Positions 1-64,000 of a DNA stretch of 64,000 nucleotides are shown here, one piece after another. The DNA is taken from positions 558,001 through 622,000 of the forward strand of contig NZ_CP030053.1 of the NCBI RefSeq assembly GCF_004114955.1, written 5' to 3'. Within the stretch, counting starts at the first letter, position 1, and each line of letters begins with the position of its first letter. Source of the DNA: Bradyrhizobium guangzhouense. Its GTDB lineage: Bacteria; Pseudomonadota; Alphaproteobacteria; Rhizobiales; Xanthobacteraceae. A model generated the notes under the pieces. That model was not told where the DNA came from. It searched no databases and saw nothing but the letters and a program-made list of their open reading frames with translations. Both the position numbers and the translations under genes were made by a program.

Positions 1-1260
1 TCGGCGCATCCTGTACGGCCGAGCTTATTCAGGATGACCCTGCGGGTCTCGCCCAGGCACTCGACCTTCCGATCCCTGTCGTGCCGCTAGAATTGCCGTC
101 TTACCAGCGCAAGGAGAACTGGGGCGCCTCCGAAACGCTGTATCGCATTGTGCGTGCGCTCGCCCACCCTCCCCGGGAAAGCCCCCCTAACCGGCGGACA
201 AAGAGAGCACGTTCAGTCTGCAATCTGCTTGGTCCGACGGCGCTTGGGTTCCGTCACCGCGACGACCTCGCGGAAGTGACCAGGCTGATTGTGGAACTAG
301 GGATCGACATCGGCATCGTCGCACCCTGGGATGCGACCCCGGCCGATCTCTCGCGTTTGCCGGAAGCCGATTTCAACGTGGTGCTGTATCCCGAAATTGC
401 GCTGACGACGGCGCAGTGGTTGCAGCGGCAGTTCAATCAGCCCTACACCAGGACGGTGCCGATCGGTGCCGTCGCAACACGGCAATTCGTCGATGAGGTC
501 GCGCAGCTCGCTGGTATCGATCCGGCACGAGCTTTAGCCGGTGCCGAGCAGCGGTCGTCATGGTACGCGCGTTCAGTCGATTCGACCTATCTCACCGACA
601 AGCGTGTCTTCGTCTTTGGCGACGCGACCCATGCCATTGCGGCGGCGCGCATCGCGGCGAACGAGCTTGGTTTCAAGGTCGTCGGCCTCGGCAGCTACAG
701 CCGGGAATTTGCCCGCGACGTGCGCGAGGCAGCAGCATCCTACGGCGTCGAGGCGCTCATCACGGAGGATTATCTGGAAGTCGAGGCGAGGGTGAGCGAG
801 CTGCAGCCTGAACTCGTGCTCGGGACCCAGATGGAACGCCACATCGCCAAGCGGCTTGGCATTCCCTGTGCGGTTATCTCCGCGCCCTCGCATGTGCAGG
901 ATTTTCCGGCGCGCTATTCGCCCCAGATGGGGTTCGAAGGCGCCAATGTTATCTTCGACACCTGGGTTCATCCCCTGATGATGGGCCTGGAAGAGCACCT
1001 TCTTGGCATGTTCCGCGAAGATGCCGAATTCAACGACACCGCGCCGTCGCATCTCGGCAGCCAGCCAACGCCGATTGCGGACAGCCCGACGCATGGTCCG
1101 ATCGCGCTGCCCCCTGCTTTCGCTGGCTCCACTTGGACCGCCGAGGCCGAGCAGGAGCTCCACAAAATTCCGTTCTTCGTGCGCGGCAAGGCGCGCCGCA
1201 ACACGGAGCGCTTCGCGCAGGAGCGCAACGTCGGCTTGATCACTCTTGAGACCCTGTACG

Positions 1261-1286
<26 letters not shown>
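1..1286 (+). CDS. bchB: Light-independent protochlorophyllide reductase subunit B (5' end outside window)
   Basis: BchB is the catalytic subunit, with BchN, of the nitrogenase-like enzyme that reduces protochlorophyllide in the dark; BchL (encoded downstream) supplies electrons. The frame is open from base 3, so the gene enters from the left; about 427 residues are visible, against roughly 510-540 for the family. Residues such as [12 protein letters not shown] and the C-terminal helical domain with [20 protein letters not shown] are typical of BchB. A GTG at 81 lies in frame but is internal, because homologous sequence continues upstream of it. The gene ends 26 bases inside bchH, so the two are translationally linked. 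Assignment is firm; only the start is missing. Confidence 0.95.
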
Positions 1287-5752
<4,466 letters not shown>

Positions 5753-5753
<1 letters not shown>

Positions 5754-6454
5754 TGACAACGGCACGATATCTCGAACGGCGCGGTGAGCTCGAAACCTAT
5801 TTCGATCGTACGGCGGTTGCGGCCTGGAGCCGGCTGACCTCGGATGCGCCTGTCGGGCGCATTCGCGCGACAGTACGGGCCGGCCGCGACGAGATGCGCC
5901 AAACGCTGCTGTCCTGGCTGCCGGGAGACTTACGCGGTGCGCGGATGCTCGATGCCGGCTGCGGAACGGGCGCGCTTTCCATTGACGCCGCGCGACGAGG
6001 TGCCGACGTTGTTGCCGTCGACATCTCGCCCAGCCTCGTTCAGATCGCCAGCGGCAGGTTGCCCGGCGATATCAGCCCCCGCGCCATCCGGTTCGTTGCG
6101 GGCGACATGCTGGAGCCAAAGCTGGGAAAATTCGATTTTGTCGTCGCGATGGATTCCGTGATTCATTATCGCCCGGATGATGTCGTGCGGATCTTTGCAG
6201 GGTTGGCAGCGCGCACGCTGCATGCGCTGCTCGTCACATTTGCGCCACGGACGCCCGCGTTGACGCTCATGCACACGGTCGGGCGCGCCTTTCCGCGCGA
6301 GAACCGCGCGCCGGCAATCGAGCCCGTGACAGAACAGCGTCTGAAGAAGTTGATCATTGAACATCCTGATCTCGATGAATGGTCGTTCGGTCGTAGCCGC
6401 CGCGTCGCCAGTGGCTTCTACAAGTCTCATGCGTTGGAGCTGCTGCGACGATGA
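5753..6454 (+). CDS. bchM: Magnesium protoporphyrin IX O-methyltransferase
   Basis: BchM methylates the C13 propionate of Mg-protoporphyrin IX using S-adenosylmethionine, the step between BchH and AcsF. The protein has 233 residues, the normal length. A class I methyltransferase core is evident: motif I MLDAGCGTGALSIDAARRGA near residues 63-82, an acidic residue in VVAVDIS, and a motif IV-like FDFVVAMDSVIHY. The start ATG shares a base with the bchL stop, and the stop overlaps the next start, so it lies inside one polycistronic message. The position between bchL and lhaA is the usual one in purple bacteria. Confidence 0.95.
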
Positions 6455-7881
6455 CGAGGCGCTCACCATCGCTTGCACAGGGCTGGATGCGACTGGGATC
6501 GCGTTTCCTTCCCTTCGCCGATGCAGCGACGCGCGAGCTCCCCCTGCCGCGGCTGATGCGACTGTCGCTGTTCCAGGTATCCGTGGGCATATCCGTGGTG
6601 CTGCTGAACGGTACGCTGAACCGCGTCATGATCGTCGAACTCGGCGTGCCGAGCTGGCTGGTGGCCCTGATGGTGGCGCTGCCCCTGGTATTCGCGCCGT
6701 TTCGCGTGCTGATCGGCTTCCGCTCGGATCATCACCGTTCAGTGCTCGGCTGGCGCCGCGTGCCCTATATCTGGATGGGGACGCTGCTGCAGTTCGGCGG
6801 CCTCGCGATCATGCCCTTTGCGCTGTTGGTGCTGTCGGGTGATGAACCCGGCCAGATCATTGCCGGACGGGTCGGCGCGGCGATCGCGTTCCTGCTGGTC
6901 GGTGCCGGGCTTCACACCACGCAAACGGCCGGGCTCTCGCTCGCGACGGACATCGCGCCGGAGAATTCGCGTCCACGCGTGGTCGCCTTCCTCTACGTCA
7001 TGCTGATGCTGGGCATGATGGCGAGCGCGCTGACGTTCGGTGCGCTGCTCGCGAATTTCAGCGAGATGCGGCTGATCCAGGTGGTGCAGGGCGCGGCCCT
7101 GACGGAGATGATCCTCAACATTGTCGCGCTGTGGAAGCAGGAAGCACGCGATCCGGCGCGGACGGCAGCCGCCATCGCGCGGCCGCGCTTCCACGACTCC
7201 TGGCGGAGGTTCCAGAATGCGGGCGGCTCGCCGCGCGTGCTCCTTGCCGTAGGGCTCGGGACCGCCGGCTTCACGATGCAGGACATTCTGCTCGAGCCCT
7301 ACGGAGCCGAGATTTTGCATCTCACTGTTGGCGAGACCACGGCGCTCACCGCATTGTTTGCAGCCGGTACGCTGGCGGGATTCGCCATCTCCGCGCGGCG
7401 CCTCGGCAAAGGAGCGGACCCGTACCGGATCGCCGCCGCGGGCGCGCTGGTGGGCCTCGCTGCATTTTCTGCCGTGATCTTTTCCGCGCCGATGGTGTCA
7501 CCGCTGCTGTTCCGGACTGGCACCACGCTGATCGGCTTTGGCGGCGGCCTGTTTGCCGTCGGTACACTCACGGCAGCCATGTCTCTCGCGCGGGACGGTG
7601 CGAGCGGCCTTGCGCTCGGGACTTGGGGCGCCGTGCAGGCGACCGCGGCGGGAGCAGCGATCGCGGGTGGCGGAGTGATTCGTGACGTGATGTCGGCCCT
7701 TGCTACCGAAGGGCGTCTTGGCTTGGCGCTCGCAAGTCCCGCGACTGGATACAGCATCGTCTACCACATCGAGATTGGGCTGCTGTTCGCAACGCTCGCC
7801 GTGATCGGGCCGCTGGTGCGATCGCGGCATCCAACAGCGCCACAGAAGCTCGAGTTCGGTCTCGCGGAATTTCCAAACTAG
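6451..7881 (+). CDS. lhaA: LhaA/PucC-family photosynthetic complex assembly protein
   Basis: This is a membrane protein of the major facilitator superfamily, BCD (bacteriochlorophyll delivery) family, needed for light-harvesting complex 1 assembly in Rhodobacter. The 476-residue sequence shows about twelve hydrophobic segments. It has features common to LhaA/PucC, such as APFRVLIGFRSDHHRSVLGWRR after the second segment and VPYIWMGTLLQFGG. It overlaps bchM by four bases and sits 18 bases before puhA, the standard bchM-lhaA-puhA order. Whether it transports pigment or acts as an assembly chaperone cannot be read from sequence. Confidence 0.92.
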   Translation: MTRRSPSLAQGWMRLGSRFLPFADAATRELPLPRLMRLSLFQVSVGISVVLLNGTLNRVMIVELGVPSWLVALMVALPLVFAPFRVLIGFRSDHHRSVLGWRRVPYIWMGTLLQFGGLAIMPFALLVLSGDEPGQIIAGRVGAAIAFLLVGAGLHTTQTAGLSLATDIAPENSRPRVVAFLYVMLMLGMMASALTFGALLANFSEMRLIQVVQGAALTEMILNIVALWKQEARDPARTAAAIARPRFHDSWRRFQNAGGSPRVLLAVGLGTAGFTMQDILLEPYGAEILHLTVGETTALTALFAAGTLAGFAISARRLGKGADPYRIAAAGALVGLAAFSAVIFSAPMVSPLLFRTGTTLIGFGGGLFAVGTLTAAMSLARDGASGLALGTWGAVQATAAGAAIAGGGVIRDVMSALATEGRLGLALASPATGYSIVYHIEIGLLFATLAVIGPLVRSRHPTAPQKLEFGLAEFPN

Positions 7882-7899
7882 GCAACTTGGGAGGACGTC

Positions 7900-8676
7900 A
7901 TGCAATCAAATCTCACCGGCTACCTCGACGTCGCGCAAGTGACGCTCTATGCCTTCTGGATCTTCTTTGCCTGCCTGATCTTCTATCTGCGACGTGAGGA
8001 CAAGCGCGAAGGCTATCCGCTGCAGTATGAGGACGGCGGTCGCGGCCGGGGCACCGGCTTCCCCACCTGGCCCGGCTTCAAGAAATATCGGTTGCGTCAC
8101 GGTCAAACGGCGACCCTGCCGAATTGGAAGAACGACCGGCGCGACGCGGCCGTCACGCCGATGGCACCGTGGCCCGGTTCGCCCTACGTGCCGACCGGCA
8201 ATCCGATGCTCGACGGCGTAGGAGCTGCCTCTTACGCGGATCGCGAAGACATCCCCGAACTCACGATGGACGACATCCCCGCGATCGTGCCGCTGCGCGC
8301 CGACACCACCATCACTCTGGAGGAGCGCGATCCCGATCCGCGCGGGATGCCGGTGATCGGTGCCGATGGTGAGGTCGGCGGCATCGTTCGCGAGGTCTGG
8401 GTCGACCGGGCCGAAATGCTGATCCGCTATCTCGAAGTCGAAGCGGCGGGCGCATCCGGCCGCCACGTCCTGGTGCCGATGACCATGGTCCGCATCACGA
8501 TGCGTTGGCGGGAGGGTCGCGTGCTCGTGCAATCCATCCTCGGCCGACAATTCGCCGATGCACCGGTGCTGGCCAATCCGGATCAGGTGACAAAGCTGGA
8601 GGAAGACAAGATCGTCGGCTATTTCGGCGGCGGCAATCTCTATGCCACGGCTTCACGACAGGAGCCCCTGCTGTGA
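7900..8676 (+). CDS. puhA: Photosynthetic reaction centre H subunit
   Basis: PuhA is the single-span subunit that caps the cytoplasmic face of the purple bacterial reaction centre and tunes proton transfer to quinone QB. The 258-residue protein has one N-terminal membrane helix (about residues 9-30, VTLYAFWIFFACLIFYL) followed by a large cytoplasmic beta-rich domain. The stretch REDKREGYPLQ after the helix and the repeated short motifs PRGMPVIGADGE and VWVDRAE are typical. A strong ribosome site GGGAGGA precedes ATG 7900. Its stop overlaps the GTG start of puhB. The L, M and light-harvesting genes (puf) are not in this window. Confidence 0.97.
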   Translation: MQSNLTGYLDVAQVTLYAFWIFFACLIFYLRREDKREGYPLQYEDGGRGRGTGFPTWPGFKKYRLRHGQTATLPNWKNDRRDAAVTPMAPWPGSPYVPTGNPMLDGVGAASYADREDIPELTMDDIPAIVPLRADTTITLEERDPDPRGMPVIGADGEVGGIVREVWVDRAEMLIRYLEVEAAGASGRHVLVPMTMVRITMRWREGRVLVQSILGRQFADAPVLANPDQVTKLEEDKIVGYFGGGNLYATASRQEPLL

Positions 8677-9320
8677 GCGACCACGCGCGTCAGTTTGAAG
8701 AGCTGGATCTGCCACGGGGCGAGAGTCTGGTTTGGCAGGGCAGGCCGGATGCGCGGGCGCTGGCGCTCCGGGTCTTTCATGTTCGGCTCGTCGCGATCTA
8801 TTTCGCGCTGCTGTTTGGCGTGAGAATCGCAATGGGAATCTCGGATCGCCAGCCGCTGTTCGACGCAGCCGTCGCCGCGGCCCGGCTCGCCATTCCATTC
8901 GCGGCCGTCATGATTCTGCTCGTTGGGTTGGCGATCCTCTACAGCCGCACCACCCGCTACAGCGTCACCAACCGGCGCGTGCTGCTGCAGTTTGGTGCGG
9001 TGCTGCCCATGACGCTCAACATTCCCTTCCGCCAGATCGCCAATGCGGCCGTCAAGGAATACCCCGATGGCAGCGGCGATCTGCCAATTGCAGTCGTCAG
9101 CGAGCGGCGACTGGCGTTCCTGCTGCTGTGGCCGCATGTCCGACCGTGGCGGCTCAGCAAGGTCGAACCGATGCTGCGCTGCGTGCCGGATGCGCGGGGC
9201 GTCGCCAATCTGCTGAGCAAGGCGCTGACGTCGTCGTCGCCGGCACCGGAGCCGGTGATGGCCGCCATGCCGGTACCGCGTCCGGCGGAGGCGACGTCGG
9301 CAGTCGCCAACGCGGCGTAG
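8673..9320 (+). CDS. puhB: PuhB photosynthetic complex assembly protein
   Basis: PuhB is an integral membrane protein that helps reaction-centre assembly in Rhodobacter capsulatus. The 215-residue product starts at GTG 8673, overlapping the puhA stop (GTGA); a longer open frame exists upstream but lies inside puhA. It opens with LPRGESLVWQGRPD, has two or three membrane segments (about residues 35-55 and 70-95), and then a PH-like domain with YSVTNRRVLLQFGAVLPMTLN, as in the bPH2 family. The last 25 residues are alanine/proline-rich and low in complexity. Position directly after puhA supports the call. Confidence 0.92.
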   Translation: MSDHARQFEELDLPRGESLVWQGRPDARALALRVFHVRLVAIYFALLFGVRIAMGISDRQPLFDAAVAAARLAIPFAAVMILLVGLAILYSRTTRYSVTNRRVLLQFGAVLPMTLNIPFRQIANAAVKEYPDGSGDLPIAVVSERRLAFLLLWPHVRPWRLSKVEPMLRCVPDARGVANLLSKALTSSSPAPEPVMAAMPVPRPAEATSAVANAA

Positions 9321-9329
9321 GAGGGAACG

Positions 9330-9788
9330 ATGAGCACAGCCGTCGTTGACAGAATGGTCCCTCGCGGAGCGCTGCTCGGTGCGGCCGCGCTGATCGCATT
9401 CTCGCTCTTCGTCGCCGGTCTCGGCCGGTTCACCGGCATCGGCGCAGTTCGCGAAGACCAATCGGCCGCCGTGCAGCGCATGTCGTTCCGATTTGAGGAC
9501 CGCACCGACGGCGGGATTTCCGTTGTCGCGCCAGAGAGTGGCGCCGTCATCGGCGTTGTCCCTGCGGGTATCGATGGCTTTGTCCGCACCGTGCTGCGCA
9601 GCTTTGCTTTCGATCGCGAGCGACAAGGTGTCGGCGCTGGGCCGGCCTTCGTCATCGCCAAATGGTCGAACGGACGCTCTACAATCGAGGATCCCGCCAC
9701 CGGCCGCCGCGTCGATCTCGCAGCCTTCGGTGCCGTCAACATGCAAGCCTTCGAACGCGTCGTCGCCATGCGAGGTACCAAGTCATGA
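9330..9788 (+). CDS. puhC: PuhC photosynthetic complex assembly protein
   Basis: PuhC affects the amount and organisation of reaction centre-LH1 complexes. The 152-residue protein has one N-terminal membrane helix (about residues 14-32) and a soluble domain with RFEDRTDGGISV, SGAVIGVVPAGIDGFVR and FDRERQGVGAGPAF, the pattern typical of PuhC. A GGAGGGAAC ribosome site lies just before ATG 9330. It follows puhB by nine bases and overlaps the next small gene through ATGA. Confidence 0.9.
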   Translation: MSTAVVDRMVPRGALLGAAALIAFSLFVAGLGRFTGIGAVREDQSAAVQRMSFRFEDRTDGGISVVAPESGAVIGVVPAGIDGFVRTVLRSFAFDRERQGVGAGPAFVIAKWSNGRSTIEDPATGRRVDLAAFGAVNMQAFERVVAMRGTKS

Positions 9789-10090
9789 ACCTGCTGCACA
9801 GGACGGATTCCCGGCGCTTCGACGTCGGATGCACCATCGAGATCGAGCAAACCGGCGAAAGCCTGCATGCTCATGTCAGCCTCGACGGGAATGTCGAAAT
9901 ACGCCCGGGAGACGAAGTCACCATCCATGGTGCGCCGGTTCGCATCGCGTTCGGCGACACGGTCAATCTGCGCCGCACCGCGACGGTGGTGCGCGCAGGA
10001 GCGCTCAAGCGGCTCATGACCCATGTCGCTGGCTATCTCGAACTCACTGAACTCTATGAAGTCAGCTTCTCGGACGGGAGGGCATCATGA
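9785..10090 (+). CDS. Small conserved gene of the puh-acsF operon, function unknown
   Basis: A 101-residue protein starts at ATG 9785 inside the puhC stop and ends inside the acsF start, so it is certainly part of the operon. It has no membrane segment, no cysteine pair and no catalytic motif that I recognise. The middle ([20 protein letters not shown]) looks like a small beta-barrel. An unknown small gene between puhC and acsF is known from other purple bacteria, where its function is not settled to my knowledge. Overlap at both ends suggests stoichiometric production with PuhC and AcsF, so a role in assembly or cyclase activity is plausible but only inferred. Confidence 0.85.
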
Positions 10091-11151
10091 TTGCGATCGA
10101 AGGTGGCGCCAGGACATCGTCCAGCACCGACATGGCGCGCGAGGACACCATCCTCAGCCCGCGCTTCTACACCACCGACTTCGAGGCGATGGATCGGCTC
10201 AACGTCGATCTGGTTCGGCGCGAGTGGGACGCGGTGATCTCCGACCTGCGTGCGGATTTCAACCGCAAGCATTTCGTCAAGACAACGGAGTTCGAGCGGG
10301 ATCTCAACGATCTCTCTGAGGACCTGCGCAAGGAGTTCAAGGATTTCCTGGTCAGCTCGCTGACGGCCGAATTCTCTGGCTGCGTGCTCTATGCCGAGAT
10401 CAAGAAGCGCATCAAGAACCCCGACATTCGCGAACTCTTCAGCTATATGAGCCGTGACGAGGCGCGCCATGCCGGGTTCATCAACGAGATCCTGAAAGAT
10501 CACGGTATAGGCGTCGATCTCGGCTTTTTGACCAAAGTCAAGAAGTACACTTATTTTAAGCCGAAGTTCATCTTCTATGCGACCTATTTGTCGGAGAAAA
10601 TCGGCTACGCGCGCTACATCACGATCTACCGGCAAATGGAGCGCAATCCGGAGCGGCAATTCCATCCGATTTTCCGCTGGTTCGAAAAGTGGTGCAACGA
10701 CGAGTTCCGCCATGGCGAAGCGTTTGCGCTGCTGATGCGCGCCGATCCAGCTTTGCTGGCGGGCCGTAACAAGCTGTGGATCAAGTTCTTTCTCCTCGCG
10801 GTGTTCGCCACGATGTATGTGCGCGACCACATGCGTCCGGCCTTCCACAAGGCGCTCGGCATGAAGCCAACCGACTACGACATGCAGGTATTTCGCATCA
10901 CGTCGGACATCTCACGCCAGGTCTTCCCAGTGGTGCTCGATATCGACGACCCCCGCTTTCTGGCTGGCCTCGAGCGGCTTCGAAAGGTCGCTGAAGCGAT
11001 CGCCGACGCAAAGGCGCGCGGCGGCTTGGCCGCGCGCGTCAAGCGCGTCGTGTTGCCCCTTGCCGCCGCCACGGCCTTCGCTCGGCTTTTCCTGTTGCCG
11101 GCCAAGAGCAACGAGTTGCCGCAAGAGATCAGGCTTCAACCCGCTTGGTGA
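10087..11151 (+). CDS. acsF: Aerobic Mg-protoporphyrin IX monomethyl ester oxidative cyclase
   Basis: AcsF is a di-iron oxygenase that forms the fifth (E) ring of bacteriochlorophyll using O2. The 354-residue protein has the ferritin-like metal sites of the family: [27 protein letters not shown] and [13 protein letters not shown], supplying the Glu and ExxH ligands. It starts inside the stop of the preceding small gene and is followed by puhE after 12 bases. Its presence shows that the host can make bacteriochlorophyll in air; the anaerobic cyclase BchE is not in this window. Confidence 0.96.
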
Positions 11152-11163
11152 TGGGGGCCCGTC

Positions 11164-12093
11164 ATGGGCGCAACTGCAGTCGCAATTCCTTACGTCCTGT
11201 TTGTCTGGTGGTTTTCCACCGGTACGGTCCTGCTGCTCGTCGGCGCGCCCTCGCGGCATGGCGTGCTGCTGAAGGCGGGAGCCACGGTGCTGTTCGTCGC
11301 TGCGCTTTCTGGGCTCGCGGTGAGCAGCCAAGTCCACACCGCGGCTGGCGCCTATTGCGTCTTTACTTGTGCGATCTTGCTCTGGGGTGCCGTGGAGATA
11401 TCGTTGCTCGCAGGCTGGATCACCGGCCCGCGGCCGGAAGCTTGTCCGCGCGACTGCGGTGCGGCCGAACGCGTCTGGTTTGCGCTCCAGGCCACCGCCT
11501 ATCACGAGTTTGTCCTGATCGCCACGGCGGGGCTTGTATTCGCAGTGACGGCTGGTGCGCCCAACCAGCTCGGCTGGTGGACCTTCGCGGCGATGCTGGT
11601 GTTGCGCCAGAGCGCCAAGATCAATCTCTTCCTCGGGGTGCGCACGCTCAATGACGAGTTGTTGCCGGCGCAAGTCGATTTCCTGAAGAGCTATTTCGCT
11701 CGCAAGCCGATCAATGCGTTATTTCCGTTCTCGGTGAGCGTGGCGACCGCGGCGGCGGCTTGGCTTGCTATGGTTGCCGCCGAGGCGGAATCGGGCTTCG
11801 AGGCGCTGAGCTGTGCGCTGCTCGCGATGCTGGTGGCGCTCGGGGCGCTCGAGCACTGGTTCATGATGCTTCCGATGCCGGTGGTCGACCTCTGGCGTTG
11901 GAGCGTGCGGGCGCAGAAGCCTGTTGTGCCCACGTCCGAGCCGCCGCTACGGCCGCTTCTCGCGGTCATTCCCGGCGGTGCGGCAGCTGAACGACCTGCG
12001 ACCAAGAATCCCGGCGCACTCGCCAAGCAGCGCCTCGAAGATCAGTTCCGCCAAGCCTATCGCGCCAGCAAGGCTGCGAACGCTACGGATTGA
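11164..12093 (+). CDS. puhE: PuhE membrane protein (DUF3623 type)
   Basis: PuhE is a multi-span membrane protein reported to restrain bacteriochlorophyll production in Rhodobacter capsulatus. The 309-residue sequence has seven or so hydrophobic segments. It contains features typical of the family, such as YHEFVLIATAGLVFAVT and LRQSAKINLFLGVRTLNDELLP. The C-terminal 60 residues are hydrophilic. It lies between acsF and hemA, the normal position. Assignment rests on family pattern and context. Confidence 0.88.
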   Translation: MGATAVAIPYVLFVWWFSTGTVLLLVGAPSRHGVLLKAGATVLFVAALSGLAVSSQVHTAAGAYCVFTCAILLWGAVEISLLAGWITGPRPEACPRDCGAAERVWFALQATAYHEFVLIATAGLVFAVTAGAPNQLGWWTFAAMLVLRQSAKINLFLGVRTLNDELLPAQVDFLKSYFARKPINALFPFSVSVATAAAAWLAMVAAEAESGFEALSCALLAMLVALGALEHWFMMLPMPVVDLWRWSVRAQKPVVPTSEPPLRPLLAVIPGGAAAERPATKNPGALAKQRLEDQFRQAYRASKAANATD

Positions 12094-12125
12094 CGTTTCA
12101 TTGAGTTTTCAGAGGGGAGACCGCC

Positions 12126-13337
12126 ATGAACTACGAAGATTATTTCCGCCGCCAACTGGATGGTCTCCGCCGCGAGGGCCGCTATCGCGTCTTTGCCGAC
12201 CTCGAGCGCAAGGCCGGCGCCTTTCCGCGGGCTGCGCATCACACGCCGTCTGGCGAACGTGAAGTCACGGTCTGGTGCTCGAACGACTATCTCGGCATGG
12301 GGCAGCATCCCAAGGTGCTCGCCGCGATGCACGAGGCGCTTGACCGCTGCGGCGCCGGCGCCGGCGGCACCCGCAACATCGCCGGTACCAATCACTATCA
12401 CGTGCTGCTCGAGGCGGAGCTCGCCGATCTCCATGGCAAGCAGGCCGCGTTGCTGTTCAATTCCGGCTACGTCTCGAACTGGACGACGCTCAGCACGCTG
12501 GCGTCGCGCATGCCGGGCTGCGTCATCCTGTCGGACGAGCTCAATCACGCGTCGATGATCGAGGGCATGAAGCACAGCCGCTGCGCTACGCGCGTGTTCC
12601 GGCACAACGACGTCGCCGACCTCAGGAGCAAGCTGTCCGATCTCGATCGCGACGCGCCCAAGCTGATCGCTTTCGAAGCGGTCTATTCGATGGACGGCGA
12701 CATCGCGCCGATCGCCGACATCTGCGACGTCGCCGATGAGCATGGCGCGCTGACCTATCTCGACGAGGTGCATGCCACGGGATTGTACGGGCCGCGCGGC
12801 GGCGGCATCTCGGATCGAGAGGGACTCAGCGATCGCTTGACCGTCATCGAAGGAACGCTCGCCAAGGCGTTCGGCGTGATCGGTGGTTACATCACCGGCT
12901 CGCATACTGTATGCGACTTCGTGCGCAGCTTTGCGTCGGGCTTTATCTTCTCAAGCGCATTGCCGCCGGCGGTCGCGGCGGGCGCCTTGACCAGCATCCG
13001 GCATTTGAAGGCCAGCTCGCACGAGCGCGAACGGCACCAGGACCGCGTGGCGACGCTGCGGCGCAAGCTCGATCAGGCTGGCGTGCAGCATCTCGACAAC
13101 CCCAGCCACATCGTGCCCGTGATGGTGCGCGACCCCGTGCTCTGCAAGGAAATCAGCGACACATTGCTCGATCGCTACGGCATTTATGTGCAGCCGATCA
13201 ACTATCCGACCGTCGCCCGCGGGACCGAGCGCTTGCGCATCACGCCGTCGCCGCTGCATTCGGATGCGGATATCGATGCGCTGGTCACGGCCTTGTCGGA
13301 GATCTGGGCCGAGGTCGGGCTGGCGAGGGCGGCCTGA
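12126..13337 (+). CDS. hemA: 5-aminolevulinate synthase
   Basis: HemA condenses glycine and succinyl-CoA to 5-aminolevulinate, the first tetrapyrrole step in alphaproteobacteria. The 403-residue protein is the usual length and has the PLP-enzyme signatures: [10 protein letters not shown] near residue 53, [13 protein letters not shown] near 76, [12 protein letters not shown] near 211, and the lysine that binds PLP in EGTLAKAFG (Lys247). A clear AGAGGGGA ribosome site precedes ATG 12126. A hemA copy inside the photosynthesis operon lets precursor supply rise together with the bacteriochlorophyll genes; a second housekeeping copy elsewhere is common in such bacteria. Confidence 0.97.
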
Positions 13338-13346
13338 ACGTCGGCC

Positions 13347-14231
13347 ATGACCTATCACGACATCAAGGCGACCGTCTTGCAGCGTGCACAGGCGCGACGC
13401 TGGTTCGAGCGGCTTCGCGACGACATCTGCAGCGCCGTGGAGGCGTTGGAACGGGACGCGCCAGCCGCGCTATTCCCGGGCGAGCCCGCGCGCTTCGTAC
13501 GCAAGCCGTGGCAACGTGCGACTGGCGAAGGCGGCGGCACGGGCGGCTTCCTGATCGATGGCCGGCTGTTCGAGAAGGCAGCCGTTCACACCTCGTCCGC
13601 AAATGGCACGCTGACGCCCGAATTGGCACGTTCGCTGCCGGGAGACGGCAAGCAGCTCGATTATCTCTCCGCGAGCATCAGCCTGATCATCCATCCCCGA
13701 AGCCCGCGCGTGCCAACCGTGCACATGAACACGCGGTATCTGGCGACGTCGCAAGGCTGGTTCGGCGGCGGCGCCGACCTGACGCCAATGCTGCCGGACC
13801 AGCGCTCGCAAGCTGCCGAGGACGCTATGGCGTTTCATGACGCCATGCGTCAGGCCTGCGACGTCCATGATCCTGACTACTATCCCCGCTTCAAAAGCTG
13901 GGCCGATGAATACTTCTTCTTGCCGCATCGCGGCCAGACCCGTGGCGTCGGCGGGATCTTCTTCGACCATCTCAACACCGGTGACTTCGCAAGGGACCTC
14001 ACCTTTGTCCGCGATGTCGGCCTCGCCTTTCTCGATATCTATCCGGCAATCGTCCGGAGGCGCATGGTCGAACCGTGGAGCGAAGAGGATCGGCGGCAAC
14101 AGCTGGCTTGCCGCGGTATCTACGCTGAATTCAACCTGCTGTACGACCGCGGTACGACGTTCGGGCTTCGGACGGGGGGAAACGTCGAAACCATCCTTAG
14201 CTCCATGCCGCCCGCAGTGAGCTGGCCCTGA
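13347..14231 (+). CDS. hemF: Oxygen-dependent coproporphyrinogen III oxidase
   Basis: HemF decarboxylates coproporphyrinogen III to protoporphyrinogen IX using O2. The 294-residue protein carries the family signatures FVRKPWQRATGEGGGTGGFLI, PTVHMNTRYL, WFGGGADLTPM, and the C-terminal YAEFNLLYDRGTTFGLRTGGN. It begins nine bases after hemA, so it is likely cotranscribed. With AcsF it makes the tetrapyrrole route in this operon aerobic at two steps. Confidence 0.95.
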   Translation: MTYHDIKATVLQRAQARRWFERLRDDICSAVEALERDAPAALFPGEPARFVRKPWQRATGEGGGTGGFLIDGRLFEKAAVHTSSANGTLTPELARSLPGDGKQLDYLSASISLIIHPRSPRVPTVHMNTRYLATSQGWFGGGADLTPMLPDQRSQAAEDAMAFHDAMRQACDVHDPDYYPRFKSWADEYFFLPHRGQTRGVGGIFFDHLNTGDFARDLTFVRDVGLAFLDIYPAIVRRRMVEPWSEEDRRQQLACRGIYAEFNLLYDRGTTFGLRTGGNVETILSSMPPAVSWP

Positions 14232-14259
14232 CTCTTTCTTCGCAAGGCATTGAAAGGGA

Positions 14260-14739
14260 ATGCGACGGCTGATGAAATTCCTGCACACGCTCGGCGCCAT
14301 CGGCCTGATGGGAGCGATGGCTTGCCTCGTCGTGCTGCTCGGATTCGTTCCCAAGCCGGCATCGCTCAAAGAGTACGCCCTGATGAGCGCAGCGCTCGGC
14401 GGCGTCGCCACTTGGGTGTTCTTTCCCTCGCTTGCGCTGACGCTGATCGCCGGCCTGCTGGCGATTGCCTTGAACCGGGCCTACCACAGTGCCGGCTGGG
14501 CCTGGGCGAAGCTCGCGACAGGCATTGTGATTTTCGAATGGGGCTTTACCGCCGTATTGGGCCCGCTTCAGGAAGAAGCGGAGGCCAGCGCCCGCGCTTT
14601 ATCGGGCGAAGCCGATGCTGCAGCGCTCGTGCTGTCGTTGTCGGCGGAGCGGACGTCACTCTGGGTTCTGCTCGCCGTAGCTGCCGCGAACGTCGTCCTC
14701 GGCATATGGCGACCGCGCCTCACCAGGCTGCCAGATTGA
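14260..14739 (+). CDS. Small integral membrane protein, function unknown
   Basis: A 159-residue protein with four strongly hydrophobic segments (roughly residues 8-28, 42-68, 84-103 and 130-150). It lies 28 bases downstream of hemF on the same strand. ATG 14260 and ATG 14272 are both possible starts. It resembles the loosely defined DUF2269-type membrane proteins in layout, but I cannot point to a diagnostic motif. Its position at the end of the photosynthesis operon may reflect simple neighbourhood rather than function. Confidence 0.75.
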   Translation: MRRLMKFLHTLGAIGLMGAMACLVVLLGFVPKPASLKEYALMSAALGGVATWVFFPSLALTLIAGLLAIALNRAYHSAGWAWAKLATGIVIFEWGFTAVLGPLQEEAEASARALSGEADAAALVLSLSAERTSLWVLLAVAAANVVLGIWRPRLTRLPD

Positions 14740-14768
14740 GGTCCGGCAGCGTCGACCGGACCGCGCGG

Positions 14769-15200
14769 CTACTTCTGTGCGCCTTCAGGTCGACCGCCGC
14801 TGTCGGGGCCGGTTCCGGTCGAGGAACTGGTCGGAGCTGCGCGCGTGTCGGGTGCGGGATTTTGCGGCTGATAGGGTTTGGGCGTGTTGGGATCCGTCCG
14901 GTCCGTCGCCAATTGATTGTTGCGCTGGGCCACCTCCGATGCGGCCGTGCCGGCGTGAGAACGATATCCGAGCGTCAGGAGTGCCATCGCGATCAGCGCC
15001 ACCGCGAGCAGGCCAGCGAGTTCCGCTCCTGCACCTGACGGTTCAACACCGCGCGACCTGCCATCGCCTTCGAGCGCATAAGCCGCAATTTCTCGATTGT
15101 GGCGCGACCGCAGGAAGGCAAGGAAAAACCCTGCCGCGACGATCAGACCTGCGGCGAGGGTGAAGAATGTAAGCCAAGTAAGAGGGGCATCGCCGTTCAT
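14769..15200 (-). CDS. Two-span membrane protein with Pro/Thr-rich tail, function unknown
   Basis: A 143-residue product from ATG 15200, which has a GGAG sequence eight bases upstream; another ATG at 15206 lies too close to that site. It has two hydrophobic segments (about residues 7-29 and 60-80) followed by a disordered, proline/threonine/serine-rich C-terminal tail of about 55 residues. It converges with the membrane protein that ends at 14739. No motif reveals function. Confidence 0.65.
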   Translation of the reverse strand: MNGDAPLTWLTFFTLAAGLIVAAGFFLAFLRSRHNREIAAYALEGDGRSRGVEPSGAGAELAGLLAVALIAMALLTLGYRSHAGTAASEVAQRNNQLATDRTDPNTPKPYQPQNPAPDTRAAPTSSSTGTGPDSGGRPEGAQK

Positions 15201-15389
15201 GGGCATTCTCCAAATGTTTTGCAGAAGGCCTACGTCTCGGCGATGGAAGTGTTCCAGTAATTGCGAACGTGATTTGCGGCAGCTGCCGGGATTGTGGCTG
15301 GCATAAAGCTGGGCGATGCCGTGTCGAATGCCATACAGAACCGCGCCTGTACCCCTCAAACCGCAATGTTGCCCAACGCGCGGGTCCCG

Positions 15390-15590
15390 CTACTTCAGCT
15401 TGAGGTCGCGCAAAGCGGTTATAATCGAGCGATATTCATCAATGGCTGACTTTGCGAGCGCATGGAGCTCGTTGTGAACTAGGCTACTCACTGCCTGCTC
15501 TATCGTTAGAAGATCGACCTCTAATCTTTGCAGTGCAGCCGTCAGTTCGCTAAACGAAGGCTGATGGCTGGCTCCCGTCTCGTCGGCCAT
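15390..15590 (-). CDS. 66-residue helical protein with candidate ECF sigma promoter
   Basis: A 66-residue, charged, probably all-helical protein (leucines spaced as in a coiled coil around LTAALQRLEVDLLTIEQAV). It has no cysteines or membrane segment. A GAGGAG ribosome site lies seven bases before ATG 15590. Upstream is a TGATCC-N16-CGTT element matching the one before the ECF sigma operon 25 kb away, which suggests a stress-induced small protein. Function unknown. Confidence 0.7.
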   Translation of the reverse strand: MADETGASHQPSFSELTAALQRLEVDLLTIEQAVSSLVHNELHALAKSAIDEYRSIITALRDLKLK

Positions 15591-15610
15591 GACCTAACTC
15601 CTCAGGAGTG

Positions 15611-15640
15611 CTTAAACGCCCGAAAGAGCCCCTCGGATCA
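15611..15640 (-). promoter_or_regulatory. Candidate ECF sigma promoter of the 66-residue gene
   Basis: Reading the minus strand, TGATCC (15640-15635) is followed by 16 bases and CGTTTAAG (15618-15611); the start codon is at 15590. The same -35/-10 arrangement precedes the rpoE-chrR operon and other units listed here. Confidence 0.65.
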
Positions 15641-15668
15641 CTCCCAACAGCCGCGAATGAAAAAATAC

Positions 15669-15696
15669 TGATCCAAAATCATGGCGGCATCGTTGT
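15669..15696 (+). promoter_or_regulatory. Candidate ECF sigma promoter of the DUF427 gene
   Basis: TGATCC at 15669-15674, 16 bases, then CGTTGT at 15691-15696; the DUF427 start codon is at 15730. It faces away from the matching minus-strand element at 15640-15611, giving a divergent pair with 28 bases between the two TGATCC boxes. Confidence 0.65.
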
Positions 15697-15729
15697 CTTG
15701 AGAGTGCGAGTCTCGATGGAGCTAACGCC

Positions 15730-16191
15730 ATGGAATCCGTATGGGATTATCCTCGTCCTCCTCGACTAGAGCCGGTCTCTCAACAGCTCGAAGTCATCTT
15801 CAATGGGAAGACTGTTGCGAGGACCACGCACGGTTATCGAGTTTTGGAGACGAGCCACCCTCCAGTATATTATTTCCCGCCCGCCGATGTCGACCTGACA
15901 ACTCTGGCGAGCGCGGAAGGACGGTCCTGGTGTGAGTTCAAGGGTCTTGCTTTGTACTGGGCCGTCGAAGTCGATGGCAAAACTGCCGATAAGGCGGCCT
16001 GGTGCTATCCTAACCCGACCGAGCCGTACTCAGCCATCTCCGGCTTCTATGCGTTTTACGCTTCGAGGGTGGACCAGTGCAAGGTCGGCGGCGAGCTAGT
16101 AAGGGCGCAGCCGGGTGATTTCTACGGCGGTTGGATCACGTCTGACATCGTAGGTCCCTTCAAGGGCATACCCGGTAGTAGACACTGGTGA
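15730..16191 (+). CDS. DUF427 domain protein
   Basis: A 153-residue protein of the DUF427 family: one domain with RVLETSHPPVYYFPPADVD near residues 37-55 and WCEFKGLALYWAVEVDGK near 66-83, ending with SDIVGPFKG. Members are small cytoplasmic beta-rich proteins; I know of no established biochemical role. ATG 15730 has GGAG eight bases upstream. The candidate ECF promoter upstream links it to the sigma/ChrR pair at 39-40 kb. No membrane segment or signal peptide. Confidence 0.85.
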   Translation: MESVWDYPRPPRLEPVSQQLEVIFNGKTVARTTHGYRVLETSHPPVYYFPPADVDLTTLASAEGRSWCEFKGLALYWAVEVDGKTADKAAWCYPNPTEPYSAISGFYAFYASRVDQCKVGGELVRAQPGDFYGGWITSDIVGPFKGIPGSRHW

Positions 16192-16319
16192 AAACACCAA
16201 TGGCAATGTCCCGCGACTTTCGCTCGCAATCTGATCAGACCTAACATTGCAAGGAATTTCGAGTATCTTTCAAGTGAACCATCGTGACAGTGCAGACAGC
16301 ACTCACCTGGAGAACATCG

Positions 16320-16763
16320 ATGAGCACGGTAAAAAGCGCCTTGGCTCAGAAGAGTGGCGCCCTTATTCATGTTCGTTCCAGCGACATGATCGTCGAAGCC
16401 TTACGGCAGATGCGTGACAACCGGGTCCGATCGGTGCTGGTCATCGACGACGACGTGCTGGTCGGCATCGTGACGCAGGGCGACTGCGCCATCAAAGTCC
16501 TGCTACCCGGACTTGACGCAAAGCAGACGCCGGTACGCCAAGTGATGACGGTCAACCCGGTGACGGTCAAACCAGACAATCAACTGGCGGAATGTATGGC
16601 AATGATGGCTCAGCGTAGTTTCCGTCATCTGCCAGTGCTGGATGCAGGCAAGGTCGTCGGGGTGATCTCGATTGGAGACGTCGTCAAGAACATCATCCGG
16701 GATTTAGAGCATAACGTGGACGACCTGATGGGTTACATCTTGAAGGACGGCCCGGGGGGCTAA
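16320..16763 (+). CDS. Two-CBS-domain protein
   Basis: A 147-residue protein made of two CBS domains (about residues 5-62 and 72-132), with the motifs VRSVLVIDDDVLVGIVTQGD and FRHLPVLDAGKVVGVISIGD. Stand-alone CBS pairs bind adenine nucleotides and act as energy sensors or regulators of partner proteins; the partner here is unknown. I chose ATG 16320 (MSTVKSALAQ), which has GGAG eight bases upstream, over an upstream in-frame codon at 16284. It stands alone between the DUF427 gene and a convergent response regulator. Confidence 0.88.
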   Translation: MSTVKSALAQKSGALIHVRSSDMIVEALRQMRDNRVRSVLVIDDDVLVGIVTQGDCAIKVLLPGLDAKQTPVRQVMTVNPVTVKPDNQLAECMAMMAQRSFRHLPVLDAGKVVGVISIGDVVKNIIRDLEHNVDDLMGYILKDGPGG

Positions 16764-16905
16764 GACGAGCCTCGCTATGCCCGAGCGCCGCCGAGGTCCG
16801 CGTGCCCGCCTATCCGAACCCACTCTCTCCGCCACAGCGCACTTTAAACACAAAATCTCGGTGTTTGCGGAGGCGAACCTTGCATGGCGGACGATATGGG
16901 TTGCA

Positions 16906-17277
16906 TCACGTAGGATGCAGAGCGAGGCGAATGCAATTGATGAGATTTTCTCGGCTGACCGGCTTGGCAAGCACGCAAATGGCGCCCGCATTGAAAGCTC
17001 GCGTCCGCGTCTGATCATCCGCGAACGCCGAAATGACGATAATTGGAATGTTGTAGCTCGCAGCGGCAAGGCGGTGCTGTAACTCAAGGCCGGACATGCC
17101 ACCCAACCGAACGTCTGTAATCAAACAAGTCGTCGCTTCTAGCCGGCCGCGAGAAAGGAACTCTTCTGCTGATGGATAGCCGTCGACCTGGAAACCCAAA
17201 GCGTCGAGGAGATCCTCCAATGCTTCCAGAACCGTTGGGTCGTCATCCACACACGAAATCAAAGCTGACTCGGTCAC
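16906..17277 (-). CDS. Single-domain response regulator
   Basis: A CheY-like receiver of 123 residues without an output domain. It has the acidic pair in CVDDDPTV, the phosphorylated Asp in CLITDVRLGG, the Ser in VISAF and the Lys in VLAKPVS. GTG 17277 is preferred because GAAGGAAAG lies six bases upstream; a longer frame to 17319 has no ribosome site. It follows the large histidine kinase by 66 bases on the same strand, so it is probably its phosphate acceptor or a shuttle. Confidence 0.85.
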   Translation of the reverse strand: MTESALISCVDDDPTVLEALEDLLDALGFQVDGYPSAEEFLSRGRLEATTCLITDVRLGGMSGLELQHRLAAASYNIPIIVISAFADDQTRTRAFNAGAICVLAKPVSRENLINCIRLALHPT

Positions 17278-17343
17278 GAGGCTTTCCTTCAAACTCCGGC
17301 ATGCCGTCGGGCGCGCCATCTTCTACTTCCACACGCGACGCGG

Positions 17344-20300
17344 TCAGACCGCAGAAGGATCGACAGACGCGCGACTTACCGCCACCGGAATTTCAAAAAT
17401 AAACTTCGAACCGTTGGGTTGCCTCGGCTCGGCCCACAGACGTCCTCCATGTTTCTCGACAATCGACCGACTGATCGCCAAGCCCATTCCCATACCTTCA
17501 GGCTTGGTAGTGAAGAAAGCGTCGTAGATTTTGCTCGAGCTACCTGGATCAATCCCTCGACCCGAATCCTCAACACCGATCGCCAAGCATCCCGCGATTT
17601 CCCGCGTTTCGATTCGCAATAGTCTTTTTTGATCCATGACATCAACCATAGCGTCAATCGCATTGGCGACGAGGTTGAGCACGACCTGTTGGAACTGGCC
17701 GCGGTCGCCCAACACGCTGACCATCCCTCGAAGATCGACGTCCAAAAGTATGCCTTCTTTGCGGATTCTGGCTTGCGTTAAGTCAATGACGTCGCGAATA
17801 GCTCTGTTCGGCTCGAACTCCAGGCTTTCCGAAGGAGCTTTCTTGAGCAACGCACGAATGCTCTTGATCACCTCGCTTGCACGATGGCCATCTCTTATTA
17901 CTCGCTGTGCGGCTGCCCGCGCCTTTTCGATCTCTGGAGGGCTCTTATCGAGACGAAGCATGCAGGTTTCTCCGCTCGCGACGATCGCCATCAAGGGTTG
18001 ATTAAGCTCGTGCGCGACGGAAGCTGCGAACTCGCCCATAGTCATGCGCCGCGCGATGTTCTCCAGATCGGCTTGGGCCTTCCGCAACGCTTCATCCGTC
18101 CGCCGCTGCTCCGTCAGATCCTTGCAAATCGATGCTGTGCCTCTTCTTTCTCCGGTTGTGCTGTCGATGATATAGAAGAGATTTTGCAATACGGGGATCG
18201 GCTCATTCGTCTTGAAATGTCTCAGATTTCGCTCTCCGGTCCACCGGCCGTCTCGCTCCAGTGCGGGGAGAATCTCCCTCAAATATCTGTCGTCTTCTTC
18301 CGCCGGCCTCAGGTCGCTGATCTGAACTCGGGAGACATCCGCGTCCAGCTCGATACCCACCATGCGCCTTCCACCTGCGTTGATATAGCCGTCACGCCCC
18401 TTTGTCGGCAGATAGCCTATGAAATCGCTGCTATTCTCGACTACCGAGACCAGCATCTGCATCTCATCGTGAGATGCCTGGAGACGGTCTTGGGTCGTCT
18501 TGAGATCGGCATACAAGCGGGCGTTCTCGAGTGCGTTGGCTGCCTGCGAGGCCAATGCGCGAAGTACCGCGGTGCGCTCCGGCGTGAACGCGTGCGTTGT
18601 CAGGCGGTTTTCCAGATAGAGCGCCCCAATCAGGCTCGATTGTTTCGTCAAGGGTAGGCACATCAACGAGCGGATGCGCTGGCTGCGGATGTAGGCATCG
18701 GTGGCGAATTGACCCTCCATGGCATCGTCCAATAGAACAGTTTGTTGGGTCCTCAGGACATATCGCAGGATCGACTGGCAAAGTTCGTTCGGAGAGGAAG
18801 TCTCGTGCTGAAGCTTTACCCGCACGACCCCGCCCACAACTTGCGCCTCCGCCTCGATGTGAGCATCCTCGTTGCCCGACAGGATCAGCAACCCGCGGTC
18901 GGCTCCGGCATGTTCGAGAGCAATTGCCATAATCCGCTCGATCAGGCGATCCAGGACGATCTCGCCGGATACCGCGAGCGACGTTTTCATGATCGCCGTG
19001 AAGTCCAGATGCTCCGGCGTGTGCTCGGCTCGCGCCTTCTCAGCAAATCCTCGCTTTGTCGCGTCCGGATCGAGCTCTTCGAGCTGCCTGACCTTCGGCA
19101 TTGCGCCCCACTGTTTGTAGCCGGCGAGGGCCCTCCTCAAATATCCCAGCGCCGCGGTGTCGGCTCCCAAGGCCCGATAGAATCTACCGGCTAGTTCGGC
19201 GGCGATCGCCTCGTGCTGAACGAAGCCGTTCTCATGAGCCGACCGGATGGCGACCTCGTACAACTTTATCGCTTCACTCGCTTTTCCACGAAGACGCGCA
19301 ATTTCGGCCGCCAACAACGCCTCGCGGTGTGCTTGGTTTTCCTGGCACCCTTTCGACCACCTTGCGATCCGCGTCCGATGAGTCTCGATCGCCTCGATGT
19401 AATCTTGGCGCTCTGACAACGGAATTCCCTCGTAGGCTGCAGCCAGGGTCAGGGCGCTGTAGAAATGGTACTCGCCGATCTCCAGAAAGTGCTCGGTCGA
19501 CCAGACAAGGCCTTGAGCGTTCCGCGCCGCTGCAAGAGCTTCCGACATTTCTCCCGCCATGAAGTGCTGCTGCAGCTTGCAGATGTGATATCTGGCCGCT
19601 CCTACGGCGGAATGGGCGCCGGCCTGCATGAGACGCCGTTCGAACGCGAGTTCGCTGCCGTCGGCCTCCGGAAACAGACCAACGTCTGTCCGTTCACCCC
19701 GAAGCGAACGAACGAGGAGCAACTGGGCGACCAGAGAGTCGATCGCAAGTCCGAACTTTGCACCCCGCATCGATGACAGAGCCGTTTCGAGCTCCCATTC
19801 GACCTCAGCAAGGGGGACACCTGAAACCAACAGATTGGTCACTAGGCTTCTGACGCTGTAGGCAGCGTACGTCAGGTCGCCCGATGCCGAAGCCTCTTCG
19901 ATGGCGCGCCTGAGCACCTCTCGGCCCGACGAATAAGGCCGTGCCCAAGGAAGCACGAGAGCTCCGAAGAAGGTGTGCACTTTGGCCTTGAATCGGTCCA
20001 AGCCGCGCTTATCCACGAGATCGCAGCCGAGCTGGCCGAATCTGAATGCCGCGTCATAATCGTCCTGACGCAATCCCAGCACGATGCTGAGAAGAGCATA
20101 GGCGCAAGCCGAAGCGTCGCAATTGCCGTGCGCCAGACTGAGATTGGCCATGCGAATGACCGACAGATAGAAAAGGTTGTTGTCCGTGAAAGAGGCTGGC
20201 GCGAGAAAGTCCGCGAGCACGTCGATGGTTGCAAGCAGTTCGGCGTCCTGCAGCAATGGGAGATCAATCATCTCCTCGATCCTCCGCTCGCCGAGCAGAC

Positions 20301-22950
20301 GCCACATGCTCGAAAGGTCCCGGTCCACTTCCTCGTCTGAGGGATGCGGAGACCATCCTATCCCGGCGCGTCGCAGGTATTCGAGACCGACGGCTATGGC
20401 GCGGTCGATCCTGTCGATAGTGGTATACAAGATCATGCGCAACCGAGCGACCGCCGATCGATCGGTCGCGGATCGCGCCACGCCCGCTAGGCGGTCCAGT
20501 CGCTTCGCCGCCGCCTCGTGATCGCCGGTCAGGATTTCGCATTCCGCGCGGTTCAATTCGAGCTCGAAGTTCAAGCTGTGACTTGCCGGCCCTAGTTCGA
20601 CAGACTGCAGCGCCGTGGCGCCCGCAGTGAAATATTGCAAGGCTGCCGCATACGCCGTGGATGCCTTGGCACGAATGCCGGCGGTCAGATTGAAGCGAGC
20701 GACCTGCTCGCGCTCCGAGGACGATTCGATGAGATGTGCGGAACGATTGTACTGCTCCACGAGATCGAAGATCTTTTCGTCCACCTCTTGCTGGGAAAGC
20801 GCTCGAGCGAGCACTCTCGCCGTCCGGAGATGCTGATGGGCGCGCTCCGCTTCCGGAATTGACGAATAGGCCGCTTCTTGAATCCGGTCGTGGACGAAAG
20901 AGTATTTTTCGGCCACCACCGACACGAACTCGAGTCGCACTGCTTCCCAAAGCGCCGCCTCCAGCACTTCACGCGTATCTTGGTACAACGCAGAAAGGGT
21001 ATCTGCACGCGCACCGTTGCCGATGCAGGCCAAATGCCTCAAGGCTTTCTGCACGTGACCGGGCAACCTGTTTAATCTTGCGACCATGAGGTCGACGACG
21101 TTGTCGGTAAACCTTTTTCGTGCGATTTGCCCTATGTCCCATGTCCACCCCGCTTTTTCGACCGAGAATTCAAGCAATCCATCGTGCTCCAGCGAGGTGA
21201 GGAACTGAATCACAAAGAAGGGATTGCCGCCGGTCTTCGCGTGCACCAGCTGAGCCAACGGCCGTGCGCGCTGCGGATCACACCGCAGTGCGCCGGCAAT
21301 CAACGCAGTGAGGTCTCCAAGCGCGAGATTTGCCAACCAGAGACGGCGAATCGGGACCTTCGATTCCTCGATATCTGCGAGAGTTGCCGTCAGGTGATGG
21401 TCGGAGCCTACTTCATTGTCCCGATAGGCTCCTACGAGAAGCAGGTGCCCCAATTCGTTTCGCGAGCAGAGAATCCTGAGCAGGTCGAGGGTGTCCGGAT
21501 CGCTCCAATGGAGGTCATCGAAAAAGATGACGAGAGGATGATCGGACCGCGCGAAAGCGCCGATGAACCGGCCGACCAATGTCTGAAACCGGAGCCGTGC
21601 ATCGTCGGGCGACAAATCCGAGGCTTGCGGCTGTTTACCGATGATCAGCTCGAGCTGTGGAACCAGACGAATGATGGATTGAGCATTTTGGCCGAGAGCC
21701 TCCATGAGGCGGGTCCGCCAGCGCGCTAATTCGTCGTCGTTCTCACCCAGCACGGCTTGGACCAAATCCCGCAGCGCTTGCGTCAGAGCGCCGTATGGAA
21801 TATCGCGCTTGTACTGGTCAAACTTGACACGCGCGAACAATCCTCGGCGGGTAGCGATGGCTCGGTGAAGCTCGTTCACGGCCGACGACTTGCCGACGCC
21901 TGCGCCGCCTGACACCAAGACCATTTCGGTCGAGCCGCCCTCGGCGACTCTTTCGAAGGCATTGATTAGTGCATCTACATCGGATTGTCGGCCGTAAAGC
22001 CGTTCGGGAATGAACAGATGATCCAAACCGTCGTTCTCGCCCGGAGAAAAGGCGTCGATCCTCTGGTGGGACTGCCAATCCGCTTGGCAACGTCGAAGGT
22101 CGGCCAGAACGCCGGAAGCGGTCTGGTAGCGGTCCTCGGCATTCTTGGCGAGTAGCTTCATGATGACGTCGCCGACGGGGGCGGGTGCGCCATCGATTTG
22201 CACCTCAGGTCGGAGCGGCTGCCGGGCGATGTGACAGTGGATCCATTCAACGGCATCAGCCGCCTCGAACGGTAGGCGTCCGGTGAGCATCTCGTAGAGG
22301 GTGACGCCCATGGAGTACAGGTCGCTGCGGATATCTACCGACCGGTTCATCCGACCGGTCTGTTCAGGCGCTATGTAAGCCAACGTGCCCGCAATGCTAT
22401 CGACCGAAGAGGCGACACGCCGCTCCCGCGTCAAGCGCGATGCGATGCCAAAACCCATGACGCGAACGATATCTTTTTCGTCCACCAACAAGTTGGCAGG
22501 CTTGATGTCTTTATGGATAATACCAGCCAAGTGTATCTGCCGAAGCGCTTCCGCCAAGTTCACAGAAAGCCGGAGAAAAGCAGAGAGTTCGAGAGCTTCG
22601 CCAAGACTTTCGTCGAGCGGCATGCCACCGGGGTCGTCGAGTATGAGCGCCGGACCTTTTTCGCCTCGAACCAACTCGATCGGACACACCGCCCAAGCCG
22701 GATCGAGGTCACTAGCAATCGCGAATTGGTTTTCGAGCCGCTTTAATATTTCGGTGCTCGGCGTCGTGCTACGCGGCCTCAGAACGAGGACCGGGCGCTC
22801 ATCCGAAGACCGTCGTCCCCTCAGCAGCGTGAAATCGTCGTCTTTGCCAATGATATGAAGTACATAGCCGGGAAGATCACTCAGTAGCGCCCCCTCTAAT
22901 TCCGCGTGGTTGACCGTCTCGGCACAACCCTTCTGGCAGCAGAACTGCAT
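17344..22950 (-). CDS. Giant protein kinase-like/AAA ATPase/GAF/PAS sensor histidine kinase
   Basis: An 1,868-residue signalling protein with a eukaryotic-type kinase domain (about 25-290), an AAA-type ATPase domain with Walker A GGAGVGKSS (about 330-640), a long helical, TPR-like region (about 640-1290), GAF (about 1310-1470), PAS (about 1500-1610) and a HisKA-HATPase module with phospho-His1647 in SVAHELNQPL, VANAID and GMGMGLAIS. ATG 22950 has AGGAAGG six bases upstream; a TTG at 22980 lacks one. The kinase domain has HKDIKPANLL, but the DFG motif reads MGFG (165-168) and no clear VAIK lysine is seen. As far as I recall, this is common in the family, suggesting a non-catalytic sensor. It is flanked by two response regulators. 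Confidence 0.93.
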   Translation of the reverse strand: MQFCCQKGCAETVNHAELEGALLSDLPGYVLHIIGKDDDFTLLRGRRSSDERPVLVLRPRSTTPSTEILKRLENQFAIASDLDPAWAVCPIELVRGEKGPALILDDPGGMPLDESLGEALELSAFLRLSVNLAEALRQIHLAGIIHKDIKPANLLVDEKDIVRVMGFGIASRLTRERRVASSVDSIAGTLAYIAPEQTGRMNRSVDIRSDLYSMGVTLYEMLTGRLPFEAADAVEWIHCHIARQPLRPEVQIDGAPAPVGDVIMKLLAKNAEDRYQTASGVLADLRRCQADWQSHQRIDAFSPGENDGLDHLFIPERLYGRQSDVDALINAFERVAEGGSTEMVLVSGGAGVGKSSAVNELHRAIATRRGLFARVKFDQYKRDIPYGALTQALRDLVQAVLGENDDELARWRTRLMEALGQNAQSIIRLVPQLELIIGKQPQASDLSPDDARLRFQTLVGRFIGAFARSDHPLVIFFDDLHWSDPDTLDLLRILCSRNELGHLLLVGAYRDNEVGSDHHLTATLADIEESKVPIRRLWLANLALGDLTALIAGALRCDPQRARPLAQLVHAKTGGNPFFVIQFLTSLEHDGLLEFSVEKAGWTWDIGQIARKRFTDNVVDLMVARLNRLPGHVQKALRHLACIGNGARADTLSALYQDTREVLEAALWEAVRLEFVSVVAEKYSFVHDRIQEAAYSSIPEAERAHQHLRTARVLARALSQQEVDEKIFDLVEQYNRSAHLIESSSEREQVARFNLTAGIRAKASTAYAAALQYFTAGATALQSVELGPASHSLNFELELNRAECEILTGDHEAAAKRLDRLAGVARSATDRSAVARLRMILYTTIDRIDRAIAVGLEYLRRAGIGWSPHPSDEEVDRDLSSMWRLLGERRIEEMIDLPLLQDAELLATIDVLADFLAPASFTDNNLFYLSVIRMANLSLAHGNCDASACAYALLSIVLGLRQDDYDAAFRFGQLGCDLVDKRGLDRFKAKVHTFFGALVLPWARPYSSGREVLRRAIEEASASGDLTYAAYSVRSLVTNLLVSGVPLAEVEWELETALSSMRGAKFGLAIDSLVAQLLLVRSLRGERTDVGLFPEADGSELAFERRLMQAGAHSAVGAARYHICKLQQHFMAGEMSEALAAARNAQGLVWSTEHFLEIGEYHFYSALTLAAAYEGIPLSERQDYIEAIETHRTRIARWSKGCQENQAHREALLAAEIARLRGKASEAIKLYEVAIRSAHENGFVQHEAIAAELAGRFYRALGADTAALGYLRRALAGYKQWGAMPKVRQLEELDPDATKRGFAEKARAEHTPEHLDFTAIMKTSLAVSGEIVLDRLIERIMAIALEHAGADRGLLILSGNEDAHIEAEAQVVGGVVRVKLQHETSSPNELCQSILRYVLRTQQTVLLDDAMEGQFATDAYIRSQRIRSLMCLPLTKQSSLIGALYLENRLTTHAFTPERTAVLRALASQAANALENARLYADLKTTQDRLQASHDEMQMLVSVVENSSDFIGYLPTKGRDGYINAGGRRMVGIELDADVSRVQISDLRPAEEDDRYLREILPALERDGRWTGERNLRHFKTNEPIPVLQNLFYIIDSTTGERRGTASICKDLTEQRRTDEALRKAQADLENIARRMTMGEFAASVAHELNQPLMAIVASGETCMLRLDKSPPEIEKARAAAQRVIRDGHRASEVIKSIRALLKKAPSESLEFEPNRAIRDVIDLTQARIRKEGILLDVDLRGMVSVLGDRGQFQQVVLNLVANAIDAMVDVMDQKRLLRIETREIAGCLAIGVEDSGRGIDPGSSSKIYDAFFTTKPEGMGMGLAISRSIVEKHGGRLWAEPRQPNGSKFIFEIPVAVSRASVDPSAV

Positions 22951-23224
22951 GGCGAGCCTTCCTGCGACGGCCAATGACAACCTCGCGGAAGGAGTATCAA
23001 GAGACGGAAGCCGGCTCTATGGCACCATGGTATCGGTGGCTAAGCCGGCATTAATGTTTGTTGCTCCGGCGCCTTCGACGGCACATAATACCACGATCCA
23101 GATCGTTGCCCCACAAGGCCGTTGAACATCGTGTCTTTTGAAAAGCCAAGGCACCCGATCTGTGGCCTGATGAGCTAGGGACCACTTACTTGGTCAGCGG
23201 AATCAACGTTGATAGGGAAGAGAC

Positions 23225-23887
23225 ATGGCGATATCGAGCGCGGTCGATGCGGGCTCCTTATTTCCGCCCTTAAACCCGAAGGTTTTCGTCGTCGACGATG
23301 ATCCGTCGGTTCGAGATTCTCTCGAAGGGCTGATCAGCGCGAGAGGCTGGGAAACGGAAACGTTCGCCACCGCACATGAGTTTCTCTCGCGTCCGCAGAT
23401 CTCCGATCCGAGCTGCTTGGTGCTTGACGTTAGTCTTCCGGGGATCAGTGGACTGGAGCTTCAGAACCACCTGGTGAGCCGGGGTATCAGCATCCCTATC
23501 ATCTTCATCACCGGCCACGGCGACGTTCCTATGACCGTTAAAGCTATGAAGGCTGGCGCGATGGAGTTTCTGACGAAGCCCTTCTGTCATGGCGAACTGT
23601 TCGGCGCGATCGAACTGGCCCTCGCGCGCAGCCATTCCGCGATAGGTGGCGACGCGGAGTTGCGGGAATTGCATGAGCGCCATCGCTCGCTCAGCCGCCG
23701 AGAGCAGGAAGTTATGGCGCTGGTGGTAAAGGGCTCAATGAACAAGCAAGTGGGCTATGAACTCGGCATCAGCGAGATCACCGTTAAGGCTCATCGAGGC
23801 AAGATGATGCGGAAAATGAAAGCTCGATCCTTGGCCGAGTTGGTGATCATGGGCTCCAAGCTGCAGCAGAGAAGTCCGCTGAATTAG
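23225..23887 (+). CDS. FixJ/NarL-type response regulator
   Basis: A 220-residue regulator: receiver domain (about 17-135) with FVVDDDPSVR, phosphorylated Asp in CLVLDVSLPG, Thr in FITGHGD and Lys in FLTKPF; then a LuxR-type helix-turn-helix (about 150-212) with LSRREQEVMALVVKGSMNKQVGYELGIS. ATG 23225 follows a GGGAAGAG site. It is divergent from the giant histidine kinase across a 274-base gap, which suggests it is the DNA-binding output of that kinase. The usual NKxIAxxL recognition region is altered to NKQVGYEL. Targets are unknown. Confidence 0.9.
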   Translation: MAISSAVDAGSLFPPLNPKVFVVDDDPSVRDSLEGLISARGWETETFATAHEFLSRPQISDPSCLVLDVSLPGISGLELQNHLVSRGISIPIIFITGHGDVPMTVKAMKAGAMEFLTKPFCHGELFGAIELALARSHSAIGGDAELRELHERHRSLSRREQEVMALVVKGSMNKQVGYELGISEITVKAHRGKMMRKMKARSLAELVIMGSKLQQRSPLN

Positions 23888-24114
23888 TCCATTGTCGATA
23901 GAAACGCTCGTCCTTTCCGGCGGACGAGAATGCGAGCTACGTAGCATCGTCCGGCTGCCTGGATCATTTGGGCGGCCCTCGGCTATCAGCTTGAGCTCAG
24001 GTCTTGGTGGCAGCCGATGGTCATTCCGATGGGGACCGGGTCTGCCAATAACAAGGGACCGGACGACCATCAGAATCGACGGCAGTCACTCCCGGCGACT
24101 CTGCGGGCGATGCA

Positions 24115-24915
24115 TCAGATCTGCGCAAAGCCTCCGTCCACAAAGAGCTCTACGCCATTGACGTAGCTGCTTTCCGACGAAGCTAGGAAGAGCACGGCGT
24201 TCGCAATCTCCTCCGGCGTTCCGACTCGGCCGAGAGGTGTCGCATCGGCTGCCGCCTTGATGAAGTTTGGCATCTCTTGCGGCGTCAGTCCGAGACCGTC
24301 ATAGCCGGGCGTCGGCACCGTGCCCGGACTAACGACATTCACGCGGATTCGTCTTTTCTTGAGGTCCACGATCCAGCCTCGCGCCAACGCACGCAGTGCC
24401 GCCTTGCTCGCCGCATATACGCTGAACGCCGGCAGCCCCTTAACGCCGGTGATAGAGGCGTTAAGGACGATCGACGAGCCATCCGGCATCAACGTGAGTG
24501 ACTTCTGGACGGTGAAGAGAGTCCCCTTGACGTTGACGCCGAACGTCTTGTCGAAATGGCTCTCGCTGATGGATCCGATCGGTGCGAACTCGCCGATGCC
24601 GGCGTTAGCAAAAAGGATGTCGAGCCTTCCCTTTCGGGAGCGTATCATCTCGATGGTGCGGTCTATATCCGGGATCCTTGCGATGTCTCCCTGGATCGCC
24701 ATCGCATTGGGGCCGAGAGCGGCCGACGCGACGTCGAGCTCCTCCTGGCGCCGTCCTGTGATGAACACGAATGCTCCTTCGGCGACGAACAACTTCGCCG
24801 TCGCCAGGCCGATACCGCTGCTGCCACCCGTCACCAGGGCGATTTTCCCGGCCGGCCTGTTAGAGCCTATTCGATCGTCTGCAGATGTCGGTGAAGTCGT
24901 CTTTTGGTGGTCCAT
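24115..24915 (-). CDS. Short-chain dehydrogenase/reductase
   Basis: A 266-residue NAD(P)-dependent oxidoreductase of the classical SDR family. The cofactor loop is TGGSSGIG (near residues 29-36), followed by NAG in [10 protein letters not shown], a catalytic Ser in LNASITG, and YAASK for the Tyr/Lys pair. The C-terminus [20 protein letters not shown] is typical. ATG 24915 has GGAGG four bases upstream; a longer frame to 25005 lacks a site. The substrate cannot be predicted. It lies 68 bases downstream of the HWE-type kinase, same strand, so the two may be cotranscribed. Confidence 0.9.
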
Positions 24916-24983
24916 GTCGCCTCCGTTGCTGCGTCCGAGAGTTGCGGGGGAGAGACCCAAGACGGTCTCGCCAAGCCGTATGT

Positions 24984-25652
24984 TCAAACTGCCATCAAGT
25001 TGCACGTCACGAGGACCGATGTTCCCCTCGGTCCGGATCTGACAATCATTTCGCCGTCCAGTGCGTGCACCAGTTGTTTCAGAATCCTCGAGCCCGCGCC
25101 CCCCGCGGCGATGTGCATTCCCCGTCCGTCATCGGAGACGATGCACACCAGGGTGGTGCCCTCTTCGAAAATATTCACGCGGACCATGCCTTTGTCTCGC
25201 CCGCCGAAAGCGTGGCGGGCGGCATTCGTCACAAGTTCGGCGACGACCAGCCCTAGCCTCTCGCAACGCCCGGCCGGTATCTCGCCTACTTCCGAGATGA
25301 GCTCGCACCCAACGCCCATCGGACTCAGCAGCGCCTCGGACAAGGCTCTGCACAATTGCTCCATGTAGGCTGAAAGCGAGATCTTCCCTTGCATGCCACC
25401 GACGATGAGGGATCTGTGCAGCATTCCGAACGCCGCGATCGTTGCTTCGCATCGCTCGAACGAGCGCCGCGTCTCGGCCGAGATTGAACTCGCGAACTCA
25501 CGCCGAAGTGCAAAGGCGAGGACTGTCAGCGTGTTGGCAAATCGATGATTGGTCTCCCGCAGGAGCATCAGTTCGTCGTGGTTCGGCGGCAAAGCAAGAT
25601 TTTGCTTGGCGGGGCTAGTTTCCAAATCCCAGAACATCGCATTCTCCGACAA
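24984..25652 (-). CDS. HWE/HisKA_2-type sensor histidine kinase without sensor domain
   Basis: A 222-residue kinase core. The phosphorylated His lies in [12 protein letters not shown] (near residue 36), the N box is [13 protein letters not shown], and the ATP lid region has SDDGRGMHI followed by [12 protein letters not shown]. The HRFANTL motif and short length place it with the HWE/HisKA_2 group, common in alphaproteobacteria and often linked to general stress signalling. No sensory domain or membrane segment is present, so another protein must provide input. No response regulator is adjacent. Confidence 0.85.
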
Positions 25653-25934
25653 GGCTGCCTCCGTCGAAAGGATTCCAGTTGATCGGTTGAGGAAATACCA
25701 CGCCGATCGACCCGCTTTGTCACAACTGCCGCACGAATGATCTCAAATCCATTGCACGATGGTATCGGCGAAGCGTTTTCGTCGCCGTTCTCGTTTTTCG
25801 CAATCGAACGACATCCACCAATCCGAAGGTATCACCGACACCTTCGTGTAATGGATCGTCGACGGACGTCGGACCATCTTCGCATCGTTGGTCACGCAAT
25901 CGCAGCAACCGAGAATGCGAGTTGGAGATCGTCG

Positions 25935-26870
25935 ATGAGCCTTTCCGTGCAAAACCTCGATCGCTCTAAGGGAGCAGAATCTTTGCGAGGATCGAAGGCG
26001 CCTTGCGAAGTTATCCCAGAGACGTCGTCGGCGCCGTACTTTGCGTTCGAGCACGGTGGCTTCGAGATCAGCATCATCAGCGACGGATATCTTGAGATCC
26101 CAGAAGAGATTTTTACTCCCGAGGTCGCGCCGAGGCAGCGAAGCGAGGTCCTCGCGCGCATGGAAACTGTGGGACGCACTGTTCACGTACCGGCAAATAT
26201 ACCCGTGCTGCGCTATCGGGATGAGCTGATCCTGTTCGATGTCGGTGGTGGCGACAAATATCAAGCGACCGACGGAAGGTTCTTTCAAAATCTGCAGGCA
26301 GCTGGCTTCGATCCCAACGCGGTGACGAAAATTGTCTTCACGCATGCGCATCCGGACCACACGGGTGCCACCCTGGCGTCCGATGGATCACTCGCGTTTC
26401 CGAACGCCACTTATTTCGTCGGCGCTGGGGAATGGGACTACTGGATGGATCCGGACTTCTTTAGCAAAGCTCCAGAGGCAATCCACGATTTCGGCAGGGG
26501 CGCGCAAAGGGATATCGGCGCGGTGCGCGAAAGGGCGGTGATGCTCAAGCCCGGTGACGATGTGATCCCCGGCATCCGGGCAATCGACACCGCTGGCCAT
26601 ACCCCGGGGCATCTCTCGTTTGAGCTTGCCGGGGAGGGCGGCCTCATCATCGCGGTCGACGCAGCGACCAGCGAGATAGTTGCCGTCGAGCATCCCGATT
26701 GGCACTTCGGTTACGACACCATTCCGGAACTAGCCGTCAGGAACCGACGACGGCTACTCGATCGGGCATCGACCGACAAGACAAAGCTCTTGGGATTCCA
26801 CTGGACGTATCCAGGGCTGGGGTTCGTCGAAGTTCATGGGAACGCCTACCGCTACGTCCCCATCGCGTGA
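25935..26870 (+). CDS. Metallo-beta-lactamase-fold hydrolase (quorum-quenching lactonase-like)
   Basis: A 311-residue MBL-fold enzyme with the dinuclear zinc motif HAHPDHTG (near residue 138), a further His in [10 protein letters not shown] and the Asp in [13 protein letters not shown] 25935 has GGAG seven bases upstream; in-frame sequence before it has no site. The overall layout, with a long N-terminal region and [19 protein letters not shown], recalls AHL-lactonase-like or glyoxalase II-like enzymes, but the substrate is not known. No clear signal peptide. It opens a run of hydrolase and redox genes and precedes the Tat-exported hydrolase by 26 bases. Confidence 0.85.
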
Positions 26871-26896
26871 AGACGCGCAACAGAGGAGTATTCCAT

Positions 26897-27883
26897 ATGA
26901 CGCATCCAAACAAGCGGGCGATCGGATCGCAACTTGCGTCCCGTCGCAGCGTCTTGATCGGGGGAGTGGCTGGCGCGTCGGCGCTTGCGCTGATTGGACC
27001 TACGCCGCTCGCGGCTCGGCCGCGAGACATCGGCGCAATAGAACGCCACGCAGGGCGTGCCATCAAGACGAAGGACGGCACTGAGATCTTCTACAAGGAT
27101 TGGGGCAACGGTCCGACCGTCATTTTCAGCCATGGCTGGCCGCTCAATGCGGACGCCTGGGACGACCAGATGTTCTTCATGGCCTCGCATGGCTTTCGTT
27201 GCATCGCGTACGACCGGCGCGGACATGGCCGATCGGGTCAACCGTGGGACGGAAACGACTACGACACTTTCGCCAGCGACCTGGCCGATCTCATCGAGAC
27301 GCTGCACCTCGAGCAAGTCACCTTGGTCGGCCACTCGGCCGGCGGCGGTGACATCGCACGCTACATAGGTCGCTTCGGAACTAGTCGTGTCGCGAACGTT
27401 GTGCTGGTCTCTGCCATCCCGCCTTTGATGTTGAAAACATCAGCCAATCCAGGTGGCGTTCCGATCGAAGTGTTTGACGACATCCGGAAGGCGGTGGCCA
27501 CCGACCGTGCACAATTCTACCGGGATCTCGGCGACGGGCCCTTCTATGGAGCCAACAGATCCGGATCAAAGGTCTCGCAAGGGATCAGGGATGCGTTCTG
27601 GCTGAGCTGTATGCAGGTCGGATTGCGCGCGTCGTATGAGGGAATCAAGGCTTTCTCGGAGACTGACTTCACGACCGACTTGCAGCGGTTCGACGTTCCG
27701 ACGCTCATTGTTCATGGCGAAGACGATCAGAACGTTCCGATCGCTAATTCAGCTCTGCTCTCATCGAAGATGATCCGAAAGGCGAGCCTGAAGATCTATC
27801 CGGGCGCGCCGCACGGGCTGACGCTCACACATAAGGACCAGTTCAACGGCGATCTCCTCGGTTTCATGAAGGACGTGAGCTGA
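26897..27883 (+). CDS. Tat-exported alpha/beta hydrolase (cofactor-free haloperoxidase family)
   Basis: A 328-residue hydrolase whose first 45 residues form a twin-arginine signal ([18 protein letters not shown], ending in AAR). The mature part has the haloperoxidase/esterase pattern: [10 protein letters not shown] for the oxyanion hole, nucleophile Ser in GHSAGGG, acid in HGEDDQNVP and His in GAPHGLT. It is a close paralog of the next gene, with almost the same motifs in the same order, but secreted. GAGGAG precedes ATG 26897. Enzymes of this family hydrolyse esters and can form peracids that halogenate substrates; the natural substrate is unknown. Confidence 0.88.
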
Positions 27884-27933
27884 CCGCACGCCGACCACCC
27901 ACCCGCACCGCAAGTCAAATGAGGACCAAGACA

Positions 27934-28755
27934 ATGAGCACGATTACGACCAAAGACGGCACGACGATCTACTACAAGGACTGGGGCAAGGGACAACCGA
28001 TCACCTTTTCGCACGGTTGGCCGCTCAACGCGGATGCGTGGGACGACCAGATGCTCTTCCTGGCTTCCCATGGATTTCGCTGCATCGCTCACGACCGCCG
28101 GGGGCATGGCCGCTCGGGACAATCGTGGGAGGGCAACAATCTCGACACCTACGCCGATGATCTGGCCGAACTCATGAAAGCGCTTGATCTCAAGCAGACC
28201 GTCATGGTCGGCCACTCGACCGGAGGCGGTGAGGTGACGCGGTATATCGGTCGTCATGGGACCGAGCGCGTTGCCAAGGCCGTGCTGGTGTCCGCTATTC
28301 CGCCATTGATGCTCAAGACGCCAGCAAATCCTGGCGGACTTCCGATCGAGGTGTTCGACCAGATCCGCGCCGGAGTGAAGGGGGACCGATCGCAGTATTA
28401 CCAGGACCTTAGCCTTCCTTTCTACGGCGCAAACCGGCCCGATTCGAAGGTGTCGCGCGGAATCAAGGATAGTTTCTGGCTGTGGTCGATGCAGGCCGGA
28501 GAAAAGGGCGCCTACGACTGCATCAAGGCCTTCTCGGAAACGGATCTCACGACCGACCTCAAGAAGATCGATGTACCGACCTTAGTGCTGCATGGCGATG
28601 ACGACCAGATCGTTCCCATCGCGGACTCGGCGCTGTTGTCCTCGAAGCTCATCAAGGAGGCGACTCTGAAGGTCTACCCCGGCGCGCCCCATGGGCTCTT
28701 CGCTACGCACAAGGATCAGCTCAACAACGATCTCCTTGCCTTCATTCGAGGCTGA
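27934..28755 (+). CDS. Cytoplasmic alpha/beta hydrolase (cofactor-free haloperoxidase family)
   Basis: A 273-residue paralog of the preceding protein without a signal peptide. It has [14 protein letters not shown], Ser95 in GHSTGGG, the acid in HGDDDQIVP and His in [10 protein letters not shown] 27934 has GAGGA eight bases upstream and is preferred to ATG 27919. The shared segments PPLMLKT-ANPGG-PIEVFD and FYGANR-SKVS in both proteins point to tandem duplication followed by a change in cell location. Confidence 0.9.
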
Positions 28756-28859
28756 ACCGCGTCGATCAGGAAGCGGCGGGCGCGACCTTCCCGCCGCAAG
28801 AGATCGGGACTTGAGGTCAATGCAAACTCGACACCGAGAAGAGCGAAGTGAGGACGGTT

Positions 28860-29828
28860 ATGGAACAGCGAACTCAGAAGACGATGTCGCGCCGCGGGTT
28901 TTGCCTATGTTGCTTGGGCGGAGCCGCGATGGCAGCGGGCGGATGGCTGACGCCACGGCAAGCGTTTGCCGAGGCCCGGGGGATCGTCAGCCTCATCAAG
29001 GACAGCGCGGCGACATCGCCGATCGCGATCCACAAGGTGCGCGGCAACATCAGTGTGCTCGAGGGATCCGGCGGGAACATTGCCGTGCTCACCGGCCGGG
29101 ATGGTAAATTGCTGATCGACGCCGGGATCGGCGTGTCGCGACCGCAATTGACCAAGGCCCTCTTGGCCGTCGGCGACGAACCAATCACGCATTTGGTCAA
29201 CTCGCATTGGCATTTCGACCACACTGATGGGAATACCTGGCTGAATGAAAGCGGCGCTGTCATTCTTGCTCACGAAAACACGCGCAAGCATCTCGCCGAG
29301 CTCCAGCGTGTCGACGATTGGGACTACAACTTTCTTCCGCTGCCAGAGGGCGGGGTTCCAACGGAAGTCTTCGCGACCGAGAAGACCTTGAAGCTCAACG
29401 GCGCCTCCATCCTATTGAAATACTACGGCGCGGCGCACACCGACAGCGACATCTCCATCACCTTCGGTGAAGCCGATGTCATGCATGTTGCCGATACCTT
29501 CTGGAGCGGCATCTATCCATTCATTGACTATTCGACCGGCGGCAGCATCGACGGGATGATTGCCGCATCGGACGCTAACCTTGCGGCGGCGTCCAAGGAC
29601 ACGATCATCATTACCGGCCACGGCAGACCCATCAGCAATCGTGCCGAGCTGCAGGAATGGCGCGACATGCTTGTCGCGATCCGCGACGCGGTCGCCAAAC
29701 TCAAGAAGAAGGGAATGTCCCAGGACGAAGTCGTCGCGGCGAAGCCAACGGCCGCCTACGACGAGCGTTATGGCCAGTTTCTTATCGATCCAGGGTTCTT
29801 CACGCGGCTCGTCTACCACGGAGTCTAG
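28860..29828 (+). CDS. Tat-exported metallo-beta-lactamase-fold protein
   Basis: A 322-residue protein with a Tat-like leader (SRRGFCLCCLGGAAMAAGGW) and a mature MBL domain: HWHFDHTDGN (near residue 122), a His in GAAHTDSD, Asp in MHVADTFWSG and His in TGHGRP. The leader has a pair of cysteines (LCCLGG), so lipid attachment is possible. ATG 28860 has GAGGA six bases upstream; the GTG at 28848 overlaps that site. It is unrelated in detail to the MBL protein at 25.9 kb, so the cluster holds two different MBL enzymes. Confidence 0.87.
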   Translation: MEQRTQKTMSRRGFCLCCLGGAAMAAGGWLTPRQAFAEARGIVSLIKDSAATSPIAIHKVRGNISVLEGSGGNIAVLTGRDGKLLIDAGIGVSRPQLTKALLAVGDEPITHLVNSHWHFDHTDGNTWLNESGAVILAHENTRKHLAELQRVDDWDYNFLPLPEGGVPTEVFATEKTLKLNGASILLKYYGAAHTDSDISITFGEADVMHVADTFWSGIYPFIDYSTGGSIDGMIAASDANLAAASKDTIIITGHGRPISNRAELQEWRDMLVAIRDAVAKLKKKGMSQDEVVAAKPTAAYDERYGQFLIDPGFFTRLVYHGV

Positions 29829-29888
29829 TCCGTCGGTCGACGAAATCTATCGACGCTCTTCCACAACGCGAACAACATGGAGGTTAAA

Positions 29889-30926
29889 ATGCGGAGTTTT
29901 AAGGCAAGCTACAAGTTCTCCCCACTCAAGGCGGGGAGCCTTTTTTTGGGAGCGGTACTCGCGCTCGGTGCGATCTCTCTCGACGCTAAATCAGCGGAGT
30001 CCGCTCGCGGGGCGCCTGCGATCGCGTCCGCGAGCAGTGTCACGCACTATCGGACCAAAGAAGTCGACGGCGTGAAGATCTTCTACCGCGAAACCGGTCC
30101 AAAGGACGCTCCGGTGCTCCTCCTGCTGCACGGCTTTCCGACGTCCTCCCACATGTTCCGCAACCTGATGCCGGCGCTTGCCGATCGCTACCATGTCATC
30201 GCGCCTGACTACCCCGGCTACGGACAGAGCGAGTCGCCGGACCGCGCTAAGTTCAACTATACGTTCGACCGCTACAGTGAGCTCGTCGACGGGCTGCTCG
30301 ATCAACTCGGCGTCGCCAAGTACGCAATGTACGTCATGGACTACGGCGCGCCCGTCGGCTGGCGGCTGGCGCTCAAGCATCCCGAGCGGATCAGTGGCCT
30401 GATCGTACAGAACGGCAACGCCTACAACGAAGGCCTCAAGGAGTTCTGGGATCCAATCAAGGCCTACTGGTCCGATCATTCGGAGGCGCATCGGAAGGCA
30501 TTGTACTCCCTCGTCTCGCCGGAGACGACGATCTTCCAGTACACCGACGGCGTGTCGGATACCAGCCGCATCTCTCCGGACAACTGGATTCACGACCAGG
30601 CCTTGCTGGACCGTCCCGGCAATGCGGAGATCCAGATGGACCTCTTCTACGACTACCGCACCAATGTCCCGCTCTATCCCGCGGTGCAGGCTTACTTTCG
30701 CAAGTACCAACCGCCAACGCTCATTGTCTGGGGCAAGAACGACAAGATCTTTCCTGCCGACGGCGCGTATCCTTACAAGCGCGACCTTCCCGAGGTCGAG
30801 TTTCATCTAATCGACACCGGTCATTTCGTGCTCGAAGACAAGGCTGACGAGGTGGTGCCGCTGATCCGCGACTTCCTCAAGCGCAAGGTCGGTACCGAAA
30901 CGAAGCGGAAAGTTGCCGTGCAGTGA
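29889..30926 (+). CDS. Secreted alpha/beta hydrolase with Asp nucleophile (haloalkane dehalogenase/epoxide hydrolase type)
   Basis: A 345-residue protein with an N-terminal signal region (hydrophobic core about residues 15-32). The motif [11 protein letters not shown] (81-91) and the nucleophile elbow [10 protein letters not shown] place Asp151 where esterases have Ser, as in haloalkane dehalogenases and epoxide hydrolases. The acid is probably in WGKNDKIFP and the His in [13 protein letters not shown] 29889 is chosen because GGAGG lies just upstream and overlaps the alternative ATG 29877. A GC-rich hairpin follows the stop codon. Confidence 0.88.
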
Positions 30927-30933
30927 CAAGCCT

Positions 30934-30958
30934 CGGCCCGGGCTTCTCGCCCGGGCCG
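30934..30958 (+). terminator. GC-rich hairpin after the Asp-type hydrolase gene
   Basis: CGGCCCGGGC (30934-30943) and GCCCGGGCCG (30949-30958) form a perfect ten-pair stem with a five-base loop. No T run follows, so it may attenuate transcription or protect the upstream message rather than act as a full intrinsic terminator. Confidence 0.5.
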
Positions 30959-31006
30959 TCCGGCGTTTCGCGAAAATTGACCTCACGTTTTGAAGGGCCG
31001 AAGTCG

Positions 31007-31498
31007 ATGAAAAGGAGTCTCTGCTTTCTCCTGCTGGCAGCATCCGTGGCGATGCCGTCCGCGGCGGGTCACGCGGACGGAGAGGGCTCTCCGATCTTCG
31101 GCGTCACGATCCCTGAAAATTATCGCCAATGGGAGATGATCGCGCCTTCGCAAGAAGACGGCAGCTTCAACGAACTCCGCGCGATCCTCGGAAATGCAAT
31201 CTCCGTCAAGGCATATCGAGAGGGGACGCTTCCATTTCCGGACGGGGCGATATTGGTCAAGCTCGCTTGGAAGCGAGTGCCCTCCCCGGAGTTTGGTGGA
31301 GCGTTCGTGCCGGGCCATGCGACGACGGTCCAGATCATGGTCAAAGATTCGAAAAGATACGCCTTCACGGGAGGATGGGGCTTTGGTCGGTTCGTGGACG
31401 GCCAGCCGGTAGACAGAGCTCAGCATGAGACCTGCTTCGGCTGCCACCAGGCTAACGTCAAAGAGCACGACTTCGTCTTCACGAGGTTGGCGCCATGA
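31007..31498 (+). CDS. Cytochrome P460-family protein
   Basis: A 163-residue periplasmic protein with a Sec signal (residues 1-25, RSLCFLLLAASVAMPSAAGHA). It has one heme c motif, CFGCH, near the C-terminus, in the sequence HETCFGCHQANVKEHDFVFTRL. The arrangement FPDGAILVKLAWK and the C-terminal CxxCH are typical of the cytochrome P460 family, some of which oxidise hydroxylamine while many are uncharacterised. ATG 31007 begins the signal peptide; an upstream frame from 30923 does not look like leader sequence. Its stop overlaps ATG 31495. Confidence 0.85.
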   Translation: MKRSLCFLLLAASVAMPSAAGHADGEGSPIFGVTIPENYRQWEMIAPSQEDGSFNELRAILGNAISVKAYREGTLPFPDGAILVKLAWKRVPSPEFGGAFVPGHATTVQIMVKDSKRYAFTGGWGFGRFVDGQPVDRAQHETCFGCHQANVKEHDFVFTRLAP

Positions 31499-31524
31499 CA
31501 CCCGCGAACTCCGAAGGAAAAATA

Positions 31525-31926
31525 ATGACCCCGGAAAACCAGACCAACTCGCACGACGGATCCAGCCCGGGAGCGATGACAGCCGGTAGCTGGACGATAT
31601 TGATTGTGCTCCTGCTGCTGCTTGCGGCCGCGCTGTGGATCGCAGTCCTCGGGTGGTCGTCAGGAAGCGGAGCCGACGTTCCTACTTCCGGGTATGTTGC
31701 GCTCGCGCTCGGGGTCCTGTTCTCCTTAGCCGTCGGGTTCGGCCTCATGGGGCTTGTCTTCTACAGCAGCCGCGGAGGGTACGACGAACCGCCCTCGCTG
31801 CTGCCGGCCGAAAAGCCAGAAGACAACGAGAGCGTCGGACCAGAAATGGGCGCCATGACCGCAACACTCAGCGTCACCACGGCAAGCGCCACGAGAAAGC
31901 AGTCGGCAGCCAAAGAGAGGGAATGA
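31525..31926 (+). CDS. Two-span membrane protein, function unknown
   Basis: A 133-residue protein with two membrane segments (about residues 22-43 and 58-82) and a hydrophilic C-terminal tail rich in Glu, Ser and Thr. ATG 31525 has GAAGGA six bases upstream; ATG 31495 overlaps the previous stop and is a second possibility. Its close packing between cytochrome P460 and the DUF202 gene suggests a role in the same membrane redox unit, but no motif supports a specific function. Confidence 0.7.
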
Positions 31927-31928
31927 TC

Positions 31929-32315
31929 ATGGTCCCGGCTTACAGCGATCATGCGGCTAACGAGCGAACCTTCCTCGCGTGGGTTCGCACCGGAATCGCC
32001 ATCATTTCATTCGGCATCGTGGTTGAGAAATTTGATCTGTTCATTCGGACGCTGGCAATTTCCGAAACCACCGACGTCCTGCGCAAAGCGCAACTGGAGC
32101 GGATATCCAGTCATCTGGGTCCCGACGAGAGCATCGCCCTCATCGCCGGCGGGGTCGCGCTGATAGCGATACAGACGCTGCGCTTCGCACTTAACAGCCT
32201 TCTCCTGGACGACACAGAAGCGCATGCCTTGAAGGGTATTCGCGCAGGTACCGTCGTTTCATTGCTGCTCATTCTGCTCGTCGCGGCCATCGCTACCTAC
32301 CAGGTCTTCAAGTAA
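31929..32315 (+). CDS. DUF202 (YidH-type) membrane protein
   Basis: A 128-residue protein with the DUF202 signature [20 protein letters not shown] near the N-terminus and three membrane segments (about 18-37, 70-90 and 103-123). ATG 31929 has AGAGAGG eight bases upstream; ATG 31923 overlaps the previous stop codon and is the alternative. The role of this family is not established. It sits directly upstream of the SoxC-like gene. Confidence 0.85.
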
Positions 32316-32361
32316 TCCGCTGACGATAAAGAACTTATCGACCTTGATGGAGAGGCTGGCT

Positions 32362-33612
32362 ATGCCTGAAGAGTTCAGAGACGAGGTGCTTTCGCGCCGA
32401 TGGTTCTTGACGGCTACGGCGGGGGCTGCCGGGGCAGCAATCGCTAGTACCGCCTCGGCTGAAACTTTGGCCGACGTGCCCGATCGCGGGCCCGGCGCGG
32501 ATCTGAGCGCGCATAGCGAACGCTCCCGTTTCGCGAAGCTCGACCGTATTCCGGAGTCCACGCCCGGTAAGCGGAACATCGATCCCAGCGATGCCATCAA
32601 CTCGAAAACGCCCCACCAGAAACTAGTCGGCAACATCACGCCGACTGATCTGCATTATGAGCGCAGTCATTCCGGCGTGCCCGACATTGATCCCTCGCAG
32701 CACCGCTTGCTTATCCATGGCATGGTCGGCAGGCCTCTGGTATTCAGCGTCGACGATCTCAAGCGCATGCCCTCGGTCACGCGCATCGTCTTCATCGAAT
32801 GTACCGGCAATGGTTGGGAAAACTGGAAGAAGGCAGATCCTGACTTGACCGTGCAGAACACTCACGGTCTTGTCAGTACCAACGAATGGACTGGCGTACC
32901 GCTGAAATTCCTGGTCGATCTCGTCGCCAAGGACAAGGGAGCCAACTGGATGCTGGCGGAGGGCGGCGATGGCGCTGGAGTCGACCGCAGCATTCCGCTG
33001 ACCGACGAAATCATGGAGGAGGCGTTCGTCGCCTACGGGCAGAATGGCGAACCGCTGCGCCCTGCGCACGGATTTCCGATGCGTCTGCTGATGCCGGGCT
33101 TCGAGGGTAATCTCAACATTAAATGGCTGCGGCGCCTCAAGTTCGGCGCGGCGCCCTGGATGACCCGCTGGGAGACAGCGCGATACACGCAACTCCTGGC
33201 CGACGGCAAGGCGCGGCAGTTCCAGTTTCGGATGGAGACCAATTCTGTCATCACGCAACCTTCGGGAATGATGCAGATCCAGCCGGGCTACAATCGCATC
33301 TCCGGATTGGCCTGGAGCGGGCACGGCAAGATCGCCAAAGTCGAGATCTCGACTGACGGCGCCAAGACATGGAAGCAAGCGCAACTGACCCTACCGTTGC
33401 TGTCGAAGGCTCAGGTGCGCTTCCAGATGGATTGGGACTGGGACGGCAAGCCGACCAAGATCGTGAGCCGATCGACCGACGAGAAGGGCAATGTGCAGCC
33501 CGACCGGGCTTCCTTTATCGCAGCGATGGGGACCAACGCGCTGTTTCACTACAACGCCCAGCAGACCTGGAGCATCGACGAGGCCGGGAGGGTTCGCAAT
33601 GTCCTGGCATAG
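32362..33612 (+). CDS. soxC: SoxC-like molybdoenzyme (sulfane dehydrogenase/sulfite oxidase family)
   Basis: SoxC is the periplasmic molybdopterin subunit of sulfane dehydrogenase SoxCD, of the sulfite oxidase family. The 416-residue protein has a Tat signal (SRRWFLTATAGAAGAA) and the Mo-ligand cysteine in FIECTGNGWEN. Other SoxC-like blocks are NTHGLVSTNEWTGVPLK and GFPMRLLMPGFEGNLNIKWL, and a C-terminal dimerisation domain follows. GGAGAGG lies six bases before ATG 32362. The next gene encodes a c-type cytochrome, as expected, but soxAXYZB are not in this window, so a stand-alone sulfite or sulfur-compound dehydrogenase is equally possible. Confidence 0.88.
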   Translation: MPEEFRDEVLSRRWFLTATAGAAGAAIASTASAETLADVPDRGPGADLSAHSERSRFAKLDRIPESTPGKRNIDPSDAINSKTPHQKLVGNITPTDLHYERSHSGVPDIDPSQHRLLIHGMVGRPLVFSVDDLKRMPSVTRIVFIECTGNGWENWKKADPDLTVQNTHGLVSTNEWTGVPLKFLVDLVAKDKGANWMLAEGGDGAGVDRSIPLTDEIMEEAFVAYGQNGEPLRPAHGFPMRLLMPGFEGNLNIKWLRRLKFGAAPWMTRWETARYTQLLADGKARQFQFRMETNSVITQPSGMMQIQPGYNRISGLAWSGHGKIAKVEISTDGAKTWKQAQLTLPLLSKAQVRFQMDWDWDGKPTKIVSRSTDEKGNVQPDRASFIAAMGTNALFHYNAQQTWSIDEAGRVRNVLA

Positions 33613-34147
33613 CAAGCTGTTTCTCGCCGGCCTCCTCGCCGCCGGCCTTCTCGCGGCGCCCGCACTGGCCTTCGACTTCGGTCGTCCCGCAGCGCCTGAC
33701 GAGATCAAGCTGTGGGACATCGACGTCGGTCCCGATGGCAAGGGCCTGCCTGCTGGCAGCGGCACCGCCGCGCAGGGCAAGCAGATCTTTGCCGACAATT
33801 GCGCGGCCTGTCATGGCGAGAACGGCCAGGGCGGCATCAAGGATCGCCTCGCCGGCGGTCAGGGCACGCTCGCCTCCAATATGCCGGTCAAGACGGTCGG
33901 CAGCTTCTGGCCCTATGCGACGACGCTGTTCGATTACATCCATCGCGCGATGCCGTATCCGACGCCCGGCTCGCTCAGCACCGACGAGACTTACGCCGTC
34001 ACTGCCTACATTCTGAGCTTGAACGGAATCGTTCCGGCGGACGGCAAGGTCGACAAGGAGTCCTTGCCGAAAATCAGGATGCCCAATCGCAACGGCTTTG
34101 TTCCGGATCCGGAATTCGATCCGGCGAAGCTGTTGCACAAAAAGTGA
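33599..34147 (+). CDS. soxD: SoxD-like c-type cytochrome
   Basis: A 182-residue periplasmic cytochrome c with a Sec signal (about residues 1-22, LFLAGLLAAGLLAAPALA) and one heme site, CAACH, with a distal Met probably in the later MPYPTPGSLS segment. It starts 14 bases inside the SoxC-like gene, so the two are coupled, and is the likely electron acceptor of that enzyme. Classical SoxD has two heme domains and about 380 residues; this protein has only one, closer to SorB-type partners or short SoxD variants. Confidence 0.82.
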   Translation: MSWHSKLFLAGLLAAGLLAAPALAFDFGRPAAPDEIKLWDIDVGPDGKGLPAGSGTAAQGKQIFADNCAACHGENGQGGIKDRLAGGQGTLASNMPVKTVGSFWPYATTLFDYIHRAMPYPTPGSLSTDETYAVTAYILSLNGIVPADGKVDKESLPKIRMPNRNGFVPDPEFDPAKLLHKK

Positions 34148-34157
34148 GCGCGCGCGG

Positions 34158-34631
34158 GTGAAGCTGTCGAGATTGATCGGGATGGTCGCGCTGATTGCCG
34201 CGACATGTTTATGGGAGACAAAAGCCATGGCCGCTGACGGACTCATCACTATCAAGAGTAGTTTTGGACCTGAAGTCACGATGAAGTGGCTCGAGGCCGA
34301 GGTGAAGGCCAGGGGCCTCACCGTATTCGCTCACATTGATCACGCCGCGGGTGCGGCCGCTGTCGACCTGAAGCTGCGGCCGACCGATCTGCTCATCTTC
34401 GGCAATGCCAAGGGCGGCACGCCGTTGATGCAGCAGGCGCAGACGGCCGGCATCGACCTTCCGCTGAAAGCGCTGGTCTGGCAGGACGAGCAGGGCGCGA
34501 CCTGGCTGTCCTACAACGATCCGGCCTTTCTCGCACAACGTCACGGCGCCGGTGAGCCGGCCAGGCCCGTCGTCGCGGCGTTGACGGGCGCGCTGCATGC
34601 GATCGCGACCAAAGCGACGTCAAAGCCCTGA
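34158..34631 (+). CDS. Secreted DUF302 protein
   Basis: A 157-residue protein with a signal peptide (about residues 1-25, IGMVALIAATCLWETKAMA) and a DUF302 domain with VFAHIDHAAGAAAVDLKLRPTDLL split around residue 60, and FGNAKGGTPLMQ. GTG 34158 is chosen because it gives a complete signal sequence; ATG 34182 would shorten it. DUF302 proteins are small, often periplasmic, and of unknown role. It ends the co-directional run from 25.9 kb. Confidence 0.82.
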   Translation: MKLSRLIGMVALIAATCLWETKAMAADGLITIKSSFGPEVTMKWLEAEVKARGLTVFAHIDHAAGAAAVDLKLRPTDLLIFGNAKGGTPLMQQAQTAGIDLPLKALVWQDEQGATWLSYNDPAFLAQRHGAGEPARPVVAALTGALHAIATKATSKP

Positions 34632-35026
34632 TCAGGAACGTTCCGATGCCCGTGTCGTACTTAACACGCAGCTGTGGCAAAAATGGCTTGATGGCCACAG
34701 GAATAAGAGCAGTTCTGCAACGAACCACTTTATATTTATATAGTCCGTTGGGCTTCGCCCAGCGTCTCGGTGAGCCACTGACCGACCGAACGGATTCGCC
34801 CGGCATAAGCCAACGCCATGCCGATGAAGAGAGAACGACGGCCCACTATAAGGGCCCTTCGTGGATGGGCCATTTCCGTGCTGGATGAAACCGGCACAGC
34901 AGGCGAACTCGCCCCAAAGTCTTCTTAACATAGGTTAGACCAGTTGCGTCCGGTCAGCGGAACGTCCTTAACGGCCGAGCAATCATTGCATTCTAGCTTT
35001 TGCGCAAAGTGAAAGAAAGTGCGATT
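34632..35026. other. Gap of about 395 bases without a convincing gene
   Basis: The gap separates the hydrolase/redox run from the EAL gene. A 99-codon minus-strand frame spans part of it, but it has no ribosome site or recognisable protein pattern. The stretch near 34720-34745 is unusually AT-rich for this region (tttatatttatata) and could hold a promoter or an old insertion scar. Confidence 0.5.
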
Positions 35027-35803
35027 ATGAACGCGTGCGCGGGTTGCCGTCTAAGCGAGAGCTTGCCCTTCAAATTCAAAATGGCTTTCCAACCGATCGT
35101 CGATCTCTCGGCGGGAGAGGTCTGGGGATACGAAGCGCTCGTAAGGGGTGAAAATGGGGAGCCGGCCCATACCGTCCTCGCCCAGGTGAACGACGAGACC
35201 CGGTACAGCTTCGACCAAGCGGCCCGCGTCACGGCAATTGAAGCCGCAGGACCACTCTTCGCGGGCAGGGACATGCGGCTGTCCATCAACTTCATGCCGA
35301 ACGCAGTATACGAGCCCAAAGCGTGTATCCAAAAGTCGCTTGCCGCCGCGAAGCGCGTGGAATTTCCACATCGTAATCTCATGTTCGAGTTCACCGAAAA
35401 CGAGCGGATGGTGGATCCGGCCCACGTCGCGAGGATCGTGGAAGCATATCGCAAGTTCGGCTTCTGGACGGCACTCGATGATTTCGGGGCAGGATACGCC
35501 GGGCTCGGTCTCTTGGCCCGATTGCAGCCCGATCTGATCAAGATCGACATGGAACTGATCCGCGACATACATGTCAGCCAAGCCAAGCAAACTGTTGTCG
35601 CTGGCATCGTGAATATCGCGCGCGAGCTTGACGTCCGCGTTCTCGCCGAAGGCATCGAGAACGAAGCCGAACTCGGCGTTTTGAGAGCGGCTGGCATCAA
35701 TCTATTTCAGGGCTATTACTTCGCAAAGCCAGGATTCATGACGTTGCCGCAAGTTGCTTTCATTGCGGAGAAGCCGATTGAAGCAGCTTTGGCAGCACGA
35801 TGA
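35027..35803 (+). CDS. EAL-domain cyclic-di-GMP phosphodiesterase (PapA-like)
   Basis: A 258-residue protein made almost entirely of one EAL domain, which hydrolyses cyclic di-GMP. The key residues are present: EAL at 36-38 (YEALVRG), Asn89 (INFMPN), Glu121 (FEFTEN), Asp151-Asp152 (DDFGAGY), Lys172 (IKID) and Glu208/Glu211 (AEGIEN). Activity is therefore expected. The N-terminus has a CAGC pair. A BLUF photoreceptor gene follows on the same strand. In Rhodopseudomonas palustris the BLUF protein PapB controls the EAL protein PapA, and this pair has the same make-up. Confidence 0.9.
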   Translation: MNACAGCRLSESLPFKFKMAFQPIVDLSAGEVWGYEALVRGENGEPAHTVLAQVNDETRYSFDQAARVTAIEAAGPLFAGRDMRLSINFMPNAVYEPKACIQKSLAAAKRVEFPHRNLMFEFTENERMVDPAHVARIVEAYRKFGFWTALDDFGAGYAGLGLLARLQPDLIKIDMELIRDIHVSQAKQTVVAGIVNIARELDVRVLAEGIENEAELGVLRAAGINLFQGYYFAKPGFMTLPQVAFIAEKPIEAALAAR

Positions 35804-36017
35804 CGAATCAGCTTAATAGCTGCCCCGCCATTCCACCTCGTCGGCTGTTCCGTTCGATATTGAACTAGGCTCATCCGTCCAAGGCGGGTGGCTCGGCTCG
35901 ATACTCTCGCTTCAGAGCAGCGTATCGGCAGAGTGAATACGGCATTATCGACCAGCGCGTTGCTCTCGAATGCGACTCGCAGTCAACCAAACGTTCTAAG
36001 AGGTGAACGAGCTACCC

Positions 36018-36437
36018 ATGCTGTTTCGGTTGGTCTACCACAGTCGCGACTTGCTACGTCGGAAGGCCGTAGCCGCTGGAAGCGGGCTGATGAGCATTGC
36101 GAAGGCCGCAGAACAAAACAATCTTCAATTAGGGATATCCGGCGCCCTTCTGTTCGACAAGGACACTTTTGCGCAAGTGCTCGAAGGAGACAGAACAAAG
36201 GTCACGCAACTTTTCATCAGGATATGCAGCGATAGCCGACATACCGACATTAGTATCGTCGAGGCAAAGTCGGTCACCGACCGCAGGTTCGCCGATTGGG
36301 CTATGGCGCTTATTGCGAATCCTGCTGCGTCGCCTGTCGGACCGAACTACATTTCCGGCGAGGCGGTGGTCGAGATGATGGTCGAGCAGCTTCAGAATTC
36401 GGATGCTTCGCTGAGGGTTGCTGTTCCTGTCTGGTGA
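36018..36437 (+). CDS. BLUF blue-light photoreceptor (PapB-like)
   Basis: A 139-residue BLUF protein, an FAD-binding blue-light sensor. The residues of the photocycle are visible: Tyr7 (LVYHSR), Asn35 (EQNNLQLGISG), Gln53 (FAQVLEGDR), and Trp94/Met96 (FADWAMAL), with the family block ICSDSRHTDI between. About 40 residues after the domain would form the C-terminal helices that usually contact a partner. The start is ATG 36018; a GTG at 36003 is the alternative, as ribosome sites are weak for both. The separate EAL gene 214 bases upstream is the probable partner. Confidence 0.9.
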   Translation: MLFRLVYHSRDLLRRKAVAAGSGLMSIAKAAEQNNLQLGISGALLFDKDTFAQVLEGDRTKVTQLFIRICSDSRHTDISIVEAKSVTDRRFADWAMALIANPAASPVGPNYISGEAVVEMMVEQLQNSDASLRVAVPVW

Positions 36438-36615
36438 GGACGCTGGGCAGCTGGCAACCTTGCACGAAGAGTTCAAGTCGCTTTTGAGAATGCGGGTGTG
36501 GCTGCGCGGTTGCCGCACTTTTTTACGACCGCTACTCGGATCGATCTCTTTTTATAGCTCGCCTCGACCGTTCACCGCTCCTGAGCATTACGTGAGTTTT
36601 CACAAGGCCCGTAGG

Positions 36616-37233
36616 CTAGGGCTTCAGATCGGCCGACACCATTGCCAGAAATTCTTGGCGCAGGATCGGATCATCCTTGAAGCAGCCGATCATATTGCTA
36701 GTCGATAGATCCACGCCGTGCTTTTGTACGCCGCGTCCGCTGATGCAGTGATGCTCGGCTTTCACGAACACAGCCACGCCTTTCGGCTCGAGTTCGGATT
36801 GGATCGCATTCGCGATCTCGGTCGTAAACCTCTCTTGTATCTGCAGGCGCCTCGAATACCCGTCCACCACCCGCGCGAGTTTGGAAATGCCTACGACGCG
36901 CTGCGCCGGTACGTATCCTACCCATGCGCGCCCGACAATCGGTGCCATATGATGCTCGCAATGGCTACGGAAAGGAATGTTTCTGAGCAAAACCATATCG
37001 TCGTAACCACCAGTCTCGGCGAATGTCGTTCGAAGATGCTCGGTCGGGTCTTCGAAATAGCCGCGGAAATAGGTCCGATACGCTTCGACGACCCGCCGTG
37101 GCGTGTCCACGAGTCCTTCTCTTTCGGGATCTTCCCCGATCCAGCGTAGAATCACCCTGAATGCCTCCTCGGCATCTTCCCTGGACATGACCTTTCCAGC
37201 CGTGGACGGCGAAACTTTTGAAAAATCTTGCAA
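36616..37233 (-). CDS. folE: GTP cyclohydrolase I
   Basis: FolE converts GTP to 7,8-dihydroneopterin triphosphate, the first step to tetrahydrofolate and biopterins. The 205-residue protein has the zinc and catalytic motifs SHCEHHMAPI, ARVVDGYSRRLQIQERFT and EHHCISGRGVQK. It starts with TTG 37233, supported by AGAGG seven bases upstream. A TGATCC-N15-CGTT element stands before it, so this copy appears to be under the ECF sigma factor encoded nearby. A second housekeeping folE may exist elsewhere in the genome. Confidence 0.95.
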   Translation of the reverse strand: MQDFSKVSPSTAGKVMSREDAEEAFRVILRWIGEDPEREGLVDTPRRVVEAYRTYFRGYFEDPTEHLRTTFAETGGYDDMVLLRNIPFRSHCEHHMAPIVGRAWVGYVPAQRVVGISKLARVVDGYSRRLQIQERFTTEIANAIQSELEPKGVAVFVKAEHHCISGRGVQKHGVDLSTSNMIGCFKDDPILRQEFLAMVSADLKP

Positions 37234-37253
37234 CTTTTGACCTCTTATCTAAG

Positions 37254-37280
37254 GAAACGTGCGTACGTCGCTGTGGATCA
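37254..37280 (-). promoter_or_regulatory. Candidate ECF sigma promoter of folE
   Basis: On the minus strand TGATCC (37280-37275), 15 bases, then CGTTTC (37259-37254), 20 bases before the TTG start. The spacer shares CGACG with the rpoE and fasciclin elements. The spacer is one base shorter than in the other five. Confidence 0.6.
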
Positions 37281-37300
37281 CAGTCTGGAAAATGCGTGAA

Positions 37301-38833
37301 CTAAGGCGGTTCTAATGCCAGCGCGTCGGCGCGCCGTCTGATCGCCCGGATTTCATCCGGATCCTTCCTATCCAGGTTCGTATATTGATTTCGCATGCGG
37401 CCGTTTGAAGCAAACCGCTGGCGGTGCTTCGCAAGAAAACTCCAGTAGAGGGTGGTGAAGGGACAGGCGTCCTCTCCGATCGATTTCTTTGGATCGAAAC
37501 GGCAACCTTTGCAGTGATTGCTCATCCGATTGATGTAGGCGCCGGACGCCGCGTACGGCTTGGTTGCAATGACGCCGCCGTCACCATATTGGCTCATACC
37601 GAGCGTGTTCGGTAGCGACACCCAGTCGATCGCGTCCCAGAACATCGACATGTGCCAACGGTGGACCTCGTAGGGAGCTACACCGATCAGCATTGCGAAT
37701 AGCCCTAGTACCATAAGCCTCTCGATGTGGTGGGCGTATGCATGATCGATGGTGTGCGTGATGGCGTCGGCGAGGCACCGCATGTCGGTCTCAGCGGTCC
37801 AGTAAAAGCGTGGCATCCGAAGGTGCGCGTCCAGCGCGTTTTCTTCGGCATAATGCGGCATGCGCTGCCAGTAGATGCCCCGGACGTATTCTCTCCATCC
37901 GAGGATCTGACGGACGAAACCTTCCAAGGCATTCAGGGGGACCTCTTCGCTCCTCAGTGCGGCTTTGATCACCTCAGTGGGCGAAAGGATATGGAGGTTG
38001 AGGGGACCCGACAGTCGGGAATGATAGAGGAAGGGTTCTCCGTTCTGCATGGCATCCTGGTAGGTGCCGAACAATGGCAACCGTCGGGATACGAAATCCT
38101 CCAGGTGTTCGAGCGCTTGGGCGCGAGACACGGGAAGATCGATATTTTCCAGCCTTCCCGGACTGCTGGCGAAACGTCGTGAAACAAGATCACGCACCTC
38201 CGCGCTGATCGGGTCCATTTTCGAAGCGCGTTTCGGAGGAATAGTTGGCGCGTCTTTCCCCAGCGGCTTCCTGTTCTGTTGGTCGTAGTTCCATGCCGAG
38301 CCGACGGGCTTTCCGGCTTTGTCCATGAGAAGCCCGGTTTTTTTCCTCATGAAGCGGTAGAACGTTTCCAAAATGTGTCGTGGGTGGTCGCGTGTGAACG
38401 CCGCGAACTCGTCTCGTGAGCAGAAGAAATGCCGATCGCTCCTGATCTCGGGCGGTTGCGGGAGGCGTCTCAATTTTTCGGCAACCCGCCAGTCTCCGGG
38501 CTCGATCGCAATTGTTCGTTCCGGCATGAGCAGTCTTTGCGCTCGGGCGATTTCGGTCTCGAAGCTACCTGTATTTTCAGGATGGTCGATGGCCACGTAG
38601 TGCACGCGCCGGCCTCGCGCGGTCATATCCTGCCGAAAGTGGCGCATCGAACCGAAGAAGTAGGCGATGCGAAGCTTGTGTTGAGTGATGTAAGCCGCTT
38701 CCTCCAGCACCTCCATTTGGAGGATGACGTCGACTTCAGGGTCGAAGCCGTCGAACGCAGCTGAGTTTCCGTCCAGTTGGTCACCCAAGACCAGGACCAG
38801 ATTTCTTGTCTTCAGCTGCGTGGGCTCCGGCAT
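37301..38833 (-). CDS. phrB: Iron-sulfur bacterial cryptochrome/photolyase, (6-4) type
   Basis: A 510-residue protein of the FeS-BCP branch of photolyases (PhrB of Agrobacterium, CryB of Rhodobacter), which repair (6-4) UV photoproducts or act as light regulators. It begins with the Rossmann strand LVLVLGDQLD. The four [4Fe-4S] ligands are present at Cys353, Cys441, Cys444 (CKGC) and Cys457 (DACPF), with the same spacing as Cys350/438/441/454 that I recall for PhrB. The region HHIERLMVLGLFAMLIGV is conserved in the group. ATG 38833 has AGGA eight bases upstream. It follows chrR by 69 bases in the sigma operon. Confidence 0.93.
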   Translation of the reverse strand: MPEPTQLKTRNLVLVLGDQLDGNSAAFDGFDPEVDVILQMEVLEEAAYITQHKLRIAYFFGSMRHFRQDMTARGRRVHYVAIDHPENTGSFETEIARAQRLLMPERTIAIEPGDWRVAEKLRRLPQPPEIRSDRHFFCSRDEFAAFTRDHPRHILETFYRFMRKKTGLLMDKAGKPVGSAWNYDQQNRKPLGKDAPTIPPKRASKMDPISAEVRDLVSRRFASSPGRLENIDLPVSRAQALEHLEDFVSRRLPLFGTYQDAMQNGEPFLYHSRLSGPLNLHILSPTEVIKAALRSEEVPLNALEGFVRQILGWREYVRGIYWQRMPHYAEENALDAHLRMPRFYWTAETDMRCLADAITHTIDHAYAHHIERLMVLGLFAMLIGVAPYEVHRWHMSMFWDAIDWVSLPNTLGMSQYGDGGVIATKPYAASGAYINRMSNHCKGCRFDPKKSIGEDACPFTTLYWSFLAKHRQRFASNGRMRNQYTNLDRKDPDEIRAIRRRADALALEPP

Positions 38834-38902
38834 CCGGATATCCTGAACTTTCGTGCCTACACGACCTCCAGGGCGCCCCCTGAACGATGACGCTCGAGCT
38901 CG

Positions 38903-39547
38903 TCAGAGCCTGATGAATGGAGAAACAAGGCGACCGATCCATCCGTTGCCCTTCAAGCTGCCGGACATCGCCACGAAGCATAGACAGGGCTCCTCGGTGC
39001 CCACGATAGGCTGATGGTTCACGTCATCATCGCCGTAATCGAAGTCGCCCGGGCCGTAATGGCCGCCCTCATGCGCGAAGCTGCCCTTCAGAACGCAGGT
39101 CAATTCTGTTCCCGAATGCGTGTGACCTAACATCTTGGCACCAGGAGCAGACCACAGCAGGAATGCCCGCGATTGGTCGGAACTAGGCAAAATGAGTGAT
39201 TGCATGCTCACTCCAGGCGCCACCCGACGCTTCTTGCCGAAGCGGCAGTTGCGGAGGACATCCGGAAGATCCGAGGCGGCTGGCGGCATCGATTCCGTCG
39301 TGCCAGACATTGAGATGGGCTTAGCGTCGACTTTATCAAGAACAACCGAAAGCGCGTCGGCTCGCAGGAAGACAGGAGCTGCTTGTTCGATGGCCGAGCC
39401 TCCGAGCCGCTCCAGGGCTCCAACCAATCGACGACAGCTTCGGCATTGCGCGACGTGAACCGCCAGGGCGAGCCGATCAGCCTCTTCAAGTGGGCCAGAG
39501 ACAAAGCCAGCCAGAAGATGTTCCGGAGGATGATGCTTGATGGTCAT
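38903..39547 (-). CDS. chrR: ChrR-type zinc anti-sigma factor with cupin domain
   Basis: ChrR binds the ECF sigma factor RpoE and releases it under singlet oxygen in Rhodobacter sphaeroides. The 214-residue protein has the N-terminal zinc anti-sigma domain with His31, Cys35 and Cys38 (HVAQCRSC) and an early His (KHHPPEH). The C-terminal cupin contains His142, His144, Glu148 (GHTHSGTELT) and His178 (DVNHQP). Its ATG overlaps the sigma stop codon, so production is coupled. Both zinc sites look intact, so singlet-oxygen sensing like that of ChrR is expected. Confidence 0.92.
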   Translation of the reverse strand: MTIKHHPPEHLLAGFVSGPLEEADRLALAVHVAQCRSCRRLVGALERLGGSAIEQAAPVFLRADALSVVLDKVDAKPISMSGTTESMPPAASDLPDVLRNCRFGKKRRVAPGVSMQSLILPSSDQSRAFLLWSAPGAKMLGHTHSGTELTCVLKGSFAHEGGHYGPGDFDYGDDDVNHQPIVGTEEPCLCFVAMSGSLKGNGWIGRLVSPFIRL

Positions 39548-40089
39548 TTTTGTTCGTCCAGTAGCTCTCTCAATCTTTTCATGGCGAGGCGAATGCGCGA
39601 TTTGACCGTTCCCAATGGAATGCCCAACGAAGAGGCGATTTCGCCGTGCGGTCTCTCCTCAATAAACGAGAGCCGGACCACCGTGGATTGCTCCTCCGAC
39701 AGGCGGGCCAACGCTTTTGCGATGCGCGTAACATCTTCACTCTGGGCCCGTATCGCTTCCGGGGAGGCTACGGTCTCGACCTCGTAGGCTGTTTCCGGCG
39801 ATTGCAACGCCCGATCATGGCGTAGAGCCCGCCGGGCGATATCAATGCGCTGATTGCGCGCGATCGTGAAGATCCAAGCTGCTACACCGGCAGTGGTCGG
39901 ATCGAACTGTCCCGCCTTGCGCCAGACAGCAACGAAGGTGGATTGCGCTATATCTTCAGCGGTTTCCGGGTCGCTTCCCGTCTTTATGAGAAAGCCCTTC
40001 ACGCGCGGAGCGAAATGCTCGAATAGCCGTGCAAAGGCGTCACGATCTCCATGGCTTGCGACACGCGAAATCAAATCAATCCAGTCCAC
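39544..40089 (-). CDS. rpoE: ECF sigma factor, RpoE type partnered with ChrR
   Basis: A 181-residue group IV sigma factor. Region 2 is seen in ETAEDIAQSTFVAVWRKAGQFD and AAWIFTIARNQRIDIARR, and region 4 in LSFIEERPHGEIASSLGIPLGTVKSR with a C-terminal helix. The start is taken as GTG 40089 (VDWIDLISRV), which has GAAGG five bases upstream and gives the normal ECF length; the frame is open to 40257, but that extension has no sigma homology and contains the promoter. Pairing with ChrR, plus the TGATCC elements, places it with sigma factors answering photo-oxidative stress. Confidence 0.93.
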   Translation of the reverse strand: MDWIDLISRVASHGDRDAFARLFEHFAPRVKGFLIKTGSDPETAEDIAQSTFVAVWRKAGQFDPTTAGVAAWIFTIARNQRIDIARRALRHDRALQSPETAYEVETVASPEAIRAQSEDVTRIAKALARLSEEQSTVVRLSFIEERPHGEIASSLGIPLGTVKSRIRLAMKRLRELLDEQK

Positions 40090-40225
40090 CGTTGCCTTCA
40101 GCCTTTCACCTTTGAGGCGATGCCTTATACCTGGGCTAGAGCATGCCCCGAAAGGTTCTTTTGGTTGAAGCCTTGCAGCCCGAGAGATCACGGTGGATAT
40201 GCCTCTTGGCGACGGGACATCAAAA

Positions 40226-40253
40226 GAAACGACCTGACCGTCAGTTTGGATCA
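40226..40253 (-). promoter_or_regulatory. Candidate autoregulated promoter of rpoE-chrR-phrB
   Basis: On the minus strand TGATCC (40253-40248), 16 bases, then CGTTTC (40231-40226). The rpoE GTG lies 137 bases downstream, leaving an untranslated leader of about 130 bases. ECF sigma factors of this type usually drive their own operon. Confidence 0.65.
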
Positions 40254-40324
40254 CCACGAACTAGCGGATTGGTTTGGAATGCGATCGTTAGTTCACACAG
40301 CTGCCGCGATCGTCCTGGTTGAGC

Positions 40325-40738
40325 TCACACCAAAAACTGTCGAGCTGCGAGATACCCGCAATAAGCGCTACCTGCGCCCAACAACCCGCCCCACGCGATA
40401 TCGACGATTGACAGAGTCGTCGTCCAGTTGCGAAGGACCGCCTGATTTGTGAGGTCATAGGTCGCATAGGTGAAAAAGCCAAAAAGCAAACCAAGCCACG
40501 CAGCCCTACCGCTGGAAGCAGCGGCGTGTGCTGGTAAAACGGCAAGCGCGATGAGCCCGAGCGGGTACAGAAGGTAGAAGACGAGAGCCGGCCAAAAGTT
40601 CGGCTCGCTCCGCGCTATGTCGCCTATCGTCGCGAGATAGAAGCGCTGGCCCATGAGCTTGAGCCAGACCGCATCGACCGCAACGAATGGAATAGCTACG
40701 GCCAGATAGAGCGCAACGTAGGACATGCGAACCCGCAC
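40325..40738 (-). CDS. DUF2177 membrane protein
   Basis: A 137-residue membrane protein of the DUF2177 family with four hydrophobic segments (about 7-25, 47-68, 78-98 and 108-130) and the typical FFTYATYDLTNQAVLRNW between the third and fourth. The start is ATG 40738 or ATG 40726. A TGATCC-N16-CGTT element lies 13 bases upstream of the longer start, so I place it in the ECF regulon. Biochemical role unknown; an envelope or lipid role under oxidative stress is only inference. Confidence 0.87.
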   Translation of the reverse strand: MRVRMSYVALYLAVAIPFVAVDAVWLKLMGQRFYLATIGDIARSEPNFWPALVFYLLYPLGLIALAVLPAHAAASSGRAAWLGLLFGFFTYATYDLTNQAVLRNWTTTLSIVDIAWGGLLGAGSAYCGYLAARQFLV

Positions 40739-40753
40739 AGTTTGATCGGTGTA

Positions 40754-40781
40754 AGAACGTCGGAAGCTTTCGTCCGGATCA
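40754..40781 (-). promoter_or_regulatory. Candidate ECF sigma promoter of the DUF2177 gene
   Basis: On the minus strand TGATCC (40781-40776), 16 bases, then CGTTCT (40759-40754). It lies back to back with the plus-strand element at 40795; the two TGATCC boxes are 13 bases apart. Confidence 0.62.
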
Positions 40782-40794
40782 CAGGATCGCGCGG

Positions 40795-40822
40795 TGATCC
40801 AAAGCGACGTGCACGTCGTTCC
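40795..40822 (+). promoter_or_regulatory. Candidate ECF sigma promoter of the fasciclin gene
   Basis: TGATCC (40795-40800), 16 bases, then CGTTCC (40817-40822), 33 bases before ATG 40856. The spacer begins AAAGCGACG; the rpoE spacer begins AAACTGACG, so similarity extends beyond the two boxes. Confidence 0.66.
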
Positions 40823-40855
40823 CTACCGGTAAATCAACTCATCCGGAGGACGACA

Positions 40856-41401
40856 ATGAACTTCAAGCGCATCGCGACTTCGCTCGCCGTGTCGGCCGTG
40901 ATGGTCAACTTCATCCCGCTTGCCATCGCCAAGGAGAAGACCGTGATGGTCGGCGGCGCTGCCATGTATCCGACGAAGAACATCGTCGAGAACGCCGTCA
41001 AGTCAAAGGACCACACCACCTTGGTCGCTGCCGTCAAGGCAGCCAGCCTAGTCGATACGCTGCAGGGACCTGGACCATATACCGTTTTCGCGCCGACCAA
41101 TGCTGCGTTCGGCAAGCTTCCAAAGGGAACCGTCGCGACCCTGGTCAAGCCGGAAAACAAGCAGACGCTGACCAAGATCCTGACGTACCACGTCGTGCCG
41201 GGACGCCTGACTGCTGACCAATTGATGGACGGTCAGAAGTTGATCACCGTGGAAGGCGAGACGCTGACAGTCAAAAAATCAGGCGGAAAGGTAATGATCG
41301 TAGACGCGAAAGGTGGCGCTGCGACCGTGACAATTGCCGATGTGCTACAGTCGAATGGCGTCATCCACGTCGTCAACCAGGTGCTGATGCCTTCGAGCTA
41401 G
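40856..41401 (+). CDS. Secreted fasciclin-domain protein
   Basis: A 181-residue protein with a Sec signal peptide (about residues 1-25, ATSLAVSAVMVNFIPLAIA) and one fasciclin (FAS1) domain with GPYTVFAPTNAAFGKLP, LTKILTYHVVPGRLTADQL, and the C-terminal SNGVIHVVNQVLMP. FAS1 domains mediate surface or protein contacts. GGAGG precedes ATG 40856. Relatives are found in regulons of oxidative-stress sigma factors in several alphaproteobacteria, as I recall, which fits the promoter element here. Confidence 0.92.
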   Translation: MNFKRIATSLAVSAVMVNFIPLAIAKEKTVMVGGAAMYPTKNIVENAVKSKDHTTLVAAVKAASLVDTLQGPGPYTVFAPTNAAFGKLPKGTVATLVKPENKQTLTKILTYHVVPGRLTADQLMDGQKLITVEGETLTVKKSGGKVMIVDAKGGAATVTIADVLQSNGVIHVVNQVLMPSS

Positions 41402-41415
41402 TGCGCTGTGCTATT

Positions 41416-41448
41416 GCCGCGAGCGCCTTTTCTTGGGCGTTTCGCGGC
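41416..41448 (+). terminator. Hairpin after the fasciclin gene
   Basis: GCCGCGA (41416-41422) pairs with TCGCGGC (41442-41448), with further GCGCC/GGCG pairing inside. It lies 15 bases after the stop codon. There is no long T run, so strength as an intrinsic terminator is uncertain. Confidence 0.4.
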
Positions 41449-41505
41449 CGTAGCAAATAGCAAGCCGGGCGAGGGCGTTTTGCAGTAGTGCCATTGGGAG
41501 AAACC

Positions 41506-42384
41506 TTATTTCTTTCGGCGACCCGTCAATTCCGAGACGAGAGGATTAGGATAGCGGCGCTGCTGGCTGATGGCATAGAATTGCTCCGCTAGTTCGTTTA
41601 ACCGCGCCCGCTCGACGAGCAGGCCCGAACGAAGCTCGTCAATCACGACGATCGAGGGGACGAGAGCAAGATGGCCGCTTTCGCGGGCCATCAGGCGCAG
41701 CATCGCCATGTCGTCGACCTCCGCGGCAATTATCGGTCTGATGCCTCGGCGGCCGACCAGCGCATCGAAGGCCGAGCGAAGTGCGTTGCCCCGGCCCGGT
41801 AGGACTAGCGGAAGATGTGCGAGATCCTGCGGAAACCTAAGCCGGGCGGGATTCGGGGGCTTTCGGCCGACGATACTGACTCGCTGCTCGTCAATGAGCG
41901 TATTCTCGAAGCTGCTGCGTGCATCGGGCGGTGCCGGGTGGTTGGCGAGAACGACATCGAGCTTGTGCGCATCGAGTGACTCGAGCAGATCGTCGAAAAG
42001 TCCGGTGTGGATGATGAGCTCGACATCAATGCGGCTTATCAGTGGCCGCAGAAATGCGATCTGGAAGTTGCGCGACAAAGTCGCTGAAGCCCCGACCCGC
42101 AGCAACTGACGTCCGGGCCGCAGGCCCGACAACGTCTCGATCAATTCATGGCCTGATTTGAAAACGCTGCCGGCGTAGTCGAGCGCGATGCGACCCGCTT
42201 CGGTGAGTTGCAGAGAGCGTCCGACACGCTCGAATAGCTGTTGGCCCAGCTGCTCTTCCAGCGCCTTGAGCTGTACCGACAGCGACGACGGCGAAACATT
42301 GAGCCGCTGCGCCGCGCGGCTCATGCTTCCCTCGGTGGCGATTATCCAGAAATAGCGCAGATGGTGGTAGTTCAGGTGAGGCAT
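41506..42384 (-). CDS. LysR-family regulator beside the dab genes
   Basis: A 292-residue LysR-type regulator: N-terminal winged helix-turn-helix (about 5-65) with HLRYFWIIATEGSMSRAAQRLNVSPSSLS and LEEQLGQQLFERVGRSLQLTEAG, then a ligand-binding domain. The opening LNYHHLRYFWIIA is like NhaR-type members. It is transcribed away from dabB across a 105-base gap that contains a T-N11-A palindrome, so it very probably controls the carbon-uptake operon and perhaps itself. The effector may be a metabolite signalling carbon status; this is not visible in the sequence. Confidence 0.92.
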   Translation of the reverse strand: MPHLNYHHLRYFWIIATEGSMSRAAQRLNVSPSSLSVQLKALEEQLGQQLFERVGRSLQLTEAGRIALDYAGSVFKSGHELIETLSGLRPGRQLLRVGASATLSRNFQIAFLRPLISRIDVELIIHTGLFDDLLESLDAHKLDVVLANHPAPPDARSSFENTLIDEQRVSIVGRKPPNPARLRFPQDLAHLPLVLPGRGNALRSAFDALVGRRGIRPIIAAEVDDMAMLRLMARESGHLALVPSIVVIDELRSGLLVERARLNELAEQFYAISQQRRYPNPLVSELTGRRKK

Positions 42385-42394
42385 GCAATCATTC

Positions 42395-42440
42395 TATTTG
42401 AGATAACGATTGCGTTCAATAATTGAATTTTTCTCAAATA
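42395..42440. promoter_or_regulatory. Candidate LysR operator between the regulator and dabB
   Basis: Two nested dyads in the divergent gap: TATTTGAGA (42395-42403) against TCTCAAATA (42432-42440), and inside them TTCAAT-A-ATTGAA (42415-42427), which matches the T-N11-A form of LysR sites. Centres differ by about three bases. Confidence 0.6.
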
Positions 42441-42489
42441 AGCAGATGCGCTAGTTACTCGGCCACTGGACCAAACCAGCCGAGGTGCC

Positions 42490-44076
42490 ATGATCAAGCT
42501 CCTACCTTGCATTGCCTTGCTTGCTCCGACGACGCTGTGTGCAGCAAGCATTCTCCCATTCCGTGGCAGCGCCCGTGATTTCGTCCGCGTTGCGATCTCG
42601 GCTGCCGCGGTTGCGCTCTTTTTCGCCATCGCCGCTGTCCTCGCGGTCGCAGTTTACGGGGCCGGCCGATCGCCGCTGCTCGGTGGTTACGGGCTTGGGC
42701 TTTCGATCCATGTCGATGCGCTCGCCGCGATCCTCTGCGTGCTGGTCGGCTTCATCGGCTTCGTCGTCGTCAAGTACAGCCGCAATTATCTCGATGGCGA
42801 TCCGGGCCAGGGCAGGTTCACGCGGTATCTGCTGCTGACGCTCGCCTCGGTTCTGACGCTCTTGATATCGGGCAATCTGCTGTTCCTGCTTGCGGGCTGG
42901 ATCGCGACCAGTCTCTCGCTAGGCAGGCTACTGCTGTTCTACCACACGCGGCCGGCAGCGATCCGCGCCCACCGCAAGAAGTTTGTTGCCAGCCGCCTCG
43001 GCGACGGCTGCCTCGCGGGAGCCATCGCGCTGCTCTACTTTCAGTTCGGTACGCTCGAGATCCCAGATCTTGCCGCCCGGGCGCGCAGCAGCGTGGATGT
43101 CGAGTCACCCGCAATCACCGCGGCGGCGCTGCTCATCGTCGTGACCGCCATGCTCAAATCCGCTCAGCTGCCGCTGCATGGCTGGCTGATCGAAGTGATG
43201 GAGACACCGACCCCGGTGTCGGCACTGCTGCATGCCGGTATCATCAATGCCGGTGGCTTCCTCGTCCTGCGGCTCAGCGATGTGCTGCTGCTGGCGACGC
43301 CGGCCCTCAACGTTCTGGCCGTCGTCGGCGGTATCACGGCGCTGTTCGGCTCGCTGGTGATGCTGACGCAGACGTCGGTCAAGGTCCAGTTGGCCTATTC
43401 AACCGTGGCCCAGATGGGTTTCATGCTGCTGCAATGTGGGCTGGGCGCCTTCTCCGCCGCGCTCCTGCACATCGTCGCCCATTCCCTCTACAAGGCACAC
43501 GCTTTCCTGTCATCGGGCAGCATCATCGACCTGGCACGCGCGTCGTGGACGCCCAGCCCCGGTGGCCAGCCGCACCCGGCGAGGCTGATCCTCGCGCTCG
43601 CAGGCGTGATCGGATTGACGATGCTGATCGGCTGGGGGCTCGGCATGACGTTACGCAGCAATCCGGCGCAGATCGCGCTGGGATCCGTGCTGCTGATGGG
43701 GCTCGTACACCTCATGGCCAATGCGATCGACGAGCGGCCCAACGCCTTCGTCGTCGCGCGCGGCATAGTCACCGCGGCCGGTGTCGCCGCGCTATACGTT
43801 GTACTGCAAGCTGCGGCGGCGTGGCTGGCCGCCAGCAGCGTCCCGGTCGGCCGTCCGGTCTACGGCACTGCGCCGATGCTGATCGCTGCGCTGGTGGTGA
43901 TCTCCTTTGCGGCGGTGACGGTGTTTCAGAACCAGATGATGCGCCGCGCCGACGCACCGTTCTGGATCGCAGCTTACGTGCATCTGCGCAACGGCTTCTA
44001 TCTGAACACGTTGGCGAACCGGCTGGTGCTGACGTTGTGGCCGCGCACGTCGCACAAACTCACGCCCAACCCCTGA
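42490..44076 (+). CDS. dabB: DabB: NuoL/MrpA-like proton-channel subunit of bicarbonate uptake
   Basis: DabB is the membrane subunit of the DAB (DABs accumulate bicarbonate) system, related to the proton-pumping subunits NuoL/MrpA. The 528-residue protein has about 13 membrane segments. It contains the NuoL-type blocks AAILCVLVGFIGFVVVKYSRNYL, MLKSAQLPLHGWLIEVMETPTPVSALLHAG with the conserved Lys and Glu, and TQTSVKVQLAYSTVAQMGFM (each quoted in part). GAGG lies five bases before ATG 42490. DabA follows after 13 bases. Confidence 0.9.
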   Translation: MIKLLPCIALLAPTTLCAASILPFRGSARDFVRVAISAAAVALFFAIAAVLAVAVYGAGRSPLLGGYGLGLSIHVDALAAILCVLVGFIGFVVVKYSRNYLDGDPGQGRFTRYLLLTLASVLTLLISGNLLFLLAGWIATSLSLGRLLLFYHTRPAAIRAHRKKFVASRLGDGCLAGAIALLYFQFGTLEIPDLAARARSSVDVESPAITAAALLIVVTAMLKSAQLPLHGWLIEVMETPTPVSALLHAGIINAGGFLVLRLSDVLLLATPALNVLAVVGGITALFGSLVMLTQTSVKVQLAYSTVAQMGFMLLQCGLGAFSAALLHIVAHSLYKAHAFLSSGSIIDLARASWTPSPGGQPHPARLILALAGVIGLTMLIGWGLGMTLRSNPAQIALGSVLLMGLVHLMANAIDERPNAFVVARGIVTAAGVAALYVVLQAAAAWLAASSVPVGRPVYGTAPMLIAALVVISFAAVTVFQNQMMRRADAPFWIAAYVHLRNGFYLNTLANRLVLTLWPRTSHKLTPNP

Positions 44077-44089
44077 CGCCGAGATCACC

Positions 44090-46621
44090 ATGAACCAGGC
44101 CGCCCTTGCCCTGAAAATCGCACCGATTGAAGCCGACGCGGACGTTGCGCTCGAGGCCCGCATCGCAACCGCCTGCGCACGCGTTGCCCCCCTCTGGCCC
44201 CTCAAGCATTTCGTTGCGGTCAACCCGTTCCTCGGCTTCACGGGTCAGAGTTTTGCGGCCACCGCCGCAACGTTCGAGCGCGTGGTGCGGGCGCGCATCC
44301 TGATGCCGCGGGCGTTCTACCGGCAGGCGCTCGCGGAAGGCCGCATCGACGATGCGGCCATGGCGCAGGCGCTCGCGCTTCACCCCGACGCTGGCCTCGA
44401 CATCGAGAGCCTCAAACAGGCGTTGCACTCGGACGCGCCGGCCGGCGCGCCGCCGGCCGTCGTCGCCACGGTGGCCGAGGTGCTGGACCGCCTCGCAGAA
44501 GGCGATCGCTACGTCTCGTTGGTTGCCTTCATGATCGACGAGATCTCGGCCTTCTGCGCCAGCTATTTCGACGAGGGCCAGGCCAATTGGCCGAACCCGT
44601 CGCGAAGGCTCAAGCCCTACGCGGCCTGGCGAACGCTTGCGGTCTACGACCGCAATCCCGAAGTCATGGGCATCAGGAGTTTTCGAAGGTCCGTTGCGGC
44701 GCTGCCCACCGATCCCGTCGAAGCCATCGGGGTCATAGTCGACCGCCTCGGCATTCCTGATCGCGCGATCGAGGATTATCTGGTGCGCGCACTGTTCGAC
44801 CTCGGTTGGTCGGCCTATGCGCGCTACGTCGGATGGAACGCGGAGCTCGAGGGCCGCCGGGACGACACTCTGCTCGAACTGCTTGCGATCCGACTGGCCT
44901 GGGGTTTTGCGCTGTTCGAGGCGCGGACCGATGACGCCTTCAGGACAGCCTGGGCGCGAGCGATGGAGGAGGCGGCGAAGCTGCCCGTCGATCACCGCCT
45001 CGACGAGACTCCCGAGTTCGCCGTCGACGTCGTCCTGCAGGACGCCTATGAGATCGTGTTCCGCCGCAACTTGATTGCGCGGCTCCTCGCCAACGGCGGC
45101 AGCGCGGCACGGTCTGGTCGGACGGACCGGCCTGCGGTCCAGGCGGCCTTCTGCATCGACGTGCGCTCGGAAATCTTCCGGCGCGCGCTGGAGACAGCTT
45201 GCCCGGAGGTGGAAACGATCGGCTTCGCCGGCTTCTTCGGCTTTCCTATCGAGTATGTGCCGATCGGCCACCTTCGGGGCGGCGCGCAATGTCCCGTGCT
45301 GCTCAAACCCGCCTTCATCGTCTGCGAGGAAGTCAAGGACGCCGAGCCGTTCGAGGAAGCCGAAGTGCTGGGCCAGCGACTGCTCCGGCGGCGAGTGGCG
45401 AAGGCCTGGAAATCGTTCAAGGTCTCCGCAGTGTCGTCCTTCTCCTTTGTCGAGACGGCAGGCCTCGGCTTCGCGGCGAAGATCGCGACTGACAGCGCGG
45501 GCGTAACCCGACCGGTGCCATCGCCGGTCAGCGATGGTCTCGATTCCGACGTCGCTGCGCGGGTCGGCCCGCGGCTCGCGTCTGGCAAGCTCAAAGGGCG
45601 TTCCACCGGCTTTACCGGCTCGCAGGCCGTCGATATGGCCGAGGCGGTGCTGAAGGCGATGTCACTGACCGGGCCGTTCGCGCGCCTCGTGCTGCTGACG
45701 GGCCACGGTAGCACCACGGTCAACAATCCACACGCCTCGGGCCTCGACTGCGGCGCCTGCGGGGGTCACACAGGCGAGGCCAATGCGCGTGTCGCCGCCG
45801 CGATCCTCAACGATTCGCAGGTCCGGGACGGCTTGCGGGAGCGCGGCATCGACATCCCCGCCGACTGCTGGTTCGTCGGTGCGCTTCACGACACCACCAC
45901 GGACGACGTCAAGCTGTTCGATGAGGAGGACGTGCCGGCCGCGCTCGCAGGCGATCTGGCGTGGTTGAAATTGCGGCTGTACGATGCTGCTCATCTGGCA
46001 AGGCTCGAGCGCCGCGCGCTGCTGGGACTGGGAGATGCGGCGGATGCCGGCGCCGCGATCAAGGCGCGTAGCAAGGACTGGTCCCAAGTCCGGCCAGAAT
46101 GGGGCCTCGCGGGAAACGCCGCGTTCATCGCTGCCCCGCGCAGCGTCACGCGCGGTCTCGACCTGTCCGGCCGCGCCTTCCTGCACTCCTATATCCACGA
46201 GCAGGATCGGGATCATCGGGTGCTGGAGTTGATCATGACCGCGCCTCTGGTGGTCGCGAGCTGGATCAATCTGCAATACTACGGCTCGACCGTGAATAAC
46301 GCGGTGTTCGGAAGCGGCAACAAGGTGCTGCACAACATTGTCGGCCAGCTCGGCGTGCTCGAAGGCAACGCCGGCGACCTGCGAGTCGGGTTGCCATGGC
46401 AGTCGGTGCATGACGGCACGCGCTTTGTCCATGAGCCGGTACGTCTGAACGTCTTCATCGCTGCTCCCGAAACTGCGATGGACGATGTCCTGCGTCGGCA
46501 CACAGGCATCTGCGATCTCGTGACCAACGGCTGGATCATGCTGCACTCGCTCGGCGAGCATGGCTCGCTCATCCGCCGCTGCGTACGGCCGGGAATTTGG
46601 GTTGCTTCATCTTATGAATAG
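44090..46621 (+). CDS. dabA: DabA: beta-carbonic-anhydrase-like subunit of bicarbonate uptake (DUF2309)
   Basis: DabA is a large soluble protein with a carbonic-anhydrase-like zinc site that, with DabB, traps CO2 as bicarbonate using the membrane potential. The 843-residue protein has the proposed zinc residues Cys355 and Asp357 (AFCIDVRSE), His539 (TGHGSTTVNNPHAS) and Cys554 (LDCGACGGHTGE). The His-Cys distance of 15 equals that which I recall for Halothiobacillus DabA. It follows dabB in one operon under a divergent LysR regulator. In this setting it would supply inorganic carbon for autotrophic or mixotrophic growth. Confidence 0.93.
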   Translation: MNQAALALKIAPIEADADVALEARIATACARVAPLWPLKHFVAVNPFLGFTGQSFAATAATFERVVRARILMPRAFYRQALAEGRIDDAAMAQALALHPDAGLDIESLKQALHSDAPAGAPPAVVATVAEVLDRLAEGDRYVSLVAFMIDEISAFCASYFDEGQANWPNPSRRLKPYAAWRTLAVYDRNPEVMGIRSFRRSVAALPTDPVEAIGVIVDRLGIPDRAIEDYLVRALFDLGWSAYARYVGWNAELEGRRDDTLLELLAIRLAWGFALFEARTDDAFRTAWARAMEEAAKLPVDHRLDETPEFAVDVVLQDAYEIVFRRNLIARLLANGGSAARSGRTDRPAVQAAFCIDVRSEIFRRALETACPEVETIGFAGFFGFPIEYVPIGHLRGGAQCPVLLKPAFIVCEEVKDAEPFEEAEVLGQRLLRRRVAKAWKSFKVSAVSSFSFVETAGLGFAAKIATDSAGVTRPVPSPVSDGLDSDVAARVGPRLASGKLKGRSTGFTGSQAVDMAEAVLKAMSLTGPFARLVLLTGHGSTTVNNPHASGLDCGACGGHTGEANARVAAAILNDSQVRDGLRERGIDIPADCWFVGALHDTTTDDVKLFDEEDVPAALAGDLAWLKLRLYDAAHLARLERRALLGLGDAADAGAAIKARSKDWSQVRPEWGLAGNAAFIAAPRSVTRGLDLSGRAFLHSYIHEQDRDHRVLELIMTAPLVVASWINLQYYGSTVNNAVFGSGNKVLHNIVGQLGVLEGNAGDLRVGLPWQSVHDGTRFVHEPVRLNVFIAAPETAMDDVLRRHTGICDLVTNGWIMLHSLGEHGSLIRRCVRPGIWVASSYE

Positions 46622-46681
46622 GGATCGCGGCTGCAGGCCGCCGACCAATATCAATCGCTTTCCCACCTTGAGGTCTTGAGC

Positions 46682-46852
46682 GTGAATGATCGTAAGGAAG
46701 TTTGCGGGACTCAATCGCGTCCTAAGCAGGAGCCCCAGTGCGCCGGCTGCGGTACCAAGACTCGTTTCATCACATCTATTCTCGACATCAGCAGAGATCG
46801 CTCCGTAATGATCTTCCGATGCGATAACTGCCGGAAAGAGGTCTGGGAATGA
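46682..46852 (+). CDS. 56-residue zinc-ribbon protein
   Basis: A short gene of 56 codons starting with GTG 46682, with GAGG eight bases upstream. The product has two CxxC pairs, Cys20-Cys23 (CAGC) and Cys47-Cys50 (CDNC), separated by 23 residues, as in a zinc ribbon. There is one further Cys at position 8. It lies 60 bases after dabA on the same strand. Small zinc-ribbon proteins of this sort are frequent in Bradyrhizobium, but the role is unknown. Confidence 0.62.
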   Translation: MNDRKEVCGTQSRPKQEPQCAGCGTKTRFITSILDISRDRSVMIFRCDNCRKEVWE

Positions 46853-47060
46853 ACCGTCGTTTCGATGAGGAGGTTGGCGCCACCGGTAGGCCATTGCTAT
46901 CGACCACCGCGTGGATTTTGCTCGCCAGACCGCCACGTGACTTTCCCATCCATTGACACCGATTTCTTGTGATGCAGGCCTCATGTCGATGGGGCCGGAG
47001 CACCGCTGCGTGGCTCCGTTCAATAGTTTCAGCGAATATAACAAGGCCGAAGGCGGCGAC
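46853..47060 (-). pseudogene. IS5-like transposase remnant
   Basis: On the minus strand one frame reads GKSRGGLASKIHAVVDSNGLPV, the catalytic-core region typical of IS5-family transposases. The sequences on either side of it are in other frames and do not extend to a full protein. Neither end of an IS is recognisable. This is a decayed fragment, on the opposite strand to the dab operon. Confidence 0.6.
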
Positions 47061-47097
47061 ATCTGGTTCGCCCTCGACAAGGGTAGCGCTAGCGTCG

Positions 47098-47325
47098 CTA
47101 GTCCCCTCTCGAAGAAATTTCGCGGATGTCGCCTGGGCCGATGTGCAGGGCAGAGACATCGGCTGGCGACAAAGCACATCCGGGCAGAACCGTAGCAGCC
47201 CAGCCTTCCGGGACAGCATCCAAAACCCGAGTGATCGCTTCGTCGGGCGGCGCAAACGCCAGCCAAACGCGTGGGTCCCGGCTATCGGTCAGCACACGGA
47301 CGATATGGGCGACTGCTTCGGCCAT
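47098..47325 (-). CDS. 75-residue protein, function unknown
   Basis: A 75-residue frame (MAEAVAHIVRVLTDSRDPRVW at the start) with a ribosome-site-like AGAGTGAAG just upstream of ATG 47325. No motif, cysteine pair or membrane segment is evident. It ends next to the IS remnant and could be a truncated gene. Amino-acid composition is ordinary for the genome, which slightly favours a real protein. Confidence 0.4.
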   Translation of the reverse strand: MAEAVAHIVRVLTDSRDPRVWLAFAPPDEAITRVLDAVPEGWAATVLPGCALSPADVSALHIGPGDIREISSRGD

Positions 47326-47488
47326 GCTTCACTCTATGAGCCTTCGAAGGCAGGTCCAAGAGCTTCAGAAAGCCGGGCGGGAACACGTGGACAAGCTCCA
47401 GCCCTGCCGATCGCGAATCCCTGCTGCGTGCTAACCGCGCGGAACGAGCAGGCAGGCGGAAAGATTCGCCCAGGCAGGAGCGATCTCG

Positions 47489-47758
47489 ATGTTGATGACG
47501 AAAGAACGACGACCTGCGATCCGGACGCTGCGGGGTTGGGTAGTCGGCGTGCTGCAGGAGGCCGGCGCCATCCATGAATGCGAGGAGCACGGCTGGGCCA
47601 AGGACAAGGCCGATCCGCATGCGCGCGAGCGCGCCGCCGATTTCGCACGCCGGGAACCGCCCACCGGCGTTTCGCCGGCGGATGCCGTCGCGGAGGTCCG
47701 CCAGGAGCTGGATTCCATCGGCGACACGTGCCCGGAATGTCCAGACGGAGATTGCTGA
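47489..47758 (+). CDS. 89-residue protein with C-terminal Cys cluster, function unknown
   Basis: An 89-residue hydrophilic protein starting at ATG 47489 with GGAG eight bases upstream. It has an internal His/Cys region (HECEEHGW) and a C-terminal tail with three cysteines (TCPECPDGDC), which may bind metal. The sequence FARREPPTGVSPADAVAEVR is like small conserved proteins seen in Bradyrhizobium. The next gene starts seven bases after its stop, so the two are likely cotranscribed. Confidence 0.65.
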   Translation: MLMTKERRPAIRTLRGWVVGVLQEAGAIHECEEHGWAKDKADPHARERAADFARREPPTGVSPADAVAEVRQELDSIGDTCPECPDGDC

Positions 47759-47765
47759 AGCGGGG

Positions 47766-48278
47766 ATGGTCGCGATATCTGAATCGCAAATGGCCGCCAC
47801 ATTCATTCTTACCGCCGAATTGGATCCCGCGAGCTTCGCCTGGCTGGACGGGCTGCGCCGGAACTATTTTCCTCCCGAGCGCAATCTGCTGCCCGCGCAC
47901 CTCACGCTGTTCCACCGGCTCTCATCGGAGCAGACGGGCCGCTTACGCGAAGTCCGCCTTCCGCGCGGTCCAATAAGGGTTCTACTGGATGCTCCACTCC
48001 CGCTCGGGCCCGGCGTCGCGATCCGCGTCCGGTCGCCGGACCTTGAGCAGGTTCGGTCCGCAGCGCGACTGGCCATGGGCGGCGAGTTCTCCCGACAGGA
48101 CAGCCAAGGCTGGCGACCGCACGTGACGATCCAGAACAAGGTCGCCGCCGACGTTGCGAAGCGGCTTCGTCAGCAACTCGCGACGGATTTCGAGCCGCGC
48201 GCCGGCGCGGCGACTGCTCTTCTCGTCTGGGAATACCTCAACGGGCCGTGGAAGCCGGTAGACCGCCTCCCGTTCTAA
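47766..48278 (+). CDS. 2H phosphoesterase (2'-5' RNA ligase family)
   Basis: A 170-residue protein with the two HxT motifs of the 2H phosphoesterase superfamily, HLTLF (near residue 44) and HVTIQ (near 119). The spacing fits the LigT/2'-5' RNA ligase-like fold, and the C-terminal LVWEYLNGPWKPV is common in this group. Members act on cyclic phosphate ends of RNA or nucleotides. ATG 47766 is preceded by GCGGGG; ATG 47790 is the alternative. Confidence 0.82.
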   Translation: MVAISESQMAATFILTAELDPASFAWLDGLRRNYFPPERNLLPAHLTLFHRLSSEQTGRLREVRLPRGPIRVLLDAPLPLGPGVAIRVRSPDLEQVRSAARLAMGGEFSRQDSQGWRPHVTIQNKVAADVAKRLRQQLATDFEPRAGAATALLVWEYLNGPWKPVDRLPF

Positions 48279-48409
48279 CAGCAGGCGGTAGCGTCCTTTC
48301 GGGCCCAGAACTGACGATGGGGAACCCGAATGGCGATAGGCCGTTCTTCCCGGTCATTGCCGGTCAGGCGACATTCATCGGTCGCGTAAATTGCTCAAGA
48401 GGCTCCTCA

Positions 48410-50107
48410 GTGGATGGCACTTCACCGAAGCGCGTCACGACCGTCGCGAGAGACCTCGGCGAGCTCGCGGGCCGTCGCGATTGGACGACGTCTCCCCTGG
48501 GCGCGCCGGCGACCTGGCCGACGTCGTTGAAGACCACGGTCGGGTTGATGCTGCGCGGAGAGGCGCAGATCGTCCTGTTCTGGGGGCCCGACTTCGTCGC
48601 CCTCTACAATGACGCCTACGCACCGACGATCGGCGACAAGCACCCGCGGGCGTTGGGACGGCCGGCCAAGGAAAACTGGTCGGAACTATGGGACGACCTC
48701 GAGCCTCTGCTTCGTGGTGTCCGCGAGACAGGCGAGACCTTCTCTGCCAAGGACCGGCCCTTCTACATCGAGCGCAGCGGTTACGGCGAGACCGTGTACT
48801 TCGACGTCTCCTATTCGGCCGTCCCCCAGGAGGACGGCGGGGTCGGCGGCGTGCTGTGCATCGTCTCGGAGACGACAGAACGTGTCCGCGCTCAGGCCGC
48901 CCTCAAGGAAAGCGAGGCCAACCTCCGCGAGCTCAACAAGACGCTCGAGCAGCGCATCGCCGACCGCACCCGCGAGCTCGAGCAGGCCCATGCGGAGCTC
49001 CGTCAGGCGCAGAAGATGGAGGCCGTCGGGCAGCTTACGGGCGGCATCGCGCACGACTTCAACAACCTGCTGCAGGGGATCACCGGAAACCTCGATCTCA
49101 TCCGCCGCAAGCCGAAGGCGGAGCACGTCGCGCGCTGGGCCGAAGCCGGCCTGAAGGCCGCCGAGCGGGGAGCCCGACTCGCCGGCCAGTTGCTGGCGTT
49201 CTCGCGGATCCAGAAGCTCGAGATCGCGCCTATCGACATCACGGCGGCGGTGTCGCGCTTCGTGGAGATGCTCAGGCACAGTCTCGGACCGACCATCCGG
49301 ATCCGGACCGACCTGCAGACCGACGGAATCTTCGTCGAAGGCGATCGGGTGCAGCTGGAGATGGCTGTCCTGAACGTCGCCCTGAACGCGCGTGACGTGA
49401 TGCCCCAAGGTGGCGATCTGACGATCGCGACGAGGTCGCGCCGGACCCGCGGCGACGCCGCGCTCGCGGCCGGCGACTACGTGGAGCTCGCCGTGACGGA
49501 CACCGGTTCAGGAATGTCGCCCGAGATTCTGGAGCACGCCTTCGAGCCGTTCTTCACGACCAAGGAAACCGGCAAGGGCACAGGCCTTGGCCTCAGCCAG
49601 GTTTACGGCACCTTGAAGCAGTCCGGAGGGGCCGCCGAGATCGAAAGCACGCCGGGGCGCGGGACGACGATCAGGCTGCTCCTTCGCCGGACTGACGCAG
49701 CGCCGTCGAACGCCGAAGATGCCGCTGCTCCCGACGACCATGAGCTCGGCAAGGCAAGCGTTCTCGTCGTCGACGACGATCCGGACGTCCGCGCCTTCCT
49801 TAAAGACTCGCTGGAAAACCTGGGCTATCGGCCGATCATCTGCGAGAGCGGGCTTGCGGCCATCGAGGCGGTGGAGATAGTCTCTCCGGAGGTGGCCATA
49901 CTCGATTTCGCGATGCCTGGAATGAACGGCGCCGAGGTCGCCCGGCGCCTGCGGCAGCGGCTGCCGGACATCCCGGTGATCTTCGCGAGCGGTTACTCGG
50001 AAACCGCTGCCGTGAGTTCAGCACGCGGCGAACGCTCCCGCCTGCTGCGGAAGCCATTCAAAATCGACGAACTCCAGGCGGCTGTTCGCGGGCTGCTGGA
50101 GCCGTAG
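48410..50107 (+). CDS. Hybrid histidine kinase with PAS-like sensor and C-terminal receiver
   Basis: A 565-residue cytoplasmic kinase. The N-terminal part (about 1-165) is a PAS-like domain of the kind beginning [18 protein letters not shown] and containing FYNDAYAP-like sequence; a coiled coil (165-210) follows. The HisKA site is [14 protein letters not shown], the HATPase has LNVALNARD and [11 protein letters not shown], and the receiver (about 455-562) has VVDDDPDVR and the Asp in [12 protein letters not shown] 48410 has AAGAGG upstream; ATG 48317 is an in-frame alternative without a clear site. No membrane segment is seen. Signal unknown. Confidence 0.88.
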
Positions 50108-50117
50108 GCGACAGACT

Positions 50118-50691
50118 TCATTTCGCCCGCTTAAATACGAGCTCCAGCGTGATGCCGGCCGGCGTGCGCGGGTTCGTGAACCTCAATTCCTCAGCGGTGA
50201 TCGATTGCACAATCCTTCGCTGATTTGGCGCTCCGACCAAATTCGGAAATGAACTCGTTTCGATGTTGACGTGGATCGTCTTGGTGCTCTCGTCGACAGT
50301 GTACGTGCCGGTGTAAGCGACGGTACCCGACGCAATAGCCATCGCCTCTTCGGAGGATGGACGAGCGGAATCGCCCGACGCATATTTTGGAGCGTCGGAG
50401 CGCACGGTAATGAAATGAAAATGACCGTCGGCGGTGTAGGTGACGGCACCCTGCAGCTTGGGTCTTTTCTACCGCGGTGCCATCTTCCCGGGTCGCGGTG
50501 CTGGATACGTAATTCCAGGTACCGACCAACTGGTCTCTCAGAGACGTCCCCTGCGCGAAACCACTGTGCGGCAACACTGCAGCCAAAATCAAAAACTTCG
50601 CGCAAAGACCAATTGCACTACGCTGTTCATGGGACGTCCTTGCTTCACACAGAATTTCAGGAAAGGTAACCCGACGCCCGATCGCCATCAA
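50118..50691 (-). pseudogene. Frameshifted secreted lipocalin-like gene
   Basis: On the minus strand the first frame encodes a signal-like segment (KFLILAAVLPHSGFAQ) and the lipocalin-like start LRDQLVGTWNYVSSTATR. Near 50465 the homology moves to another frame, which continues LQGAVTYTADGHFHFITVRS and then TYTVDESTKTIHVNIETSS to the stop at 50118. One inserted or lost base explains the break. It may be a real pseudogene or a sequencing error. The start is also unclear. Confidence 0.6.
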
Positions 50692-51010
50692 TGGGAGCCG
50701 CAGAAGCCGTCCCGATGTTGGCCTCCTGCGGAAAGCAGAACGTGCCGCCTTCCAGCATCGCTGCTGCGAACAGATCCGTGACCTCCGATGCGACCTCGCG
50801 GATCACCGCTTGACGCTCGGAATCCGGACGATCGGCCAACAGCGCCGCCATTGGCGTCGCGAGAAGCTGGAAACGCACGTAGTCGAGTACGGATGGGAAA
50901 GCGACCCGCTGGACGACGGTGTTGACCTTCACACCTGCGAAGCCAGCGTCGCTCAGAAGTTCTTCCAACTCCCGCGGGGTGCGGAACGAGTGCTCGCCGC
51001 GCTCGCGTCA
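50657..51010 (-). pseudogene. C-terminal fragment of a SAM-dependent methyltransferase
   Basis: The frame reads EHSFRTPRELEELLSDAGFAGVKV, then a helical C-terminal half of the kind found in UbiE-like methyltransferases. The N-terminal SAM-binding half (with its glycine-rich loop) is missing; sequence upstream of about 51010 has no homology in any frame. An ATG at 50968 exists, but the fragment is unlikely to be active. It overlaps the start region of the broken lipocalin-like gene. Confidence 0.5.
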
Positions 51011-51111
51011 TCCAGCTGCGCTGCAGAATTTGGTTGCTATGGTGTATAGCGTACTGTGGCAAGCGGTCCGCCCGGCAGGTTCATGCGTTCACGGCCTAGA
51101 TATCGTTGAGT

Positions 51112-52068
51112 TCAGTAACTCGCCGAAGGAGGTCTCTCTCGATTTTCTTGTGTCGATTGGATCGACATGGCATTCCTTGCGACCAGTTGTCGCGGCTTCA
51201 AAGAATTGCCGGCCGGATGCATTGCCAGCCTTATCTTCTCAAATGCTCGCTGCTCTATTTGGCGGACCCGCTCGCGGGATACTCCATATTCTGCCGCGAG
51301 TTCCTCCAGTGTTGGAGGCGTTTCAGTCAACTGGCGCACAGTGAAGATGTGTCGCTCGCGCGGAGCAAGCGTCTGGATAGCGGCTCGCAACGCTTGTCGG
51401 CGTTGGACCAATTCGTGTTCATCAGCCAGCTTGTCGTCTTGTGCAGGCGAGGGGTCTACAAGACGTTCTATCGCTTCGTCGGCGTCCAGATCGTCGTGAG
51501 TGCGGGAATTCAAGGATACGTCGCCGCGCAGGCGCCGATCCATGTCTACTACCTCTCGTTCCGGCACCTCGAGGCGCGCAGCAATTGCTTGAACCTGCTC
51601 AGGACGCAGATCTCCGTCCTCGACAGCCGATATCGCACGCTTAGCTTGCCGTAGTTTGAAGAAGAGTTTCTTTTGTGCGTTGTTTGTTGAAACCTTCACC
51701 ATCGACCAGGATCGAAGTACGTATTCCTGAATCGTCGCCCTGATCCACCACAATGCGAACGTTGAAAGACGAACCCCTCGCTCCGGATCGAAGCGTCGCA
51801 CGGCCTGCATCAATCCGATATTGCCTTCGGAAACGATGTCGGCGATGGGCAATCCGTAACCGCGGTATCGCATCGCAACCTTTGCAACGAGGCGCAGGTG
51901 GCTTGTGACGAGGCGATAGGCCGCTTCGCGATCGCCCAGCTGGCGCCAGCGTCTCGCGAATTGGGTCTCCTCTTCCTGGGTCAGGATCGGAAATTTCTTG
52001 ATCTGAGCGAGATAGTGAGTCAGTCCGGTTGCAATTGAAGGCAGTGGCCGAGAATACGTGTTGTACAT
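51112..52068 (-). CDS. rpoH: Heat-shock sigma factor RpoH
   Basis: A 318-residue sigma-32 protein. Region 2 has SEGNIGLMQAVRRFDPERG and STFALWWIRATIQEYVLRSW; the RpoH box is NNAQKKLFFKLRQAKR; region 4 has LEELAAEYGVSRERVRQIEQRAF. The C-terminal 35 residues beyond region 4 are extra and rich in Arg, Gln and Ser. It sits next to small heat-shock and chaperonin genes, so it probably serves this island. Bradyrhizobium strains carry several rpoH genes, so this is likely one of a set. No ROSE element was recognised in front of it. Confidence 0.95.
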   Translation of the reverse strand: MYNTYSRPLPSIATGLTHYLAQIKKFPILTQEEETQFARRWRQLGDREAAYRLVTSHLRLVAKVAMRYRGYGLPIADIVSEGNIGLMQAVRRFDPERGVRLSTFALWWIRATIQEYVLRSWSMVKVSTNNAQKKLFFKLRQAKRAISAVEDGDLRPEQVQAIAARLEVPEREVVDMDRRLRGDVSLNSRTHDDLDADEAIERLVDPSPAQDDKLADEHELVQRRQALRAAIQTLAPRERHIFTVRQLTETPPTLEELAAEYGVSRERVRQIEQRAFEKIRLAMHPAGNSLKPRQLVARNAMSIQSTQENRERPPSASY

Positions 52069-52117
52069 GTGCCCCTCGCAGTGGCTCTCGTAAGGTAAGG
52101 CCGGTATGGAGCGGCGA

Positions 52118-52222
52118 TCAGCGAAGTGTTGCTCTCGAAAGCACTCTTGCGATAATCGCCATGCTCAAAAGGCATCCGACTGATCCGACCAGTGCGGCAA
52201 CATCAGCGGGATCGATCAGCAT
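52118..52222 (-). CDS. 34-residue membrane microprotein
   Basis: A 34-codon gene with AGGAGG eight bases before ATG 52222. The product starts MLIDPADVAALVGSVG and is one hydrophobic helix of about 20 residues followed by an Arg-containing end. It overlaps the stop region of the 186-residue gene by seven bases, so translation may be coupled. It lies between that gene and rpoH. The strong ribosome site and overlap support a real gene; function unknown. Confidence 0.55.
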   Translation of the reverse strand: MLIDPADVAALVGSVGCLLSMAIIARVLSRATLR

Positions 52223-52776
52223 CGATTTGTCCTCCTGAGGTCGTCATGATGCCGACGCCCTGAAGGGAACTGGGGTCCTGTCCGCCGCTCCTTTCGATCC
52301 AGCTTGCATTCATGATCGAGGTTCTCGGTCTCCGTTTGCGAGAAGAGATCACACAGCGCATCGACAATATCTTCGAGCCGGGCGCTCGTATCGTCGTGGC
52401 GCGGGTTCAGGTGGGAGCGATCTTCGCCGAGGCAGTGATCCGCGAGCCAGGAGGACAAGATGGCCCGCTTCTCGTACGCGGTGAGATCGGAATCATCGAG
52501 TACATCTAGGGGATGCTCAAAAGCACCGGCCGGATGCAGGAACTCCGTCAGCTCCAATGGCGTTGTGCGCCGATCTGCCCCGGGTTTCGTCGTCCGGAGT
52601 GACAGGCAATCCGGGCAGGCCTCTCGCAGCAGAGCTTTCACGGAAGCTCGTTCGTCAAGCAATCGTCGCTCGATATAGCCTCGTTCAAGATCTGTGAGAG
52701 ACGTTTCCAGGAGCCTGCGATAACGGCGAATATTGTTTCGGTGCGCGCGAAGCCGTTCGATATGGTGGCCAGTCAT
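52216..52776 (-). CDS. 186-residue heat-shock-island protein, function unknown
   Basis: The protein has two parts. Residues 1-60 (HIERLRAHRNNIRRYRRLL onward) are a charged helical region. Residues 70-150 contain FLHPAGAFEHPLDVLDDSDL, KRAILSSWLADHCL and RLEDIVDALCDL. The second part is clearly related to the 111-residue protein at 57.8 kb (FHPAAHYDSPRSVL, KRIILSSWASDM, RLADILAALRKL). A CPDCL motif joins the two parts. I do not recognise a function. It lies in a minus-strand group with two microproteins and an hsp20 gene. Confidence 0.75.
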   Translation of the reverse strand: MTGHHIERLRAHRNNIRRYRRLLETSLTDLERGYIERRLLDERASVKALLREACPDCLSLRTTKPGADRRTTPLELTEFLHPAGAFEHPLDVLDDSDLTAYEKRAILSSWLADHCLGEDRSHLNPRHDDTSARLEDIVDALCDLFSQTETENLDHECKLDRKERRTGPQFPSGRRHHDDLRRTNRC

Positions 52777-52794
52777 GACTGCTTCTCTCCCGCG

Positions 52795-52887
52795 TCATGT
52801 AGAGTTGCCGCGCTTGGTCCGACGAAAGTAACGTCGGCCGTCGCTTGTCGGGAGACGCGCATTATCGTCCGCGGTCGTCAGCCGCAT
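52795..52887 (-). CDS. 30-residue basic microprotein
   Basis: A 30-codon gene with AGGAGG five bases before ATG 52887. The product is basic and hydrophilic (DGRRYFRRTKRGNST at the end). It ends 18 bases before the 186-residue gene and follows the hsp20 gene, all on the minus strand. The near-perfect ribosome site is the main support. Function unknown. Confidence 0.45.
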   Translation of the reverse strand: MRLTTADDNARLPTSDGRRYFRRTKRGNST

Positions 52888-52919
52888 TGGATCCTCCTGT
52901 TCGTTGACAAATAGAGGCG

Positions 52920-52939
52920 GCCGCGCGAACGCGCGCGGC
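52920..52939 (-). terminator. Hairpin after the minus-strand hsp20 gene
   Basis: GCCGCGCG (52920-52927) and CGCGCGGC (52932-52939) form an eight-pair stem with a four-base loop, 18 bases beyond the hsp20 stop. No T run follows on the minus strand, so partial read-through into the microprotein genes is possible. Confidence 0.45.
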
Positions 52940-52957
52940 GCCGATCAGATAGCTTGC

Positions 52958-53416
52958 TTACGCCGCTGCCTTGGTCTCTAGTTTCTGGACATTGTCCGCC
53001 GGCGCGCCGTTGATCGCGATCCGGCGCGGCTTCATGGCTTCCGGAATCTCCCGGACCAGGTCGACCTTGAGCAGCCCGTTCTCGAAGGATGCGCTCTTGA
53101 CCTGGACGTAATCCGCCAGATTGAACTTTCGCTTGAAATTGCGGGTAGAGATGCCGCGATGGATGAAATTCCGCTCGCCATGATCCGGCTTGTTGCCTTC
53201 AATGGTGACTACGTTCTGTTCGGCCGTGATTGCGAAATCGCTTGACGCGAAGCCCGCAACCGCCAGCGAAATCTGATAGCGGTCTTCGGAAAGGCGCTCG
53301 ATGTTGTACGGTGGGTAGTTGTCCTCGCCGGCGCGCTGCGCCATCTCTGCGAGGTCAAAAAGGCGGTCGAAGCCAATGGTCGAACGCCAAAGGGGCGAAA
53401 AATCGTAAGTGCGCAT
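52958..53416 (-). CDS. Small heat-shock protein Hsp20 (class A type)
   Basis: A 152-residue alpha-crystallin-type holdase that keeps unfolding proteins soluble. It starts MRTYDFSPLWRSTIGFDRLF and has the alpha-crystallin domain (about 40-130) with NYPPYNIERLSEDRYQISLAVAGF in two parts and FNLADYVQVKSASFENGLLKVDL. The C-terminal contact motif is RRIAING. ATG 53416 follows a ROSE-type leader. It is a close paralog of the protein at 56.7 kb and divergent from groESL. Confidence 0.93.
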   Translation of the reverse strand: MRTYDFSPLWRSTIGFDRLFDLAEMAQRAGEDNYPPYNIERLSEDRYQISLAVAGFASSDFAITAEQNVVTIEGNKPDHGERNFIHRGISTRNFKRKFNLADYVQVKSASFENGLLKVDLVREIPEAMKPRRIAINGAPADNVQKLETKAAA

Positions 53417-53560
53417 AGCCAAATCCTCCAAAAGAGCAAGATGGTTACGAGCGGCACCGGACACGACCGGTGCCCGTCTCATTGATCCGGACCCATGAGG
53501 CGTCCGAACCCCACATTTTCTGTGGCGTCGGAAAATTAGCAAAACCGTTTTCGGTTTCAA
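53417..53560 (-). promoter_or_regulatory. Promoter and ROSE-like RNA thermometer of the minus-strand hsp20
   Basis: On the minus strand TTGAAA (53560-53555) and TAATTT (53538-53533), 16 bases apart, form a housekeeping-type promoter. The leader ends with CATCTTGCTCTTTTGGAGG before the start, where TTGCT can pair with the ribosome site, as in ROSE elements; earlier there are stems such as GCCACAGAAAATGTGG. The same 3' pattern precedes the hsp20 at 56.7 kb. Confidence 0.7.
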
Positions 53561-53847
53561 GAGGGGGCTGAAAAAAATTGTGGCGCCGGCGCACGAAATG
53601 CTGATTATCGAAATCAGCGGCACGGCAAGAACTAAGCGCAACGCGTGCACGCTTTACCAATCGTTGACGGCAAGCCCTTGGTTCATCCCAGAAGCTTTGG
53701 TCCGAATGCAAGGGCGCCGTTACGGGCAAAAAATTCACTCGAGCGGTCTTGAACCGGGCCGATTCGACTCCCAGTTCGTTTTCCGCCCGGGGGCCGTTTC
53801 CGGACCCGGATTTTGAACATCGCTGAACCTGATTGAGGAGGATGTGC

Positions 53848-54162
53848 ATGCATTTCCGTCCATTGCACGATCGCGTGCTCGTGCGCCGCATTGATGCCGA
53901 AGAGAAGACGTTTGGCGGCATCATCATTCCCGACACTGCCAAGGAGAAGCCGCAGCAGGGCGAGATCATCGCCGTAGGCCCAGGAGGCCGCAACGAGCAG
54001 GGCCAACTCGTGCCGCTCGACGTCAGGGCCGGCGACCGCGTGCTGTTTGCGAAGTGGTCGGGCACCGAGGTCAAGATCGACGGCAAGGAGCTGCTGATCA
54101 TGAAGGAGAGCGACCTTCTGGGCGTGGTCGAAAAGGCCGAAGCGCTCAAGACGGCAGCGTGA
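53848..54162 (+). CDS. groES: Co-chaperonin GroES
   Basis: GroES is the seven-fold lid of the GroEL folding chamber. The 104-residue protein has the standard pattern [12 protein letters not shown], the mobile loop around [18 protein letters not shown], and [23 protein letters not shown] 53848 has GAGGAG seven bases upstream; ATG 53842 is too close to that site. groEL follows after 35 bases. Several groESL copies are usual in Bradyrhizobium, so this is probably one of a set. No CIRCE repeat was found upstream. Confidence 0.97.
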
Positions 54163-54167
54163 GCTGA

Positions 54168-55817
<1,650 letters not shown>

Positions 55818-55825
55818 CGCGTATC

Positions 55826-55849
55826 GGGCCCGGCCGACCGGCTGGGCCC
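55826..55849 (+). terminator. Hairpin after groEL
   Basis: GGGCCC (55826-55831) pairs with GGGCCC (55844-55849), with GCCG/CGGC pairing inside. It begins nine bases after the groEL stop. No T run follows. Confidence 0.5.
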
Positions 55850-55904
55850 ACCTCTCACATACAGAAAGGACATCTGGATCTGTCTTCGACGATAGGAGCA
55901 TGAG

Positions 55905-56243
55905 ATGATCAAGGATCAATTCACATTCTTCGCTCGGGCGGAGGGCACCCACAAAACCTTAATCAATCTCCTCGCAGTAACGCTCGGTGGTGTCGTTGCG
56001 CTGGCGCCGTTTGCGGCGCGAGGGTCGGAAGCGACATCCCTGCTGCGGGCAGCAAAAATCGGCTTCGAACAAATTGCCTTGCCGCCGATTCCGTACCTGG
56101 ACACGATGCCCTGGCTGACCTGGCCGCAGGCGCCTTCCACGATGAAGGTGGATACGCTACTTTCGCCGGTCCTGGATGCGCCCCGGCTGAGGTTCGACCT
56201 GTTGCCGACCCAGCGCGACGGGACGCCACCTGCAACCAGCTAG
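55905..56243 (+). CDS. 112-residue protein with one membrane segment, function unknown
   Basis: The protein has a hydrophobic segment at about residues 21-40 (LINLLAVTLGGVVALAPFAA), which may be a signal or anchor. The rest is proline-rich (PPIPYLDTMPWLTWPQAP). ATG 55905 follows GGAGCATGAG. It lies 88 bases after groEL on the same strand, and is probably an accessory gene of the heat-shock island. I do not recognise the family. Confidence 0.6.
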   Translation: MIKDQFTFFARAEGTHKTLINLLAVTLGGVVALAPFAARGSEATSLLRAAKIGFEQIALPPIPYLDTMPWLTWPQAPSTMKVDTLLSPVLDAPRLRFDLLPTQRDGTPPATS

Positions 56244-56302
56244 TCCGTGTCCGGCCGATCCGGTCGCTCCAAACTTCCGTCTGAGCTGTGTGAGGACTTT
56301 CC

Positions 56303-56491
56303 ATGCCGTATGAACCCGCTGTTGGCGGCGCGTTTGCCTTTCTGATCGAAAGCCAGAGACGCGTTATTTCGCATTGCGAAAGGCTCTTGCCTGCGAGCGA
56401 CCTAACTTCTGAGGATCGCGCTCGCCTCATGCGCCTGCGCAATGATGCTGAAGCACAACTGGCCCGCCTGACTTACGCCGAGGCCGCGTAA
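56303..56491 (+). CDS. 62-residue helical protein, function unknown
   Basis: A small helical protein (FLIESQRRVISHCERLLPAS, then LTSEDRARLMRLRNDAEAQL) with one Cys. GAGG lies seven bases before ATG 56303. Its size and charge pattern recall the first part of the 186-residue protein at 52.7 kb, but I cannot show real similarity. Located between two heat-shock genes. Confidence 0.6.
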   Translation: MPYEPAVGGAFAFLIESQRRVISHCERLLPASDLTSEDRARLMRLRNDAEAQLARLTYAEAA

Positions 56492-56546
56492 CCCGGATTG
56501 AAATTGCGGCATGATCGGAACTTGAAGATTTTTTTGAGCAACCCTC

Positions 56547-56708
56547 TTGAAATCAACTTTCATTTTTTTAAGTCATTTTTCGCCGCGAGAGCGGTGTGCC
56601 GGACGCCAGTTTAGGGTCCGGTACGGGCGCCGGACCGGGCTTCGGACCGTTCCGTAAACACGGCCTGGCGTTCCTTCGTATCCATCTTGCTCTTTGGAGG
56701 ACTTGGCT
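56547..56708 (+). promoter_or_regulatory. Promoter and ROSE-like RNA thermometer of the plus-strand hsp20
   Basis: TTGAAA (56547-56552) and TAAGTC (56569-56574), 16 bases apart, form the likely promoter; both hsp20 promoters share CCCTCTTGAAA. The leader has GGTCCGG/CCGGACC pairing (about 56613-56636) and ends CATCTTGCTCTTTGGAGG before the start, the TTGCT-to-ribosome-site pairing of ROSE elements. Confidence 0.72.
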
Positions 56709-57167
56709 ATGAGGACACTCGACTTCGCGCCGCTGTGGCGCTCCACGATTGGCTTCGATCACCTGGCAGACCTCGTCGATTCGACGCTGCGTCAGGCGAC
56801 CGAAGACAACTATCCTCCCTACAACATTGAACGTTTCGGCGAAGACCACTACCGGGTCACGCTGGCAGTGGCCGGCTTCGGTGTTCAGGACATCGCCGTG
56901 ACGGCGGAACAGAACGTGCTGACCGTTGAGGGCAAGAAGCCCGACGGTGGCGCGCGCGAATACCTTTACCAAGGTATCGCGGCCCGTCCGTTCCGGCGTG
57001 TGTTCAACCTCGCTGACTATGTCCAGGTCAAGCAGGCCTCGTTCCAGGACGGTCTGCTGATCATTGATCTCGTGCGCGAGGTGCCGGAAGCGATGAAGCC
57101 GCGCCGTATCGAGATCGGAACGGCGGCTTCTTCCTCACCCCAGATCGCGCAGAAGAAGGCAGCTTAG
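56709..57167 (+). CDS. Small heat-shock protein Hsp20 (class A type), second copy
   Basis: A 152-residue paralog of the protein at 52.9 kb (same opening, MRTLDFAPLWRSTIGFDHL). The alpha-crystallin domain includes DNYPPYNIERFGEDHYRVTL and FNLADYVQVKQASFQDGLL; it ends with a Lys/Ala tail. ATG 56709 follows GGAGGACTTGGCT; an ATG at 56694 lies inside the thermometer hairpin and is unlikely. The next hsp20 gene follows after 82 bases. Confidence 0.94.
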   Translation: MRTLDFAPLWRSTIGFDHLADLVDSTLRQATEDNYPPYNIERFGEDHYRVTLAVAGFGVQDIAVTAEQNVLTVEGKKPDGGAREYLYQGIAARPFRRVFNLADYVQVKQASFQDGLLIIDLVREVPEAMKPRRIEIGTAASSSPQIAQKKAA

Positions 57168-57249
57168 GCGCGATTGCAGCATCGAGACGGGGCGTGCGGC
57201 GCGTGAAGCGTCCGCACACCCTGTCCTCACGAACAAGTGAGGTAGAACA

Positions 57250-57741
57250 ATGGCTATTCGTGATCTCATTCCGTGGTCGAAACCGCAGGAGCTTGCGCCC
57301 GCCCGCGACAGCTTCGATCCCTTCCTGACACTGCACCGTGAAATGAACCGTCTGTTCGACGATGTGTTCCGCGGCTTTGGCGGCCCGGGCCTGTCGTCGT
57401 CGATGGGAGGTCGCTTTGGCTGGCCGAAGGTCGAGCTCAGCGAAACCGACAAAACGTTGACCGTGTCGGCCGAACTGCCGGGGATGACCGAAAAGGACGT
57501 TCAGGTGGAAATTACCAATGGCGTCCTGACGATCCGCGGCGAGAAGAAGGCCGAACGCGATGGCGAAGGCCGATACTTCAGCGAGCGCTATTACGGCGCC
57601 TTCGAGCGCCAGATTCCGCTCGACGATGTGCAGGAGGACAAGGTTGAGGCGACGTTCAAGAACGGCGTCCTGACTGTCTCATTGCCCAAATCGGACAGGC
57701 CGCGCGAGGGCGTGAAACGCATCGCGATCAACGCTCCATGA
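57250..57741 (+). CDS. Small heat-shock protein Hsp20, divergent third copy
   Basis: A 163-residue Hsp20 of a different subclass: MAIRDLIPWSKPQ opening, SFDPFLTLHREMNRLFDDVF, then an alpha-crystallin domain with WPKVELSETDKTLTVSAELPG, GVLTIRGEKKAE and FKNGVLTVSLPK. It ends with the contact motif KRIAINAP. The leader contains a GTGCGG/CCGCAC hairpin but not the ROSE 3' pattern. Having both subclasses allows mixed holdase complexes, as known in rhizobia. Confidence 0.94.
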   Translation: MAIRDLIPWSKPQELAPARDSFDPFLTLHREMNRLFDDVFRGFGGPGLSSSMGGRFGWPKVELSETDKTLTVSAELPGMTEKDVQVEITNGVLTIRGEKKAERDGEGRYFSERYYGAFERQIPLDDVQEDKVEATFKNGVLTVSLPKSDRPREGVKRIAINAP

Positions 57742-57821
57742 TCAGAACAGGAAGCGGCGGCTCCGCTGCCGTTTCTCCCAACGGCAATCCCTTGGAAAGG
57801 AGAGATAAGGGAGACACGACG

Positions 57822-58157
57822 ATGACGAACACCAATGCAAATGCCCAGAGCCTTCATCCGATCTTTCACCCCGCCGCTCACTACGATTCTCCAAGGAGCG
57901 TCCTGAACGACAATGAGCTCTCCACGCCGGAGAAGCGCATCATCCTGTCGTCCTGGGCCTCCGACATGTATGCGGTGGAATCCTGTCCGTGGTTGCGCAA
58001 GATTCCCGGCATGAGCCATACGGTCCGGCTCGCGGATATTCTCGCAGCCTTGCGCAAGCTCGACGGCGACAATGACAATGATGACCCGCCGCGTGGTGGC
58101 GGCGTGCCGATGCGGCTGCGGCGGCCTTGGGCCGCCGCAGAACGAAGGGCCGCATGA
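57822..58157 (+). CDS. 111-residue heat-shock-island protein, function unknown
   Basis: A soluble protein of 111 residues from ATG 57822, with GGGAG eight bases upstream. Its core (SLHPIFHPAAHYDSPRSVL, KRIILSSWASDM, VRLADILAALRKL) is related to the second half of the 186-residue protein at 52.2 kb. The end is rich in Arg, Gly and Ala. It lies 80 bases after the third hsp20. Two related copies within one heat-shock island suggest a role in stress tolerance; no biochemical function is apparent. Confidence 0.78.
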   Translation: MTNTNANAQSLHPIFHPAAHYDSPRSVLNDNELSTPEKRIILSSWASDMYAVESCPWLRKIPGMSHTVRLADILAALRKLDGDNDNDDPPRGGGVPMRLRRPWAAAERRAA

Positions 58158-58286
58158 TGGTCACGCACGCTGTCCTCGGCCTTGTCTTGTTCGGTCATAT
58201 GGCTGCGGCCTGTGTCGTTCCCTGCGTCGCTCTGCAACGTGCGATGTGGCTGCCGGCAAGCGCTAGAGCCGGCTCCCGCGAATATC

Positions 58287-59504
58287 ATGGTGCACAAGAT
58301 GAAAAATGGTCGCGTAATCCAATTGGCGCTGTTGGTGTTGACGCTGACGTTTGGGGCACCGTCTCTCGTGACGGCGCAAGTTCCCGATCTCAAGACCGGA
58401 GCGCCGATCCCGACATTGGCGCCGCTCGTTCGCCGAGTCACGCCTGCGGTCGTTAACATTTCGGTGCACGGTCGCGTGCGTGAAGACAATCCCCTCTACC
58501 GTGACCCGGTGTTCCGCGAATTCTTCGATGTTCCGAAGCAAATTGAGAAAGAGGTCAACGCAACCGGATCCGGAGTGATCGTCGATGCTCTGCGCGGCTT
58601 TGTACTCACCAATAATCACGTCGTCGAAGGCACGTCCACAGTGCAAGTCACCACGAAGGAGGGCCGACAGTTTTCGGCCAAGGTGATTGGTCGCGATCCG
58701 CCGACCGATGTGGCCGTGTTACAGATCCAGAGCCCCGTGGGGCTCAAGGCGCTTGCTTTTGGCGACAGTGACGCGCTGGAGGTTGGTGATTTTGTGCTCG
58801 CGATCGGCAATCCCTTTGGTCTGGGCCAAACCGTAACCTCGGGTCTGGTCAGCGCACTCGGCCGCACTGGCCTTGGCAAGCAGGGTTACGAAGATTTCAT
58901 TCAGACGGACGCGGCGATTAATCCCGGCAATTCTGGTGGCGCGCTGGTCAGCCTGCGCGGCGAGCTGGTCGGAATTAGCTCAGCGATCATCTCGCCTGCT
59001 GGAGGAAACGTCGGGATTGGCTTTGCGATCCCCGCCAATATGGCGCGGAGAGTGATGGAGCAAATTATTGCCACCGGCCATGTCGAACGCGGCCATATCG
59101 GCGTTTCTCTGCAGGACCCGCGGCTGTCGGGTGCTCGGGCCGAAGGCGCTTTGATAGCTGAGGTTCTGCCAAATTCGCCGGCGGAAATGGCCGGTCTGCG
59201 CAAAGGGGACATTGTGACAATGGCCGACGACCGTCCCATTCGGTCGGCTGCGCAATTGCGCAACAAGGTAGGCTTGGCGCGAGTCGGACAGGAGTTAAAA
59301 TTGATGCTTCATCGAAGGGAGGGCACAAGCATCGTCGTTGTCAAAGTGGCGCCCCGCATGGAACGGGGCGCGGCAGTTATTTCAGGTGGCTTCGGATTGA
59401 CGAGCCGGCGACCGTCTGCCGGCCTTGCGGCGCCCAATGTCAGTGCTGCTCCGGCTCACGCAACCGATGGCTATCTCTTGGGCTCGAACCGTGCTGCTGC
59501 ATAA
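58287..59504 (+). CDS. DegP/HtrA-family periplasmic serine protease
   Basis: A 405-residue protease with a signal peptide (about residues 10-30, VIQLALLVLTLTFGAPSLVTA split at the cleavage region). The catalytic triad is His111 (LTNNHVVEG), Asp141 (PPTDVAVL) and Ser216 (NPGNSGGAL). One PDZ domain (about 285-375) follows, so it has the DegS/single-PDZ layout rather than the two PDZ of classical DegP. ATG 58287 and ATG 58299 are both possible. It degrades or refolds damaged envelope proteins and fits the heat-shock island. Confidence 0.92.
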   Translation: MVHKMKNGRVIQLALLVLTLTFGAPSLVTAQVPDLKTGAPIPTLAPLVRRVTPAVVNISVHGRVREDNPLYRDPVFREFFDVPKQIEKEVNATGSGVIVDALRGFVLTNNHVVEGTSTVQVTTKEGRQFSAKVIGRDPPTDVAVLQIQSPVGLKALAFGDSDALEVGDFVLAIGNPFGLGQTVTSGLVSALGRTGLGKQGYEDFIQTDAAINPGNSGGALVSLRGELVGISSAIISPAGGNVGIGFAIPANMARRVMEQIIATGHVERGHIGVSLQDPRLSGARAEGALIAEVLPNSPAEMAGLRKGDIVTMADDRPIRSAAQLRNKVGLARVGQELKLMLHRREGTSIVVVKVAPRMERGAAVISGGFGLTSRRPSAGLAAPNVSAAPAHATDGYLLGSNRAAA

Positions 59505-59706
59505 TCCTTTGTTGCATCAATTTCCGACCTTCGAGATCATCCTGCGGCCCAAGGGCCGGCGTTGGCGCTGGCGCGTATGTTCAACGAACGGCACAATCGT
59601 CATGCAGGGGTCGCGAAGCACACGTAATGCTGCGCGATATGATGCGCACAGCGCGTTATTTCTTCTGCTGCTCTCGACAACTTCGTCGGGTTGGCCGCGC
59701 CGATAG
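59467..59706 (+). CDS. Small Arg/Trp-rich protein, function unknown
   Basis: A frame of up to 79 residues beginning within the protease stop region. The core FEIILRPKGRRWRWRVCSTNG and the following SRSTRNAARYDAHSALFLLLL resemble a small protein family I have seen in Bradyrhizobium, though without known role. The start is uncertain: ATG 59467 or a GTG just downstream. No clear ribosome site was found. Confidence 0.45.
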   Translation: MAISWARTVLLHNPLLHQFPTFEIILRPKGRRWRWRVCSTNGTIVMQGSRSTRNAARYDAHSALFLLLLSTTSSGWPRR

Positions 59707-59812
59707 ATTACTCGGCTCAGCGGAAGCCTCGCGAGCGGTTATAGAGCCTCTTAAGCTCCCTCTGTGGCGCCGAAGTCGTTGTTTTTCCGGCAATAGGTCG
59801 AGGCGCGTAGCC

Positions 59813-60211
59813 CTAGGATCGGAGCGCGACGGGCCGTCCGCGGGTGTCCGCAAGGGCGAGCGAAAGCATCGCATCTTGTGCGACTGGTTGGCTTGAGGGG
59901 GCGCCTCCAAGGCGGTAGGGCGCCACATTCAGCCCGAGCGAGCTGAACAGCTTCCGCCTCATGCCACTGGCGAGGCCTTGAGACAAAATCTTCCGCATCT
60001 TCGCTTCGAGCGACCCAAAGTCGCCGTCATGTGCATGGAAGTATGCGCCGATAACGCTGCCGCCGGATACCATCGAAAGGACGCCAATCCGGTGCTGAGA
60101 CCCAAGCCGATCGCACGCCCTCAGGCGACCGAGATGAAATCCATACTGCGTCCGAAGTGTGTTAGCCGGCGAGGTCAACTGGGCGGACGTGGGGCGGCCA
60201 GGTCCTTGCAA
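59813..60211 (-). pseudogene. Patatin-like phospholipase fragment
   Basis: On the minus strand the frame includes SMVSGGSVIGAYFHAH, the nucleophile-elbow type sequence (GxSxG-like) of patatin-like proteins, and SLEAKMRKILSQGLASGMRRKL. The upstream oxyanion-hole region is absent, and the sequence after the fragment does not continue the domain. The fragment lies at the start of a gene-poor zone before the mobilization genes. Confidence 0.5.
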
Positions 60212-60450
60212 GGATCGCAGCGCATGATACGCCTCCGGTACACTGCGATAGCCTCGCTTGACGCCCTAGCTTCCCATGGCTTGTCACATCGCTTGATACC
60301 TCGGCTGGCCGTTCATCCGGCAACCAGAGATGGGATGTATTACACGCAAGCGCGCTAAGTTGTCGCGCAGCGTGGTGTCCGAGTCCAACGGCTTGATCAG
60401 AGCAGGCCGGCCTCGAAGTCTCGGCGGGTTAACGGCTGGCATGCCTCGAA

Positions 60451-61752
60451 TTAGAGTTTGACCCCTGAGGGCTGGTACGAGAGCGCTTCATCGCTGAGAG
60501 CAGGGCTCGATTCTTCTACGGGCTGCTGCGATAGTGCTCGATGTTCGCGCGTCGGCGGTCTGGCCAGCAGAATTGCCTTGCCAAGCTTCAACGAACGTCC
60601 GGCGTGAATTATCAACTTATCGATCGGAGTCGACACCCAAGCATCATCTGACCAAAGCAATTCGAGGGCCCGATCGAGTATCGCCTCGCCCCTCGAAAGC
60701 CTTCGAAGCCTTTCAGCGATTCGGTTTCCAGCGTCGGTTGAGCCGACCCTCACGCCGGCCGGAAGATAGGTCAGCTTGAGGGTTTTGATCCTGAGACGCT
60801 TCAGCAAGACCTCAAGATCGTCGGTCTTGTCCTGACGCAGCTTTTCGATGTTGGACGTTAGACTAGCCTCGGGAATGCCATCAGCATCGATTGTCTTGCC
60901 GAAGAGTGCAGAAAACCTCGCGCTCGCCTCTTGATACACAAGTGTACGCGGCTGTTGCAGGATACGGTGCAGCACTCCGATTAGTCGGTCTCGTCGAAAG
61001 AGTAAGATGGAATCCTCCGAACGATCACCCTGCCGGATCATAACGCCGGCGTTGGAAAGAAACCTAGCAAACGACTGCTCCGAAGCGCCGCTATTCCAGA
61101 GGCGCTCCAGTCTTGCACAGAAGGAAGCCAAGTCTAGGCCCTCTGCGGCAGCGGATCTCCGCATTGCGTCCGTCATACGAGATTGCTGCGAGGGCCATAC
61201 TTTCTTCAGGTCTGTGAGCCAACGAGCGACGTCTGGTCGATCCTCCTTGATCAAATGAGTGACAATCGAGTCATGGTAGGGCGAAATCGAGGTCTGTCCC
61301 TCGAGATCGAACGCCGCAACCGCTGCGACCTTGTGAAGCCGTCGGGCATGATTTCGCATGTCCAGCGCCAGTTTTGTGATGGGAGAGACGTGACCTAGAA
61401 CGCAGTGAAAATGGGTCGGTCCGCCCCCTCGGCGCGCACGAAGTTTTTCGTGTGACCAGACCATCAGCGGATGGTCTGCTGCGTTCAGTTCCGTGATGAT
61501 GAGGTTTAAGATGCGATTGAGATCTTTCTTATCCAACTGCGTCGTGGGCGAAATGATGATGTGCCAAAAAGCGATGCGCGCTCGCGACGCCCGTTGCAGA
61601 CACTGCATGACGCGCATTCCGTCTAGTGCGTTTGCCACGTAGAGGTTTCTGCTCTCGCCCGGCTCTGTCGCCCGGTACGCATCTTGCGCCAGATATCCAC
61701 TGAGGCGCCGCGCCCCCTCGCTTTTCTTGTATTTGTAGGCCTTTACAATCAT
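60451..61752 (-). CDS. Relaxase/mobilization nuclease (MobA/VirD2-type)
   Basis: A 433-residue protein resembling mobilization relaxases, which nick DNA at oriT and lead it into a recipient cell. The N-terminal part (1-150) has SGYLAQDAYRAT, a helix with WHIIISPTTQLDKKDLNRIL, and the metal-site-like THFHCVLGHVSP. The catalytic Tyr may be Tyr7 or Tyr20. The remaining 280 residues are helical and basic with no helicase motifs. It overlaps the preceding small gene by four bases (ATGA), the usual MobC-MobA order. No type IV secretion genes are in view, so transfer would need a helper. Confidence 0.75.
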   Translation of the reverse strand: MIVKAYKYKKSEGARRLSGYLAQDAYRATEPGESRNLYVANALDGMRVMQCLQRASRARIAFWHIIISPTTQLDKKDLNRILNLIITELNAADHPLMVWSHEKLRARRGGGPTHFHCVLGHVSPITKLALDMRNHARRLHKVAAVAAFDLEGQTSISPYHDSIVTHLIKEDRPDVARWLTDLKKVWPSQQSRMTDAMRRSAAAEGLDLASFCARLERLWNSGASEQSFARFLSNAGVMIRQGDRSEDSILLFRRDRLIGVLHRILQQPRTLVYQEASARFSALFGKTIDADGIPEASLTSNIEKLRQDKTDDLEVLLKRLRIKTLKLTYLPAGVRVGSTDAGNRIAERLRRLSRGEAILDRALELLWSDDAWVSTPIDKLIIHAGRSLKLGKAILLARPPTREHRALSQQPVEESSPALSDEALSYQPSGVKL

Positions 61753-62090
61753 TTGCGCCGCCCAGAGCTGTCCAAGTCGAGTGCAGCCGTCGTCAATTTG
61801 ACGAGTCTGTCTACGATTGCCAGATAGTGAGGATGATCGCTGAGTTCGCTTCGGATTAAGTTCCCGAACGCGATGATTTCCTTGTGGAAGTTGGCCAACT
61901 TTGTGGACTGCGCGAAATTCTGTTTACCTGGGCGGCGTGTCCGCTTGCCTAAGTGAATGTCGAGCAGTGCTTGCAAGAACTCCGCCTGGCTGATCCCGCC
62001 GTCCTTTGCCGCATTTTTGACTTGAGTTTTGAACTCAGAGGTCGCGCGTATTGAAAGCGGTACCTTGTTCTGGTGATCCTTCCCGCTCAT
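61749..62090 (-). CDS. MobC-like ribbon-helix-helix relaxosome accessory protein
   Basis: A 113-residue protein with an N-terminal pattern of a ribbon-helix-helix DNA-binding protein (VPLSIRATSEFKTQVKNAAK, then GGISQAEFLQALL). The C-terminal half (NFHKEIIAFGNLIRSEL onward) is helical, as in MobC-type proteins that help open oriT. It is directly upstream of and overlaps the relaxase gene. An oriT would be expected in the gap beyond 62091. Confidence 0.75.
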   Translation of the reverse strand: MSGKDHQNKVPLSIRATSEFKTQVKNAAKDGGISQAEFLQALLDIHLGKRTRRPGKQNFAQSTKLANFHKEIIAFGNLIRSELSDHPHYLAIVDRLVKLTTAALDLDSSGRRK

Positions 62091-62249
62091 GTGGGCCTCA
62101 CGCGGAGGTCAGCTAAAGGCCCACATGGCTCGGCGCGTGCGCAGTCATCTAACCGCGACTGAGGCGATCTGACTGAAAGGAGCGATTGGAGGTTGATGGC
62201 TCCGGCGGAATTGCCATCATTGAGGTACGCGATAGTGGTTGGTTTTTTT

Positions 62250-62268
62250 GGCTGGATTTTTTCCAGCC
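62250..62268 (+). repeat. Short hairpin near the mobilization genes
   Basis: GGCTGGA (62250-62256) and TCCAGCC (62262-62268) form a seven-pair stem with a five-T loop. It lies 160 bases upstream of the MobC-like start, where an oriT hairpin or an antisense terminator could sit. Confidence 0.45.
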
Positions 62269-62463
62269 CGACTCTCACCGATCACCCGACCTGATAGCCA
62301 TTGTAGCTCTCGGGAAACACAGCACCTTGACCCTTACAAGCTAAAGGAAAACCAGCGCAAATTCAAGAATCCTTGTTCAAATGCCCAAGTATCGTGTTTG
62401 CTCGGAACGCAGTGTAAGTCAGACCTCGGGCAGCGTGCGATAGCTTGGCTTGGACGGTTAGCT

Positions 62464-62485
62464 GCCGTCAGCTCGAGCTGACGGC
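62464..62485. repeat. Perfect 22-base palindrome
   Basis: The half site GCCGTCAGCTC is followed at once by its exact reverse complement, with no spacer. Such a dyad could be a protein-binding site (for example a recombinase or a regulator) or part of a transfer origin. Confidence 0.6.
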
Positions 62486-62725
62486 CACTTAGCACATTGA
62501 TCCCGGGACTCTGCCGCGGCGCAGGGGAACCCCATTCCCCCCATCGTTAACCACTGCGCATTTTACAATGTGGCGAGTCTCAGGGACGGTTGCCATTTGA
62601 CGTATTGTCCCAGCGAACTAAAGTAGTCCGCGGTATAACCCGAATTGTAGTCCACCAACCTTCCAAAACCTGCCGTGATCGCGTTTTTTTTAGGAAATAG
62701 AGCCGGATAGGGAAAATTTGTCGGG

Positions 62726-62745
62726 GAGTCCCTCCCTCTCCGCCA
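62726..62745 (+). repeat. Copy of a tRNA-Ser 3' end (possible attachment site)
   Basis: The bases read GAGTCCCTCCCTCTCCGCCA: part of a T loop, a T-stem half, an acceptor-stem half (CCTCTCC), discriminator G and CCA, as in tRNA-Ser. The rest of a tRNA is not present upstream. Integrases of genomic islands often leave such 3' ends as the far attachment site. Confidence 0.5.
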
Positions 62746-63081
62746 AATCAAACACCCATCTAATTGAAATCGTTGGGATATATTTGATTGTTTGGGCCTG
62801 CCCTAGTAGCCGCCCTACGGCACCTCTGACAACCGCTGCGAAACCACTGTCTGGGTGAGTCCAGCGGCCTTGTGGCGCTCTTTTGGCAGTCTGCACAGCT
62901 GTGTGTAGCGCCCAGTATCATCACCTTGAGCTTCGGAAGGACCCGTGGGGTAAGCGGGCGAGCGTATGCCGGCCTTCAAAGGAAGCCCGAACGGCTGCCC
63001 GCTACGATGAGAAGCGGAGGCGCCTGAGGCCCCAAAGCCGCCGAGCCGGTTCCTCGCCCCACCGGTCCAAGGCCGCCTAGC

Positions 63082-63122
63082 GGGCTCCCACGACCTCTAG
63101 TGGGCAGGTTGCAAGGGAGCCC
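63082..63122. repeat. Inverted repeat upstream of the nuclease-like gene
   Basis: GGGCTCCC (63082-63089) pairs with GGGAGCCC (63115-63122); a second, mutually exclusive pairing CCCAC/GTGGG lies inside. It ends about 90 bases before ATG 63214. It may be a terminator of an unseen transcript or a regulatory leader. Confidence 0.4.
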
Positions 63123-63213
63123 CGACACGCGTAAGTCAGGCCAGCAATACTACTAAATATATATAAATACCCACCGCGGTCCGTCCGAGCCGCAAACCCC
63201 AAAGCGGCGGCCT

Positions 63214-64000
63214 ATGGCCAAGCAGACGCGGGAACAACGTATTGAGCTCGCTCGGACGCGCTTAATCCGCGTGGTCAGCTCCCATTCCGTGGCTACGATG
63301 CGCACCCTTGAGATGAAAATCTCGGACGCTGGCCCGTTTAATCAGCGCATAGACCCTCACATTCTGACTGAAGCCCGAAATCAGCTGCTCGCAGAAAGCA
63401 TTCTGCAACGCCGGCAGCCTGGCGTCGGCAAGCCAACCTATTTTTTCCTCGGCAACACGGCATGGGAAGGCCATGCCGATCGCTACGCTGTGCTCGACGC
63501 CATTCAGACTGAGCTCGCCCAGCAGGCTGTTACAATGCGCACGGGCCAGGCGCTCGAAATCGCTGTCTTCCGTACGATGACGGCTGCCCAGCAAAATTTC
63601 TTTGGTAGATTTCTCGACCTAACCAAACATGGCGACGACCAGCTCTATCGCAAAGTCGAGCCGCCCAATTACATCGGCGACAACGTCATGCCGGATGACC
63701 GGCTCCTCGATTTCATGGTTTGCCATGGCGGCGTGTGGGCAGGCATCGAGTGCAAGAACGTGCGGGAGTGGCTCTATCCCGACCGGCGCGAGGTGAAAGA
63801 CCTGCTCGATAAAGCCGTGGCCCTGAACTGTGTGCCGGTTCTGATAGCGCGCCGTATTCACCCTTCCACGTTTCTCCTCTTCAACAAGTGCGGGATAATT
63901 ATTCACCAAACCTATAACCAACGCCTGGCCAACGCCGACGCAGACCTTGCCGCCCGTGCTCGCGCAAAGGACACGCTCGGCTACTTCGACATGAAACTAG
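63214..64000 (+). CDS. Nuclease-like protein with winged-helix N-terminus (3' end outside window)
   Basis: The frame from ATG 63214 is open to the window end, giving at least 262 residues. Residues about 10-80 look like a winged helix (LARTRLIRVVSSHSVATMRT, then a QRRQPGVGKPTYFFLGN wing). Residues about 165-195 contain DDRLLDFMVCHGG followed by WAGIECKN, a spacing of Asp and ExK that fits a PD-(D/E)xK nuclease core; the next strand is ALNCVPVLIARR. I do not recognise the exact family. It could be a restriction-like or defence nuclease, or an element maintenance protein. Ribosome site is weak (GCGGCGG). Confidence 0.65.
   Translation, partial: MAKQTREQRIELARTRLIRVVSSHSVATMRTLEMKISDAGPFNQRIDPHILTEARNQLLAESILQRRQPGVGKPTYFFLGNTAWEGHADRYAVLDAIQTELAQQAVTMRTGQALEIAVFRTMTAAQQNFFGRFLDLTKHGDDQLYRKVEPPNYIGDNVMPDDRLLDFMVCHGGVWAGIECKNVREWLYPDRREVKDLLDKAVALNCVPVLIARRIHPSTFLLFNKCGIIIHQTYNQRLANADADLAARARAKDTLGYFDMKL

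Follow-up and report, generated by a model that had tools for sequence, protein, structure and literature searches.

The closest described relative of the system treated here is the singlet-oxygen regulon of Rhodobacter sphaeroides, controlled by the sigma factor RpoE and its anti-sigma factor ChrR. For this RpoE-ChrR group (ECF11), the published accounts considered here give TGATCC as the -35 element and CGTA as the -10 element. Core targets in R. sphaeroides are photolyase, the cyclopropane fatty acid genes and the RSP_1087-1091 operon, and the members given in Table 1 of PMC7074977 include fasciclin (RSP_1409), the GTP cyclohydrolase gene folE2 and photolyase. For the ECF11 regulons found in Pseudomonas syringae (PSPTO_1043) and in Shewanella (RpoE2), the reports considered here likewise show TGATCC with a 16-base spacer as well as photolyase genes, and CGTA at all of the sites considered. 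In published structures, a flipped -10 base sits in loop L3 of the sigma factor. In E. coli SigE as well as in Mtb SigH and SigL, it is this loop that recognizes the flipped master base, and loop swaps alter the base (PMC8103513, PMC6372665, PMC6411747). As far as these reports go, earlier work on L3 consists of structures, engineered swaps and comparisons between groups, whereas we describe a putative natural switch within one group, together with its target promoters.

The window, i.e. the whole 64-kb stretch of Bradyrhizobium guangzhouense DNA that was analysed, contains an RpoE-ChrR (ECF11) pair at 38903-40089 with predicted promoters around it (Table 1). The best PDB matches were R. sphaeroides RpoE (2q1z) for the sigma factor and R. 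sphaeroides ChrR (2z2s) for the anti-sigma factor, in agreement with the identity assigned to the sigma factor in a preliminary description of this DNA. The pair combines sigma regions 2 and 4, an adjacent ChrR with both domains and a TGATCC-N16 promoter before rpoE. In the alignment to 2z2s_B, the zinc-ligand columns of ChrR, with residues as listed in PMC6852236, are kept both in the zinc anti-sigma domain (H6/H31/C35/C38) and in the cupin (H141/H143/E147/H177). Judging by its spacing, the photolyase-related gene probably belongs to the rpoE-chrR operon.

Table 1. Features of the RpoE-ChrR locus and its predicted promoters (window coordinates; last column, bases between promoter and start codon).
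Feature	Position	Strand	Evidence	Distance
Predicted promoter upstream of 66-aa ORF, TGATCC-N16-CGTT, divergent from DUF427 promoter	15615..15640	-	motif match	24
66-aa ORF, no Pfam family	15393..15590	-	Pfam search	
DUF427 gene promoter (predicted), TGATCC-N16-CGTT	15669..15694	+	motif match, comparison with relatives	35
DUF427 protein	15730..16191	+	PF04248	
folE, GTP cyclohydrolase I, TTG start (possible ATG at 37188)	36616..37233	-	PF01227	
Putative folE promoter, TGATCC-N15-CGTT, atypical spacing	37256..37280	-	motif match	22
Photolyase-related gene (DPRP family), following chrR after a gap of 69 bases	37301..38833	-	PF04244	
chrR anti-sigma factor, zinc-binding N-terminus and cupin domain	38903..39547	-	PF12973; PDB 2z2s_B E=2e-32	
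rpoE-like ECF11 sigma factor, GTG start, sigma regions 2 and 4	39544..40089	-	PF04542/PF08281; PDB 2q1z_A E=2e-43	
Codon of L3-loop Thr, alignment position 67 (FDPT-T-AGVAAW), covarying with last -10 base	39892..39894	-	alignment	
rpoE-chrR autoregulatory promoter (predicted), TGATCC-N16-CGTT	40228..40253	-	motif match	138
DUF2177 membrane protein	40325..40738	-	PF09945	
DUF2177 gene promoter (predicted), TGATCC-N16-CGTT	40756..40781	-	motif match, class-matched sites in relatives	17
Fasciclin gene promoter (predicted), TGATCC-N16-CGTT, divergent from DUF2177 promoter	40795..40820	+	motif match, class-matched sites in relatives	35
Fasciclin-domain protein	40856..41401	+	PF02469	

The six TGATCC-N15/16-CGTT sites reported earlier are all present and clustered: 6 were found, compared to 0.40 expected from shuffles (largest shuffle count 2), and at the genome rate of 0.50 per 64 kb the Poisson probability of at least six is 1.3e-5. 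Their positions were correct, except that the 3' ends had been placed 2-4 bases too far. Intergenic placement, as originally described, was recovered for all five spacer-16 sites by a crude codon-usage gene caller, which classified 88% of 12 random stretches as coding; the folE site has an ORF on either side. The same caller identified the following gene at only 2/5 spacer-16 sites and thus misses some genes. A second RpoE-ChrR cluster was detected in the genome at 5.04 Mb. Spacer-16 sites were intergenic in 9/9 cases inside the two clusters, compared to 7/19 elsewhere (same caller).

Regarding the spacer, a length of either 15 or 16 bases had been proposed. A strict 16-base spacer is present in 5/6 window sites, and among spacers of 15, 16 and 17 bases only 16 was enriched in related loci. 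The 15-base variant was not, and the folE site is consequently the weak one. Its conservation nevertheless follows the sigma factor: in the top 30 of 58 matching genomes, the upstream site was intact in 10/11 ECF11-bearing and 3/19 ECF11-lacking Bradyrhizobium (P = 9e-5), with the match falling short of the upstream region in 4 of these 30 genomes, 1 of them ECF11-bearing. Thus, folE probably belongs to the regulon. Sites upstream of rpoE, DUF2177, fasciclin and DUF427 genes are kept with the gene in distant relatives, and for the first three the promoters in relatives are class-matched, as described below. The idea of six target promoters holds well for these three, and less so for folE, with its off-consensus spacing, and for the 66-aa ORF, whose site occurred among 21 loci only in the B. 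guangzhouense genome and one 95%-identical relative. The latter site and the exact folE site may be chance matches. The 66-aa ORF region could possibly represent a coding sRNA.

At the genome level, the scan gave no large excess, with 63 matches in 8.14 Mb (spacer 15, 35 matches; spacer 16, 28 matches) against 22 at each control spacer, i.e. 44 for two. Spacer 16 was thus slightly above the controls and below spacer 15. Outside the two clusters, 12/19 spacer-16 matches were inside predicted genes, and a genome-wide regulon defined by exact matches was consequently set aside as main evidence. Match density was slightly higher in 12 Bradyrhizobium with a CGTT-type ECF11 than in 48 others, a group that includes G006 with its CGTA-type sigma factor (3.13 vs 2.58 per Mb, one-sided P = 0.004), a gap too small to define a regulon.

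Compared to R. sphaeroides, the locus shares the sigma factor, ChrR, the TGATCC -35 element, as had been recognized before, the 16-base spacer and autoregulation. The main difference is the -10 element. The preliminary description did not notice that the published form for ECF11 is CGTA, while all 6/6 window sites read CGTT; we therefore treat the system as a variant class of ECF11. The L3 residue also differs, being Arg in R. sphaeroides and Thr here. With respect to targets, R. sphaeroides lists folE2 (PMC7074977), whereas the folE of the window belongs to family PF01227, and DUF2177 and DUF427 are not named among the Table 1 members of that report that were considered here. Set against the R. 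sphaeroides core targets, there is a photolyase-related gene after chrR here and FAD-enzyme targets in relatives.

In related loci, the last base of TGATCC-N16-CGTN followed the class. Fetched loci of the CGTT class showed T in 87, G in 6, A in 4 and C in 0 sites (compared to 7.9 per control spacer), and those of the CGTA class A in 78, C in 9, G in 4 and T in 3 (compared to 9.7). Target genes common to both classes carry CGTT in one and CGTA in the other, and 135/138 sites upstream of genes for sigma factors, an FAD enzyme (assigned by eye as amine-oxidase-like), DUF2177, TspO-type and fasciclin proteins matched their class. Three CGTT-class genomes, one of them having Thr67, were exceptional in that CGTA preceded an MHYT-GGDEF-EAL gene, and in two CGTT-class genomes CGTA was present upstream of folE. 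The Bradyrhizobium assembly G035 has both types, a Ser67 sigma factor with three CGTT sites and a Lys67 sigma factor with three CGTA sites.

The amino acid at position 67 of the L3 loop was the main correlate of the last -10 base. Among 217 distinct sigma factors with a usable promoter, Thr, Ser or Ile at this position went with CGTT in the sigma factor's own promoter (35/37), and other residues, mostly Arg, Lys or Gln, with CGTA (178/180). The training set comprised 92 loci, 80 of them with an A/T label, 79 without inner stop and 78 distinct, under a slightly laxer promoter threshold than later sets; in these 78, residue 67 was the sole column without overlap between the classes. In later material, from which identical proteins but not near kin had been removed, CGTT was found in 20/22 Ser/Thr sigma factors and CGTA in 127/129 others. 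A strong promoter was present upstream of the sigma gene in 87/129, 27/29 (one CGTG) and 27/37 loci. In the class sample, 42/129 loci were dropped for a weak or absent promoter, and as no Ser/Thr sigma factor with a usable promoter was left in it, it tests one side only. The family sample lost 13/66 loci (12 weak promoters, 1 CGTG), and a further sample of 16 contained 3 duplicates and 1 locus without promoter. Exceptions were Arg67 with CGTT (L329, L336), Ser67 with CGTA (L305, L307) and Cys67 with CGTA (L241), the last contradicting our prior prediction that Cys would pair with CGTT. Residue 67 may itself read the base, as T67 lies four residues after F63 in the same way as the T76 of Mtb SigH, which bonds the flipped T, lies four after F72 (PMC6411747).

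We consider it likely that the regulon is of the ordinary RpoE-ChrR kind and that its master -10 base went from A to T in concert with a change in the sigma loop. A less probable, though serious, alternative is that the switch reflects shared ancestry only, with loop and CGTT promoters co-inherited in few lineages and residues other than 67 setting the preference. The number of independent changes is small, with 8 base changes on the tree, few of them on well-supported branches, and 5 changes of residue class; a sign test on independent pairs had only 2 pairs and hence no power. The two Arg67 sigma factors with CGTT point in the same direction, as does the presence of Gly69 in 37/37 and Ala72 in 36/37 CGTT sigma factors. 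However, CGTA sigma factors have Gly69 and Ala72 as well (55/180 and 17/180); perhaps these two residues assist residue 67. Column 67 ranked first among the seven columns tested, both by mutual information and by a tree-aware score (LR 43.4), and a single clade of all CGTT sigma factors was marginally rejected in the first set (p-AU 0.045). Outside ECF11, SigW reads CGTA and SigE reads CGTT; column 67 holds Arg in SigW (5wuq) and Thr in the SigE chain (9m9d), again against ancestry alone.

That the sites serve the general stress sigma factor EcfG instead of the local RpoE seems very improbable. EcfG promoters do have CGTT at -10, but they combine it with an AAC-type -35 (PMC8103513), while 6/6 window sites have TGATCC. 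Moreover, the sites cluster at rpoE-chrR copies, the base tracks the local RpoE loop, with CGTA beside Arg/Lys67 sigma factors in the same genus, and the folE site is broken in 16/19 Bradyrhizobium lacking ECF11 (top 30 of 58 matching genomes). Next to the control spacers, most of the 63 genomic matches look random, as chance occurrence in GC-rich DNA would predict. As an explanation of the window sites, chance is the most improbable of all, given their clustering, the intergenic position of the cluster sites and the conservation of sites across genera.

In the proposed regulon, which is small, clustered and autoregulated, ChrR would hold the sigma factor until a photo-oxidative signal, presumably singlet oxygen, leads to the loss of ChrR. 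The free sigma factor would then steer RNA polymerase to TGATCC-N16-CGTT and start transcription of rpoE-chrR-photolyase, DUF2177, fasciclin, DUF427 and probably folE. The master base, the last of CGTN, would be flipped into the L3 pocket, being T here and not the A of ECF11, and the target promoters would have changed along with the loop. A broader proposition, to which we give even chances, is that ECF11 sigma factors moved from A to T more than once through replacement of a basic or amide residue by Thr/Ser in L3, dragging the regulon with them, that at least one Bradyrhizobium holds two insulated, differently tuned RpoE-ChrR pairs, and that Ser67 is a bispecific intermediate. This touches on the open question of how the specificity of a sigma factor can evolve although all its promoters must change too. 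The case is natural, small and testable, involving one residue, one base and a handful of promoters, with Ser67 sigma factors with mixed promoters as possible intermediates, and with an assembly that carries both versions. It also offers a rule, with known exceptions, by which the sequence of an ECF11 sigma factor predicts its target promoters, and the matched pairs are candidate components of orthogonal gene circuits.

Reaction-centre genes are located 14 kb before the window start, in line with the phototroph setting suggested earlier for rpoE, and the host is probably a photosynthetic soil bacterium. ECF11 was associated with phototrophy (4/5 phototrophs vs 9/55 others, P = 0.006); with 9/55 non-phototrophs also carrying it, phototrophy was discarded as a rule for ECF11 carriage. 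Using tblastn, a chrR homolog was detected somewhere in the locus in 29/29 CGTT-class and 52/52 CGTA-class cases.

The ECF11 promoters in print have the form TGATCC-N16-CGTA, as given in the accessible parts of PMC5507510, PMC4336711 and PMC5036791, whereas in the B. guangzhouense genome the -10 at these promoters is CGTT. Across 80 named loci and 12 further ones from the genus searched, the promoter before rpoE carried CGTA in 52 and CGTT in 28; CGTT occurred in one unclassified alphaproteobacterium and in three assemblies labelled Acetobacteraceae, besides Bradyrhizobium copies. The regulon itself is of a kind already known; a natural change from CGTA to CGTT within ECF11 is what makes it a new variant. 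Literature searches returned no title on such a switch, which is weak evidence of absence given that the subscription literature lay mostly outside them.

Among 78 distinct sigmas, a single alignment column split the CGTA and CGTT classes without overlap. This was position 67, numbered with the residue ahead of the GTG start as 1, and it falls within the L3 loop. A residue-base prediction was fixed before new loci were read. In the class sample, all 87 usable loci had CGTA and none had Ser or Thr, so that only one side was checked; a single Cys67 sigma with CGTA went against the prediction, which had placed Cys with CGTT. In the family sample (53 of 66 loci usable), ten loci were CGTT (T5 S3 R2) and 43 CGTA, two of these with Ser. 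Further Bradyrhizobium loci, close kin of the training set, had CGTT in 12 of 12 new usable cases (T8 S4). Altogether, in 217 distinct sigmas without these last 12, residue 67 was T21 S13 I1 R2 with CGTT and R79 K58 Q34 H2 L2 S2 M1 C1 Y1 with CGTA. Correlated evolution was favored over independence most strongly for column 67 among seven columns tested (LR 43.4, 4 df), followed by position 72 (LR 33.7); the residue groups were drawn from the same data, the tree was built without the L3 columns, and the few independent changes limit this argument. Two related loci, L329 and L336, break the residue rule, having Arg67 yet CGTT before the sigma gene.

SigW reads CGTA and SigE reads CGTT. The column-67 equivalent is Arg in SigW (5wuq) and Thr in a SigE chain (9m9d). 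According to the accessible parts of PMC8103513, PMC6372665 and PMC6411747, the flipped master -10 base sits in ECF loop L3, and L3 swaps alter that base. In Mtb SigH, according to PMC6411747, the flipped T is bonded by T76 and N77; T76 lies four residues after F72, and T67 of the window sigma likewise four after F63. It is therefore chemically plausible that Thr or Ser at 67 would read T, and Arg, Lys or Gln would read A.

The target promoters switched along with the sigma's own promoter: spacer-16 sites end T87 G6 A4 C0 at CGTT-class loci and A78 C9 G4 T3 at CGTA-class loci. The strongest control lies inside one genus and comes from the genomes G006 and G035. Nearby sites were only CGTA for the Arg67 sigma of G006 (n=2) and the second, Lys67 sigma of G035 (n=3), and CGTT for the first, Ser67 sigma of G035 (n=3). 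The G035 assembly is 80% complete and 4% contaminated, and the coexistence of both sigma types therefore needs an isolate. Ser67 looks permissive for the -10 base, because at locus L366 (Ser67) one site is CGTT and the other two are CGTA, L365 (Ser67, Thr72) has three CGTA, and two Ser67 genomes carry CGTA before folE.

The six window sites of the preliminary description are all real and clustered (P = 1.3e-5 from genome density; genome of 8.14 Mb, two contigs). The proposed RpoE-ChrR identity also held, as the best PDB matches of the sigma and ChrR are R. sphaeroides RpoE and ChrR; zinc-ligand columns, following the residue list in the accessible part of PMC6852236, are retained in the alignment of window ChrR to its PDB match. 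Two PF00124 reaction-centre genes lie 14 kb before the window, and the organism is therefore probably phototrophic. The nearby BLUF gene has no TGATCC-N15/16-CGTT site.

Coordinates of the sigma pair, second loci and neighboring genes
Feature	Location	Strand	Context
rpoE-type sigma gene	window 39544-40089	-	then ChrR, photolyase-related gene, folE in that order
BLUF blue-light sensor gene	window 36003-36437		near regulon
LysR regulator gene and NuoL-like gene (the latter named by eye)	window 41506-44076		side by side
hemA-like, hemF-like genes (named by eye)	window 12126-14231		close to DUF427 promoter pair
Second folE, own genome	L042:2350-3042 (C1, 2.866 Mb)
CGTT sites, 5.04 Mb cluster			before rpoE, second ECF sigma gene, TspO-type gene, 110-aa ORF
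CGTA site, 5.04 Mb cluster	L036:8531-8556		before MHYT-GGDEF-EAL gene
CGTA sites, other CGTT-class genomes	L077:9017-9042; L079:9490-9515		before MHYT-GGDEF-EAL gene
Second RpoE-ChrR cluster, own genome (C1, 5.04 Mb)	L036:8971-12864		includes extra ECF sigma gene between chrR and photolyase-related gene, behind CGTT site

In 81 loci (29 CGTT-class, 52 CGTA-class; the window contributing 20 kb), spacer 16 was enriched and spacers 15 and 17 were not; the extended consensus is G-TGATCC-R-N15-CGTT. That all six sites are target promoters stood only in part: the rpoE, DUF2177 and fasciclin sites recur in relatives, while the 66-aa ORF site is kept only in G036, a 95%-identical relative, among the 21 genomes with the DUF427 gene, and the folE site has spacer 15. 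The rpoE site precedes nearly all Bradyrhizobium copies seen; it is missing in L085 and L087 (Arg/Lys67 copies), where a site precedes the upstream folE. DUF2177 sites were 12 CGTT in the CGTT-class, and five CGTA and one CGTT in the CGTA-class. Fasciclin sites were found twice in the CGTT-class and once in the CGTA-class; fasciclin is listed as a known R. sphaeroides target in Table 1 of PMC7074977 and cited as one for Azospirillum in PMC10949492, as far as the accessible parts of both go.

The DUF427 gene was found by DNA search in 21 of 242 genus genomes, 20 of which have an ECF11 sigma. An exact spacer-16 CGTT site lies 35-84 bases before it in seven, including our own genome, and is absent upstream in the other 14; five of the seven sites break the purine rule after TGATCC, and the window site has C in place of the first G of the consensus. 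In a 60-genome sample, ECF11 was present in 5/6 genomes with the gene vs 8/54 without (P = 0.001). One Bradyrhizobium-genus assembly, G033 (94% complete), has reaction-centre genes and the DUF427 gene, and no ECF11 sigma was found in it.

Four lines of sequence evidence other than the window site support folE as a putative member of the regulon. A second folE is preceded, at 109 bases, by a CGTT site with spacer 16. Its orthologous site, counting CGTT or CGTA as intact, is intact in 10/11 ECF11-bearing vs 3/19 ECF11-lacking Bradyrhizobium (P = 9e-5; best 30 of 58 matching genomes); within these 30, G002 and G009, which are as close to the query as the ECF11 bearers, have CGTG there. A CGTT site with spacer 16 also belongs to the folE of G496. 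In G006, as in the second copy of G035, rpoE-chrR has a folE homolog directly before it, and a CGTA site lies 107-171 bases upstream of that homolog.

Another RpoE-ChrR pair of the same genome, at C1:5.04 Mb, has four CGTT sites, all intergenic by a crude gene caller, and one CGTA site. In the window, the photolyase-related gene directly follows chrR, whereas in this cluster a sigma gene lies between; a sigma cascade is possible, and many Bradyrhizobium copies have CGTT sites at a spacing like that of the extra-sigma site. CGTA before the MHYT-GGDEF-EAL gene, 25 bases upstream, is a conserved exception in CGTT-class genomes; the sigma of L079 has Thr67, yet the CGTA site is found there too.
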